From Portibacter lacus (lineage in GTDB: Bacteria > Bacteroidota > Bacteroidia > Chitinophagales > Saprospiraceae): DNA of 64,000 nt. The translations under genes and the position numbers were made by a program. The DNA lies in NCBI RefSeq assembly GCF_021533215.1, contig NZ_JAJNKA010000002.1, forward strand, positions 62,001-126,000, written 5' to 3'. The notes under the pieces are model-generated. The model was not told where the DNA came from. It made no database searches and worked only from the letters and a program-made list of their open reading frames with translations. Positions 1 to 64,000 of this stretch are shown here, in pieces; the stretch's first letter is position 1; every line of letters begins with the position of its first letter.

Positions 1-1194
1 TTCCTCTGTATACAATATCGCTTCCGGATGTTCACGAAGGACTCTGCTTCCAGGATCTGCTGCAAGTGGTGTCCACCATATCTTAGCTTTTAATCCACGC
101 TTGTGAATTTCGTCTACGATCTCCTTCATTTCTGCATCTCCTCCGGGAAATCGGTCAGGACTTAATTCCCATTCTCCCTCTGCTATCTGAAAACCATCAT
201 CCACAACAGCCCATTTGATACCAAGTTCTTTCACCTTATCTAGGGTTCCGATCAATTCATTCTTTGTAAACGTTCTTTCATAACCCCACGCACACCAGAT
301 CGGCTCAAATGCCTCTTCTTCAGCAGGCACCATTTCGATACCTTTCGCTTGCATGAATTCTGAGTATTTCGATAGCCCAGCATAGTAATCTCCCTGATGA
401 GTCAGGTAGAATGAATTCAAGGTAGAGATCGTATCACCTGGATTCATCCATGAAGGATATCCGTATTCATGCATTATCTGAATGGTCGCATCCATCTTAC
501 TTCCTTCGAGACTAGTCGGCAGGTTAATTTCTTTCGGTACTAACTCCGTATGACCTATAGCAATTCCCATATCCGGTCTCCATAAATCTACGACTGGCAC
601 ACCTCCACCGTAATCCGAATTATTCATCCCCATGAAATTCTTGTCATAGTAGAATTCATTCACTTCTCTGATCCAATCTTGTCTTGCTGAAGTAGAACTT
701 CCTTGAAAAGCATAGTAAGATGGTTCTTTCTCTGTATTCTTAAATGCCACATTATTCGTCACCCATCGATCTATGATTTTAGAATCTTCGCCATAATTAA
801 CAAAAGTGGTGTGGCTTAATACTAATTCTGGAAAGGATTCATAAGTGGTGTATTTTGTTATTTTTTCAATTTTCTCTTTTTCGTTTTTTCCCTTTACCGT
901 GTATTGAATTCCTTTTCCTACTTTATCATTAATTTTCACCTCAGTCGTGCTGTACACTTTGAATTGATCAACTTGCTGTCCTTTAAAAACTAAAAAATCA
1001 GAAGCCTGATAGCCATCCATAATCGGATCGCACTCTGTACTTTTATATTCTAGTCTGATATGCATATTTTCATCTAGTGCGAAACCAAGTTCACCAGATT
1101 CAAAAGCAAATTGAGCTCCGAGTTCAGGAGCCGAATCCATCACATTAATGTTAAAAAAATTGAAAGCAATTAGACAAAGTGAAACAAAACTCAT
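1..1194 (-). CDS. GH36-type alpha-galactosidase / alpha-N-acetylgalactosaminidase, partial
   Basis: The frame stays open from ATG at 1194 to the left edge, giving 398 residues; the C-terminal part lies outside the window. The start is preceded by only 5 bases after the aldolase stop. Residues 1-20 are hydrophobic and may be a short signal peptide. Residues about 30-290 look like the beta-sandwich domain of GH36 (clan GH-D). The TIM barrel then begins with W-A-V-V-D-D-G-F at 329-335, R-F-P-G-G at 348-352 and G-L-K-A-K-I-W-W at 367-374, all typical of melibiases. The catalytic nucleophile and acid/base lie beyond the edge and cannot be checked. GH36 includes alpha-galactosidases and alpha-N-acetylgalactosaminidases. 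The AgaS-type operon upstream makes the second activity attractive, but that is inference. Confidence 0.85.
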   Translation of the reverse strand, partial: MSFVSLCLIAFNFFNINVMDSAPELGAQFAFESGELGFALDENMHIRLEYKSTECDPIMDGYQASDFLVFKGQQVDQFKVYSTTEVKINDKVGKGIQYTVKGKNEKEKIEKITKYTTYESFPELVLSHTTFVNYGEDSKIIDRWVTNNVAFKNTEKEPSYYAFQGSSTSARQDWIREVNEFYYDKNFMGMNNSDYGGGVPVVDLWRPDMGIAIGHTELVPKEINLPTSLEGSKMDATIQIMHEYGYPSWMNPGDTISTLNSFYLTHQGDYYAGLSKYSEFMQAKGIEMVPAEEEAFEPIWCAWGYERTFTKNELIGTLDKVKELGIKWAVVDDGFQIAEGEWELSPDRFPGGDAEMKEIVDEIHKRGLKAKIWWTPLAADPGSRVLREHPEAILYTEE

Positions 1195-1199
1195 AGGTG

Positions 1200-2033
1200 T
1201 TATAATTTTATTAATGATGCGTCATTGATAACGTTAATTTTTTCTTTTACTAAATTTTTAGCAGCCTCAGTTGCTACTGGGAAGACTTTTCTAAGATCAA
1301 TTTCATCCGTAGCATTCATGTGCGCTTTCAACTTAAGCATGAAGGCATTCTTTATCTCAGTTGCCAAGTTGATCTTTGTAATTCCTTGTCTGACTGCAGC
1401 CTGTATCTGATCAGCAGGAATACCAGAACTTCCATGTAATACTAACGCAGCATTTGTTACAGCGTTAATTTCTCCGATAAGATCTATCTGCAAGTTAGGA
1501 GTTGTTTTATAAAATCCATGTGCTGAACCGACTGCAATGGCAAGTGCATTCACACCTGTCTGATCTACGAACGACTTTGCCTCATCTGGTTGAGTATAAA
1601 CCATTTTTTGTTGCTGATCTAATTTTGCGATATATCCTAATTCAGCTTCGACATTAATATCTTTTGCTGCTGCATAATTCACGATGGACTTCGTGATTTC
1701 TACATTTTCAGTAATTGGTTTCTCACTAGCATCGATCATCACAGAATCAAATCCAATATCGATACATGCTTTTACAAGGTCAGTGTTCTGCCCGTGATCT
1801 AAATGAATCCAGCCTTCCACCTCATGTTTTGCTAATCCCGCTCGCGCCATTTTATATGCCATGTCCAAGCCTAAATAATGAATAGAACTTTCTGAGAGCT
1901 GAACGATAAGGGAAGAATCTGTTTCCTTAGCGGCAGTAAGCACTGCAGTTAACGTTTCATAATTATAAAAATTAGTGGCTAATAAAGCCTTTCCTTCTTT
2001 TTTATTTAAAAGTAACTTTTCTTGTAATTTCAT
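1200..2033 (-). CDS. Class II fructose/tagatose-bisphosphate aldolase (KbaY/GatY-like)
   Basis: A cytoplasmic zinc-dependent aldolase of 277 residues, the usual length for the FbaA/GatY/KbaY family. It would split tagatose-1,6-bisphosphate or fructose-1,6-bisphosphate into DHAP and glyceraldehyde-3-phosphate. Visible motifs are HLDHG at 77-81 (catalytic Asp79 and zinc His80), GFDSVMIDAS at 94-103, EAELGYI at 129-135, GSAHG at 169-173 (zinc His172), LHGSSGIP at 199-206 (zinc His200) and the phosphate-binding KINLATE at 220-226. Its start overlaps the stop of the upstream PfkB kinase by 4 bases, so the two are translationally coupled. A tagatose-bisphosphate substrate is inferred from the AgaS and kinase neighbours; a fructose-bisphosphate substrate cannot be excluded. 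Confidence 0.9.
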   Translation of the reverse strand: MKLQEKLLLNKKEGKALLATNFYNYETLTAVLTAAKETDSSLIVQLSESSIHYLGLDMAYKMARAGLAKHEVEGWIHLDHGQNTDLVKACIDIGFDSVMIDASEKPITENVEITKSIVNYAAAKDINVEAELGYIAKLDQQQKMVYTQPDEAKSFVDQTGVNALAIAVGSAHGFYKTTPNLQIDLIGEINAVTNAALVLHGSSGIPADQIQAAVRQGITKINLATEIKNAFMLKLKAHMNATDEIDLRKVFPVATEAAKNLVKEKINVINDASLIKL

Positions 2034-2983
2034 AACTCTATTGAATAATCAAATTTTTCTAATGCAGTTTTCAAAATCCCTTCTTTAGTTTCGAAAGCTT
2101 TCGTTCCACCGGAATTAGTGGTATTAATCGCACCGACTATGTTTGCGAATTCTAAACATGCCAACGCATCATGATCGTTAATAAATCGATGAACATATCC
2201 AGCATCAAAACTATCTCCGGCACCAATACAATCAACTACATCATTATTTAAGAAAGAAGGTTTCGTTTCAAGCACACCATTGATGTATTTATGAGCTCCA
2301 AATTCACCGTCTTTTATAACTATTTTATCAAGGAAATTGTCTAATTGAGACAATCCTTCTTCTAAGGTATCTACTTTTGTTAATGCTAGGAATTCCTTTT
2401 TATTAGGTAAGAAGATGTCAACATATTCGAGTAAACTCTTCAAATCCAAGTCCCAATTTTCACTTGGATCCCACTGAGGATCTAATGAAGTCGTTAACCC
2501 TAAGTCTTTTATCATCTTAAAGATGGGAACTATGTCTTTTTTGATATTAGGTTGTAAGAAAACAGAGCTTATATGAACGTGATCAAATGCTGAGATGTTT
2601 TCTTTCGAAAGGTGACTCATAGAGAGTTCTTCCATTGCGCCTGGATAAGTAACCATCGCTCTATCCATTCCATAATTCATAACAACTGTAATCCCAGTTT
2701 TCAGACTAGGTGATCTTAAAATTTGATCAGTGACTACATTTTTCTCTGTCAATGTTCGCACGATAAAATCTCCAAAATCATCCTTCCCAACCATGCCCAA
2801 GTAAGAAACATCAGTCCCTAGTGCACTTAAGTTTGCCGCGAAAATAGCTGAACTACTGCCTAGCGTAACATCTAATTCATCTGCAATTTTCTCCTTACTC
2901 ATTTCAGGAAAACCCTTGATATGATTCAAGATCATATCTATATTCAGCTCTCCAATAACTAAAACTTTCTTAGACATAAACAA
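2030..2983 (-). CDS. PfkB-family sugar (phosphate) kinase
   Basis: A ribokinase/PfkB kinase of 317 residues (315 if Met3 is the start). The N-terminal strand VLVIGELNID at 7-16 and the G-S-S-S-A-I-F-A-A-N-L-S-L-like sugar-binding segment at 42-54 fit the family. The ATP/anion-hole signature GAGDSFDAGY at 254-263 is intact, with Asp257 as catalytic base. It lies directly between agaS-like and aldolase genes (the AgaS-type stop at 2984 abuts, and it overlaps the aldolase by 4 bases), so its likely job is to phosphorylate tagatose-6-phosphate or a related hexose. Family members act on ribose, fructose, KDG, nucleosides and sugar phosphates, and the sequence alone does not decide. Confidence 0.88.
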   Translation of the reverse strand: MFMSKKVLVIGELNIDMILNHIKGFPEMSKEKIADELDVTLGSSSAIFAANLSALGTDVSYLGMVGKDDFGDFIVRTLTEKNVVTDQILRSPSLKTGITVVMNYGMDRAMVTYPGAMEELSMSHLSKENISAFDHVHISSVFLQPNIKKDIVPIFKMIKDLGLTTSLDPQWDPSENWDLDLKSLLEYVDIFLPNKKEFLALTKVDTLEEGLSQLDNFLDKIVIKDGEFGAHKYINGVLETKPSFLNNDVVDCIGAGDSFDAGYVHRFINDHDALACLEFANIVGAINTTNSGGTKAFETKEGILKTALEKFDYSIEL

Positions 2984-4126
2984 TTAGTTATAAATATTAA
3001 CACCTTGAACAACACGAGATATTGCCCCATTTCTAGAGGGATTATCTGGCTTTAGACCTAAGTGAATTGACTTATACATGGCTAGTAATTGAGCAGGTAA
3101 TATGCTCGCTACTGATAACAAATCCTTATCTATTGTATGAGACAATTCACAATCCAGTTCTATCTTCCAATCCATATTCTCAATTTCTCCGATATGCTCC
3201 CCTATCGCTAACTGGCCCATCGGACAACTATTATCTTTCATTGTCTGAAGCAAATCTAATTCATACCTACTTGCATAAGGATTATTAGACAAATGATACA
3301 CAACTAAGGTGTTTTCATCAATAACGGCTTTCGGGCCGTGCCTTAATCCTAGAAACGAATCATGCTTACAAATAACCATTCCATCTGTTAGTTCTTGCAT
3401 CTTCAGTTGCGCTTCTTTCGCAACACCATATAATGCTCCTGATCCTAAAAAGATAGCTCTGGTAAATGGTTGTGCCGAGATACTGTATATGTATTCCGCT
3501 TGCGATAAAGCATTGTTTCCATATGTTACAAGTTTATCTACTTCTGATTCTAATGCTTCTATTTCATCAATTCTCGAAATTAGAATTCCAGCAATCATCA
3601 TTCCCGAATAACTACTAGTCATGGCAAGGCTCTTATCATTAGCCTCTGGCGGCAATGTAAAAACATATCCATTTTCTTTATGGTTCTTTGCAAGATCACC
3701 TTCTGGATTACAAGTAATGATTAAGTGCTTGCAATTCTTCGTGTGATTATCTGCTAGTTTCACTACGGCTGAACTTTCTGGGCTATTTCCTGATCTTGCA
3801 AAACTCACAAGAAATAGATTTTGATTTTTTAGAAAAAAATCTGTGGGATGCGAAACAATATGTGTGGTAGAAATCGGCTCAGCAATTTTATTAAACTTAT
3901 TTCGAAAGCTTCTCTGAACTGCGATTCCGATATATGCACTCGTTCCAGCTCCTGTTAATACAATATTATCAGATTGCTCAATTCCTGAGTTAACAAACTC
4001 TTTAATTTCGTCCTTATTATCGTATATCTTTTTCCAGATTTTCTTCCATAATTTCGGCTGATGAAATATTTCAGCATTTGTATGGGCTGCATTTCCATCA
4101 CTTTTAATAAGTTTTTCTGACCACAT
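2984..4126 (-). CDS. AgaS-type SIS-domain sugar-phosphate deaminase/isomerase
   Basis: This 380-residue protein has two SIS (sugar isomerase) domains. The first contains TGAGTSAYIG at 58-67 and the phosphosugar-binding SFARSGNSPES at 108-118. The second contains LGSGALYGVAKEAQLK at 227-242 followed by ELTDG at 245-249, then FLGLRHGP at 258-265. This pattern and length match AgaS, which converts galactosamine-6-phosphate to tagatose-6-phosphate and ammonia; some members are called tagatose-6-phosphate ketose/aldose isomerase. It is the first gene of a leftward operon with a kinase, a class II aldolase and a GH36 enzyme, which supplies the next steps to triose phosphates. No N-acetylgalactosamine-6-phosphate deacetylase is visible, although it could lie left of the window. 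Confidence 0.85.
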   Translation of the reverse strand: MWSEKLIKSDGNAAHTNAEIFHQPKLWKKIWKKIYDNKDEIKEFVNSGIEQSDNIVLTGAGTSAYIGIAVQRSFRNKFNKIAEPISTTHIVSHPTDFFLKNQNLFLVSFARSGNSPESSAVVKLADNHTKNCKHLIITCNPEGDLAKNHKENGYVFTLPPEANDKSLAMTSSYSGMMIAGILISRIDEIEALESEVDKLVTYGNNALSQAEYIYSISAQPFTRAIFLGSGALYGVAKEAQLKMQELTDGMVICKHDSFLGLRHGPKAVIDENTLVVYHLSNNPYASRYELDLLQTMKDNSCPMGQLAIGEHIGEIENMDWKIELDCELSHTIDKDLLSVASILPAQLLAMYKSIHLGLKPDNPSRNGAISRVVQGVNIYN

Positions 4127-4151
4127 AATTATCCTTCCAACTTTAGTTTCC

Positions 4152-4159
4152 CAAATTTA
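4152..4159 (-). promoter_or_regulatory. Bacteroidota -7 promoter element of the agaS operon
   Basis: On the minus strand the sequence is TAAATTTG, an exact match to the Bacteroidota primary-sigma -7 consensus TAnnTTTG. It lies 25 bases upstream of the agaS-like ATG, leaving a leader of roughly 18 bases. A clear -33 TTTG is not seen; a T-rich stretch near 4180 is the best substitute and lies inside the palindrome. Confidence 0.5.
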
Positions 4160-4167
4160 TTAAAATA

Positions 4168-4208
4168 AACAAGAATATAAAACTTTCATAAAGTTATTAT
4201 TTCTTGTT
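4168..4208. promoter_or_regulatory. Probable DeoR-type operator: 41-bp two-tier palindrome
   Basis: Outer arms AACAAGAA (4168-4175) and TTCTTGTT (4201-4208) are exact complements. Inner arms AACTTT (4181-4186) and AAAGTT (4190-4195) share the same centre, base 4188. It lies between the divergent deoR-like gene and the agaS operon, just upstream of the -7 element and over the expected -33 region. A repressor bound here would block the operon. Binding by the adjacent DeoR protein is inferred. Confidence 0.6.
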
Positions 4209-4290
4209 TTATCTTATTTTACATTGTTATTTGCCTTTTATTTCTTATTTTTTGAGAATAAACTTAAATTTAAAGTAAATTAGGTCTTAT

Positions 4291-5067
4291 ATGAAATATA
4301 GAAAATCTACTGTTGCACGGAGAAATCAAATTTTAAACCAGTTGAATGCCAAGGGAGAAATCTTTGTTGACCAATTGAGTAAGGAATTTGAGGTGAGTGA
4401 AGTCACTATTAGAAACGACTTAGACCAATTAGAAAAAAAGAAACTTCTAATACGGGCAAGAGGCGGAGCAATGAAACACGTAGGTGGCGTTGGACTTGAT
4501 TTTGGCATTTCAGAAAAAGATAAAATCAACTTTTCAGACAAGGTAAAAATTGGAGAATTTGCATCTTCCCTTATTCAGGATGGCGACATCATCATTATAG
4601 ACTCAGGAACAACAACAGCAGAACTCGCTAAAAACCTGGATCGATTTAATGATTTAACAGTTATCACGAATGCTATTAACATCGCCATTATCATTAGTAA
4701 GTTTCCGAATATCAACCTAATCATGCCAGGAGGCCACATGAGAAAGAATTCCCAGTCCTTAGTCGGACCAATTGCCGGAAAGAGCTTATCCCGATTTCAT
4801 GTCGATAAATTATTCCTTGGCGTAGATGGAGTTGACATCACGGACGGTCTCTTCACAGCCAATATGGAAGAAGCACACCTAAACGAGCAAATGATCAAGA
4901 TATCAAATGAAATAATCGTACTAACCGATGCCTCTAAATTTAACCGCCAAGCCTTTGCTTACATCTGTGGAATTAACGAAGTAGACCGCATAGTAACCGA
5001 CAAAAGAATCAATGAAGAAGATATCGCTCTCCTTACCGACAAAGGCATAAAGATGGACGTTGTATAA
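4291..5067 (+). CDS. DeoR-family transcriptional regulator (AgaR/LacR-like)
   Basis: A 258-residue protein with the full DeoR layout. The N-terminal winged helix-turn-helix (about 5-62) has the typical V-D-Q-L-S-K-E-F-E-V-S-E-V-T-I-R-N-D-L recognition region and the R-A-R-G-G-A wing. A C-terminal DeoRC sugar-phosphate sensor domain (about 75-235) includes IIDSGTTTAELAKNL and V-I-T-N-A. DeoR proteins are usually repressors released by a phosphorylated sugar. It is transcribed away from the agaS-like operon across a 164-base spacer holding a large palindrome, so it probably controls that operon and itself. The gene is convergent with, and directly abuts, the DUF4832 gene at 5068. Confidence 0.92.
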   Translation: MKYRKSTVARRNQILNQLNAKGEIFVDQLSKEFEVSEVTIRNDLDQLEKKKLLIRARGGAMKHVGGVGLDFGISEKDKINFSDKVKIGEFASSLIQDGDIIIIDSGTTTAELAKNLDRFNDLTVITNAINIAIIISKFPNINLIMPGGHMRKNSQSLVGPIAGKSLSRFHVDKLFLGVDGVDITDGLFTANMEEAHLNEQMIKISNEIIVLTDASKFNRQAFAYICGINEVDRIVTDKRINEEDIALLTDKGIKMDVV

Positions 5068-7764
5068 TTAAATTTTTATCAATTTAGAAATTAGCAATTG
5101 ATCATCTTTCCTGCTTTTCAGCAGATACATTCCTTTTTTCAACTGAGAAATATCAAGCTTCGTCACCTGGTTTTCATAAGCCTTTATTAGTCGACCTGAA
5201 AGATCAAAAATTTGCAAATTATCTATTTGCTGCTCAAAAATAATTTCAGACTGCGAAGGATTCGGTAAAAACTTCAAAGGCAAAGTATTCTTGAAAATAT
5301 CTACTGTGGAAGAACCGCCTATTATTCCAGTTTTGGGTTCTGTATACACAGACCAACCCAACTCATTTCTCGTTTGAATTCGATAATAGTAAACACCATT
5401 TTCTAAAAAATCATCATAGAAAAAATCCTTTGATTGAGCCAGCTCTTTAATCACCTCATACCCTTGGCCATCCGAAGATCGCTCCAAAGAATACAAATCA
5501 CATCGCTCACAAGCCTCCCAACGAATTTCAAGTCGAGAATCAGGAAAAGCGGAAGAATTACTTACTTCAAAATTACCTGGCAAATCTGGAGGTAACTTTC
5601 TAATAATATAAGATGGATCATCCTTTTCCCCACCAAGCGCAACTCCCCCTTCATTAATCAGAGCATAAACTGGAATTGCAGCATTCTCGCCAATGTTAGA
5701 AAAGTAAACATATGGAAAGCCAATTTCCAAAATACCATCATTCCCCACAATACTTAGCTCATCTGCTTCAAGCAACCAAGAATCACCATCAAAAAAGAAC
5801 AAGGCACCATCTCTAATTAAAAAATCAGCACCATCAGCTGGGCTACCATCCATTGAACCCGTTGATAAGTCATTATCCGTATTCAGAAAAACCGAATAGT
5901 TCTCTACCGTCCCATAAAGCCCAACAAATAGTGAATCAACGCTAAAATTAGCTCTCAAAATATAAGCTTTCTGTTCTACGCTTAACGCTGATGCAACTGG
6001 AGCGATATCCGCCCAGTCTTCATCTTGACCATCTACTACAATTTCATTCAAACCCTCTTCATAAGACTGTGTCAACACTTCGACTACATCAGACTCATAA
6101 GTCCTTTCCGAAACATCTTCTAAAACATATTTATAAGAATAACTCACACCTTCCTGAACATCTACATCCTGAAAATAATCCAAGCTTGCTGGAATAACTC
6201 CAACATTGACATAAGGCATATCCTGTTCTGCTCTCAACACATTCCTATACTGGAAAGACGTATCTCTTCCCCAAAAAATCAGGTTGCTCAAATTACCACT
6301 CCCTTGAAATATCTCCGTAGGTCCCACAACTTCAACTTTCGCCTCATCTACATCAGAAAAATATAATTCCCCATTGTAGACATCACTTTCGTTTTCGGCT
6401 GAAACATTTAAGGTTAATCCTAAATTATGCATACCCGTATTTTCATCCCAGATATCATCATTCGCCAACCTAATATTATAAGCCAACTCATCTGCAAGAC
6501 TTGGACTTCCATCAGGAAAACTCAAGTAGACCTCATAAGCTCCTAGCTCAACATCAACTGGCAATCCCGCTTCAACATTCACTGAAAACACCTCGCCAAT
6601 CGGCCATTCTCTTATATCATCTTTTGAAAGATAACGATATGATTTTCCAGTAGCTTTATTTTCCAAAACAACCTCATAACTTCTATAATTATAAGGATTA
6701 GCATAACCATCGTTTTGTAGATTCAATTCTAAACTTACACTTCCTTTTGAATTAATTTCAGGACTCAACTTAGCACTAACTAATTTTATTCTATACCCCA
6801 ACCTTCTTTCCACATCATCAAAACAGCCCTGGTCCTTCCAAGCACTCAACACACTTCCGTGGTAGTCTATATTCAAGTAAGACCAATGGAATCGTTCTAA
6901 TTCAGAAGTTGCAAATTCACAATCAGAATATGGCGGCGCTAATCCACAAGTTTCTCCACCCATAGGCGTATACTTCGTTTCTTCTTCTAAGTAGGGCTTC
7001 TCAACAGATGGATTCCCATAAGTCCCGACGTCATTAGCAGAAGCTACAAAACAATCATTATGGTGCCCTACTCGGGACAAATCTGAACCATTAAAAGCAT
7101 TCAGATCGCTTAATGGTTCCTGTGTATCAAAAATTCTCATTTTGAAATTAGGTGTCCTTAACTGAATCATCCTATTTTCAGGCAATGCATCTAACAATTC
7201 AAAAACTACGTTGCCTCTTGCTTCCCAATGCTCAGGCTTGATATCACTAGGCGAAAATCCAGCAAAATGATCCGTGTAATACCATTCACCCCACGCACCG
7301 ACTAATCCAGTCTGCACCACCGATATCACATCTGAATGCGCATTAAATATTCCCTTCAACTGCCGTACATGCGTATAAACCATTTCAGGCTTTGCATCGC
7401 CGTAAGGAGCAGACGATCGCTTAGTATAAGCGAAACGCACGACAGCTTTCAAACCAGCTTTCCTAAGAACATTAAAGTCCTTAGCCATATTATCCAAGTA
7501 CGATTGAGAAATAGGTTTACCTACAAAATCCTCTAGGTAAAAAACCCTAAGAATCAATGTTATTTGATCCTGCTCTCTATAAGATCGAAGGGTTTCTACA
7601 TTCAAGTTTTGATAATTAGCCGAATGCACTTCTGTATGCTTATAAAAACCTCTTTCTGGATTGCTAATCACTTCATCCGAAGAAGCATACTCTTTTTCAA
7701 CAACGTCTTGGGCAATTGCAAAATTAAAGGCAAAAATAAAGACAAGGAATAATCTGCTTTTCAT
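5068..7764 (-). CDS. T9SS-exported DUF4874/DUF4832 protein with CBM9-like and FnIII-like domains
   Basis: Read from ATG at 7764, which gives the clean signal peptide M-K-S-R-L-F-L-V-F-I-F...A-I-A-Q, the protein has 898 residues. An upstream ATG at 7800 would put 12 residues before the signal. Residues about 25-180 match DUF4874 (NPERGFY at 35-41; QTGLVGAWGEWY at 151-162) and about 190-420 match DUF4832. Two FnIII-like segments (about 480-565 and 720-805) bracket a beta-rich D-G-x-x-x-D-W domain (about 575-705) resembling CBM9-like modules. Residues about 825-898 form a T9SS sorting domain ending K-L-I-K-I. The TIM-barrel-like N-terminus and Glu160 suggest a glycoside hydrolase, but the activity is unproven. 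It follows a lipoprotein gene carrying the same CBM9-like module. Confidence 0.8.
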   Translation of the reverse strand: MKSRLFLVFIFAFNFAIAQDVVEKEYASSDEVISNPERGFYKHTEVHSANYQNLNVETLRSYREQDQITLILRVFYLEDFVGKPISQSYLDNMAKDFNVLRKAGLKAVVRFAYTKRSSAPYGDAKPEMVYTHVRQLKGIFNAHSDVISVVQTGLVGAWGEWYYTDHFAGFSPSDIKPEHWEARGNVVFELLDALPENRMIQLRTPNFKMRIFDTQEPLSDLNAFNGSDLSRVGHHNDCFVASANDVGTYGNPSVEKPYLEEETKYTPMGGETCGLAPPYSDCEFATSELERFHWSYLNIDYHGSVLSAWKDQGCFDDVERRLGYRIKLVSAKLSPEINSKGSVSLELNLQNDGYANPYNYRSYEVVLENKATGKSYRYLSKDDIREWPIGEVFSVNVEAGLPVDVELGAYEVYLSFPDGSPSLADELAYNIRLANDDIWDENTGMHNLGLTLNVSAENESDVYNGELYFSDVDEAKVEVVGPTEIFQGSGNLSNLIFWGRDTSFQYRNVLRAEQDMPYVNVGVIPASLDYFQDVDVQEGVSYSYKYVLEDVSERTYESDVVEVLTQSYEEGLNEIVVDGQDEDWADIAPVASALSVEQKAYILRANFSVDSLFVGLYGTVENYSVFLNTDNDLSTGSMDGSPADGADFLIRDGALFFFDGDSWLLEADELSIVGNDGILEIGFPYVYFSNIGENAAIPVYALINEGGVALGGEKDDPSYIIRKLPPDLPGNFEVSNSSAFPDSRLEIRWEACERCDLYSLERSSDGQGYEVIKELAQSKDFFYDDFLENGVYYYRIQTRNELGWSVYTEPKTGIIGGSSTVDIFKNTLPLKFLPNPSQSEIIFEQQIDNLQIFDLSGRLIKAYENQVTKLDISQLKKGMYLLKSRKDDQLLISKLIKI

Positions 7765-7847
7765 AGGTCTGAATATAAAAAAGGGGGAGAAATAATTCAC
7801 CCCCTCTACACTTAAAAATCTTATTTTTTTTCTTACAAAGGCAACTA

Positions 7848-8735
7848 CTACTTGAATGTATATACAAATAATGTTCCTTCAGGGTTATCATTTTCGTTCC
7901 AGAATACTGGTGCAGCACCAACAGGCCCCCAAGTTTCAAGAGACATATCTGCAACAGCAATACCAATTGCTTCTGTAGAAATTGTCTTTCCTAATGCAGT
8001 AAGATCAATTACCATCTCATATGCAAGACCACCTTGTATACTGATCATTTCAGAAGCAACAACAAAATCTGCAATATTTTCATTAGACGGAGTTGCACTC
8101 CAGTTCCAATTTCCAGGGTTACTTCCGTCACATGGCTCACATGGATACAAAGCTCCATATTGTTCTTCACCAGCAGATAAATTACCTTCTACAAGAACAT
8201 CTTCGCCACCCATTAAATATTGCCAATCGATCTGTGCACCAGTTGAACGATCGTTATCTACGTTCAAATATACTTGAGTTAGTGGAGTCAAATCTGCAGT
8301 TCCTTCTACATACAAGAACAACTTATTATTGTCCAAGTTTTCAACTTTTACATTCGTAATAGTTCCACCACCAGTAAATGCAACTTCAGTATCATCCCAA
8401 TCACTAAGGTCACCATCGATTGTAATATTGATAATATCAAGAACTTCTTGCTTAGAATCAGTTCCTCCAGCACTTGTTGCTGTCAACTTAGCTACATAAC
8501 TACCGTTCGCAGCATATGTATGCACTGGATTTGCTTCAGAAGAAGACTCACCATCTCCAAATTCCCATGCATAAGTATCAGCATCTGCAGATGCATTTGT
8601 AAATGTTGCAACCTTACCATCTATGGCTACAGAGAATCCTGCTGTTGGCTCCGGAATCACTACTGGATCTTCTTTACATGAAGAAACAACAAACATCAAA
8701 AGCAACATCGGAAGAATATAACTTAACTTTTTCAT
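7848..8735 (-). CDS. Surface lipoprotein with PKD and CBM9-like domains
   Basis: From ATG at 8735 the protein has 295 residues and a lipoprotein signal ending V-V-S-S-C (Cys20), followed by a short acidic linker. Residues about 33-108 are a PKD domain with the signature W-E-F-G-D-G and H-T-Y. Residues about 112-295 begin I-D-G-D-L-S-D-W-D and look like a CBM9-type beta-sandwich, similar to the internal module of the 898-residue protein encoded next to it (both have an L-N-x-D-N-D-x-S-T-G run). Lying beside susC/susD on the opposite strand, it may act as a SusE/SusF-like glycan-binding surface protein; that is inference. An upstream in-frame ATG at 8750 is less likely. Confidence 0.8.
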   Translation of the reverse strand: MKKLSYILPMLLLMFVVSSCKEDPVVIPEPTAGFSVAIDGKVATFTNASADADTYAWEFGDGESSSEANPVHTYAANGSYVAKLTATSAGGTDSKQEVLDIINITIDGDLSDWDDTEVAFTGGGTITNVKVENLDNNKLFLYVEGTADLTPLTQVYLNVDNDRSTGAQIDWQYLMGGEDVLVEGNLSAGEEQYGALYPCEPCDGSNPGNWNWSATPSNENIADFVVASEMISIQGGLAYEMVIDLTALGKTISTEAIGIAVADMSLETWGPVGAAPVFWNENDNPEGTLFVYTFK

Positions 8736-9048
8736 AATCTTATCTTTCAAATTAATTTTCTAAATAAATAGGTTTCGTAAGTATTTAACAATATAACGAA
8801 AGTAAAAGAAAATTGTGAAAATAAAAAATAAGTTGAAATTTATTTTTCAAAATTATCGACATACACTATAATGTGTCTCATGCTTATAAAATACAAATTA
8901 ATAAATCACAAATAGTCACAAACATAAATTTAAATGCGTTTTAACACAAATAATAAATAAATAATAATGTAATGAAATTATTAAAACTTACATTTTATTG
9001 TTTTATTTGTAAAACGAAGTTATTTAGTAAAGAAAAACTATATTCTAT
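8736..9048. other. Divergent AT-rich intergenic region between lipoprotein and susC genes
   Basis: These 313 bases hold no gene that I can support. The region is very AT-rich and must carry both divergent promoters. A near-consensus -7 element for susC (TTTATTTG, 9002-9009, one mismatch to TAnnTTTG) lies 39 bases before the ATG. No convincing large palindrome was found. Confidence 0.4.
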
Positions 9049-12048
9049 ATGTTGAAAGCAAATATAATAGCGAGAAACACTTTAATGCTCCTACTCTGTA
9101 TGGTTACATGCATAGCACCAGCCTTAACTCAAACCGTAAGTGGTGTAATTATTTCTGAGGTTGACCAGCAACCGCTACCTGGTGCATCTATAAGCGTCAG
9201 AAACGCTACGACAGGTACAATTACTGACATAGATGGGAAGTTCTCTATTAATGCAAATGCAAATGACTCCTTAGAAGTTAGTTTCTTAGGTTTCGAAACT
9301 TTAATCGTTAAAGTCGATCTTTCTTCAGTAATGAATCTAACATTGACAGAAAAGAAAACGACACTTTCGGAAGTTGTGATCATGGGGTATTCTTCGAAAA
9401 CACAGAAAGAACTTACTGCATCTGTTTCCACACTAAAGGCAGATAAACTAACACAAATATCCTCGCCTAATGTAGAAAACATGCTTCAAGGACAAGTTGC
9501 AGGTTTAACCGTTTCAAGTTCTTCTGGACAACCGGGAACTGCTGCCGACATAAGAATCAGAGGAATTACTTCTATTAATGCAGACAAACCACCATTATTT
9601 GTAGTGGACGGAATGATCGGAGGAAATTTTGTTCCGAACGACGTAGAAAGCCTAACGGTATTAAAAGATGCTGCAGCAATTGGGCTTTACGGCTCAGCTG
9701 GATCAGCAGGTGTAATCATCGTTACAACAAAACAAGGAACAACTGAAAAGCCTATCGTTTCTTTTACAGCAAGAGCTGGAGTTAAAGAAGCAGTAACAGG
9801 TAATTTTCAGATGATGAATGGAGCTCAACTATATGAAGCACAAGCTGCCATGTGGGGTGATAACCTAGTAAGTTTCCTTTCGAACAGACCAGAAGATCTC
9901 GAAGATCTTAATTATGATTGGTTAGATGCGGGCTTTGAAAGAGCACCTCTTCAGAACTACAACTTATCTGTAAGAGGAAAAACTCAAGGAGTGACCTATG
10001 GTTTTAGTGCTGATTACTATGACGAAAAAGGTACTTTTATTAATACCGATTACCAAAGACTTAATCTGAACGGAAATCTAAAATTCAACATCAATAAAAA
10101 ACTTTCTTTTCACACAGATATTAATGCACAATTTACTGAGGATAATGTCAATTTCTACAGCTGGTTCGAAGACGTTTTCTGGAACATGCCATGGGACAAC
10201 CCATATGATTCTAATGGCGAACTTTATGGCCCTAAATATGTAACCAACCCATCGAACGATTGGTATGGTCAGTTTAGAAGAAGTTATCTATATTCTGCAG
10301 ACTACAATGAATTAGGATCGACAGGAACCTCTATCGTATGGAGTAACCGTGCAAAGTATGACATCACTTCATGGTTATCAGCTGAAGTTAGAACAAGACT
10401 AGATGCTTATAATTTTAGCTTTTCTGAATATTATGCACCGAATACAGATGAAGGGTTAGCTACGAACGGTTTTGTCGGTGTAAATAATGGAGGAGGCTAT
10501 GGAATCTCCTCTACACACTTCTTAAGATTCAACAAAGCATATGGAAGTCATAATTTTTCAGCGTTTGTAGCTCATGAAGGAGGTTATAGCACTAGCAACA
10601 CATTAAACTTTGCCGGCCAGAATCTATCATCTGCAACGATTAAGGTCCCAGCAGGAGCAAGTGAAATCATTACAAGTGATGCTGGGTTCGGTATCTCTTA
10701 CTCTGGCATTTCATATATATCAGAAGCTTCTTACAGTTTTATGAACAAATATTTTGCAAATGCATATTACCGAAGAGATGGAAGTTCTTTATTTGCTGCT
10801 GAAAAGAGATTTGGAAATTTCTATGGTGGATCTTTAGGCTGGTTAGTTTCTGAAGAAGGATTCTTAGCCAGCAGCGATCTAATCGACATTTTTAAATTAA
10901 GAGTTAGTTACGGATTAACTGGAAACAGCAACATTCCTCCATATCTTGACCTAGCTACTTACAATATAACTCGTAATTACAATGGCCAACCAGCTGGAGA
11001 GCCTAACAATCCAGCGAATCCATTCTTAGGATGGGAAACCACAAAGATGGGTAATGTTGGTTTCGATTTAGAAATACTGAGAAGTAGCATTAATTTATCT
11101 GTTGACTTATACCAAAAGTCTGTAGAAGGAATGTTATTAAATAATCCATTACCATTTTCTTCAGGCTACCAAAGCAGAACGGAGAATATTGGTGATATGA
11201 GAAACAGAGGAATTGAAGCTGCACTTACTTATCAAAAAAGTTTTGGAGACTTTAAATATTCTGCAAATGTCAATTTTGCATTTAATCAGAATGAAATTAC
11301 AAAAATTACAGATGTGCTTGACCAACAAACTGTTCAAGCCGGAGCCATTCAACAAATCAATATCGTAGGACAAGAAGCCTTCCAATGGTACATGCCTAAA
11401 TGGATAGGAGTCAATCCTGATGATGGAACACCATTATGGGAAACTGTGGAATACGATGAAAATGGAAATGAAACTTCAAGAGGAACTACTGGAAATTACA
11501 ATGAAGCAGACTTCCAAGCTGTTGGTTCTGCTTTACCAACATTAACTGGAGGAATCAGCAACAACTTTAGTTATAAAGGGATAGGCCTTTCTTTCTTATT
11601 TACTTTCCAAGGAGGAAATGACATTTACCATTACACAAGAGAGTTTGTAGATTCTGATGGAGCAAATACTGGAATCAACTTAATGCAACTACAGGACGGA
11701 TGGAGCAGATGGGAGCAGGCGGGAGACGACGCAACTCATCCTCAGTTAAAACGAGGTGGAAATAATGGTGCACACCAGACATCTTCTCGATATATCGAAG
11801 ATGGATCTTTTGTCAGATTAAGAAATGTGACTTTATCTTATAGCTTGCCAGGAAAACTATTGAAAAATATAGGAATGAGAAACGCAACGATCGGAATAAA
11901 TGCAGATAATTTATGGACCTATACGCAATTCTCTGGAATGGATCCAGATGTAGGATTATCAGTTGGATCATACACCTTACCAGGTTTATCTTATTTAAAA
12001 TATCCTATCAGCAAACAATATGCTATAAGTTTCACTGCTGAATTTTAA
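9049..12048 (+). CDS. SusC/RagA-type TonB-dependent outer-membrane transporter
   Basis: A 999-residue SusC-type transporter. After a signal peptide (about 1-28) comes a carboxypeptidase-regulatory-like domain (about 29-110, with P-L-P-G-A-S-I-S-V and D-I-D-G-K-F-S-I). A plug domain follows (about 115-235, with the family motif I-R-I-R-G-I-T-S-I-N-A-D-K-P-P-L-F-V-V-D-G), then a beta-barrel to the C-terminal F. SusC proteins import oligosaccharides or peptides across the outer membrane with a SusD lid. The susD gene follows 19 bases downstream, then a DUF4832 lipoprotein and an EamA permease, all on the same strand. The glycan imported is not evident from sequence; context suggests a galactosamine- or galactose-containing one. 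Confidence 0.95.
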   Translation: MLKANIIARNTLMLLLCMVTCIAPALTQTVSGVIISEVDQQPLPGASISVRNATTGTITDIDGKFSINANANDSLEVSFLGFETLIVKVDLSSVMNLTLTEKKTTLSEVVIMGYSSKTQKELTASVSTLKADKLTQISSPNVENMLQGQVAGLTVSSSSGQPGTAADIRIRGITSINADKPPLFVVDGMIGGNFVPNDVESLTVLKDAAAIGLYGSAGSAGVIIVTTKQGTTEKPIVSFTARAGVKEAVTGNFQMMNGAQLYEAQAAMWGDNLVSFLSNRPEDLEDLNYDWLDAGFERAPLQNYNLSVRGKTQGVTYGFSADYYDEKGTFINTDYQRLNLNGNLKFNINKKLSFHTDINAQFTEDNVNFYSWFEDVFWNMPWDNPYDSNGELYGPKYVTNPSNDWYGQFRRSYLYSADYNELGSTGTSIVWSNRAKYDITSWLSAEVRTRLDAYNFSFSEYYAPNTDEGLATNGFVGVNNGGGYGISSTHFLRFNKAYGSHNFSAFVAHEGGYSTSNTLNFAGQNLSSATIKVPAGASEIITSDAGFGISYSGISYISEASYSFMNKYFANAYYRRDGSSLFAAEKRFGNFYGGSLGWLVSEEGFLASSDLIDIFKLRVSYGLTGNSNIPPYLDLATYNITRNYNGQPAGEPNNPANPFLGWETTKMGNVGFDLEILRSSINLSVDLYQKSVEGMLLNNPLPFSSGYQSRTENIGDMRNRGIEAALTYQKSFGDFKYSANVNFAFNQNEITKITDVLDQQTVQAGAIQQINIVGQEAFQWYMPKWIGVNPDDGTPLWETVEYDENGNETSRGTTGNYNEADFQAVGSALPTLTGGISNNFSYKGIGLSFLFTFQGGNDIYHYTREFVDSDGANTGINLMQLQDGWSRWEQAGDDATHPQLKRGGNNGAHQTSSRYIEDGSFVRLRNVTLSYSLPGKLLKNIGMRNATIGINADNLWTYTQFSGMDPDVGLSVGSYTLPGLSYLKYPISKQYAISFTAEF

Positions 12049-12067
12049 TTGAAGTCCTTAAAAAAGA

Positions 12068-13543
12068 ATGAAAATGAAAAATATCATAATAACATCGATC
12101 ATATTAACGCTTAGCATCACCAGTTGCAACCTAGATATTGCACCGACTAATTTGTCTACTATAGACGCACTTCTAGAAGAAGAAGGTGGTATTGCTACAG
12201 CTACAAATGGAACCTACGCATTATTCAAAGATGTACTTGCCTTCCGAGGCCAAGAAGCGGGAAACTTGAATAACGACTACACAAGACACTTATATCAAAT
12301 GTCAGAATTCGCTTCAGACAACGTGATGTATACTCAATTCTCAGGTGATCCACTTTATCTAGTTTTTACAAGAGAACATATTCCAGATCAGGAAAATTCT
12401 TCTTACTTCTGGTTCATTGCTTATCGAATGATCTTAGGAACAAACTTAATTATCGCAAATGCTGAAACTGGTGTCGACGCTGATACAGATCAAATAGTAG
12501 GTGAAAATTACTTCTTAAGAGCATTAGCTTCACATGATCTTTTGAGATTTTTCGCAAAACCTTATTCACATGGACGAGAAAATCCAGGAATTGTACTAAG
12601 AACAAGTATTACAGATGAGAACATCAAAGCAAGGTCAACTGTAGGAGAAGGTTATGACCAAGTTGTTGCGGATCTTCTTAAAGCTGAAGAATTAATGAGC
12701 GATGGCAATTCTAGAGGAGTAGAGTTTGGATCAAAACTAGCTGCTCAAGCACTTCTTGCTAGGGTTTATCTAGAAATGGAAGAACATGATCTAGCGATAG
12801 AATATGCAGACAAAGTGATTAACAATAATCAGGGTGTAAAACTTGCTAGCAATAGTGAATACTTAGACAACTTCGCAAATACACCTTCATCTTCTGAATC
12901 TATTTTTGTAATCAAATTTACCCTTCAAGATCACAGAGGTAAAAACGGTTCGATCGGATCTATGTATTATGACGATGGAAACGGAACTGGCTGGGGTGAA
13001 GTTTTCGCATCTGAATCTTACTTAGATGCGATCAGATCAAATCCTGAAGACATCAGAAACGAATTAGTGCTTTCTACAGGTGGTACTAAAAGTGGTTACC
13101 CTATTCATTACATCACTAAATTCTCAGGTCAAGATGGTATTGTCAACTTATCCTCACCACAATACTTGAGGTTATCAGAAACTTACCTTATCAGAGCTGA
13201 AGCTTATGCGAAAAAAGGTCAGACACAAGAAGCATTAAATGATGTGAATATCATCAGAGAAAGAGCAGGTCTATCTGGTGACAAACTTTATACGACGGAT
13301 AATATCGGTAGTAAATCAGTATTAGAGATCGTACTAGATGAAAAAAGAATCGAAATGGCATTCGAAGGTCAGAGATATCATGACTTAGTAAGAAATAAAA
13401 TTGACCTCAATAGAAACTACATCGGTATTCATAATGAAAATGGAGATACAAGAACCGTTATTCCTTGGGATGATGATCGTTCTATTTTCTTTATACCAAA
13501 TATTGAATTAGTTACGAATCCTTCAGTAGTTCAAAATCAATAA
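12068..13543 (+). CDS. SusD/RagB-family glycan-binding lipoprotein
   Basis: A 491-residue SusD protein with a lipobox S-I-T-S-C (Cys20), so it is expected on the outer-membrane surface as the lid of the SusC transporter. The N-terminal SusD-like region has A-T-N-G-T-Y-A-L-F. The conserved N-Y-F-L-R-A and A-A-Q-A-L-L-A-R-V-Y-L TPR segments are present, and the C-terminal RagB/SusD domain has R-L-S-E-T-Y-L-I-R-A-E-A-Y, V-L-D-E-K-R-I-E-M-A-F-E-G-Q-R and an N-P-S-V-V-Q-N-Q end. Spacing to susC is 19 bases. Met3 is an equally possible start. Confidence 0.95.
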   Translation: MKMKNIIITSIILTLSITSCNLDIAPTNLSTIDALLEEEGGIATATNGTYALFKDVLAFRGQEAGNLNNDYTRHLYQMSEFASDNVMYTQFSGDPLYLVFTREHIPDQENSSYFWFIAYRMILGTNLIIANAETGVDADTDQIVGENYFLRALASHDLLRFFAKPYSHGRENPGIVLRTSITDENIKARSTVGEGYDQVVADLLKAEELMSDGNSRGVEFGSKLAAQALLARVYLEMEEHDLAIEYADKVINNNQGVKLASNSEYLDNFANTPSSSESIFVIKFTLQDHRGKNGSIGSMYYDDGNGTGWGEVFASESYLDAIRSNPEDIRNELVLSTGGTKSGYPIHYITKFSGQDGIVNLSSPQYLRLSETYLIRAEAYAKKGQTQEALNDVNIIRERAGLSGDKLYTTDNIGSKSVLEIVLDEKRIEMAFEGQRYHDLVRNKIDLNRNYIGIHNENGDTRTVIPWDDDRSIFFIPNIELVTNPSVVQNQ

Positions 13544-13558
13544 AAACTAAAACCTCTT

Positions 13559-15076
13559 ATGATTAGGAATGCCTTCTACCTTCTTTATATTTTATTGATC
13601 AATGGCTGTGAAATCAGTGATCCAATTACTGAAAACAAAGACGAGGTCACTATTACATATGAAGAGAGTTTTGAAGATTTTCATAATCCTGAAAGAGGTT
13701 TCTATAAGTATTCAGAAACTAGAACTAGTAATTATAATCCATTATCAGAAAATCAGTTAAAACAATACAAAGGGTTAACGAGTTCATCTGGATCTACATA
13801 CAAGACATTTAACACCCTTGTTTTTAGATATTACGTCCTTGATAATTACAAAAGTTCTAGCATTTCAGAAACAACCCTGAACTTGATCGATGCAGATTTC
13901 GAAACTGCTAGAAAAGCAGGCGTTAAGGTAATTCCTAGATTTTGCTATACCACTTCTGCAAACTCTGGAGATTGCAACGAAGGATTCATCTGTCCACCTT
14001 ACGGAGATGCGCCGAAAAGCATTGTACTTGAACACATTAATCAACTTGCTCCTGTAATCAATAAAAACGAAGATGTTATTTTATGCATTCAGATGGGTTT
14101 CATCGGAACATGGGGCGAGAATTATTATACTGACTTTTTCGGAGATGCTTCCTCTAATGGTACACAGCAAAAAGTGCTAGACGAAAACTGGAACGACAGA
14201 ATAGAAGTGCTGAATGCAATGCTCAATAAATTTTCAAAAAACTTAATGATTCAAGTTCGGTATCCTCAATTAAAACAGCGTGCTATATATGGCATCAATG
14301 CTGATACCAAAGTTGCGCCATTACAAGAGAGTGAAGCATTTTCTGGATCGAATAAAGCAAGAATTGGATTTCACAACGATTGCCTATTCGCAAGTGCAGA
14401 TGATTTCGGAACTTACGAAGATTACGGCAATAGTTCGACCGCAAGAAGAACAGATATCACCAATCTAAAACCGTATTTCAGTGAAGACAGCAAGTATGTG
14501 TTAGTAGGAGGTGAAACTTGTTCAGATGGTTACAGCCCACAGAATAATTGTGAACCTGAGGGCCATGCGGATTCAGATCTCAGAAAATTACATTACACCT
14601 ATTTAAATGCGGATTATAACAATCAAGTCAACAATGACTGGGTAGATGGTGGCTGTATGGATTCGATCCTATTACACCTTGGATATAGAATCGTACTGAA
14701 AAATGCGAAATTCAACCCAAATCTGAGTGAAAATAGCCTTTTCAATTTCACGATCAATTTAAAAAATGTGGGCTATGCGTCTCCTAATAAAGCAAGACCT
14801 GTAAACCTGATCCTGAGGAATCAAGTTTCTGGAGATGCAACAGCATTCGAATTAGACACAGATATAAGAACATGGCACTCCGATATCACATTAGATGGAA
14901 GTATTGATGTTCAATCTAAATTAAGTTCTGGAGCCTATGATTGCTACCTACACTTCCCAGATTCAAGTGAAAAGATTGCGGACAACCCTGATTTTGCCAT
15001 TCAATTAGCGAATAATAATATTTGGGAAAAAGAAACTGGATATAATAACTTAGCGTACACATTAGACATTCCATAA
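13559..15076 (+). CDS. DUF4874/DUF4832 lipoprotein, candidate glycan-active enzyme
   Basis: A 505-residue protein with a likely lipoprotein signal (L-I-N-G-C, Cys17). It aligns by eye with the first half of the 898-residue protein at 5068-7764: NPERGFY at 43-49, a T-L-V-F-R-Y-Y-V-L strand, a K-A-G-V-K-V-I-P-R-F segment, and QMGFIGTWGENYYTDFFG at 178-195 with Glu187. The second half matches DUF4832 (G-F-H-N-D-C-L-F-A-S-A-D, G-G-E-T-C, L-H-Y-T-Y-L-N). It lacks the binding domains and T9SS tail of the larger paralogue. It is the third gene of the susC-susD operon, 15 bases after susD, the usual place for a surface endo-acting enzyme. Hydrolase activity is an inference. Confidence 0.8.
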   Translation: MIRNAFYLLYILLINGCEISDPITENKDEVTITYEESFEDFHNPERGFYKYSETRTSNYNPLSENQLKQYKGLTSSSGSTYKTFNTLVFRYYVLDNYKSSSISETTLNLIDADFETARKAGVKVIPRFCYTTSANSGDCNEGFICPPYGDAPKSIVLEHINQLAPVINKNEDVILCIQMGFIGTWGENYYTDFFGDASSNGTQQKVLDENWNDRIEVLNAMLNKFSKNLMIQVRYPQLKQRAIYGINADTKVAPLQESEAFSGSNKARIGFHNDCLFASADDFGTYEDYGNSSTARRTDITNLKPYFSEDSKYVLVGGETCSDGYSPQNNCEPEGHADSDLRKLHYTYLNADYNNQVNNDWVDGGCMDSILLHLGYRIVLKNAKFNPNLSENSLFNFTINLKNVGYASPNKARPVNLILRNQVSGDATAFELDTDIRTWHSDITLDGSIDVQSKLSSGAYDCYLHFPDSSEKIADNPDFAIQLANNNIWEKETGYNNLAYTLDIP

Positions 15077-15086
15077 AAAGAAAAAG

Positions 15087-15971
15087 ATGAAGAAAAAATC
15101 ATGGCTGTTGTTTGCCTATGTTACAATGATAACATGGGGAGTTTGGGGAGCATTTACAAATCTACCAACCGAATATGGTTTTCCAGAAACTATGATTTAT
15201 GTAGTGTGGGCACTTACGATGATCATTCCTGCCATTATTGTTCTAAAGATGAACAATTGGAAACTAGAAGTTGACAAGAAAGCCATTCTATATGGTAGCT
15301 TAATAGGTTTACTTGGAGCAGGAGGGCAGATGATATTGTTTCATGCCGTCAAAGTTGGGCCTCCTTATTTAATCTTCCCTATTATCTCATTATCACCCAT
15401 TATAACCATCGGATTATCGTTTCTTCTATTGAAAGAGCGGACAGGATGGATAGGAACAGCAGGAATAGTGCTTGCATTAATAGCGCTCCCAATGTTTGAA
15501 TTATCAGGTGACTTCTCCTTTAGTAATCCATTTAGTTCATGGTTTTTCTTAGCCGTGCTTGTACTAATGGCATGGGGACTTCAGGCGTTTTTCATGAAGA
15601 AAGCGAATGAAATAATGCAAGCGGAAAGCATCTTTTTCTACATGATGATCTGGGGTATATTATTAATTCCATTTGCGCTATACATGACTGATTTCGACAC
15701 TGCGATTTTCAGCACGAAAGGGATTTCACTAGCAGCAGGGATTCAGGTTCTAAATGCTATAGGAGCATTATTTTTAGTGTACGCCTTTCGTTATGGAAAA
15801 GCTATCGTAGTTTCACCATTAACTAATGCAGGCGCTCCGTTAATTACGGCAATTATATCATTGATTGTACTTAGCGTTGTTCCTTCAGCGACTAAAATCA
15901 TCGGTATTGTATTAGCAGTTCTAGCAGCTTTGTTAATTTCATTGCAACCAGAAGAGAAAAAGGAAGAGTAA
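15087..15971 (+). CDS. EamA/DMT-family inner-membrane permease
   Basis: A 294-residue protein with ten predicted membrane segments in two EamA halves. Typical end-of-helix features are L-L-L-K-E-R-T-G-W-I-G-T-A-G-I-V in the first half and P-L-T-N-A-G-A-P-L-I in the second. DMT transporters move small metabolites, and some sugar-type members import monosaccharides. The gene starts 10 bases after the DUF4832 lipoprotein gene, closing the susC operon, so import of the released monosaccharide is a reasonable guess. It converges on the haloperoxidase-like gene with a 7-base gap. Confidence 0.85.
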   Translation: MKKKSWLLFAYVTMITWGVWGAFTNLPTEYGFPETMIYVVWALTMIIPAIIVLKMNNWKLEVDKKAILYGSLIGLLGAGGQMILFHAVKVGPPYLIFPIISLSPIITIGLSFLLLKERTGWIGTAGIVLALIALPMFELSGDFSFSNPFSSWFFLAVLVLMAWGLQAFFMKKANEIMQAESIFFYMMIWGILLIPFALYMTDFDTAIFSTKGISLAAGIQVLNAIGALFLVYAFRYGKAIVVSPLTNAGAPLITAIISLIVLSVVPSATKIIGIVLAVLAALLISLQPEEKKEE

Positions 15972-15978
15972 ACAATTA

Positions 15979-18150
15979 CTACTCATAAACAATCAATTTC
16001 TGACTTACAACTGTTCCCTTACCTCTTAAAACTACAAAATATAAGCCTTGAGATAGGTTTGCAGTTGATACACTAAAATAAGGGAACTCGAAATCTCTGC
16101 TGTACACAACCTGGTTTGCTGTGTTCACTATTTCCAGGTGATCATAGACAAAACTTCCTTCTATGTGGACTGTTCCACCTTGCAAAATTGGATTAGGAAA
16201 AACAATTAAATCTTTAGCCGAAGCGCCTTGATCTACCGAACCTTCACTAGCTGTAAAAAGCTCATTCGATCTTCTGATTGCTTTTTGGCTCACTAGCACT
16301 CCCATATTTCTGCCTGGTATGTCATCAGCGGGTGGATGAATTCCACCCCATATTCTAGAAAGGCTGCATTGATCAGAAGCATCTCGATAAGACGCCCATT
16401 GCAAAATCACATCTACACTTGGACCTTCCTCAAATACCAAATATTCATTCTTCTTAGCATGAAACTCACCTAGCCCACCTGGAAAATATGGAGAACCAGT
16501 TATATAGGCAAGAACATCCGCAGCCGCTCTAGAGTAAGTAGAATGCCCAGAAACATATCCAGCAAAGGGTGGAGTCACAAACGAAGGTCGTTGGTACGGC
16601 CACCAATCTCCAGCAAGTATCCAGCCTACCCCCGCTTTTTCCGTTGCAGGATTATCTACATAATCAGGCCCCTTCCATGCTTTTAATTTTATCTGCCCAA
16701 TGAGGGAAGGATCTGGAAAATCAGGATCTCCACTCTTAATTAATTCAACCAATCCTGGCTCTAGTGGTATGCCGTACTTATGATAATTTAAATCATTCGG
16801 ATCGGTAGACTGCCCCAAACTCGCCATGTACCGAATAGCAGATATGGGCCTTATATAATCATAGTAGCCCTTTACACTCCAAGCGGCAATAGCAGCATCA
16901 TGCATCGCGCCACCTAGCATAAGATATGCTTTCACATCATATTCCAGATCTTCTAATATTTCTCCTCCTGCATATTTCCTCGAAAATTCAGGTTGGTCCA
17001 TCACGTAATTAATAATGGTAAACCAATGACCAGGAGGTGTTTCAGAGTGTGGTCCATCCGCCCAAAATTCAGCTAACACTCTTGTATAATCTCCTCTAGA
17101 AACCCATTGCTCTTCATAAGGCTCTCCCGTAACAGGGTTCGTCTGATAACCAGAACCGATGTCCCCTCCATCTTCTAAATAAAATGCAGGATAATCACTT
17201 ACTTTTTCAGGATAATATTCAATATTGCCGATCTGATTAGGAGAAATATCCCACATGACCGTATCATCTGAATCTAAATGTGAAGACCATTTATTGACTA
17301 ATGAAAATCCCCATTGATAGGCTTCTGTTTCTTCCTCTAGTAGCGGCGGCACACCAGGATCTAACGCAACTGCATATTGAAATCCATCTTTATTATACTT
17401 TACATAATCATCCTTCTCAAATGCAAATGACTTTACCACTCCCCATTCTGGACTTAGAAAAGTTGGAACAGCCTCTGGTAGTATATTACCACTCTGATCA
17501 ATGAATCTATTGAAAAGCAAGGGTTGCCATCGGTTAGGATCTACTATTCCATTAATTCCAGAATGAGTTGGATCTAAAGGCTCGTTCGTAGGATTGTAGA
17601 ACTGGTTATCGTATCCATTTTGCTCATTGGCACCATCCGACAAGCCATATTTTATAAAGAATAAGGCTATATAATTCCCAAGTGCTGCTGGATCATTAGT
17701 GGTATAATCGGTAGAAATATTGGAAGCGTCGAAACCATACGCTCCCATTAAATCGTCTGCCATTTTCTTTATTTCAAGAAATCCAGGAGCATCTTTATAA
17801 CGGTGCATTATCAGATTATAAACTGCGTGACTTATCACTTCAGCTACTTGTGCTTTGTTGTCTAAATCTACTCCAACTTGACTATATAAATCACTTAAAA
17901 ACCGGTCGCTTTCTATCCCTGGAAAGTATGGCTGAGATTCGCCATCAAATAATGCCCAACTCGTATACATCGCAGCAGAGGTATGATATAAATTTCTTGC
18001 GTGTATCGTAGGCCGAGCAAAGTCTTTTCTTATAGACTCTATCACCACTTCATTCCATGCTCGAGCTATAGTTTTATCCTGTGCTTTCAGATGACCACTT
18101 ACACAAAGCAGTGAAAGAAAAACCAGCGAGAAAAATTTGAGCATTTTCAT
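15979..18150 (-). CDS. T9SS-exported vanadium-haloperoxidase/PAP2-type protein
   Basis: A 723-residue secreted protein. It starts with a signal peptide ending L-K-A-Q-D at about 21-25 and ends with a T9SS sorting domain (about 645-723, F-P-N-P at 651-654, Q-K-L-I-V-Y-E end). The acid-phosphatase/vanadium-haloperoxidase signature is complete: KGYYDYIRP at 427-435 (Lys427, Arg434), G-Y-V-S-G-H-S at 531-537 (His536) and SRIWGGIHPPADD at 598-610 (Arg599, His605, Asp609), matching K-x6-RP, SGH and SR-x5-H-x3-D. Related bacterial proteins include vanadium bromo- or iodoperoxidases and phosphatases, and sequence alone cannot separate these. It is the last gene of a leftward operon, 4 bases after the FG-GAP gene. 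Confidence 0.85.
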   Translation of the reverse strand: MKMLKFFSLVFLSLLCVSGHLKAQDKTIARAWNEVVIESIRKDFARPTIHARNLYHTSAAMYTSWALFDGESQPYFPGIESDRFLSDLYSQVGVDLDNKAQVAEVISHAVYNLIMHRYKDAPGFLEIKKMADDLMGAYGFDASNISTDYTTNDPAALGNYIALFFIKYGLSDGANEQNGYDNQFYNPTNEPLDPTHSGINGIVDPNRWQPLLFNRFIDQSGNILPEAVPTFLSPEWGVVKSFAFEKDDYVKYNKDGFQYAVALDPGVPPLLEEETEAYQWGFSLVNKWSSHLDSDDTVMWDISPNQIGNIEYYPEKVSDYPAFYLEDGGDIGSGYQTNPVTGEPYEEQWVSRGDYTRVLAEFWADGPHSETPPGHWFTIINYVMDQPEFSRKYAGGEILEDLEYDVKAYLMLGGAMHDAAIAAWSVKGYYDYIRPISAIRYMASLGQSTDPNDLNYHKYGIPLEPGLVELIKSGDPDFPDPSLIGQIKLKAWKGPDYVDNPATEKAGVGWILAGDWWPYQRPSFVTPPFAGYVSGHSTYSRAAADVLAYITGSPYFPGGLGEFHAKKNEYLVFEEGPSVDVILQWASYRDASDQCSLSRIWGGIHPPADDIPGRNMGVLVSQKAIRRSNELFTASEGSVDQGASAKDLIVFPNPILQGGTVHIEGSFVYDHLEIVNTANQVVYSRDFEFPYFSVSTANLSQGLYFVVLRGKGTVVSQKLIVYE

Positions 18151-18154
18151 GATC

Positions 18155-20329
18155 CTATAATTTACAAAATCTATGCCTAGTCATTTGATTATCATTTTCT
18201 AATTCTAGAACGTATAATCCTGCCGAAAGGTCTTTCACTTGAATCTCAGATCGTCCAGATTCTAACTTACCAATATGAAGGTATCTGCCACTCCCATCAA
18301 GCACGCGGTAAGTATAAGTCGATTCTGGATGAAGTCCGTTAATGTAAAGGACATATTGAACAGGATTTGGCAACAGCGCTATAGACACTTCTTCGTCCTT
18401 TAGAAAAGATGAAATGTCCACATCCATACTCGCCACTGAACCTGTGCAACCACCCTCAGAGATTTCAACAACCTCGAGCACACCTTCATCCTGCTCATGC
18501 CATATCACCATAACATTAGCACCACCTTGACCTAAAACAATGCTGCCATTCGTACAGCGCCACTCGTAATCACTTCCTTCCTGTCCAGATACAGAATAAG
18601 CAAACTCCATTAAAGCACTTACTTTTCGAGATCCACTTATTTCTATTTCAGGTAAGTAAGTGCAGGAACCATCTTCATCCGTCGCCTGAGGATTATAACT
18701 ACAAGATAATGGATCCATACAACCTCTAATTTCCAACTCATCACATATTCCATCACCGTCTTCATCTCTTACACACCCATCACAATCATAATAATCTGTA
18801 ACGAAACGACAAGAACCATTATCGAAGATCGCATCTGACGTATAATTACAAGCATTTTTATCCATACAACCACCGAGTGGTTCATCGATATACAGTGTTT
18901 GATTTGTACTAATATTTTTTAGCACCGATATATTATCTGATGGCCATCGAACAATAACACTATCGATAACATCATACTCGCCTACCCCGAAATGCCGTGT
19001 ATAACTATGCTGAGAACTAAAACTTTCACCACATCCTATCTTCCGATACTGCGTCTTTCCTTCACTATACAATTCCACTCGCGCCCCGATAGCATGAGCA
19101 TTGCTAATCGTTCCGGCTAAATGAATCTTCAGAAAGTTATTTCCTGTAAAATCATTCCTCCATAAAGAATTATAACTATTAATAAAGCCAACCCTCGTCA
19201 CACTGTTTTTCACAAAATCTACAGCGCCATCTCCATTATAATCACCCATGGCAACACCATTATTAAATGCATTATCTTGCTGAAGGCCCCAGTCAATATT
19301 TCTCTTTACAAAGTAATTTTCATCCGTATGCTCATATGTGAAATTGCTAAGCATCCCTCCGATGTGAACATCTAAATCCATATCATTATCGGCATCAAAA
19401 AAGATCGTCCCGAATGTTACATTTTTAATATCAAGATTATACAAAGCCGAAACTTCAGTAAAAGTATTATCTCGGTTATTTTCTAAGAATACATTCCCCG
19501 CAGTTGTATTGGTTACATAAATATCCTCCCAACCATCCGCATTGAAATCTGTAATCGTGGCAGTCATACTGTTTAACTTAAAATCCACTCCGCAAGAATC
19601 TGATACATCCCGAAACGTCCCATTCTTATTATTTACTAAAATAATATTCCCTTTTTCAAAATCTTGAGCGAGGTATAAATCTTCCCAGCCATCGCGATTG
19701 TAATCTATAGTAGACATAGCGAGCACACTTTCACCAAAACCATGGAGCCCAGACTTTGCAGTAATTTTCTCGAAAGTCCCATCCCCTTTATTGCTATATA
19801 GGTCAATGTTTCCAGTCTTCTCCTTCGTTCGATGTGAAACACATAGATCCAAATTTCCATCTTTATCATAATCTAACCATGTGGAACAATAAGAGGATTG
19901 TCTTTTAAAATCCAAACCAATCGCTTCTGTAACTTCTTCAAAAATAAAATCGCCTAAGTTTCGGTAAAGCTTGTTTTTATCTTCTGAAGAAAGATAGAGA
20001 TCTAATAATCCGTCTTTGTTGTAGTCCACCCAAAGAACTTGCCTAACCTCACTTGTATCATCTACGAAAGCGGGCATCGGTTGCAAGTGATTTCCATCAC
20101 TCATGAAAAACTTTAGCTTTTCACCTTGATGAGTAGCAAAACTTAGGTCATCGTAACCGTCATTATTAAAATCAACAAAACTAACTCCACCACCATATTC
20201 CACAGTTTCAAATGAAAACGTCAAGCCTTCTTCTTCAGCGATATTCGTAAATCGCTGCGCATCGACACAGCTTACCGAGATGGTTAAGACTAAGAGTATA
20301 AGGATATATGTCAATGCTTTATTCTTCAT
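18155..20329 (-). CDS. FG-GAP/VCBS-repeat protein with ASPIC/UnbV and T9SS domains
   Basis: A 724-residue exported protein with a signal peptide (about 1-24). Many D-x-N-x-D-G-x-x-D calcium-binding FG-GAP loops run from about 45 to 400 and imply a seven-bladed integrin-like propeller. An ASPIC/UnbV domain (about 416-480) has A-I-G-A-R-V-E-L-Y and F-G-V-G-E-Y. Two cysteine-rich G-C-M-D-x-x-A/S-C-x-Y repeats (about 485 and 535) follow, then a PKD-like stretch and a T9SS tail (about 650-724). CRTAC1-like proteins of this type are common in Bacteroidota as surface or secreted proteins of unknown function. It lies 12 bases after the LacC-like kinase and 4 bases before the haloperoxidase-like gene. 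Confidence 0.85.
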   Translation of the reverse strand: MKNKALTYILILLVLTISVSCVDAQRFTNIAEEEGLTFSFETVEYGGGVSFVDFNNDGYDDLSFATHQGEKLKFFMSDGNHLQPMPAFVDDTSEVRQVLWVDYNKDGLLDLYLSSEDKNKLYRNLGDFIFEEVTEAIGLDFKRQSSYCSTWLDYDKDGNLDLCVSHRTKEKTGNIDLYSNKGDGTFEKITAKSGLHGFGESVLAMSTIDYNRDGWEDLYLAQDFEKGNIILVNNKNGTFRDVSDSCGVDFKLNSMTATITDFNADGWEDIYVTNTTAGNVFLENNRDNTFTEVSALYNLDIKNVTFGTIFFDADNDMDLDVHIGGMLSNFTYEHTDENYFVKRNIDWGLQQDNAFNNGVAMGDYNGDGAVDFVKNSVTRVGFINSYNSLWRNDFTGNNFLKIHLAGTISNAHAIGARVELYSEGKTQYRKIGCGESFSSQHSYTRHFGVGEYDVIDSVIVRWPSDNISVLKNISTNQTLYIDEPLGGCMDKNACNYTSDAIFDNGSCRFVTDYYDCDGCVRDEDGDGICDELEIRGCMDPLSCSYNPQATDEDGSCTYLPEIEISGSRKVSALMEFAYSVSGQEGSDYEWRCTNGSIVLGQGGANVMVIWHEQDEGVLEVVEISEGGCTGSVASMDVDISSFLKDEEVSIALLPNPVQYVLYINGLHPESTYTYRVLDGSGRYLHIGKLESGRSEIQVKDLSAGLYVLELENDNQMTRHRFCKL

Positions 20330-20341
20330 CTAATACTAGAT

Positions 20342-21256
20342 TTATGCAATATAAGACTGTTTAATCAATAGATCTACATCTGTTTTGTTCAACATACCCA
20401 ATTCTGGTCTGATACAATTTGCTGCGCCACATGCAACACCCCTTTTAGAAGAATCCTCCTCTCCTAAGCCAATATAGTGTGCACCTATTAGTCCAGCAAG
20501 CAGACAATCTCCAGAACCGATCGTACTTATTACTTTCTGATCTAGTGTTACATTAGCATGTATAGTGCCTTTCTTACTTCTCAAATACAATCCTTCTTTC
20601 CCATCTGTTACCGCAGCAAATTCGCACTGTTCGCCAAGTAAAGCAATTGCTTCTTGAAAATCTGCACTAAACATCTTACATACTTCACTTCTATTCAAGT
20701 GTACCATATATGGCTTAGCTTTTAAAGCATTAATCAATTGCGGGCCTGTAGTATCTATAAATACTGGAATTGCATGAATCTCACAAAACTCAACTATTTT
20801 TTGAGTAGACGTTAGACATGCTCCCGAAGGCCATGATCCACAAATTGCGACAGAAGAAATGGTATCCGAATTCTCCCCTATCTCCCGTATAAACTCTTCA
20901 TAAACTTTCGATTCCACTTTAGGTCCTGCACCTAGCAATTCTGTATCATGCCATTCATTCTTAGAAATAAAACTGTAGCATGAGCGATTCCAGCCTTTCA
21001 CAAATGGTCCTGAAATATTAATTTTTGGATAGTAATCCATGCACCTTTTTTGCAGTTGATCTCCATTCTCACTTCCCCATATTCCAGCGAGAGTTGTAGG
21101 AATCCCAAGTTCCTCCAGCGCCATAGCAACATGAATACCTTTCCCTCCTGGAAAATAAATTTCTGACTTCATTCGGGTCGGTTGCCCTGGATGAAAGCTA
21201 TCAATTTCAGCTTGAATATCCATTGCAGGATTAGGACAGATGATAAATGTGCGCAT
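20342..21256 (-). CDS. LacC/FruK-type PfkB kinase (tagatose-6-P or 1-phosphofructokinase-like)
   Basis: From ATG at 21256 the protein begins M-R-T-F-I-I-C-P-N-P-A-M-D, the N-terminal strand typical of LacC/FruK; an ATG 15 bases upstream only adds residues. Length is 304. Family features are P-G-G-K-G-I-H-V-A-M-A-L-E-E-L-G and the ATP-site motif G-S-G-D-C-L-L-A-G-L, where Ser replaces the usual Ala of GAGD and the catalytic Asp is kept. LacC enzymes phosphorylate tagatose-6-phosphate to the 1,6-bisphosphate, which would complete the route from the AgaS-type enzyme to the KbaY-type aldolase. It is thus a second PfkB candidate for that step besides the one at 2030-2983. First gene of a leftward operon. 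Confidence 0.82.
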   Translation of the reverse strand: MRTFIICPNPAMDIQAEIDSFHPGQPTRMKSEIYFPGGKGIHVAMALEELGIPTTLAGIWGSENGDQLQKRCMDYYPKINISGPFVKGWNRSCYSFISKNEWHDTELLGAGPKVESKVYEEFIREIGENSDTISSVAICGSWPSGACLTSTQKIVEFCEIHAIPVFIDTTGPQLINALKAKPYMVHLNRSEVCKMFSADFQEAIALLGEQCEFAAVTDGKEGLYLRSKKGTIHANVTLDQKVISTIGSGDCLLAGLIGAHYIGLGEEDSSKRGVACGAANCIRPELGMLNKTDVDLLIKQSYIA

Positions 21257-21419
21257 ACGATATAATGCCATTACAAATATGATTTATTTAAAACAGGATG
21301 TTTGCTTACAAATTTAAAATATTTTTTTATTTATTTAGTAATGATTCGAAATATTATGTACTTTCGTTTCATTTCTTTTAGTGCATAAACAGTAATAAAT
21401 ACTTATATAAATCAGCATT

Positions 21420-22523
21420 ATGTTACGAAAACTGTATCTAACCTGTATTTTGGTCTTAGGTGTTATAATCTTCATCTTCACTCCTCAGAGATTATCTGCT
21501 CAAGATATTAATGACCTGAAATTGAAAGATTACAGGCCAGAATCTATATATAATGTCCCTAAAACTTCCATTAGTAAGGCAAAATTTCCAGTGATAGATA
21601 TGCACTCTCACGCCTATGCTCAATCAAAAGAAGACATTGATCTGTGGATACAAAACATGGATGCTTTTGGAATAGAAAAAACTATACTACTTACCTATCA
21701 GACTGGAGAAGCATTCGACAGTATCTATGACTTGTATAACCAATACGATGGTCGATTCGAAATATGGTGTGGATTTGATTATACAGGATATAACGAAGAA
21801 GGATGGTCAGAAAAAGCTGTTGCAGAGCTCATCAGATGTCATAAAAAAGGGGCAAGAGGAATCGGCGAATTAGGAGACAAAGGATATGGACTACTTTATT
21901 CTAAACCTACTCCAGCGCATGGAATGCACTTAGATGATGAAAGAATGCGGCCATTACTTGAAAAATGCGGAGAACTGAATATGCCCGTTAATGTCCATAT
22001 CGCAGAACCTTACTGGATGTACGAACCGATCGATGAAAAAAATGATGGGCTTATGAATGCCGGAAATTGGAGAATCGACACAAGCAAACCTGGCTATATC
22101 AATCACGAACAACTTATACAAACGCTGGAAAACGCAGTAAAAAATAATAGCAATACCACTTTTATAGCCTGTCACTACGCAAATTGTTCTTATGACTTAG
22201 ACATTCTGGGTAATCTACTAGATTTGTACCCTAATCTCTATGCGGATATTTCCGCAAGATACGCAGAGGTCGCACCCGTTCCTAGAAGAACAAGAAAATT
22301 CATAGAACAATATAGTGGCAGGTTACTTTATGGTACTGACATGGGGTTTAATAAAAAAATGTACGAAATCACATTTAGAATCCTGGAAACCGCCGATGAA
22401 CATTTTTACGAAATAGAACAGTTCAATTATCATTGGCCGCTATATGGACTTAATCTTTCTGACCGCACATTAAAAAAGATATACTATGAAAATGCAAAAA
22501 AAATATTGGATGGATCGAATTAA
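21420..22523 (+). CDS. Exported amidohydrolase-2-family metalloenzyme
   Basis: A 367-residue protein with an N-terminal signal peptide (about 1-28, ending L-S-A-Q). The rest is a TIM-barrel amidohydrolase with the expected metal ligands: D-M-H-S-H at 60-64 (His62, His64), N-V-H-I-A at 191-195 (His193), A-C-H-Y at 250-253 (His252) and Y-G-T-D-M-G at 304-309 (Asp307). Amidohydrolase-2 members include decarboxylases, lactonases and hydrolases; the substrate is unknown. Export is unusual for this family. Its end overlaps the start of the DUF4832-like gene downstream, so the two proteins probably act together, for example on a modified sugar. Confidence 0.82.
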   Translation: MLRKLYLTCILVLGVIIFIFTPQRLSAQDINDLKLKDYRPESIYNVPKTSISKAKFPVIDMHSHAYAQSKEDIDLWIQNMDAFGIEKTILLTYQTGEAFDSIYDLYNQYDGRFEIWCGFDYTGYNEEGWSEKAVAELIRCHKKGARGIGELGDKGYGLLYSKPTPAHGMHLDDERMRPLLEKCGELNMPVNVHIAEPYWMYEPIDEKNDGLMNAGNWRIDTSKPGYINHEQLIQTLENAVKNNSNTTFIACHYANCSYDLDILGNLLDLYPNLYADISARYAEVAPVPRRTRKFIEQYSGRLLYGTDMGFNKKMYEITFRILETADEHFYEIEQFNYHWPLYGLNLSDRTLKKIYYENAKKILDGSN

Positions 22524-24051
22524 CTTAAAATATGCCTCACTACTTATATTTTTGTTCACACTAGGAGGAAACCTAGCTGCGCAGAGCTTTGTAGATTTTG
22601 ACATTGATAGCGAAATTACAGAAGTCCAACCAATGACCGGAATCGTTTTCTGGCCTGGCAATAGCTTCATTAATACTGATGCCGTTGCACTTGAATATTC
22701 TTACATGGATTTTTCTAAAGTAGTTACTGGCAAGGATGAATATGACTGGAGTGAAGTAGACGACCTACTCGATAAAATGGCGGCAAGGAATCACCAAGGT
22801 ATTCTTAGGTTTCGTTTTTCTTATCCAGGCAGAACAACTACCGTTCCTCAGTACATAAAAGATTTACCTGATTATGAGGAAACAGAAGGATTATCGGAAG
22901 GAAAAACTACTTATTTCCCAGATTGGTCAAATGAAGAATTAAAATCTTTCACTTTGAATTTTTTCAAAGCTTATGCGGAGCGTTATGATAAAGATCCTCG
23001 CTTAGCCTACGTTCAGGTTGGTTTCGGTTTATGGGCGGAATATCATATATACAGTGGACCACTCGAGATAGGAAAGACCTTCCCTAGCAAAGAGTTTCAA
23101 AAAGAATTCTTCAACGTCTTAGACGAGTCCTTTGAAGATACTTATTGGAGTATTTCAATAGATGCAGCAAATGGAACATACAGTCCTTTCGAGGCAGAAC
23201 CAGAACTGAAGGATATTACGTTTGGATTATTCGATGACTCTTTCATGCACCAAGGACATTCTGGATACAATACTCGGAGCTGGAATTTCTTCGATAGAGA
23301 TCGATACCAAATCGCTCCAGCTGGCGGGGAATTCAATTATTACACGAACTATGATCAAGCTAACGTCCTTAATCCAGATGTGGGAGCTCACGGTCAGCCA
23401 TTTGAAATCCACGCACAAAATTTCCACATCAGTTATATGATTGGTAACGATCAAGCTAAATACCAATCTATCGAAAGAATTAAAGAAGCGAGCATGGCTT
23501 GCGGTTATAAATTCAAAGTTCTTTCTTTTAAGTCAATGGCTGATAGCAGCACAGTAGAGATCACTAACTTGGGAATAGCGCCATTATACATAGACGCGTA
23601 CCCGACTGTAGATAGTATTAGAAGTACTGAATCACTAAAATTGCTACAGCCTGGAGAAGTGAAAACATTTACAATTTCAAGTGGATCTGATAATCCTACG
23701 TTCAGCATTGAATCAGATGACATTCTCGAAACACAAGAAATTCAGTTTTTCGGTACATTGAATGATTATGAACCATACACTCAGCCATCTAGCATAGAAG
23801 AAGCACAAGTGACTTTTTCTAAAGTTTTTCCGACGGTAACAGACACAGGATTGATTAACATACAGTTCGAAAGCGGTAATTTATTTGATGTCAATGTTTT
23901 TAATGCAGAAGGAAAGGAAGTTCTACAAAAAACATTGCGAAATGATAGTAAGTTAAATCTTGCTGCATATGGATCTGGGATGTATTTTATAAGAATAAGA
24001 AATGAAGCTGGAAACATCGATACTTTTAAAATAATAGTAAGCGGAAATTAA
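22510..24051 (+). CDS. T9SS-exported DUF4832-like protein, third paralogue
   Basis: From ATG at 22510 the protein has 513 residues and a signal peptide ending L-A-A-Q. This start overlaps the amidohydrolase gene by 14 bases; ATGs at 22486 and 22492 are possible but place charged residues before the signal. The N-terminal part resembles the other two DUF4832 proteins: a Y-x-W-S-E-V-D-D-L-L segment, an R-F-R-F strand, then Y-V-Q-V-G-F-G-L-W-A-E-Y (167-178) with Glu177 where the paralogues have W-G-E. The family's H-N-D-x-F region reads D-D-S-F-M-H here. The C-terminal about 75 residues are a T9SS sorting domain. It lacks the NPERGFY motif, so it is a divergent member. A role in polysaccharide cleavage is inferred. 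Confidence 0.75.
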   Translation: MDRINLKYASLLIFLFTLGGNLAAQSFVDFDIDSEITEVQPMTGIVFWPGNSFINTDAVALEYSYMDFSKVVTGKDEYDWSEVDDLLDKMAARNHQGILRFRFSYPGRTTTVPQYIKDLPDYEETEGLSEGKTTYFPDWSNEELKSFTLNFFKAYAERYDKDPRLAYVQVGFGLWAEYHIYSGPLEIGKTFPSKEFQKEFFNVLDESFEDTYWSISIDAANGTYSPFEAEPELKDITFGLFDDSFMHQGHSGYNTRSWNFFDRDRYQIAPAGGEFNYYTNYDQANVLNPDVGAHGQPFEIHAQNFHISYMIGNDQAKYQSIERIKEASMACGYKFKVLSFKSMADSSTVEITNLGIAPLYIDAYPTVDSIRSTESLKLLQPGEVKTFTISSGSDNPTFSIESDDILETQEIQFFGTLNDYEPYTQPSSIEEAQVTFSKVFPTVTDTGLINIQFESGNLFDVNVFNAEGKEVLQKTLRNDSKLNLAAYGSGMYFIRIRNEAGNIDTFKIIVSGN

Positions 24052-24102
24052 AAATAGCACTAAGTGTTGTTAATAACTATTGCTGATAAATCTTTTAGTA
24101 AT

Positions 24103-24137
24103 GACAGTGGAACCTCGAATTCACTGCCATTTTTTTT
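24103..24137 (+). terminator. Rho-independent-type terminator after the DUF4832-like gene
   Basis: CAGTG (24105-24109) pairs with CACTG (24122-24126), extended by G-T and A-T pairs inside, and is followed by a run of eight T. It lies 52 bases after the stop at 24051. Confidence 0.6.
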
Positions 24138-24276
24138 GCTTAATCTGATCAAAATAACAGCTCCTTTCTCGATTTATGATAATATAATCTTAATCCTGGT
24201 TAAATAAATTATAAAACAAGCTCATATTTTCTAATAAGCAGATTTGCATTATATCTTAATTAGAAAATCAGTAAAC

Positions 24277-24939
24277 ATGAAAACAATCCTCTACCTCTTC
24301 CTTGGCTTCATTCTGCTCTAAAGTTGCCGTTCTTACTCCTTCATTGACAATTACAACTTACCGCAAAACCAATCTAAACTACCTAAACTTAGACCTCTTA
24401 CAGACCAAGAACTCTTCAATAATGACGAAGAAGACTATTCTAATTCTTACACCAGAGCATTAGGGACATCAAGTAATCTTTACGTAATAGAGCGGCAGTT
24501 TAATAAATACATTCTAGAAGGTTTATCAACCCAGCGAACGGCTAATTACGGTTATGCACTCATGCGAATTAATCATATGAAAGTTAGGAATGACTTATCC
24601 TTATTTTCTATTGCAGCAGGGATAAGCCTAGGATTGACAACCATTATTGGTCTTCCTGCAGGAAGATATACATTAGAATTAGACATTTCACTTGAGATCT
24701 TAGATGTCAATCAAAATATCGTCGAAATATACAATGGCAAAGGCAAGCAGCGCGCAATTATAGGTGCATATTACGGCTATGGAGAAAATAGTGCAAAAGA
24801 GAAGTGTCTCTATGAAAGTATGGAAATGTGCCTTACCCAGATCAATGAAAAAGTGATGCGCGATTTTGATAGAATCGAAGCAAAACTTATTAAAATAAAA
24901 AAACAATTTGATCTAGAAACATCTGCGCCAGAAGAGTAA
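24277..24939 (+). pseudogene. Lipoprotein gene interrupted by an in-frame stop in the signal peptide
   Basis: One frame runs from ATG at 24277 to TAA at 24937-24939 (220 codons) but codon 15 is TAA (24319-24321). Without it the protein begins M-K-T-I-L-Y-L-F-L-G-F-I-L-L-x-S-C, a textbook lipoprotein signal in which the stop is the residue before Ser-Cys. Everything downstream (about 205 residues) remains open. The rest has a conserved-looking middle (G-L-P-A-G-R-Y-T-L-E-L-D-I-S-L-E-I-L-D) and a charged helical tail. I do not recognise the family. The first internal ATG (24562) would delete the signal and about 95 residues. A recent nonsense mutation (for example TCA to TAA), a sequencing error or stop readthrough are the options. 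Confidence 0.65.
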
Positions 24940-25130
24940 ATAAAAAACTTAAATCAGTGTTCTCGAGGATCGCTTACCTTTCATGCATCAGATCTGGATA
25001 AAAAAGAAGCGTATTTCATCTATCAGAAGACATTGTTTGCCGAAAAAAATCATAATTTCTTCTGTTCCCGAAATTATTTTAATCCTTGAATAGTTAGTTA
25101 TGGTAACGGTATTACCGAAATGATCCAATT

Positions 25131-25490
25131 ATGAACAAATACAGACTAAAATCCAAAATTAGAAATGTAGGAATAGCCTATTTGCTATTGTTTTTCGCTG
25201 GCGCACAATATGCTTATCTGAATAAGTGGGGCACTCAAATCTTTTTTTGGATCACGTTTGGAGGATTAGGTATCTGGTGGCTGATCGATATCTTTAGAAT
25301 ACCCGCAATGGTGCAAGATTTTAATGACCCTATCTTCGACGAAATAGAATATATAGAATCTATGGAACAGAATCGTTATCGGGAGAGAGAACAGGATAGG
25401 TACAGAGATAGAGACGATTTCAAAGAATTAAGAAGAATGCGAGCCGAAAGGTCAGGGAATCTTCTAGATGAAGAATGGCAAAAATGGTAA
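25131..25490 (+). CDS. TM2-domain membrane protein
   Basis: A 119-residue protein with a TM2 domain (about 6-60): two membrane helices, A-Y-L-L-L-F-F-A-G-A-Q-Y-A-Y-L and F-F-W-I-T-F-G-G-L-G-I-W-W-L-I-D, joined by a short turn, with the family's G-x-W-W-L-I-D-I-F ending. The C-terminal half is a highly charged arginine-rich cytoplasmic tail (R-E-R-E-Q-D-R-Y-R-D-R-D). The function of bacterial TM2 proteins is unknown. The 191 bases before it hold nothing I can name beyond a short palindrome, CGGTATTACCG at 25107-25117. Confidence 0.8.
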   Translation: MNKYRLKSKIRNVGIAYLLLFFAGAQYAYLNKWGTQIFFWITFGGLGIWWLIDIFRIPAMVQDFNDPIFDEIEYIESMEQNRYREREQDRYRDRDDFKELRRMRAERSGNLLDEEWQKW

Positions 25491-25512
25491 AGTAGGAAAC
25501 ACGCCTTATTTA

Positions 25513-25941
25513 TCATTTCAAAGTTGCCTTACCATTTAGTTTCTTAGCTAAATCTTCAATGGAAGAATCCGTGTGCAATTTAATCAATCCTTCTCTTAAG
25601 GCAGTATATTCACTATGCATAGGACATGGATTGCTATTGTTACATTGCTCTAACCCCAGTCCACATTTCACATAGATATCACCACCATCTAGTACCTCAA
25701 CGATACTTTTAATATTTATTTTTTTTCGGTTGTCTTCTTCCATCCAGAAACCTCCAGATGGGCCTTTAATCGACTGAACGATCTGATTCTTGGATAATTG
25801 CTGCATGATTTTACCTGTAAATGCTCTTGGAGAATCTATTGCTTCAGCAATTTCTTTCAACCCTACTCGATTGCCTAATTGTGATTGAAAACATATATAC
25901 AATACTGCTTTAATTCCATACTCACATGCCTTCGAAAACAT
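25513..25941 (-). CDS. Rrf2-family regulator with three-cysteine cluster motif
   Basis: A 142-residue Rrf2 regulator. The N-terminal winged helix is at about 1-65 (M-F-S-K-A-C-E-Y-G-I-K-A-V-L-Y, then K-G-P-S-G-G-F wing). The C-terminal part carries Cys93, Cys100 and Cys106 (C-x6-C-x5-C), close to the C-x5-C-x5-C ligands of NsrR/IscR. An iron-sulfur cluster sensing nitric oxide, oxygen or iron is therefore likely. It lies downstream of the oxidase-like membrane gene on the same strand, 60 bases apart, and belongs to the nitrous-oxide neighbourhood. It probably regulates denitrification-related genes; the target is inferred. Confidence 0.88.
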   Translation of the reverse strand: MFSKACEYGIKAVLYICFQSQLGNRVGLKEIAEAIDSPRAFTGKIMQQLSKNQIVQSIKGPSGGFWMEEDNRKKINIKSIVEVLDGGDIYVKCGLGLEQCNNSNPCPMHSEYTALREGLIKLHTDSSIEDLAKKLNGKATLK

Positions 25942-25995
25942 ACACTCAAAATTTATTAAAAGGATAAAGTTACAATTAAAGAGAAAAAAGTCATT

Positions 25996-26011
25996 AATTG
26001 TTTAGACAATT
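25996..26011. promoter_or_regulatory. Short palindrome upstream of the Rrf2 gene
   Basis: AATTGT and ACAATT flank a TTAG spacer, giving a 16-bp perfect inverted repeat about 55 bases upstream of the Rrf2 start and overlapping the stop codon of the 12-TM protein. It could be an operator for Rrf2 or a Crp/Fnr-type protein. In AT-rich DNA a 6-bp arm is weak evidence. Confidence 0.3.
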
Positions 26012-27219
26012 TTAAACCTAGTGCTTCTGATAAAGATAGCTAATACACCGACTACTATCAATAGAGAGCCGATTGCAATCGCCGAATAATAACCGGGCAT
26101 AAATCCAAGCTGAAACCAAAGCATCAATCCCTGACCAAACAAGAGCAATTCTGTAACCAGAATACCTCCTATGAAAAGTAATATACCCCAAGTACTTAAT
26201 TTCATATTCATCATTTTACTGATGATTGCAAATAAAAACATGGACAGGCATCCCAACATTAAAAGATGGATAAATCCAATTACAAAATTCCTAATCGTGT
26301 ATGACATTTGTGCTAAATAAGGAAGAACTACGGCGGACTGTATTAAAATTTTCAGGACCAATGCTGATAGCGCAATGTATATCAGCCTTTGATTAAAAAG
26401 AGAGAAAACTCTTGGCAATAACTTTCTAACAGTCCGAAACAGTTGCAATCCGAAATACAAAGCTAGTAACTGAATGATCACACCTGCACTATTCGTTAAG
26501 AAAATTGCAATGTGAGGTGTAGACCAAGTTACTGCAAGTGCATAGGTTAATACTGTAGAAATACACAAGAACCAAAAAAATATCTTCCCATTTTTATGTC
26601 CCTTAATGACCGGATCGATATGGATGACTTGAAATAGAAGAGCCAAAAGTGCAAAAACAAACCAACCGTTAAACTGAAAATGTAGATAAAATTGTATTGC
26701 TGCATAATAGAGCGCAGATCCTTTCATGCCTGCAGATACAATAGGCCCAAGTGCTAAAGATCCGATTGTCGAGATAACCAAAAATACAATACTGGCTTTG
26801 AGAAAAAGGATAGCCAAACCTTGCTTTCCTGAATTGCTGATATCTTTCCAAATTCTAAAGGCAAAAATATAAATGAAAAAGATATGTAAAATTGAAAATA
26901 GAATAGAAACCGAATGGTAACCGACGATAGGGAAGGTAAACATCATGACCAGAACAATCAATTGCAGTACCCAAAAAAGTCTTATATATCTCTTCATGTC
27001 TAGTTGAAAAACATAGATGATCACGATATAAAACATCCCGAACAACCAACCTAATAAGGCAACATGAGAATGACCATGCTGGACATTTCTATAATTGAAC
27101 CAAGACGGCATCTCTAAGACATAAGCTGTTCTCATGGCCAGTCCCATCAGACTTGCAATGAAAAAGAAGAGCAAACAGCATAAAATAGGACGAGTTGCGT
27201 TTGTAATTTTATTCATCAT
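26002..27219 (-). CDS. 12-TM membrane protein, heme-copper-oxidase-I / NnrS-like
   Basis: A 405-residue protein with about twelve hydrophobic segments. Helix 2 begins Q-H-G-H-S-H-V-A-L-L-G-W and helix 6 begins Y-L-H-F-Q-F-N-G-W; conserved histidines at helix ends recall heme-binding subunit I of oxidases, nitric-oxide reductase NorB and NnrS. It is shorter than NorB and I cannot assign all six canonical histidines, so a catalytic NO or O2 reductase is not claimed. It lies next to an Rrf2 gene and a cytochrome c near nosZ, which suggests a role in nitric-oxide handling or electron transfer to nitrogen oxides. Confidence 0.6.
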   Translation of the reverse strand: MMNKITNATRPILCCLLFFFIASLMGLAMRTAYVLEMPSWFNYRNVQHGHSHVALLGWLFGMFYIVIIYVFQLDMKRYIRLFWVLQLIVLVMMFTFPIVGYHSVSILFSILHIFFIYIFAFRIWKDISNSGKQGLAILFLKASIVFLVISTIGSLALGPIVSAGMKGSALYYAAIQFYLHFQFNGWFVFALLALLFQVIHIDPVIKGHKNGKIFFWFLCISTVLTYALAVTWSTPHIAIFLTNSAGVIIQLLALYFGLQLFRTVRKLLPRVFSLFNQRLIYIALSALVLKILIQSAVVLPYLAQMSYTIRNFVIGFIHLLMLGCLSMFLFAIISKMMNMKLSTWGILLFIGGILVTELLLFGQGLMLWFQLGFMPGYYSAIAIGSLLIVVGVLAIFIRSTRFKIV

Positions 27220-27233
27220 TGATCAGAAAGATT

Positions 27234-27271
27234 AAAAAAAGGTGTTAATAGGATTATAACTACCAACACCT
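27234..27271 (-). terminator. Rho-independent terminator after the cytochrome c gene
   Basis: On the minus strand AGGTGTT (27271-27265) pairs with AACACCT (27246-27240), followed directly by a run of T (27239-27234). It lies just after the cytochrome c stop (27280) and before the 12-TM gene start (27219), so the 12-TM gene is either separately transcribed or read at a lower level. Confidence 0.7.
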
Positions 27272-27279
27272 CATGCTAG

Positions 27280-27744
27280 TTATTTTGCGTTATCTATATC
27301 ATTTTGATACATGAATTCCAGCAAGTCTCTTGCATCTCCTATAGAAACATTCTGATTAGGCATTCTAGTAAGACATTCTTCTAAAAGTCTTTGTGCTTCA
27401 GGATCTTTCTCCAGCATAACCTCCACATTTGTGACCATATTCATGATCCACTCAGGCTTTCTCCTAGTCGTTACTCCAGCCCAGCTAGGCCCAACAATTC
27501 TAGAACCTTTCAATTTGTGACAAGCCGCACATTTCATTTCATAAATCGCTTTCCCCTTTGTCACCATTTCCTGATTCAAAGGATCATTCAAAGTTACATT
27601 GGTGATTTCACCTACACCTTTTCCATTATCTACAGGAGCCGCTTCTTTCTTAGCAGGTGCTGACTTAGCTGAATCGTCTGAACTCTTTTCAGAACACGCA
27701 AAAACTGCTCCAGCCAAAAATAAGATTACTAATAGTTTTTTCAT
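27280..27744 (-). CDS. Lipoprotein class I cytochrome c
   Basis: A 154-residue monoheme cytochrome c anchored as a lipoprotein (G-A-V-F-A-C, Cys17). A low-complexity Ala/Lys/Ser/Pro linker (20-40) precedes the heme domain. The heme site is C-A-A-C-H at 72-76, with V-G-P-S-W at 84-88 and a Met ligand in R-M-P-N-Q at about 127-131. It starts within the last codons of the Rrf2 gene (4-base overlap) and lies divergent from nosZ, so it probably donates electrons to nitrous-oxide reductase in the periplasm. The electron-donor role is inferred from context. Confidence 0.88.
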   Translation of the reverse strand: MKKLLVILFLAGAVFACSEKSSDDSAKSAPAKKEAAPVDNGKGVGEITNVTLNDPLNQEMVTKGKAIYEMKCAACHKLKGSRIVGPSWAGVTTRRKPEWIMNMVTNVEVMLEKDPEAQRLLEECLTRMPNQNVSIGDARDLLEFMYQNDIDNAK

Positions 27745-28184
27745 TTGTTAATTTTTAAGTTTTGAATATTCGATAAATTAAGCTTGATTGCCGTTTCCCT
27801 AATTGAATCTGAAGCATAAATAGATTGGAGTTCATTTCTGATAGAAGTTACCGAAATGTGATAAGGACAATGTTCACATGTTATATGGTTTTTCTGTCCT
27901 AACATGCATCCTTTCAGCAATCGATCGGACTGCTCGATATCTTTAATGATACTCATCAGATCATTGTTTTTCTGCTCCTCAGTCATATAAAATCCTCCAT
28001 TCCTACCTTTCTTCGATTCAATCAAGTGCCGCTTAGTTAAATATTGTAAAGTTTTCGAGAGCATCGACTCACTGATTTCAGTCTCTTCAGCCAGTACTTT
28101 TACGCCTACTAAATGCTCCTCATCTGAGTTAATAGATAAGTACAACACTGCTCTTACTCCATATTTACTAGTCTTACTTAACAT
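27741..28184 (-). CDS. Rrf2-family regulator divergent from nosZ
   Basis: A 147-residue Rrf2 regulator: winged helix at about 1-66 (M-L-S-K-T-S-K-Y-G-V-R-A-V-L-Y-L and K-K-G-R-N-G-G-F wing) and a C-terminal cysteine set Cys93, Cys103, Cys106 (C-x9-C-x2-C), different in spacing from the other Rrf2 protein here. It is transcribed away from nosZ across 121 bases and overlaps the cytochrome c gene by 4 bases. It likely senses nitric oxide or redox state and controls nosZ and its own operon through the palindrome at 28269-28290; binding is not shown. Confidence 0.88.
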   Translation of the reverse strand: MLSKTSKYGVRAVLYLSINSDEEHLVGVKVLAEETEISESMLSKTLQYLTKRHLIESKKGRNGGFYMTEEQKNNDLMSIIKDIEQSDRLLKGCMLGQKNHITCEHCPYHISVTSIRNELQSIYASDSIRETAIKLNLSNIQNLKINK

Positions 28185-28263
28185 CGTTTTATAGAAAGTA
28201 TGAACAAATATAAAATAATTAAAGATATAAATACCTTTTTATCTTTTATTATAAAAATATAAC

Positions 28264-28271
28264 TACATTTG
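28264..28271 (+). promoter_or_regulatory. -7 promoter element of nosZ
   Basis: TACATTTG exactly matches the Bacteroidota -7 consensus TAnnTTTG and lies 34 bases before the nosZ ATG. The expected start of transcription is about base 28278. The -33 region is only T-rich. Confidence 0.5.
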
Positions 28272-28290
28272 TTGTATTGATAAACAACAA
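28269..28290. promoter_or_regulatory. Palindrome over the nosZ transcription start
   Basis: TTGTTGT (28269-28275) and ACAACAA (28284-28290) are exact complements around an 8-base spacer. The site overlaps the end of the -7 element and the predicted transcription start, a repressor-like position, in the spacer between nosZ and the divergent Rrf2 gene. Confidence 0.5.
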
Positions 28291-28305
28291 TTAAAAAAGC
28301 TCGAG

Positions 28306-30285
28306 ATGAAAAAGCAACTATATTATTTTACTGCAGCACTTGCAATAATCTTTACGATTGCAATATTTGCAAATAGCTGTAACACCAGTAGAACTGCTAA
28401 CACAGGTGCGTTAGATAACGATGCCGCTAGTGCTGTATATGTCGCTCCAGGCGAATATGATGAGTATTATGGATTTTTCTCCGGTGGATTCAGCGGGCAA
28501 GTATCCGTGTATGGACTTCCAAGCGGTAGACTGCTTAAGGTTATACCGGTTTTCTCGCAAGATGCCGAAAAAGGTTATGGCTACAATGAAGAAACAAAAC
28601 CCATGTTGAATACAACCTTTGGTTTTATTCCTTGGGATGATGCTCATCACCCAGAATTATCTCAGACGAATGGTGAGACTGATGGAAGATGGCTTTTCAT
28701 CAATGGTAACAATACACCTAGAATTGCTCGACTTGATCTGACTACCTTCGAAACAGCGGAAATAATCGAGATTCCTAATAGTGGTGGAAACCATAGTTCT
28801 CCATTTACTACAGAAAACACGGAATATGTGGTTGCCGGGACTAGGTTCTCTGTTCCATATCCTCAGAAGGATGTTGCCATCGATTCTTACAAAGAAAATT
28901 TTAAAGGAATGTTGTCTTTTATCAAGGTTAATGATGAAGGTCACATGGAAATCGCTTTTCAAGTATTACTTCCAGCATTCGATTACGATCTAGCGCATTC
29001 GGGAAAAGGCAAATCCCATGGTTGGACTTTTTTCACAACCTATAATACGGAAGAGAAGCACACTTTGCTAGAAGTTAACGCTTCGCAAAATGATAAGGAT
29101 TTTATTGCAGCGATTAACTGGAAAAAAGCTGAAGAGTATATTGCTCAAGGTAAATACAAAGAAATTCCAGCGGAACACTACAGTAACAGATATGATGAAA
29201 AATCTCATATAGCAACATCTACATTACAGAAAACAGTTAAGGTATTAACGCCAGAAGATTGTCCAGGGTTAGTTTACTTCCTACCTACACCAAAGTCTCC
29301 TCACGGAGTTGATGTTGACCCTTCAGGTGAATATATTATAGGTAATGGTAAGTTATCTGCAGACTTAACCGTGCATTCCTTTACTAAAATGCTTGCAGCT
29401 ATAGAAAATAAAGATTTCGAAACAACGATCGCAAGTGTTCCTGTTTTAAAATACGACAAAGTAGTCTCTGGTGTTGTTACGAAACCAGGTTTAGGACCTT
29501 TGCATACAGAATTTGATAATGACGGAAATGCATACACGACATTCTTTATTTCTTCAGAAATCGTAAAATGGAAGTTAGGAACATGGGAGGTTCTAGACAG
29601 AATTCCTGCTTACTATAGTGTAGGACACTTAATGATTCCAGGTGGTGATTCTAAAAAACCAGATGGTAAGTACATGGTCGCTTTGAATAAGATCACTAAG
29701 GATCGATACCTCCCTACAGGACCAGAAATGAATCACTCTGCACAACTTTATGATATTTCAGGTGATAAGATGAAACTACTACTTGATTTCCCGACTATCG
29801 GTGAGCCTCACTATGCACAAGGAATATTGGCAAGTAAAATCACTTCAAAAAGTAAAAAATTCTACCCGCTAGAGGAAAACGAACATCCTCATAGAGCATT
29901 AGGTGAGAAAGATACGAAAGTAGTAAGAGACGGAAGCGAAGTCCATATATACATGACATCGATAAGAAGTCACTTTGCTCCAGACAACATAGAAGGAATC
30001 AAAGTTGGTGATAAAGTATTTATCCACCTTACGAACTTAGAACAAGATTTCGACGTCCCACATGGATTCGCAATTCAGGGCGCTAGAACTGCTGAGCTAT
30101 TAGTAATGCCTGGTCAAACGGAAACGATGTACTGGGAACCACAAAGAGAGGGAGTTGTTCCTTTCTACTGTACCGACTTCTGTTCCGCATTACACCAAGA
30201 AATGCAAGGATACATCAGAGTTTCTCCTGCCGGTTCATCTACTGAACTGAAATGGAGCATGGGTGAACCTGATGAAGAATTATAA
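28306..30285 (+). CDS. nosZ: Nitrous-oxide reductase, clade II (Sec-type)
   Basis: A 659-residue periplasmic copper enzyme reducing N2O to N2. The N-terminus has no twin-arginine motif; it is a Sec signal ending F-A-N-S-C (Cys25), so the protein may be lipid-anchored, as expected of clade II (atypical) enzymes. The seven-bladed propeller carries CuZ-site histidines including D-D-A-H-H-P-E at 111-117, G-N-H-S at 161-164 and S-P-H-G-V at 331-335. The C-terminal cupredoxin domain has the CuA ligands His586, Cys622, Cys626, His630 and Met633 (F-Y-C-T-D-F-C-S-A-L-H-Q-E-M). It heads an operon with maturation genes nosL, nosD, nosF and nosY. All key ligands seem intact, so it is probably functional. 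Confidence 0.96.
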   Translation: MKKQLYYFTAALAIIFTIAIFANSCNTSRTANTGALDNDAASAVYVAPGEYDEYYGFFSGGFSGQVSVYGLPSGRLLKVIPVFSQDAEKGYGYNEETKPMLNTTFGFIPWDDAHHPELSQTNGETDGRWLFINGNNTPRIARLDLTTFETAEIIEIPNSGGNHSSPFTTENTEYVVAGTRFSVPYPQKDVAIDSYKENFKGMLSFIKVNDEGHMEIAFQVLLPAFDYDLAHSGKGKSHGWTFFTTYNTEEKHTLLEVNASQNDKDFIAAINWKKAEEYIAQGKYKEIPAEHYSNRYDEKSHIATSTLQKTVKVLTPEDCPGLVYFLPTPKSPHGVDVDPSGEYIIGNGKLSADLTVHSFTKMLAAIENKDFETTIASVPVLKYDKVVSGVVTKPGLGPLHTEFDNDGNAYTTFFISSEIVKWKLGTWEVLDRIPAYYSVGHLMIPGGDSKKPDGKYMVALNKITKDRYLPTGPEMNHSAQLYDISGDKMKLLLDFPTIGEPHYAQGILASKITSKSKKFYPLEENEHPHRALGEKDTKVVRDGSEVHIYMTSIRSHFAPDNIEGIKVGDKVFIHLTNLEQDFDVPHGFAIQGARTAELLVMPGQTETMYWEPQREGVVPFYCTDFCSALHQEMQGYIRVSPAGSSTELKWSMGEPDEEL

Positions 30286-30377
30286 TAGTTAAAGGTTTAC
30301 GTAACATTTCTAGCTGGCATGACCGATACACATCGAGATTGCCAGCTATTTTATCAGATTCATTAATCAAAACTGAA

Positions 30378-30953
30378 ATGAAACTACCAAGAATTTTAAT
30401 CTTTTTGGCGGGGATTCTATTGATCTCTTTATTCATATGGCCAATGTGGAAAATCACCTTACTGGCACCTCAATATCCAGATGGTGTTCAGATGCATATC
30501 TACATTAATAAAATAGGTGGGAAAACTCCCGGTACACTTCAGAATGTAAATATTCTCAACCACTACATCGGGATGAAGAAGATAACTCCTGAGTCTATTC
30601 CAGAATTGAAATACATGCCGCCGATCGTCATCTTTTACATCATTACCGCTTTCATAGTTGGTATTTTCAATAAAAAATGGATGTACTGGGCTTGGCTCAT
30701 CTCTCTGATTCTAGTTCTTTCTATAGGTCTATATGATTTTTACTTATGGGAATATGATTATGGCCACTCGCTAGATCCGAAAGCTCCGATGAAATTTGAA
30801 GGCGCTTCTTTCCAGCCGCCACTGATAGGTCGAAAAGAGATCATCAATTTTACAGCGATTTCTCTACCTCACATCGGTGGATATTTTTTAGGACTGTCTA
30901 TTATGCTAGGCATGGTAGCAACATATCTTAAATCAAAAAAGATAAAAGCATGA
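30378..30953 (+). CDS. Membrane protein of the clade II nos cluster
   Basis: From ATG at 30378 the protein has 191 residues; an upstream ATG at 30339 would add 13 residues before the first helix. It has about four membrane helices. A periplasmic loop after helix 1 contains L-A-P-Q-Y-P-D-G and I-N-K-I-G-G, then N-I-L-N-H-Y-I-G-M and P-E-L-K-Y-M-P. Proteins with this loop are often seen beside clade II nosZ and may correspond to a NosB-like component, but I would not assign the name. The His and Met residues of the loop could handle copper. It overlaps nosL by 4 bases. Confidence 0.75.
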   Translation: MKLPRILIFLAGILLISLFIWPMWKITLLAPQYPDGVQMHIYINKIGGKTPGTLQNVNILNHYIGMKKITPESIPELKYMPPIVIFYIITAFIVGIFNKKWMYWAWLISLILVLSIGLYDFYLWEYDYGHSLDPKAPMKFEGASFQPPLIGRKEIINFTAISLPHIGGYFLGLSIMLGMVATYLKSKKIKA

Positions 30954-31387
30954 GATTAATCCCCATCGCAATTGGACTCTTATTATTCGCAGCATGCAAC
31001 GTAGAACCTGTTGCCATCGAATATAATCACGATGAATGCGCATACTGTAAAATGAAAATTTCCGACGTTAGATTCGGAGCAGAAATGGTCACTAAAAAAG
31101 GGAAAATATTCAAATTTGACTCCGCTGAATGTTTAATCAGAAGTTATAATGAAAATTCGGATCAACAATATGCACACGTAATAGTTAGCGACTACAGTAG
31201 ACCACATACTTTAATCGACGCACTTCCAGCATCTTTCCTTATTTCAGACCAAATCCCTAGCCCGATGGGCGGAAACCTAAGTGCATACGAAGACGCAGAT
31301 AACGCTAATAAAATCCTAAAACAGAAAGGTGGAGAATTATTTACTTTCGATCAAATAGTCGCAAAATATAAACTTCAATATAAATGA
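30950..31387 (+). CDS. nosL: NosL copper-binding lipoprotein
   Basis: A 145-residue lipoprotein (L-L-F-A-A-C, Cys16). NosL delivers Cu(I) for assembly of the NosZ CuZ site on the periplasmic side. The family motif E-C-A-Y-C-K-M-K-I at 29-37 (Cys30, Cys33, Met35) is present, as is F-D-S-A-E-C-L. It overlaps the membrane-protein gene before it and the nosD gene after it by 4 bases each, so all three are translationally coupled. Confidence 0.92.
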   Translation: MRLIPIAIGLLLFAACNVEPVAIEYNHDECAYCKMKISDVRFGAEMVTKKGKIFKFDSAECLIRSYNENSDQQYAHVIVSDYSRPHTLIDALPASFLISDQIPSPMGGNLSAYEDADNANKILKQKGGELFTFDQIVAKYKLQYK

Positions 31388-32613
31388 AAATGGCCTTCCT
31401 ATTCATCTTGAATTTACTGGGAATTGGAATATATGCCAATGTAGTAGAGGTGTGTAAAAATTGTCAGTACCAAACTATTCAAGAGGGTTATCAAGCCAGC
31501 ATAGAATGCGATACCATTCTGATCAAAAATGATGAATTTGTAATCGATAATTGGTTAATAGAAAAAAGTCTAACCATTATCGGAGAAAACGGAGCTCATT
31601 TAATTGCCAAAGATGGAGGTGAAATCATCACCATCGCCACTAATCATGTTAATATTATCGGCTTAAAATTTTCTGGTGTAACTACGAATTATCTAAAAGA
31701 AAATGCCGCGATCAGAGTCAAACATTCTAAACACTTCTTGATCGAAAACAACCAGATTACAGATTGCTTCTTCGCCATCTACCTTGAAAAAGCCAAGTCT
31801 GGAACCATCAGCAATAACTTAATCGATGGAAATGCAAGTACAGAAGCAGAATCGGGAAATGGCATTCACGCATGGAGTTGTGACTTTCTAACCATCCAGT
31901 CTAATGAAGTCCTCCATCACCGCGATGGCATATATCTCGAATTTGTCAATAATAGCGACGTTATCAAGAATCACAGTCACCACAACACTCGTTATGGTCT
32001 CCATTACATGTTCAGCAATGACGACACCTATGTAAGTAATGTTATTGAAAAAAACGGAGTTGGTGTTGCAGTTATGTTTTCCAGAAGAATCACCATGAAG
32101 CATAACACATTTGCTAATAATTGGGGACATGCGGCATACGGATTACTCCTAAAGGAGATCTATGATGCGGAAATTACGGACAACAACTTTCTAGAAAACA
32201 CCATCGGGATCTTTGTAGAAGGCTCGAATCGGATCAACTATCTCAACAACAATTTCAGAAGGAATGGCTGGGCGATCAAATTTTCAGGTGGTTGCGAAGC
32301 CAATGTCATCTCGAATAATAATTTCTTGTACAATTCTATAGATTTAGTGGTTGCAAGCAAACTGAATGATAATACATTCGAAAACAATTACTGGAGTGAT
32401 TACACTGGATATGATCTAGACAAAAACGGAATCGGAGATGTCCCTTACTACCCTGTCAAGTTGTTTTCCTACATCCATCAGCAGGCTCCTGAAACAGTGG
32501 TTCTCATGCGAAGTTTGTTCGTCGAAATAATCAATTATGCTGAGAAAGTAAGCCCAGTTTTCACGCCGAAAGACATCATGGATCCAAAACCCAAAATGAA
32601 CATCATCCTATGA
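31384..32613 (+). CDS. nosD: NosD periplasmic maturation protein
   Basis: A 409-residue protein with a signal peptide (about 1-20) and a right-handed parallel beta-helix made of CASH/PbH1 repeats (about 80-340; many N-x-I/F-x-x-N-x-x-G-I turns such as G-I-H-A-W-S and G-L-H-Y-M-F-S). The family ending N-Y-W-S-D-Y-T-G-Y-D and D-G-I-G-D-V-P-Y-like motif (G-I-G-D-V-P-Y-Y) is clear. NosD works with the NosFY transporter in building the CuZ cluster of NosZ. It overlaps both neighbours by 4 bases. Confidence 0.94.
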   Translation: MKMAFLFILNLLGIGIYANVVEVCKNCQYQTIQEGYQASIECDTILIKNDEFVIDNWLIEKSLTIIGENGAHLIAKDGGEIITIATNHVNIIGLKFSGVTTNYLKENAAIRVKHSKHFLIENNQITDCFFAIYLEKAKSGTISNNLIDGNASTEAESGNGIHAWSCDFLTIQSNEVLHHRDGIYLEFVNNSDVIKNHSHHNTRYGLHYMFSNDDTYVSNVIEKNGVGVAVMFSRRITMKHNTFANNWGHAAYGLLLKEIYDAEITDNNFLENTIGIFVEGSNRINYLNNNFRRNGWAIKFSGGCEANVISNNNFLYNSIDLVVASKLNDNTFENNYWSDYTGYDLDKNGIGDVPYYPVKLFSYIHQQAPETVVLMRSLFVEIINYAEKVSPVFTPKDIMDPKPKMNIIL

Positions 32614-33329
32614 TAACATTTAAACAACTAAACAAAACTTATAAAAAAAATCATGTTCTTAAGAATATCGATTTAGAAATGGCAGGATCGGGAGTTGTTG
32701 CACTTTTAGGGCCTAATGGTTCCGGAAAGACAACTATGTTGAAGTGCTTCCTAGGAATGGTTCTACCAGAAAGTGGAGACATTATTTTTGATGGCCAGTC
32801 CATTCTAGGAAAATACGAATACCGTTCTAAAGTCAGTTATTTACCTCAGATTGCTCGATTCCCAGACAACCTTTCTGCGCGAGAACTCATTTCTTTGATG
32901 AAAGAAATAAAGCCAGGAACCACAAGAGAAGCAAGATTTATTGAGGTCTTTAATCGTGAAAAAGAACTCGACAAGAAAATGTCGAGCTTGTCCGGAGGAA
33001 CCCGCCAAAAGGTAAATATTATACTGGCCTTAATGCATGATGATCCATTGATCATTCTCGATGAACCGAGCACAGGCCTTGATCCATTATCCTTGCAAGA
33101 ACTGAAAAAATTTATTCGAGAGGAAAAGGAGAATGGAAAACTTGTGATCATCACTACTCACATATTAAGTCTTGCGGAGGATCTTGCCGATGAAGTACTT
33201 TTCCTGCTAGAAGGCAACATTTATTTTAATGGGCCACTGCAACAATTGCTGAATGACCAACATGGTTCGAGCCTTGAAATGGCCATTGCACAAATTTTAA
33301 GGACTAATAAAGAAATTGCTCATGCTTAA
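32610..33329 (+). CDS. nosF: NosF ABC-transporter ATPase
   Basis: A 239-residue ABC ATPase with Walker A G-P-N-G-S-G-K-T at 34-41, Q-loop L-P-Q at 78-80, signature L-S-G-G-T-R-Q-K at 127-134, Walker B L-I-I-L-D-E-P at 147-153 and switch His in T-T-H. It powers the NosY permease for maturation of the copper centre, probably by moving a sulfur species to the periplasm. Coupled to nosD by a 4-base overlap and to nosY by 14 bases. Confidence 0.94.
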   Translation: MITFKQLNKTYKKNHVLKNIDLEMAGSGVVALLGPNGSGKTTMLKCFLGMVLPESGDIIFDGQSILGKYEYRSKVSYLPQIARFPDNLSARELISLMKEIKPGTTREARFIEVFNREKELDKKMSSLSGGTRQKVNIILALMHDDPLIILDEPSTGLDPLSLQELKKFIREEKENGKLVIITTHILSLAEDLADEVLFLLEGNIYFNGPLQQLLNDQHGSSLEMAIAQILRTNKEIAHA

Positions 33330-34104
33330 AATCTTAAAGTTTAGCTTTTACGAAATGATCAGAAGTCGCTGGGTTTTTATCTATACCCTCTTCTACTTAG
33401 TTGCGACGATGGCCTTTTTATTATTGAGTAATGACTTATCGAAAGTGCTGATTAGCATGACGAACATCACGTTAATTCTTACACCGCTGATTGGAATTTT
33501 ATTCGGAACCATCTACTACTATAATTCGAAGGAATTCATTCAACTTCTCATGGCGCAGGCCCTTTCTCGTTGGTCTATTTTCACAGGGATGTATCTAGGG
33601 ATGGCGTTAGCATTATGCTTGAGTGTATTAGTAGGGATCGGCATACCCTTTCTATTTTACGGCATCATGGGTTCGCCAGATTTAACTATATATCTATTGC
33701 TTATAACAATGGGTTGTGTGCTTTCCATCATATTCTCCTTAATCGCATTTATCATAGCCATAAGTTGCGATGATGAAGTAAAAGGGCTGAGTATTTCCAT
33801 TTTCGTTTGGTTGTTTTTCGCTATTATCTACGATGGTGCTTTCATGTTACTCATACTTGGTTTTAAAGATTATCCGCTAGATAAATTCACGATTAGCATG
33901 TTAGTTTTGAATCCAATCGATCTGGCTCGGATTCTCATTTTAATGAAGTTGGACATGTCAGCAATGATGGGATATACGGGTGCAGTACTCACGAAATTCC
34001 TAGGTAGAGGAATGGGCATGGTATTGGTTTCTGCTTCGTTGATGATGTGGATGATTATTCCATTTTGGAGGTTATTTGCACTAGGGAAAAAGAAGGATTT
34101 TTAA
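33316..34104 (+). CDS. nosY: NosY ABC-transporter permease
   Basis: A 262-residue inner-membrane protein with six predicted helices, belonging to the ABC-2 type permease group. It begins near the membrane with F-Y-E-M-I-R-S-R-W-V-F-I-Y and has a Y-Y-Y-N-S-K-E-F-I-Q-L-L-like coupling helix after helix 2. It overlaps nosF by 14 bases (Met3 at 33322 would make 8). It is the last gene of the operon; no strong terminator follows, though a palindromic TTAATGCATTAA lies at 34108-34119. Confidence 0.92.
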   Translation: MLMLKILKFSFYEMIRSRWVFIYTLFYLVATMAFLLLSNDLSKVLISMTNITLILTPLIGILFGTIYYYNSKEFIQLLMAQALSRWSIFTGMYLGMALALCLSVLVGIGIPFLFYGIMGSPDLTIYLLLITMGCVLSIIFSLIAFIIAISCDDEVKGLSISIFVWLFFAIIYDGAFMLLILGFKDYPLDKFTISMLVLNPIDLARILILMKLDMSAMMGYTGAVLTKFLGRGMGMVLVSASLMMWMIIPFWRLFALGKKKDF

Positions 34105-34254
34105 TGGTTAATGCATTAATCAAGTAAGAATACAAGTTCAAGAATAGTTCTAATACCTTCTATACTGTAAGAATCATTTAGGGAATTCTAATTCTTTAAT
34201 CCGAACAGAACAAAGAAAGTAAACTTTTGCTTATATTTAAAAAAGACCTATACT

Positions 34255-34518
34255 ATGCCATTGATTATTGGATTGCTAGCCCTGTTTTTTCCAAGAGTAA
34301 TTATTCTAATGCTCTATTTTCTAACGAGTTTCTTTACCGGAGTATACGATTCGATTTTACTTCCAATCCTAGGATTTTTATTTATGCCGGTTACGTTAAT
34401 CGCCTATACTTATGCTATCAACACGGTCGGCCCTGGAAGCACAACAGGAATTGTAATCATCGCCATTGCTGTGATCATTGATCTTGGGTTATGGAAACGC
34501 GGCTCTAGGAGAAAATGA
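34255..34518 (+). CDS. Small hypothetical membrane protein
   Basis: An 87-residue protein with two to three hydrophobic helices (about 3-25, 35-55, 60-80) ending in a basic K-R-G-S-R-R-K tail, which suggests a cytoplasmic C-terminus. Motifs include F-F-P-R and G-V-Y-D. I recognise no family with certainty. It is separated from nosY by 150 bases and is probably a separate unit. Confidence 0.6.
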   Translation: MPLIIGLLALFFPRVIILMLYFLTSFFTGVYDSILLPILGFLFMPVTLIAYTYAINTVGPGSTTGIVIIAIAVIIDLGLWKRGSRRK

Positions 34519-34565
34519 CAACTTCGATTTAGGAAATTGGTAGAGAAGGGTTTGTTCCAATTTTT

Positions 34566-34660
34566 TGGGCGTCCGGGCGCTCCATTACGGGTTTCGCTGT
34601 TCGCTCATCACTCCCCGCTGAAAAGCGGCTCGCGACAAGCCCTCCATGCAGCTGACGCGA
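34566..34660. other. GC-rich non-coding island with GNRA-like hairpin
   Basis: This stretch is clearly richer in G+C than its AT-rich surroundings. It contains CCGCT-GAAA-AGCGG (34615-34628), a perfect 5-bp stem closed by a GAAA tetraloop, and a GGGCGTCCGGGCGC run near 34567. No frame is open for long. It lies between the small membrane protein (rightward) and the end of the metzincin gene (leftward), so it may be a repeat element or a structured RNA. Confidence 0.35.
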
Positions 34661-34704
34661 AATACACTATGAATTGAATATTTAATTTCATGTTATCAAA
34701 TTTT

Positions 34705-37700
34705 TTATTCATAAATTCTAAACGGTGTCGAATAATACCCTCCTAATTCATTTCCAAAAACGTCTCTGATAAGAAAAACCTCTTTTTCTTCTACATCATT
34801 TAATCCCAGCATATCTGCTAGAACATTTCCTCTTTCTTTCTTTACTTCTACTTCTTTCTTAGGCACTTCCTTCGTTGGTAATCCCAAAACATCCTTTAAA
34901 AAATTCCCATTTTCTTCATTTTCATCATCTGCGGTCATTTTGTCAACTTGCTTCGCTAAGAAATCTTTCAAAGGTCTTTTCCGTTTCTTCGGTTGTTTTG
35001 TAGAACTAGCGGCTTCCTCTTCTACAGGCTTAGGAGGCTTAACTCCGTACGATACTCGATAATCTAACGTAGGATCAAGTTCATGGTGCGGGATTAAAGT
35101 TATAGACTTATAATCATCAGCGTATTCAACTTCATAAGGTATCTTAGAAATGATTCCAATACTATCTCTTCCTAGAAATCTAAACCACTGATTGGCATTA
35201 GCGGATGGCATTACTGCATTAGAGAAAGTTATTTTGATCTCGTCTGTCACATCAGCAGTATCTGTCGGTGTCATCCAGTCGATATTAAATGGAAAATCTA
35301 TATGGACTGGAACAATTGCTTCTGTTTCGTGGTATCCGTCAGAAGCGACAACTTTGAATGTGGGGCTTGGACCAGAGGTAAGCTCAGAAGTATTAAACTT
35401 CATCATTTGTTCCTTGGTAATCCCTTTCATCTGCCAATCATTTAGGTCTCCTGGAGTATAAAATAGTGAGTAAGTTAAATCATCACTGTCTAAGTCCGAT
35501 GCTTGCCATCTTAATTCTATACTTTCGATAATGGTATCGTTAGCAGAAGGAGAGAGAAGCGCTATGGAAGGAGCGTTTTCAGAGACAATATATTCCCCTA
35601 TAACTTCATCATTTTCTAGAATTCTTAAAGATTTTAAATTACTATTTTCAGGAAAATCAATACTAGTCAAAAATGAAATGGGCAAAGATTTATCAATCGG
35701 AAAGCAAGTGACTTTCTCAGGTGTTGGATTGAAACCTTTTTTTGAAATTACTTTTCCATCTTTATCAACTGCTTCTACAATTAAATAACCACCATCAGTA
35801 TAATCAGTAAATCCCACTCCCTTTTCTTTTACAAAATCTATAGTTGCTTTTCCTTTACTTATATTGTATTTCCCAGACAAGGAAATGGTTTTATAAGTCA
35901 TAAATTCTGGAATGTCTTTTTTATTTGATACCCACTTATAACTTGACTTTTCGTTATCTCTAAAGCTAATTTTATATTTTGTTTTACTAAGGTGTTCGTA
36001 TACTTTTGTATATTGAAAAACATCCAACCAAAGCGTATTGTAAAAAACATTAGTGTGTGTTGCAAACATAAGAGAACAAAATTCTAGACTTTGTTCATTT
36101 CCTTCCGCACAACTTTTATTATAACCATTTCTTCCATTAATGTTAATTCGATATCCTTCTATATGTTCATGCCAAATCTCTTCCTCCCATGTATCAAATG
36201 GCATTGCTGCCACTTCAGCTCTATGGGCGAAATCAATGACATAAGGAACATGTTCCAAGGATAGTGTATGTCCTATTTCATGAGTAAGTAAAGCTCTGGG
36301 TAAAATTTCAGGTACATAATGCAATTGTACAAATCTTCCATTATATGGTAAATTTAAAGATGGTTCTCTTTCCCAGCTTTTGGCATAACCTCCTTGTTTA
36401 CCATCTGCTGTGAAAACAACAATGACATCTGCAGACGATTCTAAACTTAACACTTTAAAATAATCTAACATTTGAGTTTTACTGATCCCATTTTCCGCAT
36501 CTGGACCAACATCTATAGCCGCTTCTATCACTCGTCCCTCTATGTTTTTAATCGGGAATATTTGCTTACCTAATTTTATATTCTTCTCAACAAATTCCTT
36601 AACAATGGCTAGATCAATAGCGGGAACTCCGTCCCTCCAATTTTGGGTTTTAAATAAATAACATTCGACCTTCAGCTCTGGTGCCAAGTCATAATAATCA
36701 ACTTCCTTCTTCAATTCATATTTCACTTTTTCATCTATAGAAGAACATTCTTGAAAATCTGGAATTATTTCTATCGTTAGGTGATCACCATCCGATTTGC
36801 TTGGTTTGTAACCATACACATTGGCTGAATTTAGTCCCATTCTTATATCTTCGTCCGTATATAGATCCTGTTGTTTAAAAACAAAAGGGTATCTGTTACA
36901 TACCGTATTACCATTCTTCCCTTTAACATAAACGGTTGCTGGAAACTCATCTACGAAGCTTTTTTCTCCCACATCTATAGGCTTATCCCAGAACACCTGT
37001 ACTCTAACCAAAGCATTTTTGCCCTCAATTAAAGGTGCATCTACGACAGTTTGATATACTCGGGTTTTGAAGTAATTGGGTTGTACAATTGTTGAAAATT
37101 TCCAATGTTCATCCAACGCAAGTTCTCCTCCACTAATACTTCGAATTCCCTCAACACCATTTTTTACTTTAACTTCATATATAATTCCTAATCTTAGCTT
37201 TTTGCCTGGTAAAATTTGTAGTTTATTATTTTGTATCTGATTTATTCCTATATCTTCTATGATAAATTGATCTAAGCTATTATAATACCCTAGTTGTATA
37301 TTTCCTGGAGTAATAGACAACGGATCCACCGCCTCCGAAAACTCTATTTCTAAACATGGCACATCCACATTCACATTTACTTTCCCATCTCTAGGCGAAT
37401 AGTCCGTGATAAAAAACGGATCTGCTACTTCCTCACAACCATTCTCCATATGATATTTAGCAACATCATTTACTCTAACATTGAACACCAGATCTATATG
37501 AATTTGTCTCTTTACACTTTTGCCATCTCCTCCTTGAACACTACCCTCTAATAAGGCTTTCATTCGTCCTTTCAGTTTATTACCTCTAATGGGTTCAACC
37601 TCAAACGATCCTGAAACTTCTTCAAATTGAATTCCGTATAAATTTTCACCTGTCTTAACCGCCGCTATCATATCTGACATCAAAGGAAAGGCTTCTAAGG

Positions 37701-38628
37701 ACTTCCCAAAAATTGAACTGCTATCCTCCTGCACTTCTTGCATCCTAAACCTAGAGGACATATTGGCATACATTGATTTTTTCATTCCGTGATGCATGAT
37801 CACCATGAAATTCTTCTTATGATCTGACCCTACAATATGCTTTTCTCCGGCAAGCCGTTTTAGTGTATTGCTCCCCACATTTAAAAAACTATTGTTATTA
37901 TCATCGTAGAAAGTGAACATTTTAAAGCATCGTAAAACTTTATCTGTTGTTGTATCTCTTCTTACCTGATACATCAAACCTGCTCCTCCAGATAATTTAA
38001 AATTTAAGTCTCCAGTAATTGTTGCATGCCAGTCAGTTTCAACAGACACACTCATTTCCTTATAATCCGACCCACCATCTCCATCATCCACCGTTACCCT
38101 AACCTTATAAACTCCAGGCGCATCATAAGTATGCATTACATTTCTAAATTGCTTCCCAACCTTCGTATTCCCATCTCCAAAATCCCACGTATAGACCAGT
38201 TCATCGCTACCTGGATCGTAAGCAATGGCTTCAAATTTCACCCTTCGATTCGAGTTATTCTCTACTTTTCCATCCATAAACCTGACTTCAGGTGGAAGAT
38301 TCACTACCTTGACTTGTTGAGCAATCGAAACTTCATTATTCTTAGAGTCCTTAACATGAAAATTGATCGTATAATTTCCATCATCTCGAAAAGTATGCCC
38401 CATAGAAAACTGATTTAAATACACCATTTTCTTCCCATCGCCCATATCCCAAGTACAGGAATAATATTCGCTGTGATCTTCACCAACTTTACTGATCGAG
38501 TAAAACTGAAACTTACCCTCTTCTATTTTCTCCGGGATATTTACAGTGTTTAAGGTTAATTGCGCAGTGCTAGTATGGACACTAAATAAAGCAAAAGAAA
38601 AGATTAACAATCTGACAAAGCTTCTCAT
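34705..38628 (-). CDS. Secreted PKD/Big_5 metzincin-like protein
   Basis: A 1307-residue exported protein with signal peptide 1-23 (ends T-A-Q). Two PKD domains lie at about 30-110 and 112-196 (Y-T-W-D-F-G-D-G at 146-153). A Big_5-type Ig-like domain is at about 408-514 (S-P-R-D-G-K and A-V-D-P), and a zinc-metalloprotease domain at about 660-900 has HEIGHTLSLEH at 783-793, the full H-E-x-x-H-x5-H metzincin zinc site. Further Ig-like domains follow, and near the C-terminus are two short lysine-rich repeats (about 1215-1285; K-D-x-L-G-L-P and D-M-L-G-L-N). No typical T9SS tail is seen (it ends F-R-I-Y-E). The substrate is unknown. Confidence 0.8.
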   Translation of the reverse strand: MRSFVRLLIFSFALFSVHTSTAQLTLNTVNIPEKIEEGKFQFYSISKVGEDHSEYYSCTWDMGDGKKMVYLNQFSMGHTFRDDGNYTINFHVKDSKNNEVSIAQQVKVVNLPPEVRFMDGKVENNSNRRVKFEAIAYDPGSDELVYTWDFGDGNTKVGKQFRNVMHTYDAPGVYKVRVTVDDGDGGSDYKEMSVSVETDWHATITGDLNFKLSGGAGLMYQVRRDTTTDKVLRCFKMFTFYDDNNNSFLNVGSNTLKRLAGEKHIVGSDHKKNFMVIMHHGMKKSMYANMSSRFRMQEVQEDSSSIFGKSLEAFPLMSDMIAAVKTGENLYGIQFEEVSGSFEVEPIRGNKLKGRMKALLEGSVQGGDGKSVKRQIHIDLVFNVRVNDVAKYHMENGCEEVADPFFITDYSPRDGKVNVNVDVPCLEIEFSEAVDPLSITPGNIQLGYYNSLDQFIIEDIGINQIQNNKLQILPGKKLRLGIIYEVKVKNGVEGIRSISGGELALDEHWKFSTIVQPNYFKTRVYQTVVDAPLIEGKNALVRVQVFWDKPIDVGEKSFVDEFPATVYVKGKNGNTVCNRYPFVFKQQDLYTDEDIRMGLNSANVYGYKPSKSDGDHLTIEIIPDFQECSSIDEKVKYELKKEVDYYDLAPELKVECYLFKTQNWRDGVPAIDLAIVKEFVEKNIKLGKQIFPIKNIEGRVIEAAIDVGPDAENGISKTQMLDYFKVLSLESSADVIVVFTADGKQGGYAKSWEREPSLNLPYNGRFVQLHYVPEILPRALLTHEIGHTLSLEHVPYVIDFAHRAEVAAMPFDTWEEEIWHEHIEGYRININGRNGYNKSCAEGNEQSLEFCSLMFATHTNVFYNTLWLDVFQYTKVYEHLSKTKYKISFRDNEKSSYKWVSNKKDIPEFMTYKTISLSGKYNISKGKATIDFVKEKGVGFTDYTDGGYLIVEAVDKDGKVISKKGFNPTPEKVTCFPIDKSLPISFLTSIDFPENSNLKSLRILENDEVIGEYIVSENAPSIALLSPSANDTIIESIELRWQASDLDSDDLTYSLFYTPGDLNDWQMKGITKEQMMKFNTSELTSGPSPTFKVVASDGYHETEAIVPVHIDFPFNIDWMTPTDTADVTDEIKITFSNAVMPSANANQWFRFLGRDSIGIISKIPYEVEYADDYKSITLIPHHELDPTLDYRVSYGVKPPKPVEEEAASSTKQPKKRKRPLKDFLAKQVDKMTADDENEENGNFLKDVLGLPTKEVPKKEVEVKKERGNVLADMLGLNDVEEKEVFLIRDVFGNELGGYYSTPFRIYE

Positions 38629-38796
38629 AAAATTCTAAATTTTAAAAGGTGCAAGAACTTGGTTTTTATCTTTGTCAAGATAATCAACAAAAAGTTAACA
38701 TTCAAAAATGAGAAACATTTGATATCAACCTGAATCAATGAATGCTAGGTGAATACATTAAACAAACTCACTAACCCAGCATTCTATATTTAAAGA

Positions 38797-39516
38797 TCAA
38801 CTCAAATTGACCCCGAACAAATACCCAACTAAAGCCGTAAGTCCCATCGCAACCGTTCCCCAAAATGTAATCCTGATGACTGCTTTCGACATACTACTCC
38901 CGCCAGTTTTTGCAGACAATGCTCCTAATACAATAAGAAACAATAATGCAGAACCATATAGCGTATAAACCATGTTTACTAAGGGCAGAAATAACGCTAC
39001 TAAAAAGGGCAAAATTCCTCCAGCTGTGAAAGCCAATCCAGATGTAAGGGCTGCTTGGATCGGATTCGCCTGCGAACTTTCTGTAATTCCTAACTCATCT
39101 CTCACGTGAGCAGCCAGTACGTCATGAGCCGTGAACTCTTTTGCAACAGCCATCGCAGTCTCCTTGTTCAAGCCTCTTTGCTCGTAAATTTCTGCTAACC
39201 TTTGCAACTCCAACTCTGGCATCTCTTCCAGCTCTATTTTTTCACGGGCGATATCCGCTTTTTCAATGTCTGTTTGTGAACTTACAGAAACATACTCTCC
39301 TGCGGCCATTGATAATGCACCAGCCACTAGACCCGCTAGAGTAGCAAGCACAACCGGCTCTCTTGTTACGCTCGCCGCGGCAACACCTATTGCAATACTG
39401 GCCGTTGACAGAATGCCATCATTCGCACCTAATACTGCTGCTCGAAGCCAATTGCTTTTATGGATAAAATGATCCGCTAAGTAATTCTCTAAATCTTTAT
39501 CTACTTCAGTCATCAT
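38797..39516 (-). CDS. VIT1/CCC1-family Fe2+/Mn2+ transporter
   Basis: A 239-residue membrane protein with the CCC1/VIT layout. The first helix is W-L-R-A-A-V-L-G-A-N-D-G-I-L-S-T-A-S, followed by G-A-L-S-M-A-A-G-E-Y-V-S-V, a charged cytoplasmic metal-binding helix region (about 80-130, rich in Glu, with Q-R-G-L), and three more C-terminal helices. These transporters move Fe2+ or Mn2+ out of the cytoplasm. The gene begins 33 bases after the CusB-like adaptor gene on the same strand, so it may be part of the metal-efflux operon. Confidence 0.9.
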   Translation of the reverse strand: MMTEVDKDLENYLADHFIHKSNWLRAAVLGANDGILSTASIAIGVAAASVTREPVVLATLAGLVAGALSMAAGEYVSVSSQTDIEKADIAREKIELEEMPELELQRLAEIYEQRGLNKETAMAVAKEFTAHDVLAAHVRDELGITESSQANPIQAALTSGLAFTAGGILPFLVALFLPLVNMVYTLYGSALLFLIVLGALSAKTGGSSMSKAVIRITFWGTVAMGLTALVGYLFGVNLS

Positions 39517-39549
39517 TGTTTTTTTATAAGCTGGTTCATCACCAATATA

Positions 39550-40677
39550 CTACTGAATTAGGTAGTATGCTCCGTTAATTAAAAATTCAATTTCCGGATC
39601 TAATGCCTCTTTAATTTCAATAAATCCATTTTGCTGCGCTCCGACCTCGATCGATTTTTTATCAAAGATCATCCCAGCATCATCCTGAGAACGAAGCATC
39701 ATTCCATAATATACTTCATTCATTTTGACCAGCGCATCCTCAGGTAGTGCCTTCGCTCTGTATTCGTCTATCAGTATTTCTGCATTCGCATACATTCCTG
39801 GAACCAGCGACTGATTACTATCATCTTCTATATGACAATGAATCGTAATCATATGTTTTTCATTTATCGATCTGTTAATTAAGTGAATCGTAGCATGGTA
39901 TTTCTTATCGGGATTACCCTGCAAGGTGAACGTCAAGGGTTGCTCTTTTTTTAATAGCAAGGCATCTTTTTCCAATACAGAAAGTTCTAAATGAATATGT
40001 GATGCATTCGCAATTTTTAACGCAGTCTCATTGGGCTCTAAAAACATTCCTTGAATTGCGTCTATATGAGTTATATAACCTGAAATCGGAGCAGCGACTT
40101 TTAAGGTAGAAACTAGACTATTAATGGTTAACTGATTCGTATTAATGCCATACAAGTTCAACTTTTTTCTTAGCGCTCCATGTTTAGCTTGAGTGGTATG
40201 CAATTCCGATTTCGCCTTTAGCAAGTCTTTTTTCGTAGACAGATTTTCTCTTTGTAGGTCAATTTGTCTATTATATTCTTCCTGTAGATATTCTAATTGG
40301 CTATCAGCTATAAGAAATTCCTCCTGCATGTTTATAATCTCTGGATTCGTTATCGTGAAAAGTTGCTGTCCTTTCCTGACCCATTCCCCTTCTATGATAT
40401 TTATGGAACCTATCGTCCCACTCATCAGTGTACTTACAGCCGCAGTATTTTTCTCTGGAATATCAAGTGAGCCTGTAGCATTGATTATTTTAGTAAAATC
40501 TTGTTCTTCTACTTTTCCTAGTTTAAACTTAGAACTATCGAACTGCTTCTTTTCTAATGTGATGCCTGTTGTTTCAGCCATCGTCTCTTCCATATCCGTA
40601 TCGGTCGGATTTTGATTGCATGCACTTACTAGAATAATAAATGCCAATGCGGTGTTTAATTTATATGTATAAGCCAT
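39550..40677 (-). CDS. CusB/CzcB-type RND periplasmic adaptor lipoprotein
   Basis: From ATG at 40677 the protein has 375 residues with lipobox I-L-V-S-A-C (Cys20); this start lies 7 bases after the pump stop, and an upstream in-frame ATG at 40731 falls inside the pump gene. It has the membrane-fusion-protein layout: barrel-sandwich halves (about 65-100 and 190-225, with V-A-A-P-I-S-G-Y-I), a helical hairpin (about 105-165), then beta-barrel. It would link the inner-membrane RND pump to the fused outer-membrane channel for export of heavy metals such as Cu, Zn, Co or Cd. Confidence 0.9.
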   Translation of the reverse strand: MAYTYKLNTALAFIILVSACNQNPTDTDMEETMAETTGITLEKKQFDSSKFKLGKVEEQDFTKIINATGSLDIPEKNTAAVSTLMSGTIGSINIIEGEWVRKGQQLFTITNPEIINMQEEFLIADSQLEYLQEEYNRQIDLQRENLSTKKDLLKAKSELHTTQAKHGALRKKLNLYGINTNQLTINSLVSTLKVAAPISGYITHIDAIQGMFLEPNETALKIANASHIHLELSVLEKDALLLKKEQPLTFTLQGNPDKKYHATIHLINRSINEKHMITIHCHIEDDSNQSLVPGMYANAEILIDEYRAKALPEDALVKMNEVYYGMMLRSQDDAGMIFDKKSIEVGAQQNGFIEIKEALDPEIEFLINGAYYLIQ

Positions 40678-40684
40678 GTCTATA

Positions 40685-43600
40685 TTAATTTGAAAGGTAT
40701 TGTAATGAAATAGTGGTCTGGTTGTACTCATGTATCAGTTCCAGCCGCTTAATTTTCGCTTGCCGAGCATTGTCTAAGATCATTAAGTATTGAAAATAAT
40801 CTATGGCTCCTTTTTCGAGTGCGGTGCTAGCGGATTCTAAAAGTTCATTGGTAGAAAGAAAAACCGACTCATCGAAAGTTATTATTCGAGCAGAAAGGTT
40901 TTCCAGTTTTTCATTGAGATACATTTGGTTTCTCTTTAATCTCGATGTATATAAATCCAATTGATTTCTCGAAATTTCAGTCGAGATCTGATCTGCTGAT
41001 TGTTGCGCTTTGTACTGCTTATTCGATAATGGAATAGAAATGCCTGCTTGGATTCCCGGATACAGTTTAAGATTGGTGAAGCTATTGATTCCATTGAACA
41101 AAGCAAGATTGAATTCTGGTTTCCGCTGATTATAATTAACCTCCCGTTCTCTATCCGCTTTTTCTATCATAGATCTCGCAATGCCTAATGAAGGATGACT
41201 ATCTAATATTGCTTGCTGAGCAGCTGCCATCTGATATTCAACTATCCTCACCTTGAATGGCTCACTAGATTGGGTTAAGGAGTAAAGCTCATTGTAAAGT
41301 GCGTTAATACGCCATGACACTTCTTCCGTCAATAATTGAACTTCATCTAGCTTCTGTTTTGCACTGAGTTTCTCTAAAACATTACTGCCTCCTAGATCAT
41401 ATTTTCGCTCAGCTTTTGAAAGAAATTGAATATAAATGCTGTCCACTTGTTCATAAACCATTAATAGGTTTTCATTGTAGATGATCTGATCGTATATGCT
41501 AGCAACTTCTCCTTGTAACTTAAACTTCATCAAGGCTTGATAGTTTTCTTGTACAACTACATTGCTTTCATGCAGTTCTTTCTTAGATCGATGAACAGAT
41601 GGCAACTTGAAAGCGTGTCCGACACCAAGAACATGAAGTGGTCCTCCCACCTCTGGTATATTATTTTGGTCAAATTGATAGTAGAAATCTGTCTTGTTGA
41701 TTTCACGGCTTGCATCAATAAGGATCTTCTCTCGATCGACCGCTAATTGCTCAGATTTGTATTCTAAATTATTAGCTTCAGCTACATTAATGACTTCAGC
41801 TAAATTTAATACTTGTTGGCTATTTCCAGTAAATGGTAGCACAAATAGTATCGGAATGACAACCATTTTCATAGCAAGCTTCATTGCTTTTCGTCCCTTG
41901 CCAAATAAGCTGTATAGCACTGGCAATACGAAAAGCGTGAGTAAAGTAGCGGTGAACAGTCCACCGATTACAACGGTCGCTAATGGTCGTTGTACTTCTG
42001 CTCCTGCAGATGAAGAAATCGCCATTGGCAAAAAACCTAAGGCTGCTGCAATAGCGGTTAATAATACGGGCCTAACTCTGTCGAGCGCTCCAGAAATAAT
42101 AAGCTGATTACTGTGTTCCATACCTTGAGATTTTAACTCTTTGAAATGTTCTATCATGACGATTCCATTTAATACTGCGATTCCGAATAATGCAATAAAC
42201 CCAACGCCTGCTGAAATACTGAAAGGCATTCCTCGCAAATACAAAGCGAAAACTCCACCGATCGTTGCAAGCGGGATCGCACTAAATATGATTAATGATT
42301 CTCGGATAGAATGAAATGCGAAATACAGCAAAATGAAAATCATAATCAGTGCAATTGGAACGGCTACGATTAGTCTTTGGGTCGCCTTTTCTAGGTTCTC
42401 AAATTGACCACCATATTGGATATAATAGCCAGTAGGAATAGTTATTTTCTGATCAATGATGCTACTGACTTCATCGACTACTGATTGAAGATCTCGCCCT
42501 CTAACATTGACCCCGACCACAACTCTTCTCTTCGTATCATCTCTAGATATCTTAGCAGGACCGGTGGTGTAAGTAATGTTTGCAAATTCACTTAGTGGCA
42601 ATTGCTGACCTGATGGTAGGTCAACCAATGCATTCTTTAAACTTGAGATATCATTCCGATATTCCTTATTGTATCTCAGCACAATATCAAATTGGCTCTC
42701 GCCCTGAAATATGGCACCCGCTGACTTCCCAGCAAATCCCATTGCAAGCAAATCATTCAGATCACTGATATTCAGTCCGTACCTTGCTATTTTCGCACGA
42801 TCATACTGAACGGACATTTGGGGCAAGCCATCTATTTTCTCCACTGAAATATCTGCTGCACCATCTACATTTCGAATGGCTGCTTCGATCTCACTTGCCT
42901 TCTGATAGAGCACTTCTAGATCTTCTCCGAAAAGCTTAATGGCGAGGTCGGATCTGGCCCCTGAGATCAATTCGTTAAACCTCATTTCGATCGGTTGCGT
43001 AAATTCGATTTCGACACCAGGAATTTCTGCTAAAAGTGCAGCCTTGAAAACCTCTGCTAGTTCATCTTTTGATTTGGCGGAAGTCCATTTACTTTTCTTC
43101 TCTAGGGTAATAATGACGTCACTTTCCTCCATGGACATGGGATCGGTAGGCACTTCCGCACCACCGATACGACTAACCACTTGCTTAACCTCAGGGAATC
43201 GTTTAATGATCTGCTCTATTCTGGTGGTCATGTTCACGGTTTCTGCAAGCGACATTCCGGTCTTGAGAACGGGTTGAATTACAAAGTCTCCTTCATCCAA
43301 TGTTGGGATAAATTCTCCACCCATTCGACTAAACACCAAAATAGTCAGTACAAAAAGTCCGATCGCAATTCCCAAAACCAAGTATTTAAGTTTTAAAACT
43401 TTTGATAAAATCGGTTGATACAGTCGTTTAATTGCATCGACAAACTTCGTAGAGATATTAGGCTTCTCACTGATATGCGGTTTCAAGAACAAAGAAGCCA
43501 TCACAGGAACATAAGTAAAACACAAGATCATGGCGCCGAGTAATGCAAAGCAAAATGTCAATGCCATAGGTCTGAACATCTTGCCTTCTATACCAGACAA

Positions 43601-45007
43601 CACCAAGATTGGAATGAAAACGATAATAATAATCACCTGACCAAAAACCGCTGAATGCATCATTTTATCGACTCCCTCTCCGACCAGTTTATCGATGTGC
43701 AATTTCCGATCGTTCGCGGTGAGACTATTCAGCTTGGTCGCATTCTGGGTGAGACTAAAGGCAATGTATTCAATAATAATTACCGCTCCATCTATGATAA
43801 TTCCAAAATCAATTGCTCCTAAACTCATCAGATTCGCATCCACGCCAAACAAGTACATCATCGATAAAGCAAAGAGCAAAGTAAGCGGAATGACAGAAGC
43901 AACAACGAGACCTGATCGCAGATTTCCTAGTAAGAATACCACAACAAATAACACAATCAGAAATCCAAAGATCAGATTTTCTGCGATGGTGAAAGTCGTT
44001 CGACCGATCAAGTCACTCCTTTCTAGAAAAGGATTAATATAGACGCCTTCAGGTAGGGAAGCTTGAATCTCAGCTACCCTTTCTATAACGGCATCGATTA
44101 CTTTTTTAGAATCTGCATCTTTGAGCATCATCACTTGCCCAAGGACTTTTTCCCCTTCTCCATTTCCGGTAATCGCTCCAAATCGCGTTGCCGCTCCGAA
44201 TCCCACGGTCGCAATATCTTTTACATAGATGGGCATACCATCTACATTCTTCACGACAATATTCTGTATATCATCAATGTTTTTAGCAAGACCTTCCGCT
44301 CTTATAAAAAAGGCCTCATTGGATTTCTCGATGTACCCACCTCCCGCAACACTGTTATTATCTGTCAATGCTTTATAAATCTCTGACAGTGTAATATCCA
44401 TGGACTGCAACTTTAACGGATCGACAGCTACTTCGTAGGTTTTCAAAAAACCTCCCCATGTATTCACTTCCACAACTCCGGAAATACCGGATAATTGTCG
44501 CTTAACAATCCAGTCTTGAATGGTTCTAAGCTCCGTAACGCTGTACTTGTCCTCATATCCATCCTTGACATCAAGAATATACTGGTATATCTCGCCTAAC
44601 CCAGTACTAATCGGCCCCATAAATGGGCTACCGAACCCCTCAGGAATTTGATCTTCTACAGACTTAAGACGCTCAGCTATCAGTTGGCGTGGCAGATAAG
44701 TCCCCATGTTATCTTCGAAAACAATGGTCACCACCGATAAACCAAATTTAGAAATAGATCTAATTTCCACGACTCCCGGAAGGTTAGCCATTTCCAGTTC
44801 GACAGGATACGTCAGAAATCGCTCCACTTCTTCAGTAGGCAAATCTCTCGATGTCGTGATGACCTGAACTTGATTATTCGTGACATCAGGAACCGCTCCT
44901 ATGGGAATATTCAATAAGGAGTAGATCCCAAACCCAACTAAGCCGGCGATTAGTAAAAGAATGAGGAATTTATTCTTTAGACTAAAATTAATAATACGAT
45001 TAAACAT
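40685..45007 (-). CDS. Heavy-metal RND pump (CusA/CzcA) fused to a TolC-type channel
   Basis: From ATG at 45007 (M-F-N-R-I-I-N-F-S-L-K-N-K-F) the protein has 1440 residues, about 400 more than CusA or CzcA. Residues 1-1035 are the HME-RND pump: P-I-G-A-V-P-D-V-T at about 28-36, a proton-relay helix with D-F-G-I-I-I-D-G-A-V-I-I-I-E, and a second TM block. Residues 1042-1066 look like a complete signal peptide (M-K-L-A-M-K-M-V-V...G-N-S-Q-Q). Residues 1067-1440 are an outer-membrane efflux (CusC/TolC) domain with long coiled-coil helices. Pump-channel fusions are known in Bacteroidota. Uncut fusion or processing at the internal signal are both possible. An upstream ATG at 45076 is unlikely. Confidence 0.92.
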   Translation of the reverse strand: MFNRIINFSLKNKFLILLLIAGLVGFGIYSLLNIPIGAVPDVTNNQVQVITTSRDLPTEEVERFLTYPVELEMANLPGVVEIRSISKFGLSVVTIVFEDNMGTYLPRQLIAERLKSVEDQIPEGFGSPFMGPISTGLGEIYQYILDVKDGYEDKYSVTELRTIQDWIVKRQLSGISGVVEVNTWGGFLKTYEVAVDPLKLQSMDITLSEIYKALTDNNSVAGGGYIEKSNEAFFIRAEGLAKNIDDIQNIVVKNVDGMPIYVKDIATVGFGAATRFGAITGNGEGEKVLGQVMMLKDADSKKVIDAVIERVAEIQASLPEGVYINPFLERSDLIGRTTFTIAENLIFGFLIVLFVVVFLLGNLRSGLVVASVIPLTLLFALSMMYLFGVDANLMSLGAIDFGIIIDGAVIIIEYIAFSLTQNATKLNSLTANDRKLHIDKLVGEGVDKMMHSAVFGQVIIIIVFIPILVLSGIEGKMFRPMALTFCFALLGAMILCFTYVPVMASLFLKPHISEKPNISTKFVDAIKRLYQPILSKVLKLKYLVLGIAIGLFVLTILVFSRMGGEFIPTLDEGDFVIQPVLKTGMSLAETVNMTTRIEQIIKRFPEVKQVVSRIGGAEVPTDPMSMEESDVIITLEKKSKWTSAKSKDELAEVFKAALLAEIPGVEIEFTQPIEMRFNELISGARSDLAIKLFGEDLEVLYQKASEIEAAIRNVDGAADISVEKIDGLPQMSVQYDRAKIARYGLNISDLNDLLAMGFAGKSAGAIFQGESQFDIVLRYNKEYRNDISSLKNALVDLPSGQQLPLSEFANITYTTGPAKISRDDTKRRVVVGVNVRGRDLQSVVDEVSSIIDQKITIPTGYYIQYGGQFENLEKATQRLIVAVPIALIMIFILLYFAFHSIRESLIIFSAIPLATIGGVFALYLRGMPFSISAGVGFIALFGIAVLNGIVMIEHFKELKSQGMEHSNQLIISGALDRVRPVLLTAIAAALGFLPMAISSSAGAEVQRPLATVVIGGLFTATLLTLFVLPVLYSLFGKGRKAMKLAMKMVVIPILFVLPFTGNSQQVLNLAEVINVAEANNLEYKSEQLAVDREKILIDASREINKTDFYYQFDQNNIPEVGGPLHVLGVGHAFKLPSVHRSKKELHESNVVVQENYQALMKFKLQGEVASIYDQIIYNENLLMVYEQVDSIYIQFLSKAERKYDLGGSNVLEKLSAKQKLDEVQLLTEEVSWRINALYNELYSLTQSSEPFKVRIVEYQMAAAQQAILDSHPSLGIARSMIEKADREREVNYNQRKPEFNLALFNGINSFTNLKLYPGIQAGISIPLSNKQYKAQQSADQISTEISRNQLDLYTSRLKRNQMYLNEKLENLSARIITFDESVFLSTNELLESASTALEKGAIDYFQYLMILDNARQAKIKRLELIHEYNQTTISLQYLSN

Positions 45008-45091
45008 ATTTGCATAAAAATTTCTTATCAATTCAATAGAAACAACAATCCAGATAACACTGGAAAGTAGCCTCAATACTTACAAACTTGA

Positions 45092-45481
45092 CTAAGAAAT
45101 AGAAGGGGGCCCTCTGAGTGAGAAGGCGCTCTTAAAAGGTGGATCGGGAAATGGGTCTTCCTTTAAGTAATGCTCAGAAGGTAAGTAAGAATGCTTATTG
45201 GAAATTAGATACGTCTGATCGAATACGATTGCTAAAATAGCGACTTGAGCTATGGCGTCATTCATGTCAACATCTAGCCCGTTACCAGACTGGAAATGTT
45301 CTAAGTGACCATCTCCCATATCTATATTAAGCATCATCTTAATATGGCCCAGAAAAGTATCAGATGGCTTTTCCGAAGTCACTTGCTCAGCACTGAACAT
45401 CGTATTACAATGTGAGTGCGGCATCACAGTATGCATGACCACAATGAGTCCTGCAATATAGAGCGATATGACTTTCAGCAT
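45092..45481 (-). CDS. Small exported protein heading the metal-efflux operon
   Basis: A 129-residue protein with a hydrophobic N-terminal helix (about 3-20) followed by H-T-V-M-P-H-S-H-C, a possible metal-binding cluster, and a second hydrophobic segment (about 78-92, A-I-A-Q-V-A-I-L-A-I-V-F). It ends in a Pro/Ser-rich tail. It lies 84 bases upstream of the pump gene on the same strand. Small His-containing proteins are frequent first genes of Bacteroidota metal-efflux operons. I know no function; metal sensing or binding in the periplasm is inferred. Confidence 0.7.
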   Translation of the reverse strand: MLKVISLYIAGLIVVMHTVMPHSHCNTMFSAEQVTSEKPSDTFLGHIKMMLNIDMGDGHLEHFQSGNGLDVDMNDAIAQVAILAIVFDQTYLISNKHSYLPSEHYLKEDPFPDPPFKSAFSLRGPPSIS

Positions 45482-45604
45482 TTTGATTTTACTAAGTTAT
45501 GAAATTTATTCCGAGAAATACTGTATGAAGCACTATATAGAATGAGTCTTAAAAAAGATAGTTTAATCCGAAATCCTGTTTCCTTGCTATCGTATTAATT
45601 ACAT

Positions 45605-46222
45605 TTAATTGCAATGCGCATGTTGACCACTTATAATTAAATCATATTGCTCTTGACTTAAATACTGTGGCGTATATGAAGCCCCAATATCCTTAAGCTT
45701 ACCATCGAACGCCCTCATATGATTCTTAGATCCACATATTAGCTTTTCATATACTTCTTTAATGTCTGTCTTTGAAGTTTTATCAATGGCCACTTGTATA
45801 TCTCTAATGTCCAGATCTTCTATGGATGCACCAACTAGTAAAGCATTCTCTAAAGATAAATCTCCCTTTAGAATCAAGTCATCATAGAGCCCTTGTAATG
45901 CTTCATTACTAAAAATTCCATTTTGGTCAATGATTGGATCTTCTAAATTATATTGGTCAAGAAGGGTTATCAAGGCATCCATGTGTTTTTGTTCACTGCC
46001 ACTAATATTCTTAAAAATCAACTGATCATATTTATCGTAGAGATATAAATAAACATCTCTAGCTAGTTTCTCTTCTTCTCTCATAAAGAGTAAATCAGAT
46101 TCTTCCACTTCTGTCAGAATGTTTTCATTTTCTTGGTCAATGATATCTGACGATTTCTCACATGACGAAAATGCGAATAATGTAATCATAAAAAAAGCCG
46201 TACCTAATATTGATAATTTCAT
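45605..46222 (-). CDS. DUF2202 ferritin-like-fold lipoprotein
   Basis: A 205-residue lipoprotein (F-S-S-C-E-K, Cys21). The DUF2202 domain (about 40-200) shows L-F-M-R-E-E-E-K-L-A-R-D-V-Y-L, S-E-Q-K-H-M-D-A-L and S-K-N-H-M-R-A-F, with Glu and His-rich pairs placed as in a ferritin-like four-helix bundle. The H-A-H-C-N C-terminus may add metal ligands. Function is unknown; a di-metal or copper-related role fits the nearby efflux operon, but that is inference. Confidence 0.82.
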   Translation of the reverse strand: MKLSILGTAFFMITLFAFSSCEKSSDIIDQENENILTEVEESDLLFMREEEKLARDVYLYLYDKYDQLIFKNISGSEQKHMDALITLLDQYNLEDPIIDQNGIFSNEALQGLYDDLILKGDLSLENALLVGASIEDLDIRDIQVAIDKTSKTDIKEVYEKLICGSKNHMRAFDGKLKDIGASYTPQYLSQEQYDLIISGQHAHCN

Positions 46223-46433
46223 AATTGATTGTTTTAATAAGCATTATTAATAATAGCTCCTCTTTCGATTCACCTTTTAATAAAGTTACAGGCTATTTTA
46301 CTACGGCATGGTAACCTGAGTTACGTAGAAACCGATGAAGAATCAGAATTAAAAGAATTTTTTCTACAGCACTTTTTTTGAATTTTACAATTGTAAGAAA
46401 TTAAATGAAACAAGATTACGAGCTTGAAAGCTG

Positions 46434-46600
46434 TTTCATACATTTAGACTCATAAGCCAGCGGGAGGAAAAGTAGGAAGGCAGGACTGCGAAGCTAATTG
46501 TAGGTAAATGTATCCTTCCTTTACACATGTTTCATTCAGGTCCAGTGTTAGAAAAAAACTCATGGTATCACATTCAGTTACCCGTCCGATTACCAGCGGA
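46434..46600. repeat. Intergenic direct repeat, copy 1 (about 167 bp)
   Basis: Matches 46699-46864 at roughly nine bases in ten. The first 62 bases (46440-46501) form a core bounded by ACATTTAG and the near-complement CTAATTGT, with GCAGGACTGC inside. The remaining about 100 bases are the best conserved part. The whole gap 46223-46890 (668 bases) contains only these two copies and a 98-base spacer, plus a short inverted repeat GTAAC-CTGA-GTTAC at 46311-46324; no gene is supported. Confidence 0.8.
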
Positions 46601-46698
46601 TCCTATGAATGTTTTTTTCAGATGTGATTTTTTGTGATCAACATCCTCGATCACCTGAGAAGAAATAACAAGAAGCAAAACTAGGACCAATCCATCTA

Positions 46699-46864
46699 TT
46701 TCATACATTTAGACTCGTAAGCCAGCGGGAGGAAAGGAGCGATGCAGGACTACGAAGCTAAATATAGGTAAATGTATCCTTCCTTTACACATGGTTCATT
46801 CAGGTCCAATGTTAGATAAAAACTCATGGTATCACATTCAGTTACCCGTCCGATTACTAACGGA
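46699..46864. repeat. Intergenic direct repeat, copy 2 (about 166 bp)
   Basis: The second copy of the 46434-46600 unit, 98 bases further on. Its core 46705-46765 is bounded by ACATTTAG and CTAAATAT. It ends just before the stop of the propeller lipoprotein gene (leftward), so both copies sit in that gene's 3' region. Confidence 0.8.
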
Positions 46865-46890
46865 ACTTGTTCACTTACCAGCGCATAATA

Positions 46891-47970
46891 CTATTCATGA
46901 AAGCTATGGACTTCCGTACCATCATATCGGTATACACCACCCACAGTTCCAAACCAAATATTACCTTCCCGATCTTCTGATATCCCGAAATTCATTTCAC
47001 CTTTATCGAAAATGATTTCTGGGTTCCAAGTAGCCGAAATGATCGGCAAAGGTGCTGGCTTGAATCGAGTAAGTTTAATATCACCTGAGCCTATACTACC
47101 ATATATTGAACCTTTCGAATCCTCGAATAAATAACCTACAAAGTCCCTCGTGAAGTTGGTTAACTTTCGACCATCATAATGCATCAATCCATTATTTCCA
47201 CCGAACCAGATATGCCCATTTCGATCTTCCATGATGGTTCTAACATTGTGAAAAGAACCTCCATCTTTATTAGTAAAATCTGAAAATTTTTCTCCATCAT
47301 AAATGGTTACTCCTCCACCACTCCCGATCCAAACTTTCCCATCTTTATCTAATGTAATATCATGGATATCATTATCTGCAATCCCATCAGAAGCATCAAA
47401 ATTCTGGAATGTTCCCTTAGTATTCTCATCTGAACTTGGGGTATAAATACTAACTCCCAGATCATGTCCGAACCAAATGTTTCCATCTGCATCTTCAGTG
47501 ATGCATTCTACGTTATCATCGCTCATACCATCTGCAGAACTGAAATTCGTAAATTCCTTGCCATCATATTTATAAGCTCCACCTCCTATCATACCGAACC
47601 ACAAGTTATCCTTGCTATCTTCTAGAATACAGAAAACACGGTACCGACGAAGTCCCGCCATGTTTGTGTAATTTGTAAAAACCTTGCCATCATATTTGAT
47701 AATACCATTCCAGGTCGCCAGCCAAATATCACCATTTTTATCCTCCAGTACATTTCTAGTAATTACTGCAGGACCATATTCACTTCCGATCCCATTATTC
47801 TCAACGAAATAAGGATCTACCTCATTTGGAATAGATTGAGGTAGAAAAGTTTTAGTATTTATCGGTTTAGCATTGTCAATTTTTGAGTCCTCTGTTTTTG
47901 CTTGACCTTGGCAGGAAATAATACAAAATAAATAGATCGCAAAAAAAGAAAATAAAAGATTTTGATTCAT
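46891..47970 (-). CDS. Two-component-regulator-propeller lipoprotein
   Basis: A 359-residue lipoprotein (C-I-I-S-C, Cys20). From about residue 60 on it is a beta-propeller of Reg_prop repeats, seen as repeated E-D-x-x-G-N/D-I/L-W-F/L-G/A, Y-D-G-K-x-F-T-N-F and D-G-x-x-D-N-D/V units about 40-45 residues apart. The same propeller type forms the sensor part of the hybrid regulator at 53616, but this protein has no kinase or helix beyond it. It may be a surface or periplasmic binding protein. The gene lies between copies of the intergenic repeat. Confidence 0.82.
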   Translation of the reverse strand: MNQNLLFSFFAIYLFCIISCQGQAKTEDSKIDNAKPINTKTFLPQSIPNEVDPYFVENNGIGSEYGPAVITRNVLEDKNGDIWLATWNGIIKYDGKVFTNYTNMAGLRRYRVFCILEDSKDNLWFGMIGGGAYKYDGKEFTNFSSADGMSDDNVECITEDADGNIWFGHDLGVSIYTPSSDENTKGTFQNFDASDGIADNDIHDITLDKDGKVWIGSGGGVTIYDGEKFSDFTNKDGGSFHNVRTIMEDRNGHIWFGGNNGLMHYDGRKLTNFTRDFVGYLFEDSKGSIYGSIGSGDIKLTRFKPAPLPIISATWNPEIIFDKGEMNFGISEDREGNIWFGTVGGVYRYDGTEVHSFHE

Positions 47971-48078
47971 TGTTCTAGGCTTTGCAATAAATATACTACT
48001 AATTCAACGGGAGCAAATTTGAGGTATGTAAATTAATGTAAACATTTGCAATAACGAAGGCTAAGGCTTCGATTTAAA

Positions 48079-48141
48079 ACATTTAGACTCGTAAGCCTAC
48101 GAGAGGAAAAGTGAGGAGTGCAGGACTGCGAAGCTAAATGT
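48079..48141. repeat. Intergenic repeat core, copy 3 (63 bp)
   Basis: This copy of the core found at 46440-46501 and 46705-46765 has perfect ends, ACATTTAG and CTAAATGT, and a perfect internal hairpin CTCGTA-AGCC-TACGAG, followed by GCAGGACTGC. It looks like a three-way folded unit. The surrounding gap 47971-48310 (340 bases) holds no gene; an imperfect hairpin CGAAGGCTAAGGCTTCG lies just before it at about 48055. Confidence 0.75.
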
Positions 48142-48310
48142 GGCCCAGAAGAATCCCTTCCGCTTAGCTTCAATCCATCTGGTCTGTCCACCTCCTCTGA
48201 GCTGCGGAGAACACTAATGAACTGCGCTGATGCAAATATCACAGGATACATATTAATTTCCCTGTCCACATTAATCCTAAGTCTTAACTCCAATTAACAG
48301 TTTTTACTTA

Positions 48311-51300
48311 TTATCGCTTAGATACTTCTACCTTCACCGTATTTGATGGATTTTCTAATTCATCCAGCCTTTCCATTAATTGATATACTGTGACTTTTAA
48401 TACAGCTAGTTCTTCTTTTTGCTCCTCGATCAGTTTCTGCTGCGCTTGAGTAGCACTAACATTTAACATACTGATCGCTTCATAATCTACAGTATGAAAG
48501 TCATCGACTTCACGGCCATATACAAAAACTTTATTGGCTGATAAAGGGAGATCCTTGACTTGAAATCCTAATGGACTAACTTTTGTGACCTCGTAAACTT
48601 CTGCAGCGTGATCCGTAATGAGTTTTACCCTTTCGCCCACCTTTAGATCAGTCTCTAAAGAAATCCAACCTTTGTTTACTACTGCTCTTTGGTAAATGTC
48701 AGGTATTACATCTGTCAGATTAGAGGAAACAGCTTGAGGATACACCTCTTTCACCTGCTGGGCGATAACTTTTTTGTAGCGCTTATGACCTTTAGTAAAA
48801 GTATCTATCATTGTGTAGTCCATAATTTCAATGCCCAGTATGGTTTTTAGATCTTCATCCATATCGCTTACTCCCTTAATATTTTTGATTCGGGCATCTG
48901 AAAATGCAACAAAGGCATTTGCTCCGACATTATCTGAAAAGTACCCCGAAAGTGTTCCAAATGATGGCGGAACTTGTCCTACAGGAGTGACCCCATCATA
49001 CAATAATCCTGAAAAAGCAGAGTTTGCTCCTGTACCTTCAACCACTAGTTTGCCAGCAACTGGATTATTGGTTCCAATACCCAAATTACCATTTGATGAA
49101 ATACGCATTATCTCGGTTTGATTCGAGAAATCATTCTCAGAGTTGAAGAATAGAAATGGAGTACCGGCCTTCCAATTAAGATAAGTCTTATCATCTCCCT
49201 GTCGACCACTGAAAAGCCTCAGGAAATGACTCTTATCTGAGTTGGCTAACTGTATTACTGCACCTACATTTGTTTCTTTTGTGCCAATATCAAGTGCAAA
49301 TTTTGGATCATCCGTCCCAATTCCCATGTAGCCCTTTTTTAGTACCGTTACAGCGTTAGACTTCACTGTACTTGTGCCATTGCCAAGCACAAAAAGTCGG
49401 TCATTCGGTGAGGAAGCAGATGTACTTGCAGGACTGTAGTCTGTATTGTAAAAACCCATTACTGTTTCTCCGTAAGACTGCGCTATATTTCCCCTTCCAC
49501 CTACGATCGAAGAATATTGACCATTACTGGTATTGCCGCTACCTCCTCCAATATTCGTATATTGTCCAACAGCCTGATTAGAATTTCCTCCGCTTACGAC
49601 TGATCTATATCCTTCTGCTTTATTGCCAATTCCACCACCGAGAAATGACCAATCGCCACTTGCTAAATTATCAAATCCTCCACCTACTACTGAATAAGTA
49701 GCTCTTGCAATATTACCTATTCCTCCTAATACTGAGGCAGTTGCGCCCTCTGCTTTGTTATCTTTCCCTCCTCCAATAAAGGATCCATTTCCAGATGCTG
49801 TATTTCTTACACCTCCAACAATTGCTGAGGTATCCGCTATGATATTATTATTTTTTCCACCTCCCACAAATGAAGCTTCACCAGATACCTTATTGTTTTC
49901 ACCTCCAACTATGATAGCAGCATCACCAGTAGCTTGATTAAAAACTCCACCGCCCACAAATGAAATTACACCAGATGCATCATTTTGTTGTCCTCCAACT
50001 ACAATAGATCGACTTTTGGATGCTTCATTAAGAATACCTCCTCCAATAAAGGAGGCATCACCAGTTACATCATTACCCACTCCCCCAACCACGGAGGACG
50101 TAGATCCAGAGACACCATTACTTATACCACCACCGACAAAAGAAGACCTCCCACTTATAGTGTTTCTGGAACCACCAACAACAACAGATGTATCACCTGA
50201 CACAAGATTGTTGCGTCCACCGCCTACAAATGAGAAATCATCTGATACAGTATTTTTTTCACCACCACCAATAAAGGACCACAAACCATTTGCCTGATTT
50301 TGCTCTCCTGCCCCAACAAATGAAGATTGTTCTTGGGCATGATTAAGCAATCCGCCTCCAACAAAAGACCGGCTGCCATTTGCTAGATTTTGATATCCTC
50401 CACCTACAAATGAGTATTGACCAAGTGAAGTATTTCCATATCCGCCTCCAACAAAAGAGTCATCACCACTTGAGTTGTTATCGGCACCTCCTCCGACAAA
50501 TGATTTATTCCCAGAGGCTGTATTATGAACCCCACCAACAGCAGCAGCAAATGCTTCAGTAGCTGAATTTCTAGTTCCACCAACGACAACAGATGAATCT
50601 CCTGATGCTATATTCAATCTACCTCCTCCAATAAACGAGTGTGAATGGGAGGCAGTGTTACTTTCTCCTCCAACAACTATTGAAAAATCTCCTAGGGCTG
50701 CATTAGAAGAGCCACCACCAACGAAGGCTACAAGTACAGCATTATTGTCAATTCCGCCTCCTACGAATGAAGATCCTCCTGATGCTTCATTTTGAAATCC
50801 TCCTCCAACAAAAGATTTTGCCCCAGTTGCATTATTTATTTGACCTCCACCCACAAACGAATCTTCTCCCATTGCAATATTACTACTACCACCAACTACA
50901 CTCGATTTTACTCCTTGCGCCCTATTACCAGCACCACCAACAACACTTGAACCAGAACCAGATGCAGCGTTGTTAATTCCACCCAAGATCGATGTGAGTT
51001 CCCCAGATGCTTTATTTTGAGATCCTCCTCCAACAACTGACCATTGACCAGAAGCTGTATCTTGCTGCCCTCCACCTACAAATGCAAAGGTACCAGATGC
51101 AGAATTATCTGCACCACTCCCCACAAAGGAATTATCACCAATCGAAGTATTTTTAGATCCACCGCCAGCAAATGAATTACTACCAATTGCTGAATTCTGC
51201 AATCCTCCACCTACAGTTGAAAGGATTCCTGATGCAGTGTTTTGAGAACCACCCCCTACGTATGAATCATCCGCCTTTGCAGTATTTAGAAAACCACCAC

Positions 51301-52246
51301 CCACGAATGATTTTAGCCCCAAAGCTCTATTTCCTGCTCCTCCACCTACAAATGAACGGTTACCAGATGCTATACCACCTTCACCACCTCCAACAAAAGA
51401 AAAGTCACCTGAACTCTGATTGCTAAAGCCACCTGCTACTGTCGAATAATCCCCTATACTGTCCAAATTCCACTCTATACCGACTACTTCACCCACTCTC
51501 AGTGCCTTCAACTCAGGTATCCACATCATCCGAACTCCAGCTCCTTCTGCTGGAAGACCACCGACTCCTCCTTCGAACAAGAATCCTCCGCCCACATGCA
51601 GTTTACTCAAAGGAGCACTATTTCCTATCCCCACATTTCCATCTCCCTGTATCCTCATATGCTCTGAAAATCCGGAATAATCCTTATTCATTCCAACAAA
51701 TCTAAACGGTGAACCAAGTTCCCAAGCAAGATATGGATTTGGATCACTTGATTTACCGCTAAAAACCCTGATGAACTGACTGGTATCCGAATTATGCAAT
51801 TGTACAAATCCTGGATCATCTGGATCACTCCCTATCAATGCCAGATCACCTGTTGCATTTAAGACCATCGCCTCTGATCCGTCAACATCAAATCTGATCA
51901 CATTTTCATTTGGTGATTCTTCCAGCTGAATCTTAGTATCTCCATCTGCATCAGTCAAAAAGCTTGTTATTCCTCCATGTGCCAATTCAATCCACGCTGC
52001 TCCATTATAGTACCAAAAACTTTGGGAGTCTGTGTCATAAACCAGCAGCCCTGTAGCGATTGGATTAATTCCTGTTCTTTGGCCAGCATCCATTCTCGGA
52101 ATCAAGATTCCTTTAGAATCAGACTGTATATCTAGCATTGCACTAGCGTCCGGCGCTGAACCTGTGTTGTTAATTCCGATGGATTGAGCACAAATTTTAG
52201 CTGAGCAAAGGTAAATTGTGATAAATAGAATTGTCTTGTAGATCAT
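48311..52246 (-). CDS. Giant surface protein with YadA-head-like repeats and S74 chaperone tail
   Basis: A 1311-residue exported protein with signal peptide about 1-20. N-terminal region with I-L-I-P-R-M-D-A-G-Q-R, typical of Bacteroidota tail-fibre-like proteins. Residues about 268-921 consist of about 44 tandem units of mostly 15 residues, consensus S-F-V-G-G-G-x-x-N-x-A-S-G-x-x, like the left-handed roll of trimeric YadA heads. Residues about 138-218 and a block near 955-1045 are similar to each other and flank the repeats. The C-terminal part has an S74 intramolecular-chaperone domain (F-S-D-A-R-I-K-N-I-K, then I-A-Q-Q-V-K-E-V-Y-P), which normally self-cleaves after trimer assembly, and a final coiled coil. 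An adhesive or fibre-like surface role is likely. Confidence 0.85.
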   Translation of the reverse strand: MIYKTILFITIYLCSAKICAQSIGINNTGSAPDASAMLDIQSDSKGILIPRMDAGQRTGINPIATGLLVYDTDSQSFWYYNGAAWIELAHGGITSFLTDADGDTKIQLEESPNENVIRFDVDGSEAMVLNATGDLALIGSDPDDPGFVQLHNSDTSQFIRVFSGKSSDPNPYLAWELGSPFRFVGMNKDYSGFSEHMRIQGDGNVGIGNSAPLSKLHVGGGFLFEGGVGGLPAEGAGVRMMWIPELKALRVGEVVGIEWNLDSIGDYSTVAGGFSNQSSGDFSFVGGGEGGIASGNRSFVGGGAGNRALGLKSFVGGGFLNTAKADDSYVGGGSQNTASGILSTVGGGLQNSAIGSNSFAGGGSKNTSIGDNSFVGSGADNSASGTFAFVGGGQQDTASGQWSVVGGGSQNKASGELTSILGGINNAASGSGSSVVGGAGNRAQGVKSSVVGGSSNIAMGEDSFVGGGQINNATGAKSFVGGGFQNEASGGSSFVGGGIDNNAVLVAFVGGGSSNAALGDFSIVVGGESNTASHSHSFIGGGRLNIASGDSSVVVGGTRNSATEAFAAAVGGVHNTASGNKSFVGGGADNNSSGDDSFVGGGYGNTSLGQYSFVGGGYQNLANGSRSFVGGGLLNHAQEQSSFVGAGEQNQANGLWSFIGGGEKNTVSDDFSFVGGGRNNLVSGDTSVVVGGSRNTISGRSSFVGGGISNGVSGSTSSVVGGVGNDVTGDASFIGGGILNEASKSRSIVVGGQQNDASGVISFVGGGVFNQATGDAAIIVGGENNKVSGEASFVGGGKNNNIIADTSAIVGGVRNTASGNGSFIGGGKDNKAEGATASVLGGIGNIARATYSVVGGGFDNLASGDWSFLGGGIGNKAEGYRSVVSGGNSNQAVGQYTNIGGGSGNTSNGQYSSIVGGRGNIAQSYGETVMGFYNTDYSPASTSASSPNDRLFVLGNGTSTVKSNAVTVLKKGYMGIGTDDPKFALDIGTKETNVGAVIQLANSDKSHFLRLFSGRQGDDKTYLNWKAGTPFLFFNSENDFSNQTEIMRISSNGNLGIGTNNPVAGKLVVEGTGANSAFSGLLYDGVTPVGQVPPSFGTLSGYFSDNVGANAFVAFSDARIKNIKGVSDMDEDLKTILGIEIMDYTMIDTFTKGHKRYKKVIAQQVKEVYPQAVSSNLTDVIPDIYQRAVVNKGWISLETDLKVGERVKLITDHAAEVYEVTKVSPLGFQVKDLPLSANKVFVYGREVDDFHTVDYEAISMLNVSATQAQQKLIEEQKEELAVLKVTVYQLMERLDELENPSNTVKVEVSKR
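49481..51445 (-). repeat. 45-bp coding tandem repeat array
   Basis: About 44 units, mostly 45 bp, inside the S74 protein gene. The amino-acid pattern is kept far better than the nucleotide sequence: the Gly-Gly-Gly and Asn codons vary. The array is therefore old and under selection rather than a fresh expansion. A few units vary in length or pattern near 50700 and 50960. Confidence 0.9.
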
Positions 52247-52287
52247 TGTAAGGCTTTTTTTGGATTATATAATTTCTGTCTTAATAT

Positions 52288-52419
52288 TCAAATCACTAGT
52301 TTGAGCGGCATGATTCGTTTCAATAAGCTCACGAAGGGTTGATCTTTTTGAGCATCTTTGGAATTACTGATTAATACTGCACAATTAATGCATGCCAATG
52401 TGGTGACAAATTGTTTCAT
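52288..52419 (-). CDS. Possible 43-residue peptide
   Basis: A short frame starts M-K-Q-F-V-T-T-L-A-C-I-N-C and ends P-L-K-L-V-I, lying between the dioxygenase-like gene (stop 52454) and the repeat-protein gene (start 52246) on the same strand. The hydrophobic start could be a signal-like helix with two Cys. Nothing else supports translation, and it may be chance. Confidence 0.2.
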   Translation of the reverse strand: MKQFVTTLACINCAVLISNSKDAQKDQPFVSLLKRIMPLKLVI

Positions 52420-52453
52420 TGTTAATAGTTTTCTGGTTCAAAAACGTTATTTT

Positions 52454-53455
52454 CTATACACGAGGTGCAATTGTCGGCACTGTGGATTTATCAAATGAGT
52501 TATGAACTGTAATGCTATTCACTGAACCATCTTCGCTGCGATTAAAGACCAATCGAGCATCCATACTTGTTGCATCGAATTCATCTTTGCCAATATACTT
52601 AAGCTCTACTGTTGCATAATCTGGCATCTTTAAGAAAAGCTGCTTATCTTCCATCTTCACACTCACAATCATTTTCTTAAAAAGCAATGGAACATTCATT
52701 TCATATTTTCCAACACAAGCGGAAAGCGCTTTAATCCTTTGCTCACTACTTTCCACCATCTTTAAATTGACCATAAACTCATAGAGTGGAATACCATTTT
52801 CCTCCCTGATGGGACTTAGGATAAAGTCTCCTTGATCTCCTTTTGGTATAAGAGCGATGACGCCATCCGTTTTGTTTAGCTTTTCACCTTTGAAGTAGGT
52901 TTGAGTAATCAATTCATGGAAACCTCTTCGACTTACTTTCCAATGAAGGTGAGGTGTTCTCCAGTTTTCTTTTATCGAAGGATCCGCAAAAGCGTAGGAA
53001 GCTGGTTTGATCGTTTTAAAACCGAAGCTACCTGATGCATCTGTTGTCATCTGACCCCAGCCTTCGAAATTTGGATCTAAAGGGCTAGGGTTCTCGGCAT
53101 CACCTTCGTGAGAGTAGCGTCCGTGGTGGTTGGCTTGCCACAATTCTACTAAGGCATTGGCGATGGGTTCACAATTTTCATCTCTCACGATTCCTCTTAT
53201 TAAGATTTTCTCGCCTTCAGCTTCACCTTGTTTTCCTTGAATAGTAGTTAGGTCAACGTCCCCATCACCATTTTTAACGTGAGGATAGAATGGCCCTAAG
53301 GTTTGATCGAGGGTCGTTTCGCATGATTCTTCCAACACATTAGGAGTATTTTCTTTTACCATTTGATTGGCCACTAGTTTACTGGTGATTAATCCAGCAG
53401 TCGCTCCGAGACCTAGCTTTAAGAATTTTCTACGCTTATCATTTTTCGAATTCAT
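52454..53455 (-). CDS. Tat-exported intradiol-dioxygenase-like protein with extra C-terminal domain
   Basis: A 333-residue protein with a twin-arginine signal (K-R-R-K-F-L-K-L-G at 7-15). Residues about 45-235 match intradiol ring-cleavage dioxygenases (L-D-Q-T-L-G-P-F-Y-P; V-E-L-W-Q-A-N). All four non-heme Fe(III) ligands can be placed: Tyr114 (H-G-R-Y-S-H), Tyr154 (P-A-S-Y-A-F), His169 and His171 (T-P-H-L-H-W). The family opens catechol-type rings. Residues about 240-333 are an added beta-rich domain like those found at the C-terminus of beta-lactamase-related proteins. Export of the enzyme suggests an extracytoplasmic aromatic substrate. It is divergent from the hybrid regulator, 160 bases away. 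Confidence 0.85.
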   Translation of the reverse strand: MNSKNDKRRKFLKLGLGATAGLITSKLVANQMVKENTPNVLEESCETTLDQTLGPFYPHVKNGDGDVDLTTIQGKQGEAEGEKILIRGIVRDENCEPIANALVELWQANHHGRYSHEGDAENPSPLDPNFEGWGQMTTDASGSFGFKTIKPASYAFADPSIKENWRTPHLHWKVSRRGFHELITQTYFKGEKLNKTDGVIALIPKGDQGDFILSPIREENGIPLYEFMVNLKMVESSEQRIKALSACVGKYEMNVPLLFKKMIVSVKMEDKQLFLKMPDYATVELKYIGKDEFDATSMDARLVFNRSEDGSVNSITVHNSFDKSTVPTIAPRV

Positions 53456-53615
53456 TGTATTTGGTTTTGATTATGCAGGCTGTATTTGGTTTTAATTGTT
53501 ATACCCAAAAATACAAGAACACCCCCTCGGTCTTCTAGGATAATCTGACCAAAAACTAGGAGAATCTGCTCAAAGTGCTTATTTCTTGCACTTTCTGTAG
53601 GATTAAAAAGTCAAG

Positions 53616-56600
53616 TTGCTTAAATTCATTCAATGTTTATTTTGTAGATCCAAATCTATTCGCTTGTCATTGAACCCTAAATTTAGAGTCCTTATAGGTT
53701 TTGTGTTTCTAATTGGTTTTAGAACAATAGTCAATGGTCAGGTATCTTCCACACTTCCTCAGTATGACTTTGAAATGTTGGAACTTCCTAATGGTGTAGA
53801 AGGAAATCATGTGAATGCCATTGCACAAGATTCACTTGGTTTTATGTGGTTCGGAACGAAGCATGGATTGCTACGGTATGATGGTTATAAATACAAGACT
53901 TTTTCTAATGTTAAGAATGACCCAACCTCCATAGCATCTAATGACGTTCATAATATCCATGTTTCACAAGATGGACACTTTTTGTGGTTGACAATGGGTC
54001 AAGGGAAAGTAGGTCAATTTGATTTGCAGACTGAACGGTTTACTCATTTTCAGATGACAGATAAGACAGGTATACCACAGCGCCCAATTGTTATAGAAAT
54101 GGTTCCTGACCATCAAGATAATCTGTGGATGGCGAGCAATTATGGGCTATATTATTTTGATACTAAGAAGAAAGAATTTACATCCTATTTTCATGATCCC
54201 AGCGATGATCATTCTTTGACTTATAATGTATGTCGCGCGCTTCTCATTGACTCTAAAGGTGTTCTTTGGGTAGGTACTGGTTCATACAATGATGTCGGAA
54301 TAGATGGCGCCTCTCACAAGGGTATTGAAAATGGAGGACTGAATAGATTTAGGCCAGAGACCCAAGACTTCGTTAGGTATAAAAATGATCCTTCCGAAAA
54401 GAATTCGCTAATCAACGATGTGGTCACCGAAATCACAGAAGATAGGAAAGGTAACTTTTGGATAGGGACTAAGGGCTACGGCATTCAGCAATTCGATAGA
54501 GATAGAGCGATATTTGTTGACATGAATCAAGGCCGAAATCAGCAATCTAGCATAGAAGTGCCCTATACCAATGATTCTAATGAAAGAGTCATTAGCTATA
54601 TTTTCGAAGATAAGGCGGGGAAATTATGGTTTAGTTTAACTTTTGACGGGATACTATCTTATGATCCCAATACTAAGCAGAATTTAAGCTACTTGCCAGA
54701 CAGTGATGACCCTGACAGTTTTCTAGAGCCACTTACAACACGTATCTATCAGTCTCGGGATAATACAATATGGATGTGTACATCAAACAGCCTTGCTCGG
54801 TTGTATAAATTGAAATTGCAACAATATCGACAGGTTAAATTGGATCACGGACATGAAATTAAGGTTAATAATTTCACAGAAACTTCAGAAGGTAAGATTA
54901 TTTTTGCAACTGAATTCGCACAGAATTTATTCTCCTTAGATCCAAGCACACAAGCAATAACAGCTCTAAATGAAGACAATAAATGGAAGCAGGAGGTCTT
55001 CAAAAAGGGGAAAAAAATTTATGCTCCTAGATTTCAGAAGGAAGACTTTAGGCCTTTATGGAAAGTCCGTGCCGATGATAAAAATCAAATCTGGTTTAAT
55101 ATATTTCAGCGAAACGAAACCTTTTGTCTAGATATCAATGAAAGGAAGGTTAAGATTTACTTGCCAGAAAATGATGATCCCGATCTCGTTTTCACAGATT
55201 GGGTCACAGAGGTATTCTCAGATCGAGATGATGATGTATGGACAACAACTAAAGCCGGTCTGATAAAAAAATACGATTCGAAGGAAAATCAATTTTCACA
55301 TTGGTTTTTCGGACATAATGAAGATGATGTCAATAGAAGTTACTATTCCATCTTATCACAATCTACCAATGGCAAACTAATAATGGCATATACACCTGAT
55401 GTTAATGGTCAATTGGCTCTACAGACATTCGATCCGGCAACTGAAAAATTCAATAAAATTCCTCTAATCTATGAACCTGGAGCATCAGCCTTAATTTACA
55501 GATTGTTAAGTAATATCATGGAGGACGCGGATGGTTATGTCTGGATATGTTTGGATTCTGGATTATTAAAAATCGATCCAAAAACGGGAAAGACACAAAT
55601 ATTCGAAGCAAATTATTTCGGTTTGAATAAAATCAATAGGATTGTACTAGATGACCTTAATAGGATCTGGATTTTTAGCGATCGCCTGGTATTATTTGAC
55701 TTAAGTGATTTAAGCCAAGTCAACTTTGAAATGCCAAAAGCTAAAATCGGTAGAAGAAAATTTACCAAGTACTTTGAAACGGGATCTTTTAAAGATAGCA
55801 AGGGCAATATCTACTTTGGAACTCCAGATGGCTTTGCAAGTTTTAATCCAGCGGTATTAGCAGATACGATAAGTCAAAGCTATGCTACAGAAATCAGCGA
55901 CTTTGAACTGTTGTTTCAAAAAGAACTTGGAATAGAGGAAGTCAATGCGCCTAGGTTTACAATTGACGAAGAAATTAGCTTGAACCATCATCAAAATAAT
56001 TTCACCTTCCGATTTTCAACGCTAAATTATAGCAAAAAAGGCACGATTAGATATGAATATATGCTTGATGGATACGATGATCATTGGAGACCTGCTGGCA
56101 ACTCTCCTGAAGCAACATATATCAAAGTGCCCTCGGGCCACTATTCATTTAAAGTGAGAAGCTCCGAAGATGGTATTTCTTGGGGACCAATTAAAACAGC
56201 TTCTCTAACGATCATTCCTCCATTTTGGGCCAGCTGGTGGGCCTATCTTCTTTACTTAGTGCTACTTATTGGCTTAAGCTACTGGTTCTATACATTTCAA
56301 CTTGAGAAGAAACTAAGGCACTCAGAAGCGAATAGACTAAAAGAATTAGACGCTGTTAAAACAAAGCTTTACACTAACATCACACATGAGTTTCGTACAC
56401 CATTAACTGTTATCACAGGGATGGCATCTCAGATGAAGGAAGACCCTAAACAATGGTTTACACAGGGAATTTCAATGATCGAGAATAACGCAGCACGCCT
56501 ACTTGCTCTTGTTAATCAAATGCTGGATCTAAGTAAGCTAGAAAGTGGAAAAACTTCACTGACCTTAAAGCAAGGTGATATTGTAAACTTCCTAAGATAT

Positions 56601-57950
56601 ATCGTGGAGAGCTTTCATTCCTATGCCCGAAGCAAAGAAATTGCCATCCATTTCTATAGCGAAGAAGAAGTGATCATAATGGATTTTGATGGTGAAAAGA
56701 TTCAGCAAGTTATGAGCAATCTAATCACTAACGCTATAAAATTCACGCCTAAGCAAGGAAATATATACATAACTTCTAGTGTAATAAAGATTGACAATCC
56801 AAATGATCTTAAAGTAAAAAATCAAAATCTCCAGATCCAAGTACGAGATACTGGCGAAGGGATTACAGACGACGATATACCATTTGTCTTCGATCGTTTC
56901 TTTCAGGCGGATTACTCGACCAGCCGATCGGATGACGGCACTGGAATAGGATTAGCTTTGGTCAAAGAGTTGATGTATTTGATGGATGGAGATATCTCTG
57001 TAAAGAGTCGGATTGGCCAAGAGACGGTATTCACCTTAAATTTACCGATAAATCAACATGCAGGTATTCCGAGCCAAGCTAAATTAATCTTATCACAAGA
57101 TGCAGCACAAAAAATGGTGCCTGACATCAAACAGGTGTCTAGCAATTTGCCAGTTAGTGAGGAAGTCGTAGTGGGAAGACCAACCCTACTTCTAATAGAA
57201 GACAATCTGGATGTAGTTGCCTATGTTGCTATATGCTTGGATGGGATTTACAATCTAAAAATTGGAAATAATGGACAAGAGGGAATCGATATTGCCATCG
57301 AAAGTGTTCCTGATATTATCATCACTGACGTAATGATGCCAATAAAAGATGGATTTCAGGTTTGTAAAGAATTAAAAAACAATGTACTCACCAGCCACAT
57401 TCCTATCATCATGCTGACAGCCAAAGTGGATATGGAGAGCAAGATAGAAGGACTAGAAACAGGAGCGGATGCCTATCTTATGAAACCCTTTCAAAAAAAG
57501 GAACTGTTGGTTCGACTTAAGAATTTGCTGAAAATTAGAAAAAAGCTACAACTTCACTACCAGTCCTATATAAAGAATGACAATACAAGGGTTTTAAAAC
57601 TTGGAGTAAATGAAATCAAAGGAATTGAAAACGAGTTTATTGAAAATGTCAGAGACCTTATTCTAAATAATCTGGAGAACAATGACTTTGGAGTGGAGGA
57701 ACTTTGCAGAGGAATGGGAATGAGCAGGTCTCAATTGCATCGAAAACTTTCTGCTGTAGTGGGGCAATCCCCTAATAAGTTTATCAATTCGATCCGCCTG
57801 AATACAGCAGGTAGGCTACTAGAAAGTTCCGATGTAAATGTTTCAGATGTCGCCTATCAAGTGGGGTTTAGTGACCCAAGTTATTTCACTAGATCATTCA
57901 AGAAAGAATTCGGAATGACACCAATGGAATGGAAGCAAAAATTTAACTAA
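53616..57950 (+). CDS. Hybrid two-component system protein (HTCS)
   Basis: A 1444-residue single-chain sensor-regulator. Signal/anchor helix about 23-41, then a periplasmic Reg_prop double propeller (about 50-785, repeated D-S-L-G-F-M-W-F-G-T and Y-D-G-Y-K-like units). Next are a Y_Y_Y domain (about 790-866), a membrane helix (about 869-893), HisKA with N-I-T-H-E-F-R-T-P-L (His924) and HATPase_c (G-T-G-I-G-L-A-L-V). A receiver follows with I-I-T-D-V-M-M-P (phospho-acceptor Asp1238), and the C-terminus is an AraC-type HTH (about 1340-1440, V-A-Y-Q-V-G-F-S-D-P-S-Y-F-T-R-S-F-K-K). HTCS proteins sense glycan fragments and switch on nearby utilisation genes. Here no SusC/D pair adjoins; the divergent dioxygenase-like gene is the nearest target. 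Confidence 0.95.
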   Translation: MLKFIQCLFCRSKSIRLSLNPKFRVLIGFVFLIGFRTIVNGQVSSTLPQYDFEMLELPNGVEGNHVNAIAQDSLGFMWFGTKHGLLRYDGYKYKTFSNVKNDPTSIASNDVHNIHVSQDGHFLWLTMGQGKVGQFDLQTERFTHFQMTDKTGIPQRPIVIEMVPDHQDNLWMASNYGLYYFDTKKKEFTSYFHDPSDDHSLTYNVCRALLIDSKGVLWVGTGSYNDVGIDGASHKGIENGGLNRFRPETQDFVRYKNDPSEKNSLINDVVTEITEDRKGNFWIGTKGYGIQQFDRDRAIFVDMNQGRNQQSSIEVPYTNDSNERVISYIFEDKAGKLWFSLTFDGILSYDPNTKQNLSYLPDSDDPDSFLEPLTTRIYQSRDNTIWMCTSNSLARLYKLKLQQYRQVKLDHGHEIKVNNFTETSEGKIIFATEFAQNLFSLDPSTQAITALNEDNKWKQEVFKKGKKIYAPRFQKEDFRPLWKVRADDKNQIWFNIFQRNETFCLDINERKVKIYLPENDDPDLVFTDWVTEVFSDRDDDVWTTTKAGLIKKYDSKENQFSHWFFGHNEDDVNRSYYSILSQSTNGKLIMAYTPDVNGQLALQTFDPATEKFNKIPLIYEPGASALIYRLLSNIMEDADGYVWICLDSGLLKIDPKTGKTQIFEANYFGLNKINRIVLDDLNRIWIFSDRLVLFDLSDLSQVNFEMPKAKIGRRKFTKYFETGSFKDSKGNIYFGTPDGFASFNPAVLADTISQSYATEISDFELLFQKELGIEEVNAPRFTIDEEISLNHHQNNFTFRFSTLNYSKKGTIRYEYMLDGYDDHWRPAGNSPEATYIKVPSGHYSFKVRSSEDGISWGPIKTASLTIIPPFWASWWAYLLYLVLLIGLSYWFYTFQLEKKLRHSEANRLKELDAVKTKLYTNITHEFRTPLTVITGMASQMKEDPKQWFTQGISMIENNAARLLALVNQMLDLSKLESGKTSLTLKQGDIVNFLRYIVESFHSYARSKEIAIHFYSEEEVIIMDFDGEKIQQVMSNLITNAIKFTPKQGNIYITSSVIKIDNPNDLKVKNQNLQIQVRDTGEGITDDDIPFVFDRFFQADYSTSRSDDGTGIGLALVKELMYLMDGDISVKSRIGQETVFTLNLPINQHAGIPSQAKLILSQDAAQKMVPDIKQVSSNLPVSEEVVVGRPTLLLIEDNLDVVAYVAICLDGIYNLKIGNNGQEGIDIAIESVPDIIITDVMMPIKDGFQVCKELKNNVLTSHIPIIMLTAKVDMESKIEGLETGADAYLMKPFQKKELLVRLKNLLKIRKKLQLHYQSYIKNDNTRVLKLGVNEIKGIENEFIENVRDLILNNLENNDFGVEELCRGMGMSRSQLHRKLSAVVGQSPNKFINSIRLNTAGRLLESSDVNVSDVAYQVGFSDPSYFTRSFKKEFGMTPMEWKQKFN

Positions 57951-57997
57951 GATTCATTCAAAAGGCTAGTGACCTTTATGTTTAAGCTCTAGAATGT

Positions 57998-58057
57998 CTA
58001 CTTTCCAATACAAAACCGCATAAAGATCGAGCCCAACAAGTCGTCCGTATGGATTTC
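57998..58057 (-). repeat. Second copy of the mnmE 3' end (19 codons plus stop)
   Basis: Read on the minus strand, this encodes E-I-H-T-D-D-L-L-G-S-I-F-M-R-F-C-I-G-K followed by TAG. The intact mnmE ends with the same 19 residues except G for D and M for T. At nucleotide level 58005-58057 matches 59382-59434 at 49 of 53 bases. Homology stops abruptly on the upstream side, at the stop codon of the ATPase gene (58057-58059). Confidence 0.92.
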
Positions 58058-59178
58058 TATATTTGATTTACAAACTCCCTGAAGTTCTCATTCGTAATTA
58101 TATCAACCTTGGTTTCATATGTTTTCTCAAAGGATTTAGGTATTCTAACTTTTCGATTTGGGTTCCACTTTATTTCAAAACCAAGAACATTTTGACCATG
58201 AGTTTCTACATAATCTATCTCTTGCTGCTGCACAGTTCTCCAGAAATATCCTTTATTTAATGACTGGCTATAAACATTACTTTTCAATCGTTCTGCAATT
58301 AAAAAATTCTCCCACAAATTGCCTTTATCTTTTCGAAGAGCCATTTGACTTAAATCACCGATAACCATGTTTCTTACTCCAGTATCGTAGAAGTAAATTT
58401 TCTGGTTTGTTTTTATTTCATTCCTTAAGTTCCTGCTAAAACTTGGAAGTTTAAAAACTACATATGCTTGACAGAGCAAATCAATATAGTTAGAAACCGT
58501 TTTCTTATCTATTCCTAACAAGTTAGAGAGCACATTATAACTGACTTCATTTCCAATTTGAAATGCTAGAGCCCGTAATAATTTTTCTAAAACCTCAGGT
58601 TTACGAATACCTCCATAATTTAATATATCCTTGTAAAGGTAGCTATCTGTTAATTGCTTTAAGATCTCTTTTTCATCTCCTAAATTATTGATTACATCAG
58701 GGTACATTCCATATACAACACGCAATTCTAATTGCTGCTGAGCCTTGAGATAACCTACATTATTTTCGAACTCCGTCCATGAAATAGGGTATAGTTGATA
58801 CTCCCATTTTCTACCTGTCAGAGGTTCTTGAGTTTGGTTATTAAGCTCGAAAGCTGAAGAACCACTTACTAGTAATTGTACAGTTTTAAATTGATCAGCA
58901 ATGAGTTTCAAGGTAAGTCCAATGTTTTCAATCCGCTGCGCTTCATCAATAAATACTACCTTATAGTTTCCAATAATGCTTTTCAGCTGTTCTGTATTAG
59001 GATCCGTAAGAAGTTTTCTAACGGTAGGATCATCTCCATTTAGAAATAAATGTTCTTTATCTTTTAATAACTTATTGAAAAGAGTGGTTTTTCCTACTTG
59101 TCTAGGACCAATTAAAATAATGGCTTTTCCTTTTCCAAAACGATTATTAATTTGTTCTTCTAGTGTTCTTTTTATCAT
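58057..59178 (-). CDS. AAA ATPase with DUF4143 and nuclease-like C-terminus
   Basis: From ATG at 59178 the protein has 373 residues; an upstream ATG at 59232 would translate through two palindromes and is less likely. Walker A G-P-R-Q-V-G-K-T-T at 24-32, Walker B V-V-F-I-D-E-A-Q-R at about 74-82, and S-G-S-S-A-F-E-L sensor region place it in the AAA_14 group. P-L-T-G-R and Y-P-I-S-W-T-E-F precede a winged-helix/DUF4143 half. Near the C-terminus, E-I-D-Y-V-E followed by F-E-I-K-W resembles the E-x-D...E-x-K core of PD-(D/E)xK nucleases. This family is widespread and horizontally mobile in Bacteroidota and archaea, with no settled function. Its stop codon touches the mnmE-tail copy. Confidence 0.85.
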   Translation of the reverse strand: MIKRTLEEQINNRFGKGKAIILIGPRQVGKTTLFNKLLKDKEHLFLNGDDPTVRKLLTDPNTEQLKSIIGNYKVVFIDEAQRIENIGLTLKLIADQFKTVQLLVSGSSAFELNNQTQEPLTGRKWEYQLYPISWTEFENNVGYLKAQQQLELRVVYGMYPDVINNLGDEKEILKQLTDSYLYKDILNYGGIRKPEVLEKLLRALAFQIGNEVSYNVLSNLLGIDKKTVSNYIDLLCQAYVVFKLPSFSRNLRNEIKTNQKIYFYDTGVRNMVIGDLSQMALRKDKGNLWENFLIAERLKSNVYSQSLNKGYFWRTVQQQEIDYVETHGQNVLGFEIKWNPNRKVRIPKSFEKTYETKVDIITNENFREFVNQI

Positions 59179-59183
59179 ATTTA

Positions 59184-59229
59184 GGGATCGCAATCCCCAA
59201 ATATAATGATTTTCAGGGATCGTAATCCC
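59184..59229. promoter_or_regulatory. Twin palindromes before the ATPase gene
   Basis: GGGATCGCAATCCC (59184-59197) and GGGATCGTAATCCC (59216-59229) are 14-bp inverted repeats (GGGAT...ATCCC) set 32 bases apart, about three helical turns, and each is followed by CCAAAT. The nearer one ends 6 bases before the ATG at 59178. They could be operators for self-repression or hairpins in the mRNA leader. Confidence 0.6.
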
Positions 59230-59338
59230 CAAATGTTAATATTTTCTAGAAATAATCCTTAGATATTTTTGAATTTTGAGACTAAAAAAGCAGAAATTCG
59301 GCTGCCTTTTCGCTTGGTTTACTAGCGGTTCCTTCCCT

Positions 59339-59357
59339 AAAATGCCGCTGGCATTTT
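59339..59357 (-). terminator. Hairpin after mnmE
   Basis: AAAATGCC (59339-59346) pairs perfectly with GGCATTTT (59350-59357) around a 3-base loop. It lies 17 bases past the mnmE stop. The T-run on the minus strand is short (TTTTA), so it could also act in the other direction or be part of the GC-rich stretch 59298-59374. Confidence 0.5.
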
Positions 59358-59374
59358 TCCTGCGGAACGTTCGT

Positions 59375-60775
59375 TCATTTCCCAATACAAAACCTCGTAA
59401 AGATCGAGTCCAACAAGTCGTCCGTATGGATCTCTCCTGTTATCAATCCCAACTGATGCAACGCCTGACGAATATCCATTGCCACAAAGTCACCCGTGAT
59501 CCCACTACGCAATCCATTCAATACCGCATCCAAACTCTCGAACGCCTTATTCAATGCATCAAAGTGTCGACTATTCGTAACAATCGTCTGATCCATCGAT
59601 GCTGGATTATCCACAACGGCTAAGTAAAGCATCTCTTTTAGTGCCTCTATATTCATTTTATTCAAGGCAGAAACTGGAAGCAAATTATCCTTAGAAATCA
59701 TACCCTCTTTGTAATAATCCTCCGGCTGGGTATATGGATTCAGATCCATTTTATTCGCGACAAAGATCCGCGTTGCATTAGCTGTTAATACCTTACTCGC
59801 ATTTAAAAACCGTTCAACATCCGCCCATAAGGCTTCTGGCTTCGTCGAAATCACATCAAACATATACACCACTACAGTCGATGAACCTATTTTCTCTAAA
59901 GTACGCTCCACTCCAAACTTCTCAATAGAATCTTGGGCTTCACGAATGCCTGCCGTATCGATCAAGCGGAATTGAATCCCATTAATATTTAGTCGCTCTT
60001 CGATGGTGTCCCGAGTCGTTCCAGCAATGTCACTAACTATTGCCCGATTCTCGTTCAACAACGAGTTCAGTAAAGTTGACTTGCCTGCATTCGGTCTTCC
60101 TGCAATGACCGTTGCTACTCCATTTTTGATCACGTTCCCTAAGTGAAAAGAATCCAATAATTCCTTGATCACGCCTTTGATCTTTTCCACTAAAGCTTCT
60201 AATTTCCCACGATCCGCAAATTCCACATCTTCCTCACCGAAATCCAATTCCAGTTCTATCAGCGCCGCAAAATCAATCAACTCCTGTCGTAGTTCTTTGA
60301 TCTGATCTGAGAAACCTCCTCTCATCTGACGTATGGCCAGATCATGACTCGCTTCATTTTCTGATGCAATTAAATCCGCCACTGCTTCAGCCTGACTTAG
60401 ATCCAATTGACCATTCAAAAAAGCACGCATCGTGAACTCTCCCCTATTCGCCATCCTCGCTCCGCCGCGTAAGCAAATCTGTATGACTTGCTCTAATATA
60501 TAGGGAGATCCATGACAACTTAATTCGATAACATCCTCCCGAGTATAGGACTTAGGAGCTCTAAAAATAGTAGCTACACATTCATCGATTACCTTCCCCT
60601 GTTCATCTTCTATCTTCCCATAATGCACCGTGTTCGCTTCAACTTTCGTTAGATTCCTTCCCTTGAAAAAAACATCCGTTATAGCAATCGCTTTCGGCCC
60701 AGACAATCTAATTACACCGATCGCTCCTTGGCCTGGTGGTGTAGAAAGTGCTACTATCGTGTCATTTACGAGCAT
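59375..60775 (-). CDS. mnmE: tRNA uridine-5-carboxymethylaminomethyl modification GTPase MnmE
   Basis: A 466-residue protein of normal length. N-terminal folate-binding domain (I-A-L-S-T-P-P-G-Q-G-A-I-G-V-I-R), helical domain, and inserted G domain with G1 G-R-P-N-A-G-K-S-T at 226-234, T-T-R-D-T at 253-257, D-T-A-G at 273-276 and N-K-M-D at about 345. It ends with the catalytic F-C-I-G-K at 462-466, whose Cys is essential in the family. With MnmG it modifies the wobble uridine of several tRNAs. Its last 53 bases (59382-59434) are repeated at 58005-58057 beyond the ATPase gene. Confidence 0.97.
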   Translation of the reverse strand: MLVNDTIVALSTPPGQGAIGVIRLSGPKAIAITDVFFKGRNLTKVEANTVHYGKIEDEQGKVIDECVATIFRAPKSYTREDVIELSCHGSPYILEQVIQICLRGGARMANRGEFTMRAFLNGQLDLSQAEAVADLIASENEASHDLAIRQMRGGFSDQIKELRQELIDFAALIELELDFGEEDVEFADRGKLEALVEKIKGVIKELLDSFHLGNVIKNGVATVIAGRPNAGKSTLLNSLLNENRAIVSDIAGTTRDTIEERLNINGIQFRLIDTAGIREAQDSIEKFGVERTLEKIGSSTVVVYMFDVISTKPEALWADVERFLNASKVLTANATRIFVANKMDLNPYTQPEDYYKEGMISKDNLLPVSALNKMNIEALKEMLYLAVVDNPASMDQTIVTNSRHFDALNKAFESLDAVLNGLRSGITGDFVAMDIRQALHQLGLITGEIHTDDLLDSIFTRFCIGK

Positions 60776-60898
60776 ATTATATTTTGATACAAATTAAAAC
60801 AATTTCCACACCAACAATGAAAATTCACAGAATGTTTGATAATTCAAGTAGATAATAAATAATATTATTTAATCTCTAATTATACCATTGAGCCTTTC

Positions 60899-62458
60899 CT
60901 AATTTGAACTAAAAGGATTGTCATTATAATGTTTTTCCATTAAATCGAGCAAATCAATATTTTTTGCTATACAAATCGCAAAATATCTCATAAAAACATC
61001 ACTCTTTGCTAAGAAGTAAGTCAGTAAATCACTAGCATTCTCATAATCATCATTATAATATTCTACTTCTTCAGCTTCTTCAAACCCAAGTAAGCAAGCG
61101 AAAAAATGAGGCGACCTTTCAGCTGCCCTGATGATCGTTTTCTTTGTCTTTGAACTTTTACCATACATAAAGTAACTGCACAAAATATCGCCTACATCAA
61201 AAACAAGACTCCCTTCATCTTGAAATTTCGCTCGAAGCTTAATAAACTTCTTCCAATTCCTATCCATTAGATAATTAAAAGCTAAAAAATATCGAATACC
61301 TAAATTATCTGTAGGATTCATGCTTAGCAATTCCCAATGAATTTCCTCTGCTTCCTCTTCATATTCATACCATTTCAACTCATTAGCATAATGAAATTTT
61401 GCTAACATAAACGGTCGAGTATTTGGGTCATACCACCACGGTCCATGATCTTTATAAATACCTGAGCTCAATTGCTCTTCTCCTAATTCAATAGCTGCCT
61501 CAAGCAAAGCCAACCGTTCTTCACCATCGATTGTCCAGCCTGCCTTTGCTACGTAAACATCCAGATAATCACTATGGTTTTTCATAAATTCTTCGAGGGC
61601 TTCCAGCGACTCTTCTTTTTCCAATATATAGATATCCATAAGCTCATGAAGGGGAGTATGAAAAGCTGTAATATCGTCTATTTTTTTACCTACCTTGCTA
61701 TTCATGTACTCAATTAGCTCCGCTTCAGATTTAAAATTCTTATTCTGAAGTCCTATATCAAATTGATGTGTAATTGTATTACGATAATGAAGACTAGGGG
61801 TAAAGATATTGGTCCAATCATAGATACACCTTATCTTAAAACCTTTCAGTTTGTCCAGATTTGTTAAATCAATAAATTCTTCATCCTCATCTTCAATGCA
61901 TGAAAATGTAATATAAATAATACCATCATGCTCTTCTATCTTTAGCAATTCTGTTCCTAAATCAGTTGCTGCATTTACAACCACAATTTCTTTTTGAATC
62001 TTTCGTAAAAGTCCAGGTTTTGCATTCACTTTTACCTCAAAAATCCATGGATCAATATCATCAAAACCCATTAACTCAGAAAAATATGAATTGTTATGAG
62101 CTAAATTGAACATGAAATCAAATTCACGTTTACTAAGTTCCATCTTAATGGACCGTACTTTTTTGTCAAGCTTATTTTCATCAATTTTATAAAAATCTCT
62201 AATCATGTCTTTAGTAATAATTATAAAAGATGCTTCATCAAGATATTTCAATTCAGAAACATAACAGAAAATGTAAGCCGCAGCAAGTAAGTCCACGTCG
62301 TCATCAGAAAGCTTACTCGGATCATCACCTTCTATAAGGTCAGTTGCATGCATTACGGGATCGAACAATATGAAAACATCTTTCTCATTTAGAAAGTCTG
62401 CAACACGTTGATCGAAATTATCCCGAGGAAAAATTGATAATATTACATTATGATCCAT
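60899..62458 (-). CDS. Hypothetical protein with ST7/TPR-like C-terminal region
   Basis: A 519-residue cytoplasmic protein without signal or membrane helices, rich in Asp/Glu. I do not recognise the N-terminal 250 residues. Residues about 330-470 (T-R-P-F-M-L-A-K-F-H-Y-A-N-E-L, then L-L-S-M-N-P-T-D-N-L-G-I-R-Y-F-L-A, and S-P-H-F-F-A-C-L-L-G) resemble the ST7-like TPR tail found in many bacterial proteins of unknown role, where R-P-Y-M-R-A and N-P-x-D-N-Q-G-x-R-Y are usual. Start at 62458 is the only upstream ATG in a good position. Function unknown. Confidence 0.75.
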   Translation of the reverse strand: MDHNVILSIFPRDNFDQRVADFLNEKDVFILFDPVMHATDLIEGDDPSKLSDDDVDLLAAAYIFCYVSELKYLDEASFIIITKDMIRDFYKIDENKLDKKVRSIKMELSKREFDFMFNLAHNNSYFSELMGFDDIDPWIFEVKVNAKPGLLRKIQKEIVVVNAATDLGTELLKIEEHDGIIYITFSCIEDEDEEFIDLTNLDKLKGFKIRCIYDWTNIFTPSLHYRNTITHQFDIGLQNKNFKSEAELIEYMNSKVGKKIDDITAFHTPLHELMDIYILEKEESLEALEEFMKNHSDYLDVYVAKAGWTIDGEERLALLEAAIELGEEQLSSGIYKDHGPWWYDPNTRPFMLAKFHYANELKWYEYEEEAEEIHWELLSMNPTDNLGIRYFLAFNYLMDRNWKKFIKLRAKFQDEGSLVFDVGDILCSYFMYGKSSKTKKTIIRAAERSPHFFACLLGFEEAEEVEYYNDDYENASDLLTYFLAKSDVFMRYFAICIAKNIDLLDLMEKHYNDNPFSSN

Positions 62459-62591
62459 AAGAAATGCTTTAATATTTTTTAGCTATAGATAGTTTCGATA
62501 CTAGCTCACTTTTCTTGCGTAAATCGCTTCCTTCACAAATTAAAAAATATTTTAGATTCCTGAAAATGACTTGGTGTACTAATATTGAAAT

Positions 62592-62622
62592 AAAAAAAGC
62601 CAATGGATCAACATTGGCTTTT
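62592..62622 (-). terminator. Strong hairpin terminator after the DUF1761 gene
   Basis: AAAAGCCAATG (62595-62605) and CATTGGCTTTT (62612-62622) form a perfect 11-bp stem with a 6-base loop. On the minus strand it is followed by a run of T to 62592. It sits 19 bases after the DUF1761 stop and works in that direction, and possibly in both. Confidence 0.85.
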
Positions 62623-62640
62623 AATAAGTTGTTAACGATA

Positions 62641-63081
62641 CTACCTCCACACATCTAGGATGCCACCCATCACCGCGAAACACAAGGCCCAAAAGCCGAT
62701 ATTGAGCAAAACATTTTTTAATTTTGTCTTATGAAACAAGGCTAATGCAATGATTACTGGCATCACCAATCCGAAAAACATCATAAATCCGTGAAATGCT
62801 CCATGCTTAAATGTTGCAAAGCTATTAATCACCACTTCACCGCCTTCTAAAACGTCTCGGTGCCCCATTGACATAAAAAAGAAAAGAAAAAAAGCGATAA
62901 CAAAAGAACACAAAAGTGCTCCTCCATAGATCAAAGCTTCATTCCTACCCTTCATATCTTCAGCTGTCATTCCGAATGACTCTAGCCATGTTTTTCCAAA
63001 TAAGGGACCGTAATAAAGCGCACCAATAATGTTAGGCACAATGGCAGCAACGAGTATTGCTAGGATATTAAATTCTGGCAT
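62641..63081 (-). CDS. DUF1761 membrane protein
   Basis: A 146-residue protein with four membrane helices, starting N-I-L-A-I-L-V-A-A-I-V-P-N-I-I-G-A-L-Y-Y-G-P-L-F-G-K-T-W, the conserved opening of DUF1761 (small Y-Y-x-x-L-F-G-x-x-W motif). Function is unknown. It appears to be monocistronic: a strong terminator follows, and 187 bases without recognisable signals precede it. Confidence 0.85.
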   Translation of the reverse strand: MPEFNILAILVAAIVPNIIGALYYGPLFGKTWLESFGMTAEDMKGRNEALIYGGALLCSFVIAFFLFFFMSMGHRDVLEGGEVVINSFATFKHGAFHGFMMFFGLVMPVIIALALFHKTKLKNVLLNIGFWALCFAVMGGILDVWR

Positions 63082-63268
63082 TTTAAATTTGTATTTAATA
63101 AGGATGAATTTTAGAATCTTAACTCACCCTCGGGTTAATAAATGATGACACAAGAATAGAAAGTGGTTAAGTATTTCGCAACAAAAAGGTAACAGTGGCC
63201 AGCCTTTGGGATGTATGGGAATTAATAAATGATGAAAAGTCACATCGTGGGATGAATGGACCGCAACT

Positions 63269-64000
63269 TTATTCTAGATCTGCTTTAGATATACTTCTAG
63301 AAATGGGAAGAGGAAGAGGGATATCTGTCAATTTTAACATTAAAGACCTTGCATTTCCTTCTACCGATTCGATATGATCTTTGTTGATGAGGTATGATTT
63401 ATGGCACCTCAATATTCGACCTCCAGACTCAAATAAGTCCTGAACACTTTTCAAGGTTACTCTCATTAACCTATGCTCAACTCCTAGATCGGTGTAGAAA
63501 TAAATTTCAGAATAGTTCCCGCTAGCCTTAGCATAAATAAATTGCGAAATCTTCAATTCTAAATCTTCCTCACTCTGATTCTCGCTTTTTACCAATATGC
63601 TCTTTTCTATCTCTTCCACATGAGACAATTCTATAGATTGAGCCAATGTAATATTTCGTTGCGCAGCGACTTTTTCAATGAAGTAAGTCATGAATATAAT
63701 CGGTAAGATTCCTACCGCGAATGCAAAATAGATGAACCGCCCTAAGCTATACTGTGGTGAAATACTTAGGCCTATGGTTGAATTGTAAATGTAGATTCCA
63801 GATCCAATTAAGAAAATAATAGAAGCAAAAAGCAACAGTTGCTTCCAGATCGTCCACTGTTCTTCATCAAAATACCTCCGAAAAATTCTAGGGAATATGA
63901 AATAATGCACACCCAGCACTAGAAATCCAATGACGCCAAACCCAAAGATGTAGGTTACATCATCTACTTGCTCCAATCCAAAAGGTCGAAACACCAATAA
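63269..64000 (-). CDS. LytTR-family membrane-bound regulator, partial
   Basis: The frame is open to the right edge; TTG at 63995-63997 and TTA at the very end are sense codons, so the true start lies outside. At least 243 residues are visible. The first about 125 include F-R-P-F-G-L and four hydrophobic helices. The C-terminal about 95 residues are a LytTR DNA-binding domain (F-I-Y-A-K-A-S-G-N-Y-S-E-I-Y, L-R-C-H-K-S-Y-L-I-N-K-D-H-I, and L-P-L-P-I-S-R-S). Membrane-tethered LytTR regulators are common in Bacteroidota. Confidence 0.88.
   Translation of the reverse strand, partial: LLVFRPFGLEQVDDVTYIFGFGVIGFLVLGVHYFIFPRIFRRYFDEEQWTIWKQLLLFASIIFLIGSGIYIYNSTIGLSISPQYSLGRFIYFAFAVGILPIIFMTYFIEKVAAQRNITLAQSIELSHVEEIEKSILVKSENQSEEDLELKISQFIYAKASGNYSEIYFYTDLGVEHRLMRVTLKSVQDLFESGGRILRCHKSYLINKDHIESVEGNARSLMLKLTDIPLPLPISRSISKADLE

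Follow-up and report, generated by a model that had tools for sequence, protein, structure and literature searches.

Insertion of a gene together with a long duplication of its target has been described for restriction-modification genes by comparison of Helicobacter pylori strains (Nobusato et al. 2000, Gene 259:99, as related in PMC1643837 and PMC3031569). Islands of the SGI1 type insert at the 3' end of trmE/mnmE (PMC8409611), and cis-mobilizable elements (CIMEs) are bounded on both sides by copies of a target-gene end and carry no integration genes (PMC5704250). PDC-S01, which joins an ATPase to a PD-(D/E)-X-K domain, is reported to rank fourth in frequency among the defences of prokaryotes, validation being pending for most PDC-type candidates (PMC12988326). 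No account of DUF4143 genes inserted with duplication of a gene end was found in the literature searched, in which few subscription-journal papers were covered.

The locus presented here belongs to Portibacter lacus, a member of the Saprospiraceae with a genome of 6.3 Mb in 43 contigs; among named relatives, the closest by MnmE is Portibacter marinus (82%). It lies within a stretch of 64,000 nucleotides that was analysed as a whole and is referred to below as the window. As in the H. pylori cases, so far as the sources cited describe them, the cargo is flanked by a long direct target duplication (57 nt, 91%), such duplications being long and variable, the cargo is of the defence-gene kind, and no mobility gene is present at the site; the window differs in that its cargo is a lone non-restriction candidate from a member of Bacteroidota, and in that the duplicated block ends at a stop codon, so that the target gene survives. 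With SGI1-type islands it shares both the target gene and the end used, but it has neither an integrase nor an integrase-type far end, carries a single gene, and shows a duplicated block that reaches well past the 18-nt core encoding FCIGK and a stop. It also resembles a CIME in that the insert stands between copies of the target-gene end without integration genes, although what precedes its far copy is cargo together with coding sequence of mnmE, and not the element-side sequence of integrase-type pairs. Regarding PDC-S01 as modelled in PADLOC-DB 2.0, the window ATPase is a strong match with AAA and DUF4143 domains, no sequence difference being seen, and it shares the status of a candidate.

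The mnmE locus of the window

The features concerned are the following.

57998..58000, minus strand: TAG stop codon of the distal repeat copy
58002..58058, minus strand: direct repeat, distal copy, a partial mnmE 3' end with frame and FCIGK kept
58057..59232, minus strand: AAA_14 + DUF4143 ATPase, PADLOC PDC-S01 (ORF, domain and PADLOC searches)
59174..59237, no strand: 32-nt unit, present twice and containing a GGGAT..ATCCC palindrome, where the ATPase gene starts (repeat family D3)
59327..59378, no strand: 52-bp stretch directly behind mnmE, 4 bp of it inside mnmE, recurring at 92% elsewhere in the genome
59375..60775, minus strand: mnmE, intact, 466 aa (ORF; TrmE_N, MnmE_helical and MMR_HSR1 domains)
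59379..59435, minus strand: direct repeat, proximal copy, the mnmE 3' end (repeat search)

A first-pass annotation of the window had reported that the last 53 bp of mnmE recur in the same orientation with four mismatches. This core repeat is indeed present (58005-58057 versus 59382-59434), and it extends to 57 nt with five mismatches in identical orientation (58002-58058 versus 59379-59435). Translation of both ends also bears out that the repeat copy retains FCIGK and a stop, the distal copy encoding EIHTDDLLGSIFMRFCIGK and the true mnmE end EIHTDDLLDSIFTRFCIGK, each followed by a stop codon that differs between the two. When the 53-mer was slid along both strands of the window, at least 30 matches were reached only at itself (53) and at the second copy (49), and no third close copy was found genome-wide, the next match having an E value of 0.6. 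Among the matches listed, the 18-nt FCIGK-stop pattern has a third occurrence in the same genome, on the opposite strand and not beside mnmE.

Of the 57 positions, 5 are unlike between the copies, and because of this 9% divergence the borders of the repeat are blurred. Three third-position states (in GAC, TCG and ATC) are common to both copies and absent from P. marinus, while they also occur in some more distant relatives; they suggest a duplication or exchange within the window lineage that is not recent. The divergence also bears on a different origin, namely that the mnmE end and the ATPase gene of a related strain were imported together, through a homologous crossover paired with an illegitimate one or through integration of a circle, the old end of the recipient being left behind. 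A far copy that was formerly the working end of a close relative would fit the observation that three of the five differences are synonymous, as well as the different stop codons, and a mosaic far copy is found at locus L158, where identity is 79% over 370 bp but reaches 141/147 in the last part. Nonetheless, we regard such an import as quite unlikely, considering the evidence from a second gene end given below.

Between the copies, the sole large ORF is that of the ATPase (391 aa), as the first-pass annotation had stated, the remaining ORFs being of 65-115 aa and on the opposite strand, with the longest extending into mnmE. The ATPase stop codon (58057-58059) not only adjoins but overlaps the distal repeat edge. 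The protein contains PF13173 (E 6.5e-29) and PF13635 (E 2.5e-42) and matches the PADLOC PDC-S01 model with E 2e-166, which makes it a candidate phage-defence gene; its nuclease-like motif was recognised by eye or taken from the earlier annotation, not by search. The ATPase gene has a G+C content of 32.7%, whereas that of mnmE is 43.2% and that of the window 37.6%. Single-sequence structure prediction was uninformative (mean pLDDT 35.5), no solved structure was close by sequence (one weak GTPase match), and the viral collection yielded one weak relative. Neither transposase nor integrase is encoded at the site, and a search for remnants of mnmE-type integrases in 57001-61500 was negative (best match E 2.9), in agreement with the earlier remark that a tyrosine integrase is lacking.

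The 32-nt palindromic units at the ATPase gene start may act as an operator. Palindromes with exact arms of at least 7 were seen near the start of 33/70 DUF4143 genes (that of L209 being misplaced) versus 43/300 control starts; the window palindrome at 59174-59237 is less exact and falls outside those 33.

Comparison with relatives

Homologues of the ATPase (E<=1e-60) occur in at least 154 of 398 Saprospiraceae genomes, with a patchy spread. Among the matches listed, none was found in the congeners G001 and G002, in which the surroundings of mnmE (14.0 kb and 15.5 kb, respectively; L182, L183) contain a single FCIGK-stop pattern. No second mnmE end was detected by blast in the 8.0 and 10.0 kb downstream of the gene in these congeners (L056, L042), in a survey of 110 loci plus the window, with some contigs included twice, in which L030, L043, L059 and L072 offered no usable downstream DNA and L038, L052 and L065 no mnmE C-terminus. 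Thus, of the empty site that the first-pass annotation suggested looking for in close relatives, a single mnmE end and the lack of a close ATPase homologue are seen in both congeners, at the level of absence, not base by base, because the flanking genes are unshared among the relatives fetched: genes flanking the window mnmE are conserved on both sides in none of them, the DNA behind either window copy has no match in them, and the sensor gene neighbouring the window mnmE has no counterpart adjoining mnmE among the fetched loci.

G001 has, among the matches listed, an extra exact FCIGK-stop match at C47:117419, on another contig and not beside mnmE.

Pairs of mnmE ends in Saprospiraceae

The FCIGK-stop pattern was scanned in the 398 Saprospiraceae genomes, with matches re-listed for 25 plus 39 of them, and same-strand pairs on the same contig were taken from the matches listed. 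The comparison comprised 22 pairs from 23 loci, L300 being dropped as having one copy only; L158, whose far copy lacks the exact pattern, and L153 and L171, whose first copy is not mnmE, stand outside it. In 17 pairs other than the window, the 39 nt upstream of FCIGK in the far copy match mnmE at 3-14 positions, and the far copy has a TGTACC motif in front of it in 11 of these 17 versus 0 of the other 5. Eight of the low-match pairs enclose a tyrosine integrase, lying behind mnmE (L170, L174, L175, L176, L179, L098, L187 and L190), with a small HTH gene in 6/8 and TGTACC before the far copy likewise in 6/8; five have TGTACC at the far copy without an integrase (L155, L168, L173, L188 and L189), and four have neither. 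At L058, the integrase/HTH pair gave a Xer-type recombinase score below the NCBI cut-offs and an excisionase-type score above the cut-off. Judging from the make-up of these pairs, tyrosine-integrase islands use the 3' end of mnmE as an attachment site in Saprospiraceae as well as in Pontibacter arcticus (L098).

As for the cargo of the integrase-less pairs, to which L177, L186, L188 and L189 also belong, classes were assigned in four: AbiEii in L173, AbiD in L168, HEC-01 with Fic in L155 and a type I methylase in L156, with L184 having no cargo gene. L155, L168 and L173 are candidates for mobilisation in trans.

These data bear directly on the possibility that the window holds a decayed or trans-mobilised integrative element of the CIME kind, its two copies being attL and attR of an mnmE-specific tyrosine integrase that was lost or acts from elsewhere. 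The use of mnmE ends as attachment sites, the five TGTACC-bearing pairs devoid of an integrase beside the eight possessing one, and the presence of defence-type genes in all three of the former that were tested (L155, L168 and L173) are in line with such an origin. On the contrary, far copies of the integrase type are preceded by non-mnmE sequence, whereas that of the window matches mnmE at 36 of the 39 upstream positions and has no TGTACC motif, with neither an integrase nor a remnant of one at the site; furthermore, its own genome encodes only distant relatives of the mnmE-type integrase, the best at 31% identity. We therefore consider this origin unlikely.

High upstream matching is shared with the window by L178 (37/39), which holds one ORF6N gene, and by L159 (38/39), with 8.7 kb; L057 (24/39, one Fic gene) and L157 (16/39, no gene) are likewise set apart from the 17, and the copies of L158 (141/147 nt) enclose a gene pair that scores as PD-Lambda-2. 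At L178, integrase C-terminal remnants lie behind both mnmE ends, around the ORF6N gene, and because of them this locus is probably an island scar. Some single-gene cases would accordingly derive from islands, as the element origin has it, and the group resembling the window is mixed.

FCIGK-stop pairs away from a full mnmE were seen in L153 (G023) and L171 (G266), with a TGTACC arm before both copies, which suggests arrays of elements; G023 has at least four TGTACC-preceded FCIGK-stop copies on three contigs.

Other genes with duplicated ends

The search for other DUF4143 genes standing between copies of gene ends, put forward in the first-pass annotation, led to L260 in genome G402. Here the 3'-terminal 144 bp of a gene for a GH63/MGH1-like glycoside hydrolase, including the stop, are present twice, with a DUF4143 gene in between. 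Two congeners have the empty site, since in G410 and G431 a single hydrolase end is followed directly by the DinB-like neighbour found in G402. In G362 and G333 the single hydrolase end is followed by a MazF/MazE-like pair and then by the same DinB-like neighbour (the DinB-like and MazF/MazE-like names being assigned by eye), so that the site accepts different genes of such sort. An ATPase at the hydrolase site is absent from all 7 congener loci, with little downstream DNA available in G429, and so is a second hydrolase end. The MazF/MazE-like pair is seen in L277 and L278, at the intergenic site that in G402 holds the DUF4143 gene.

Over their final 119 bp, the two G402 copies are identical at 118 positions, compared with 110 for the nearest sister, G362; the hydrolase-end copy was therefore made in the G402 lineage. 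Such a duplication in place speaks against the joint import from a related strain considered above, yet 5 mismatches fall within the 25 nt at the start of the 144-nt block. The hydrolase locus also bears on an old tandem duplication of the mnmE end that would be unrelated to the ATPase. Pairs of ends with no ORF of at least 60 aa between them do exist (L157 and L184), but the congeners of G402 have neither the second end nor the ATPase (0/7), and in the window the ATPase stop runs into the repeat border, making this explanation very improbable.

A further DUF4143 gene, in L265 (G374), is flanked by two 61-bp copies (90%) of a segment close to the end of a gene for an MFS transporter, the repeat ending 24 nt short of the transporter stop codon. 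Duplicated 3' ends were also scanned over 2759 ORFs in 2.2 Mb, mostly of mnmE- and DUF4143-centred loci, which returned 11 rows. The window, L158, L178, L185 (the contig place of L057) and L260 were kept. The rows of L155 and L187 were rejected as tandem paralogues according to their translations, that of L244 since its ORF terminates in a short repeated peptide and its far copy lacks a stop, and those of L050 (two rows) and L128 as judged tandem repeats.

Repeats around DUF4143 and Fic genes

Direct repeats of at least 28 bp and 80% identity within 700 bp flank 12/62 DUF4143 loci versus 7/601 control ORFs (p 5e-9). The controls divide into 1/45 neighbouring ORFs (p 0.007 versus DUF4143) and 6/556 ORFs at mnmE loci, one of the seven control matches being the Fic gene of L057. 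A looser, earlier count with 1500-bp flanks had given 14/65 DUF4143 loci versus 6/182 control ORFs. The DUF4143 set consists of the 62 of 69 loci with 700 bp on both sides, and the Fic set of 23 of 30 loci, both being best-scoring matches and not random draws. L213, dropped from the DUF4143 count, has a 64-bp repeat abutting the ATPase stop. Duplication of a gene end is seen in two of the 12 repeat-flanked loci (L260 and L265), with others intergenic and some palindromic. Because the controls are mostly genes of conserved neighbourhoods, unmatched in accessory status and intergenic length, part of the DUF4143 excess may reflect accessory genes entering repeat-rich intergenic DNA.

A self-mobile ATPase was entertained as long as the excess of repeats seemed specific to DUF4143, until the rate around Fic genes proved similar (4/23; p 1.0 versus DUF4143). 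The effect is thus not special to the DUF4143 ATPase, which probably does not move itself.

Discussion

The window presents a repeat of the mnmE end enclosing a single cargo gene that is absent from two congeners, without integrase architecture, and a kindred event with empty relatives is seen at a hydrolase gene. We read this, with a probability of roughly 0.6, as the insertion of a candidate defence gene in the course of which the end of the adjacent gene was duplicated, and attribute the joining to host repair or recombination. Horizontal transfer would bring in the ATPase DNA, host repair or recombination would join it across staggered positions, and this joining step would be independent of the cargo protein. 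A bolder form, in which the ATPase-nuclease itself cuts and so promotes its own insertion, loses weight given that Fic genes are flanked by repeats at a similar rate.

The first-pass annotation had proposed an mnmE-targeting element of the SGI1 type, and this is not supported, considering that (i) mnmE ends made by integrases differ from those of the window, (ii) duplication of the same kind is found at genes other than mnmE, and (iii) Fic genes share the excess of repeats. It had also left a choice between the scar of a larger island and an ATPase gene travelling as a unit; from that choice, insertion with a duplicated end is supported, while neither targeting of mnmE by the ATPase nor its travel by its own means is shown.

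More tentatively, and with rather more doubt than belief, lone defence modules of Bacteroidota such as PDC-S01, SoFic-type Fic, PD-Lambda-2-like pairs and ORF6N may share one cargo-independent insertion route in which the 3' end of an adjacent gene is duplicated, mnmE being a hot spot that integrase islands use as well.

A DUF4143 gene between duplicated gene ends, together with the empty sites of the sister case, offers a concrete and testable footprint of movement without a transposase or integrase at the site. In Saprospiraceae, integrase islands and lone defence genes thus come together at the 3' end of mnmE.
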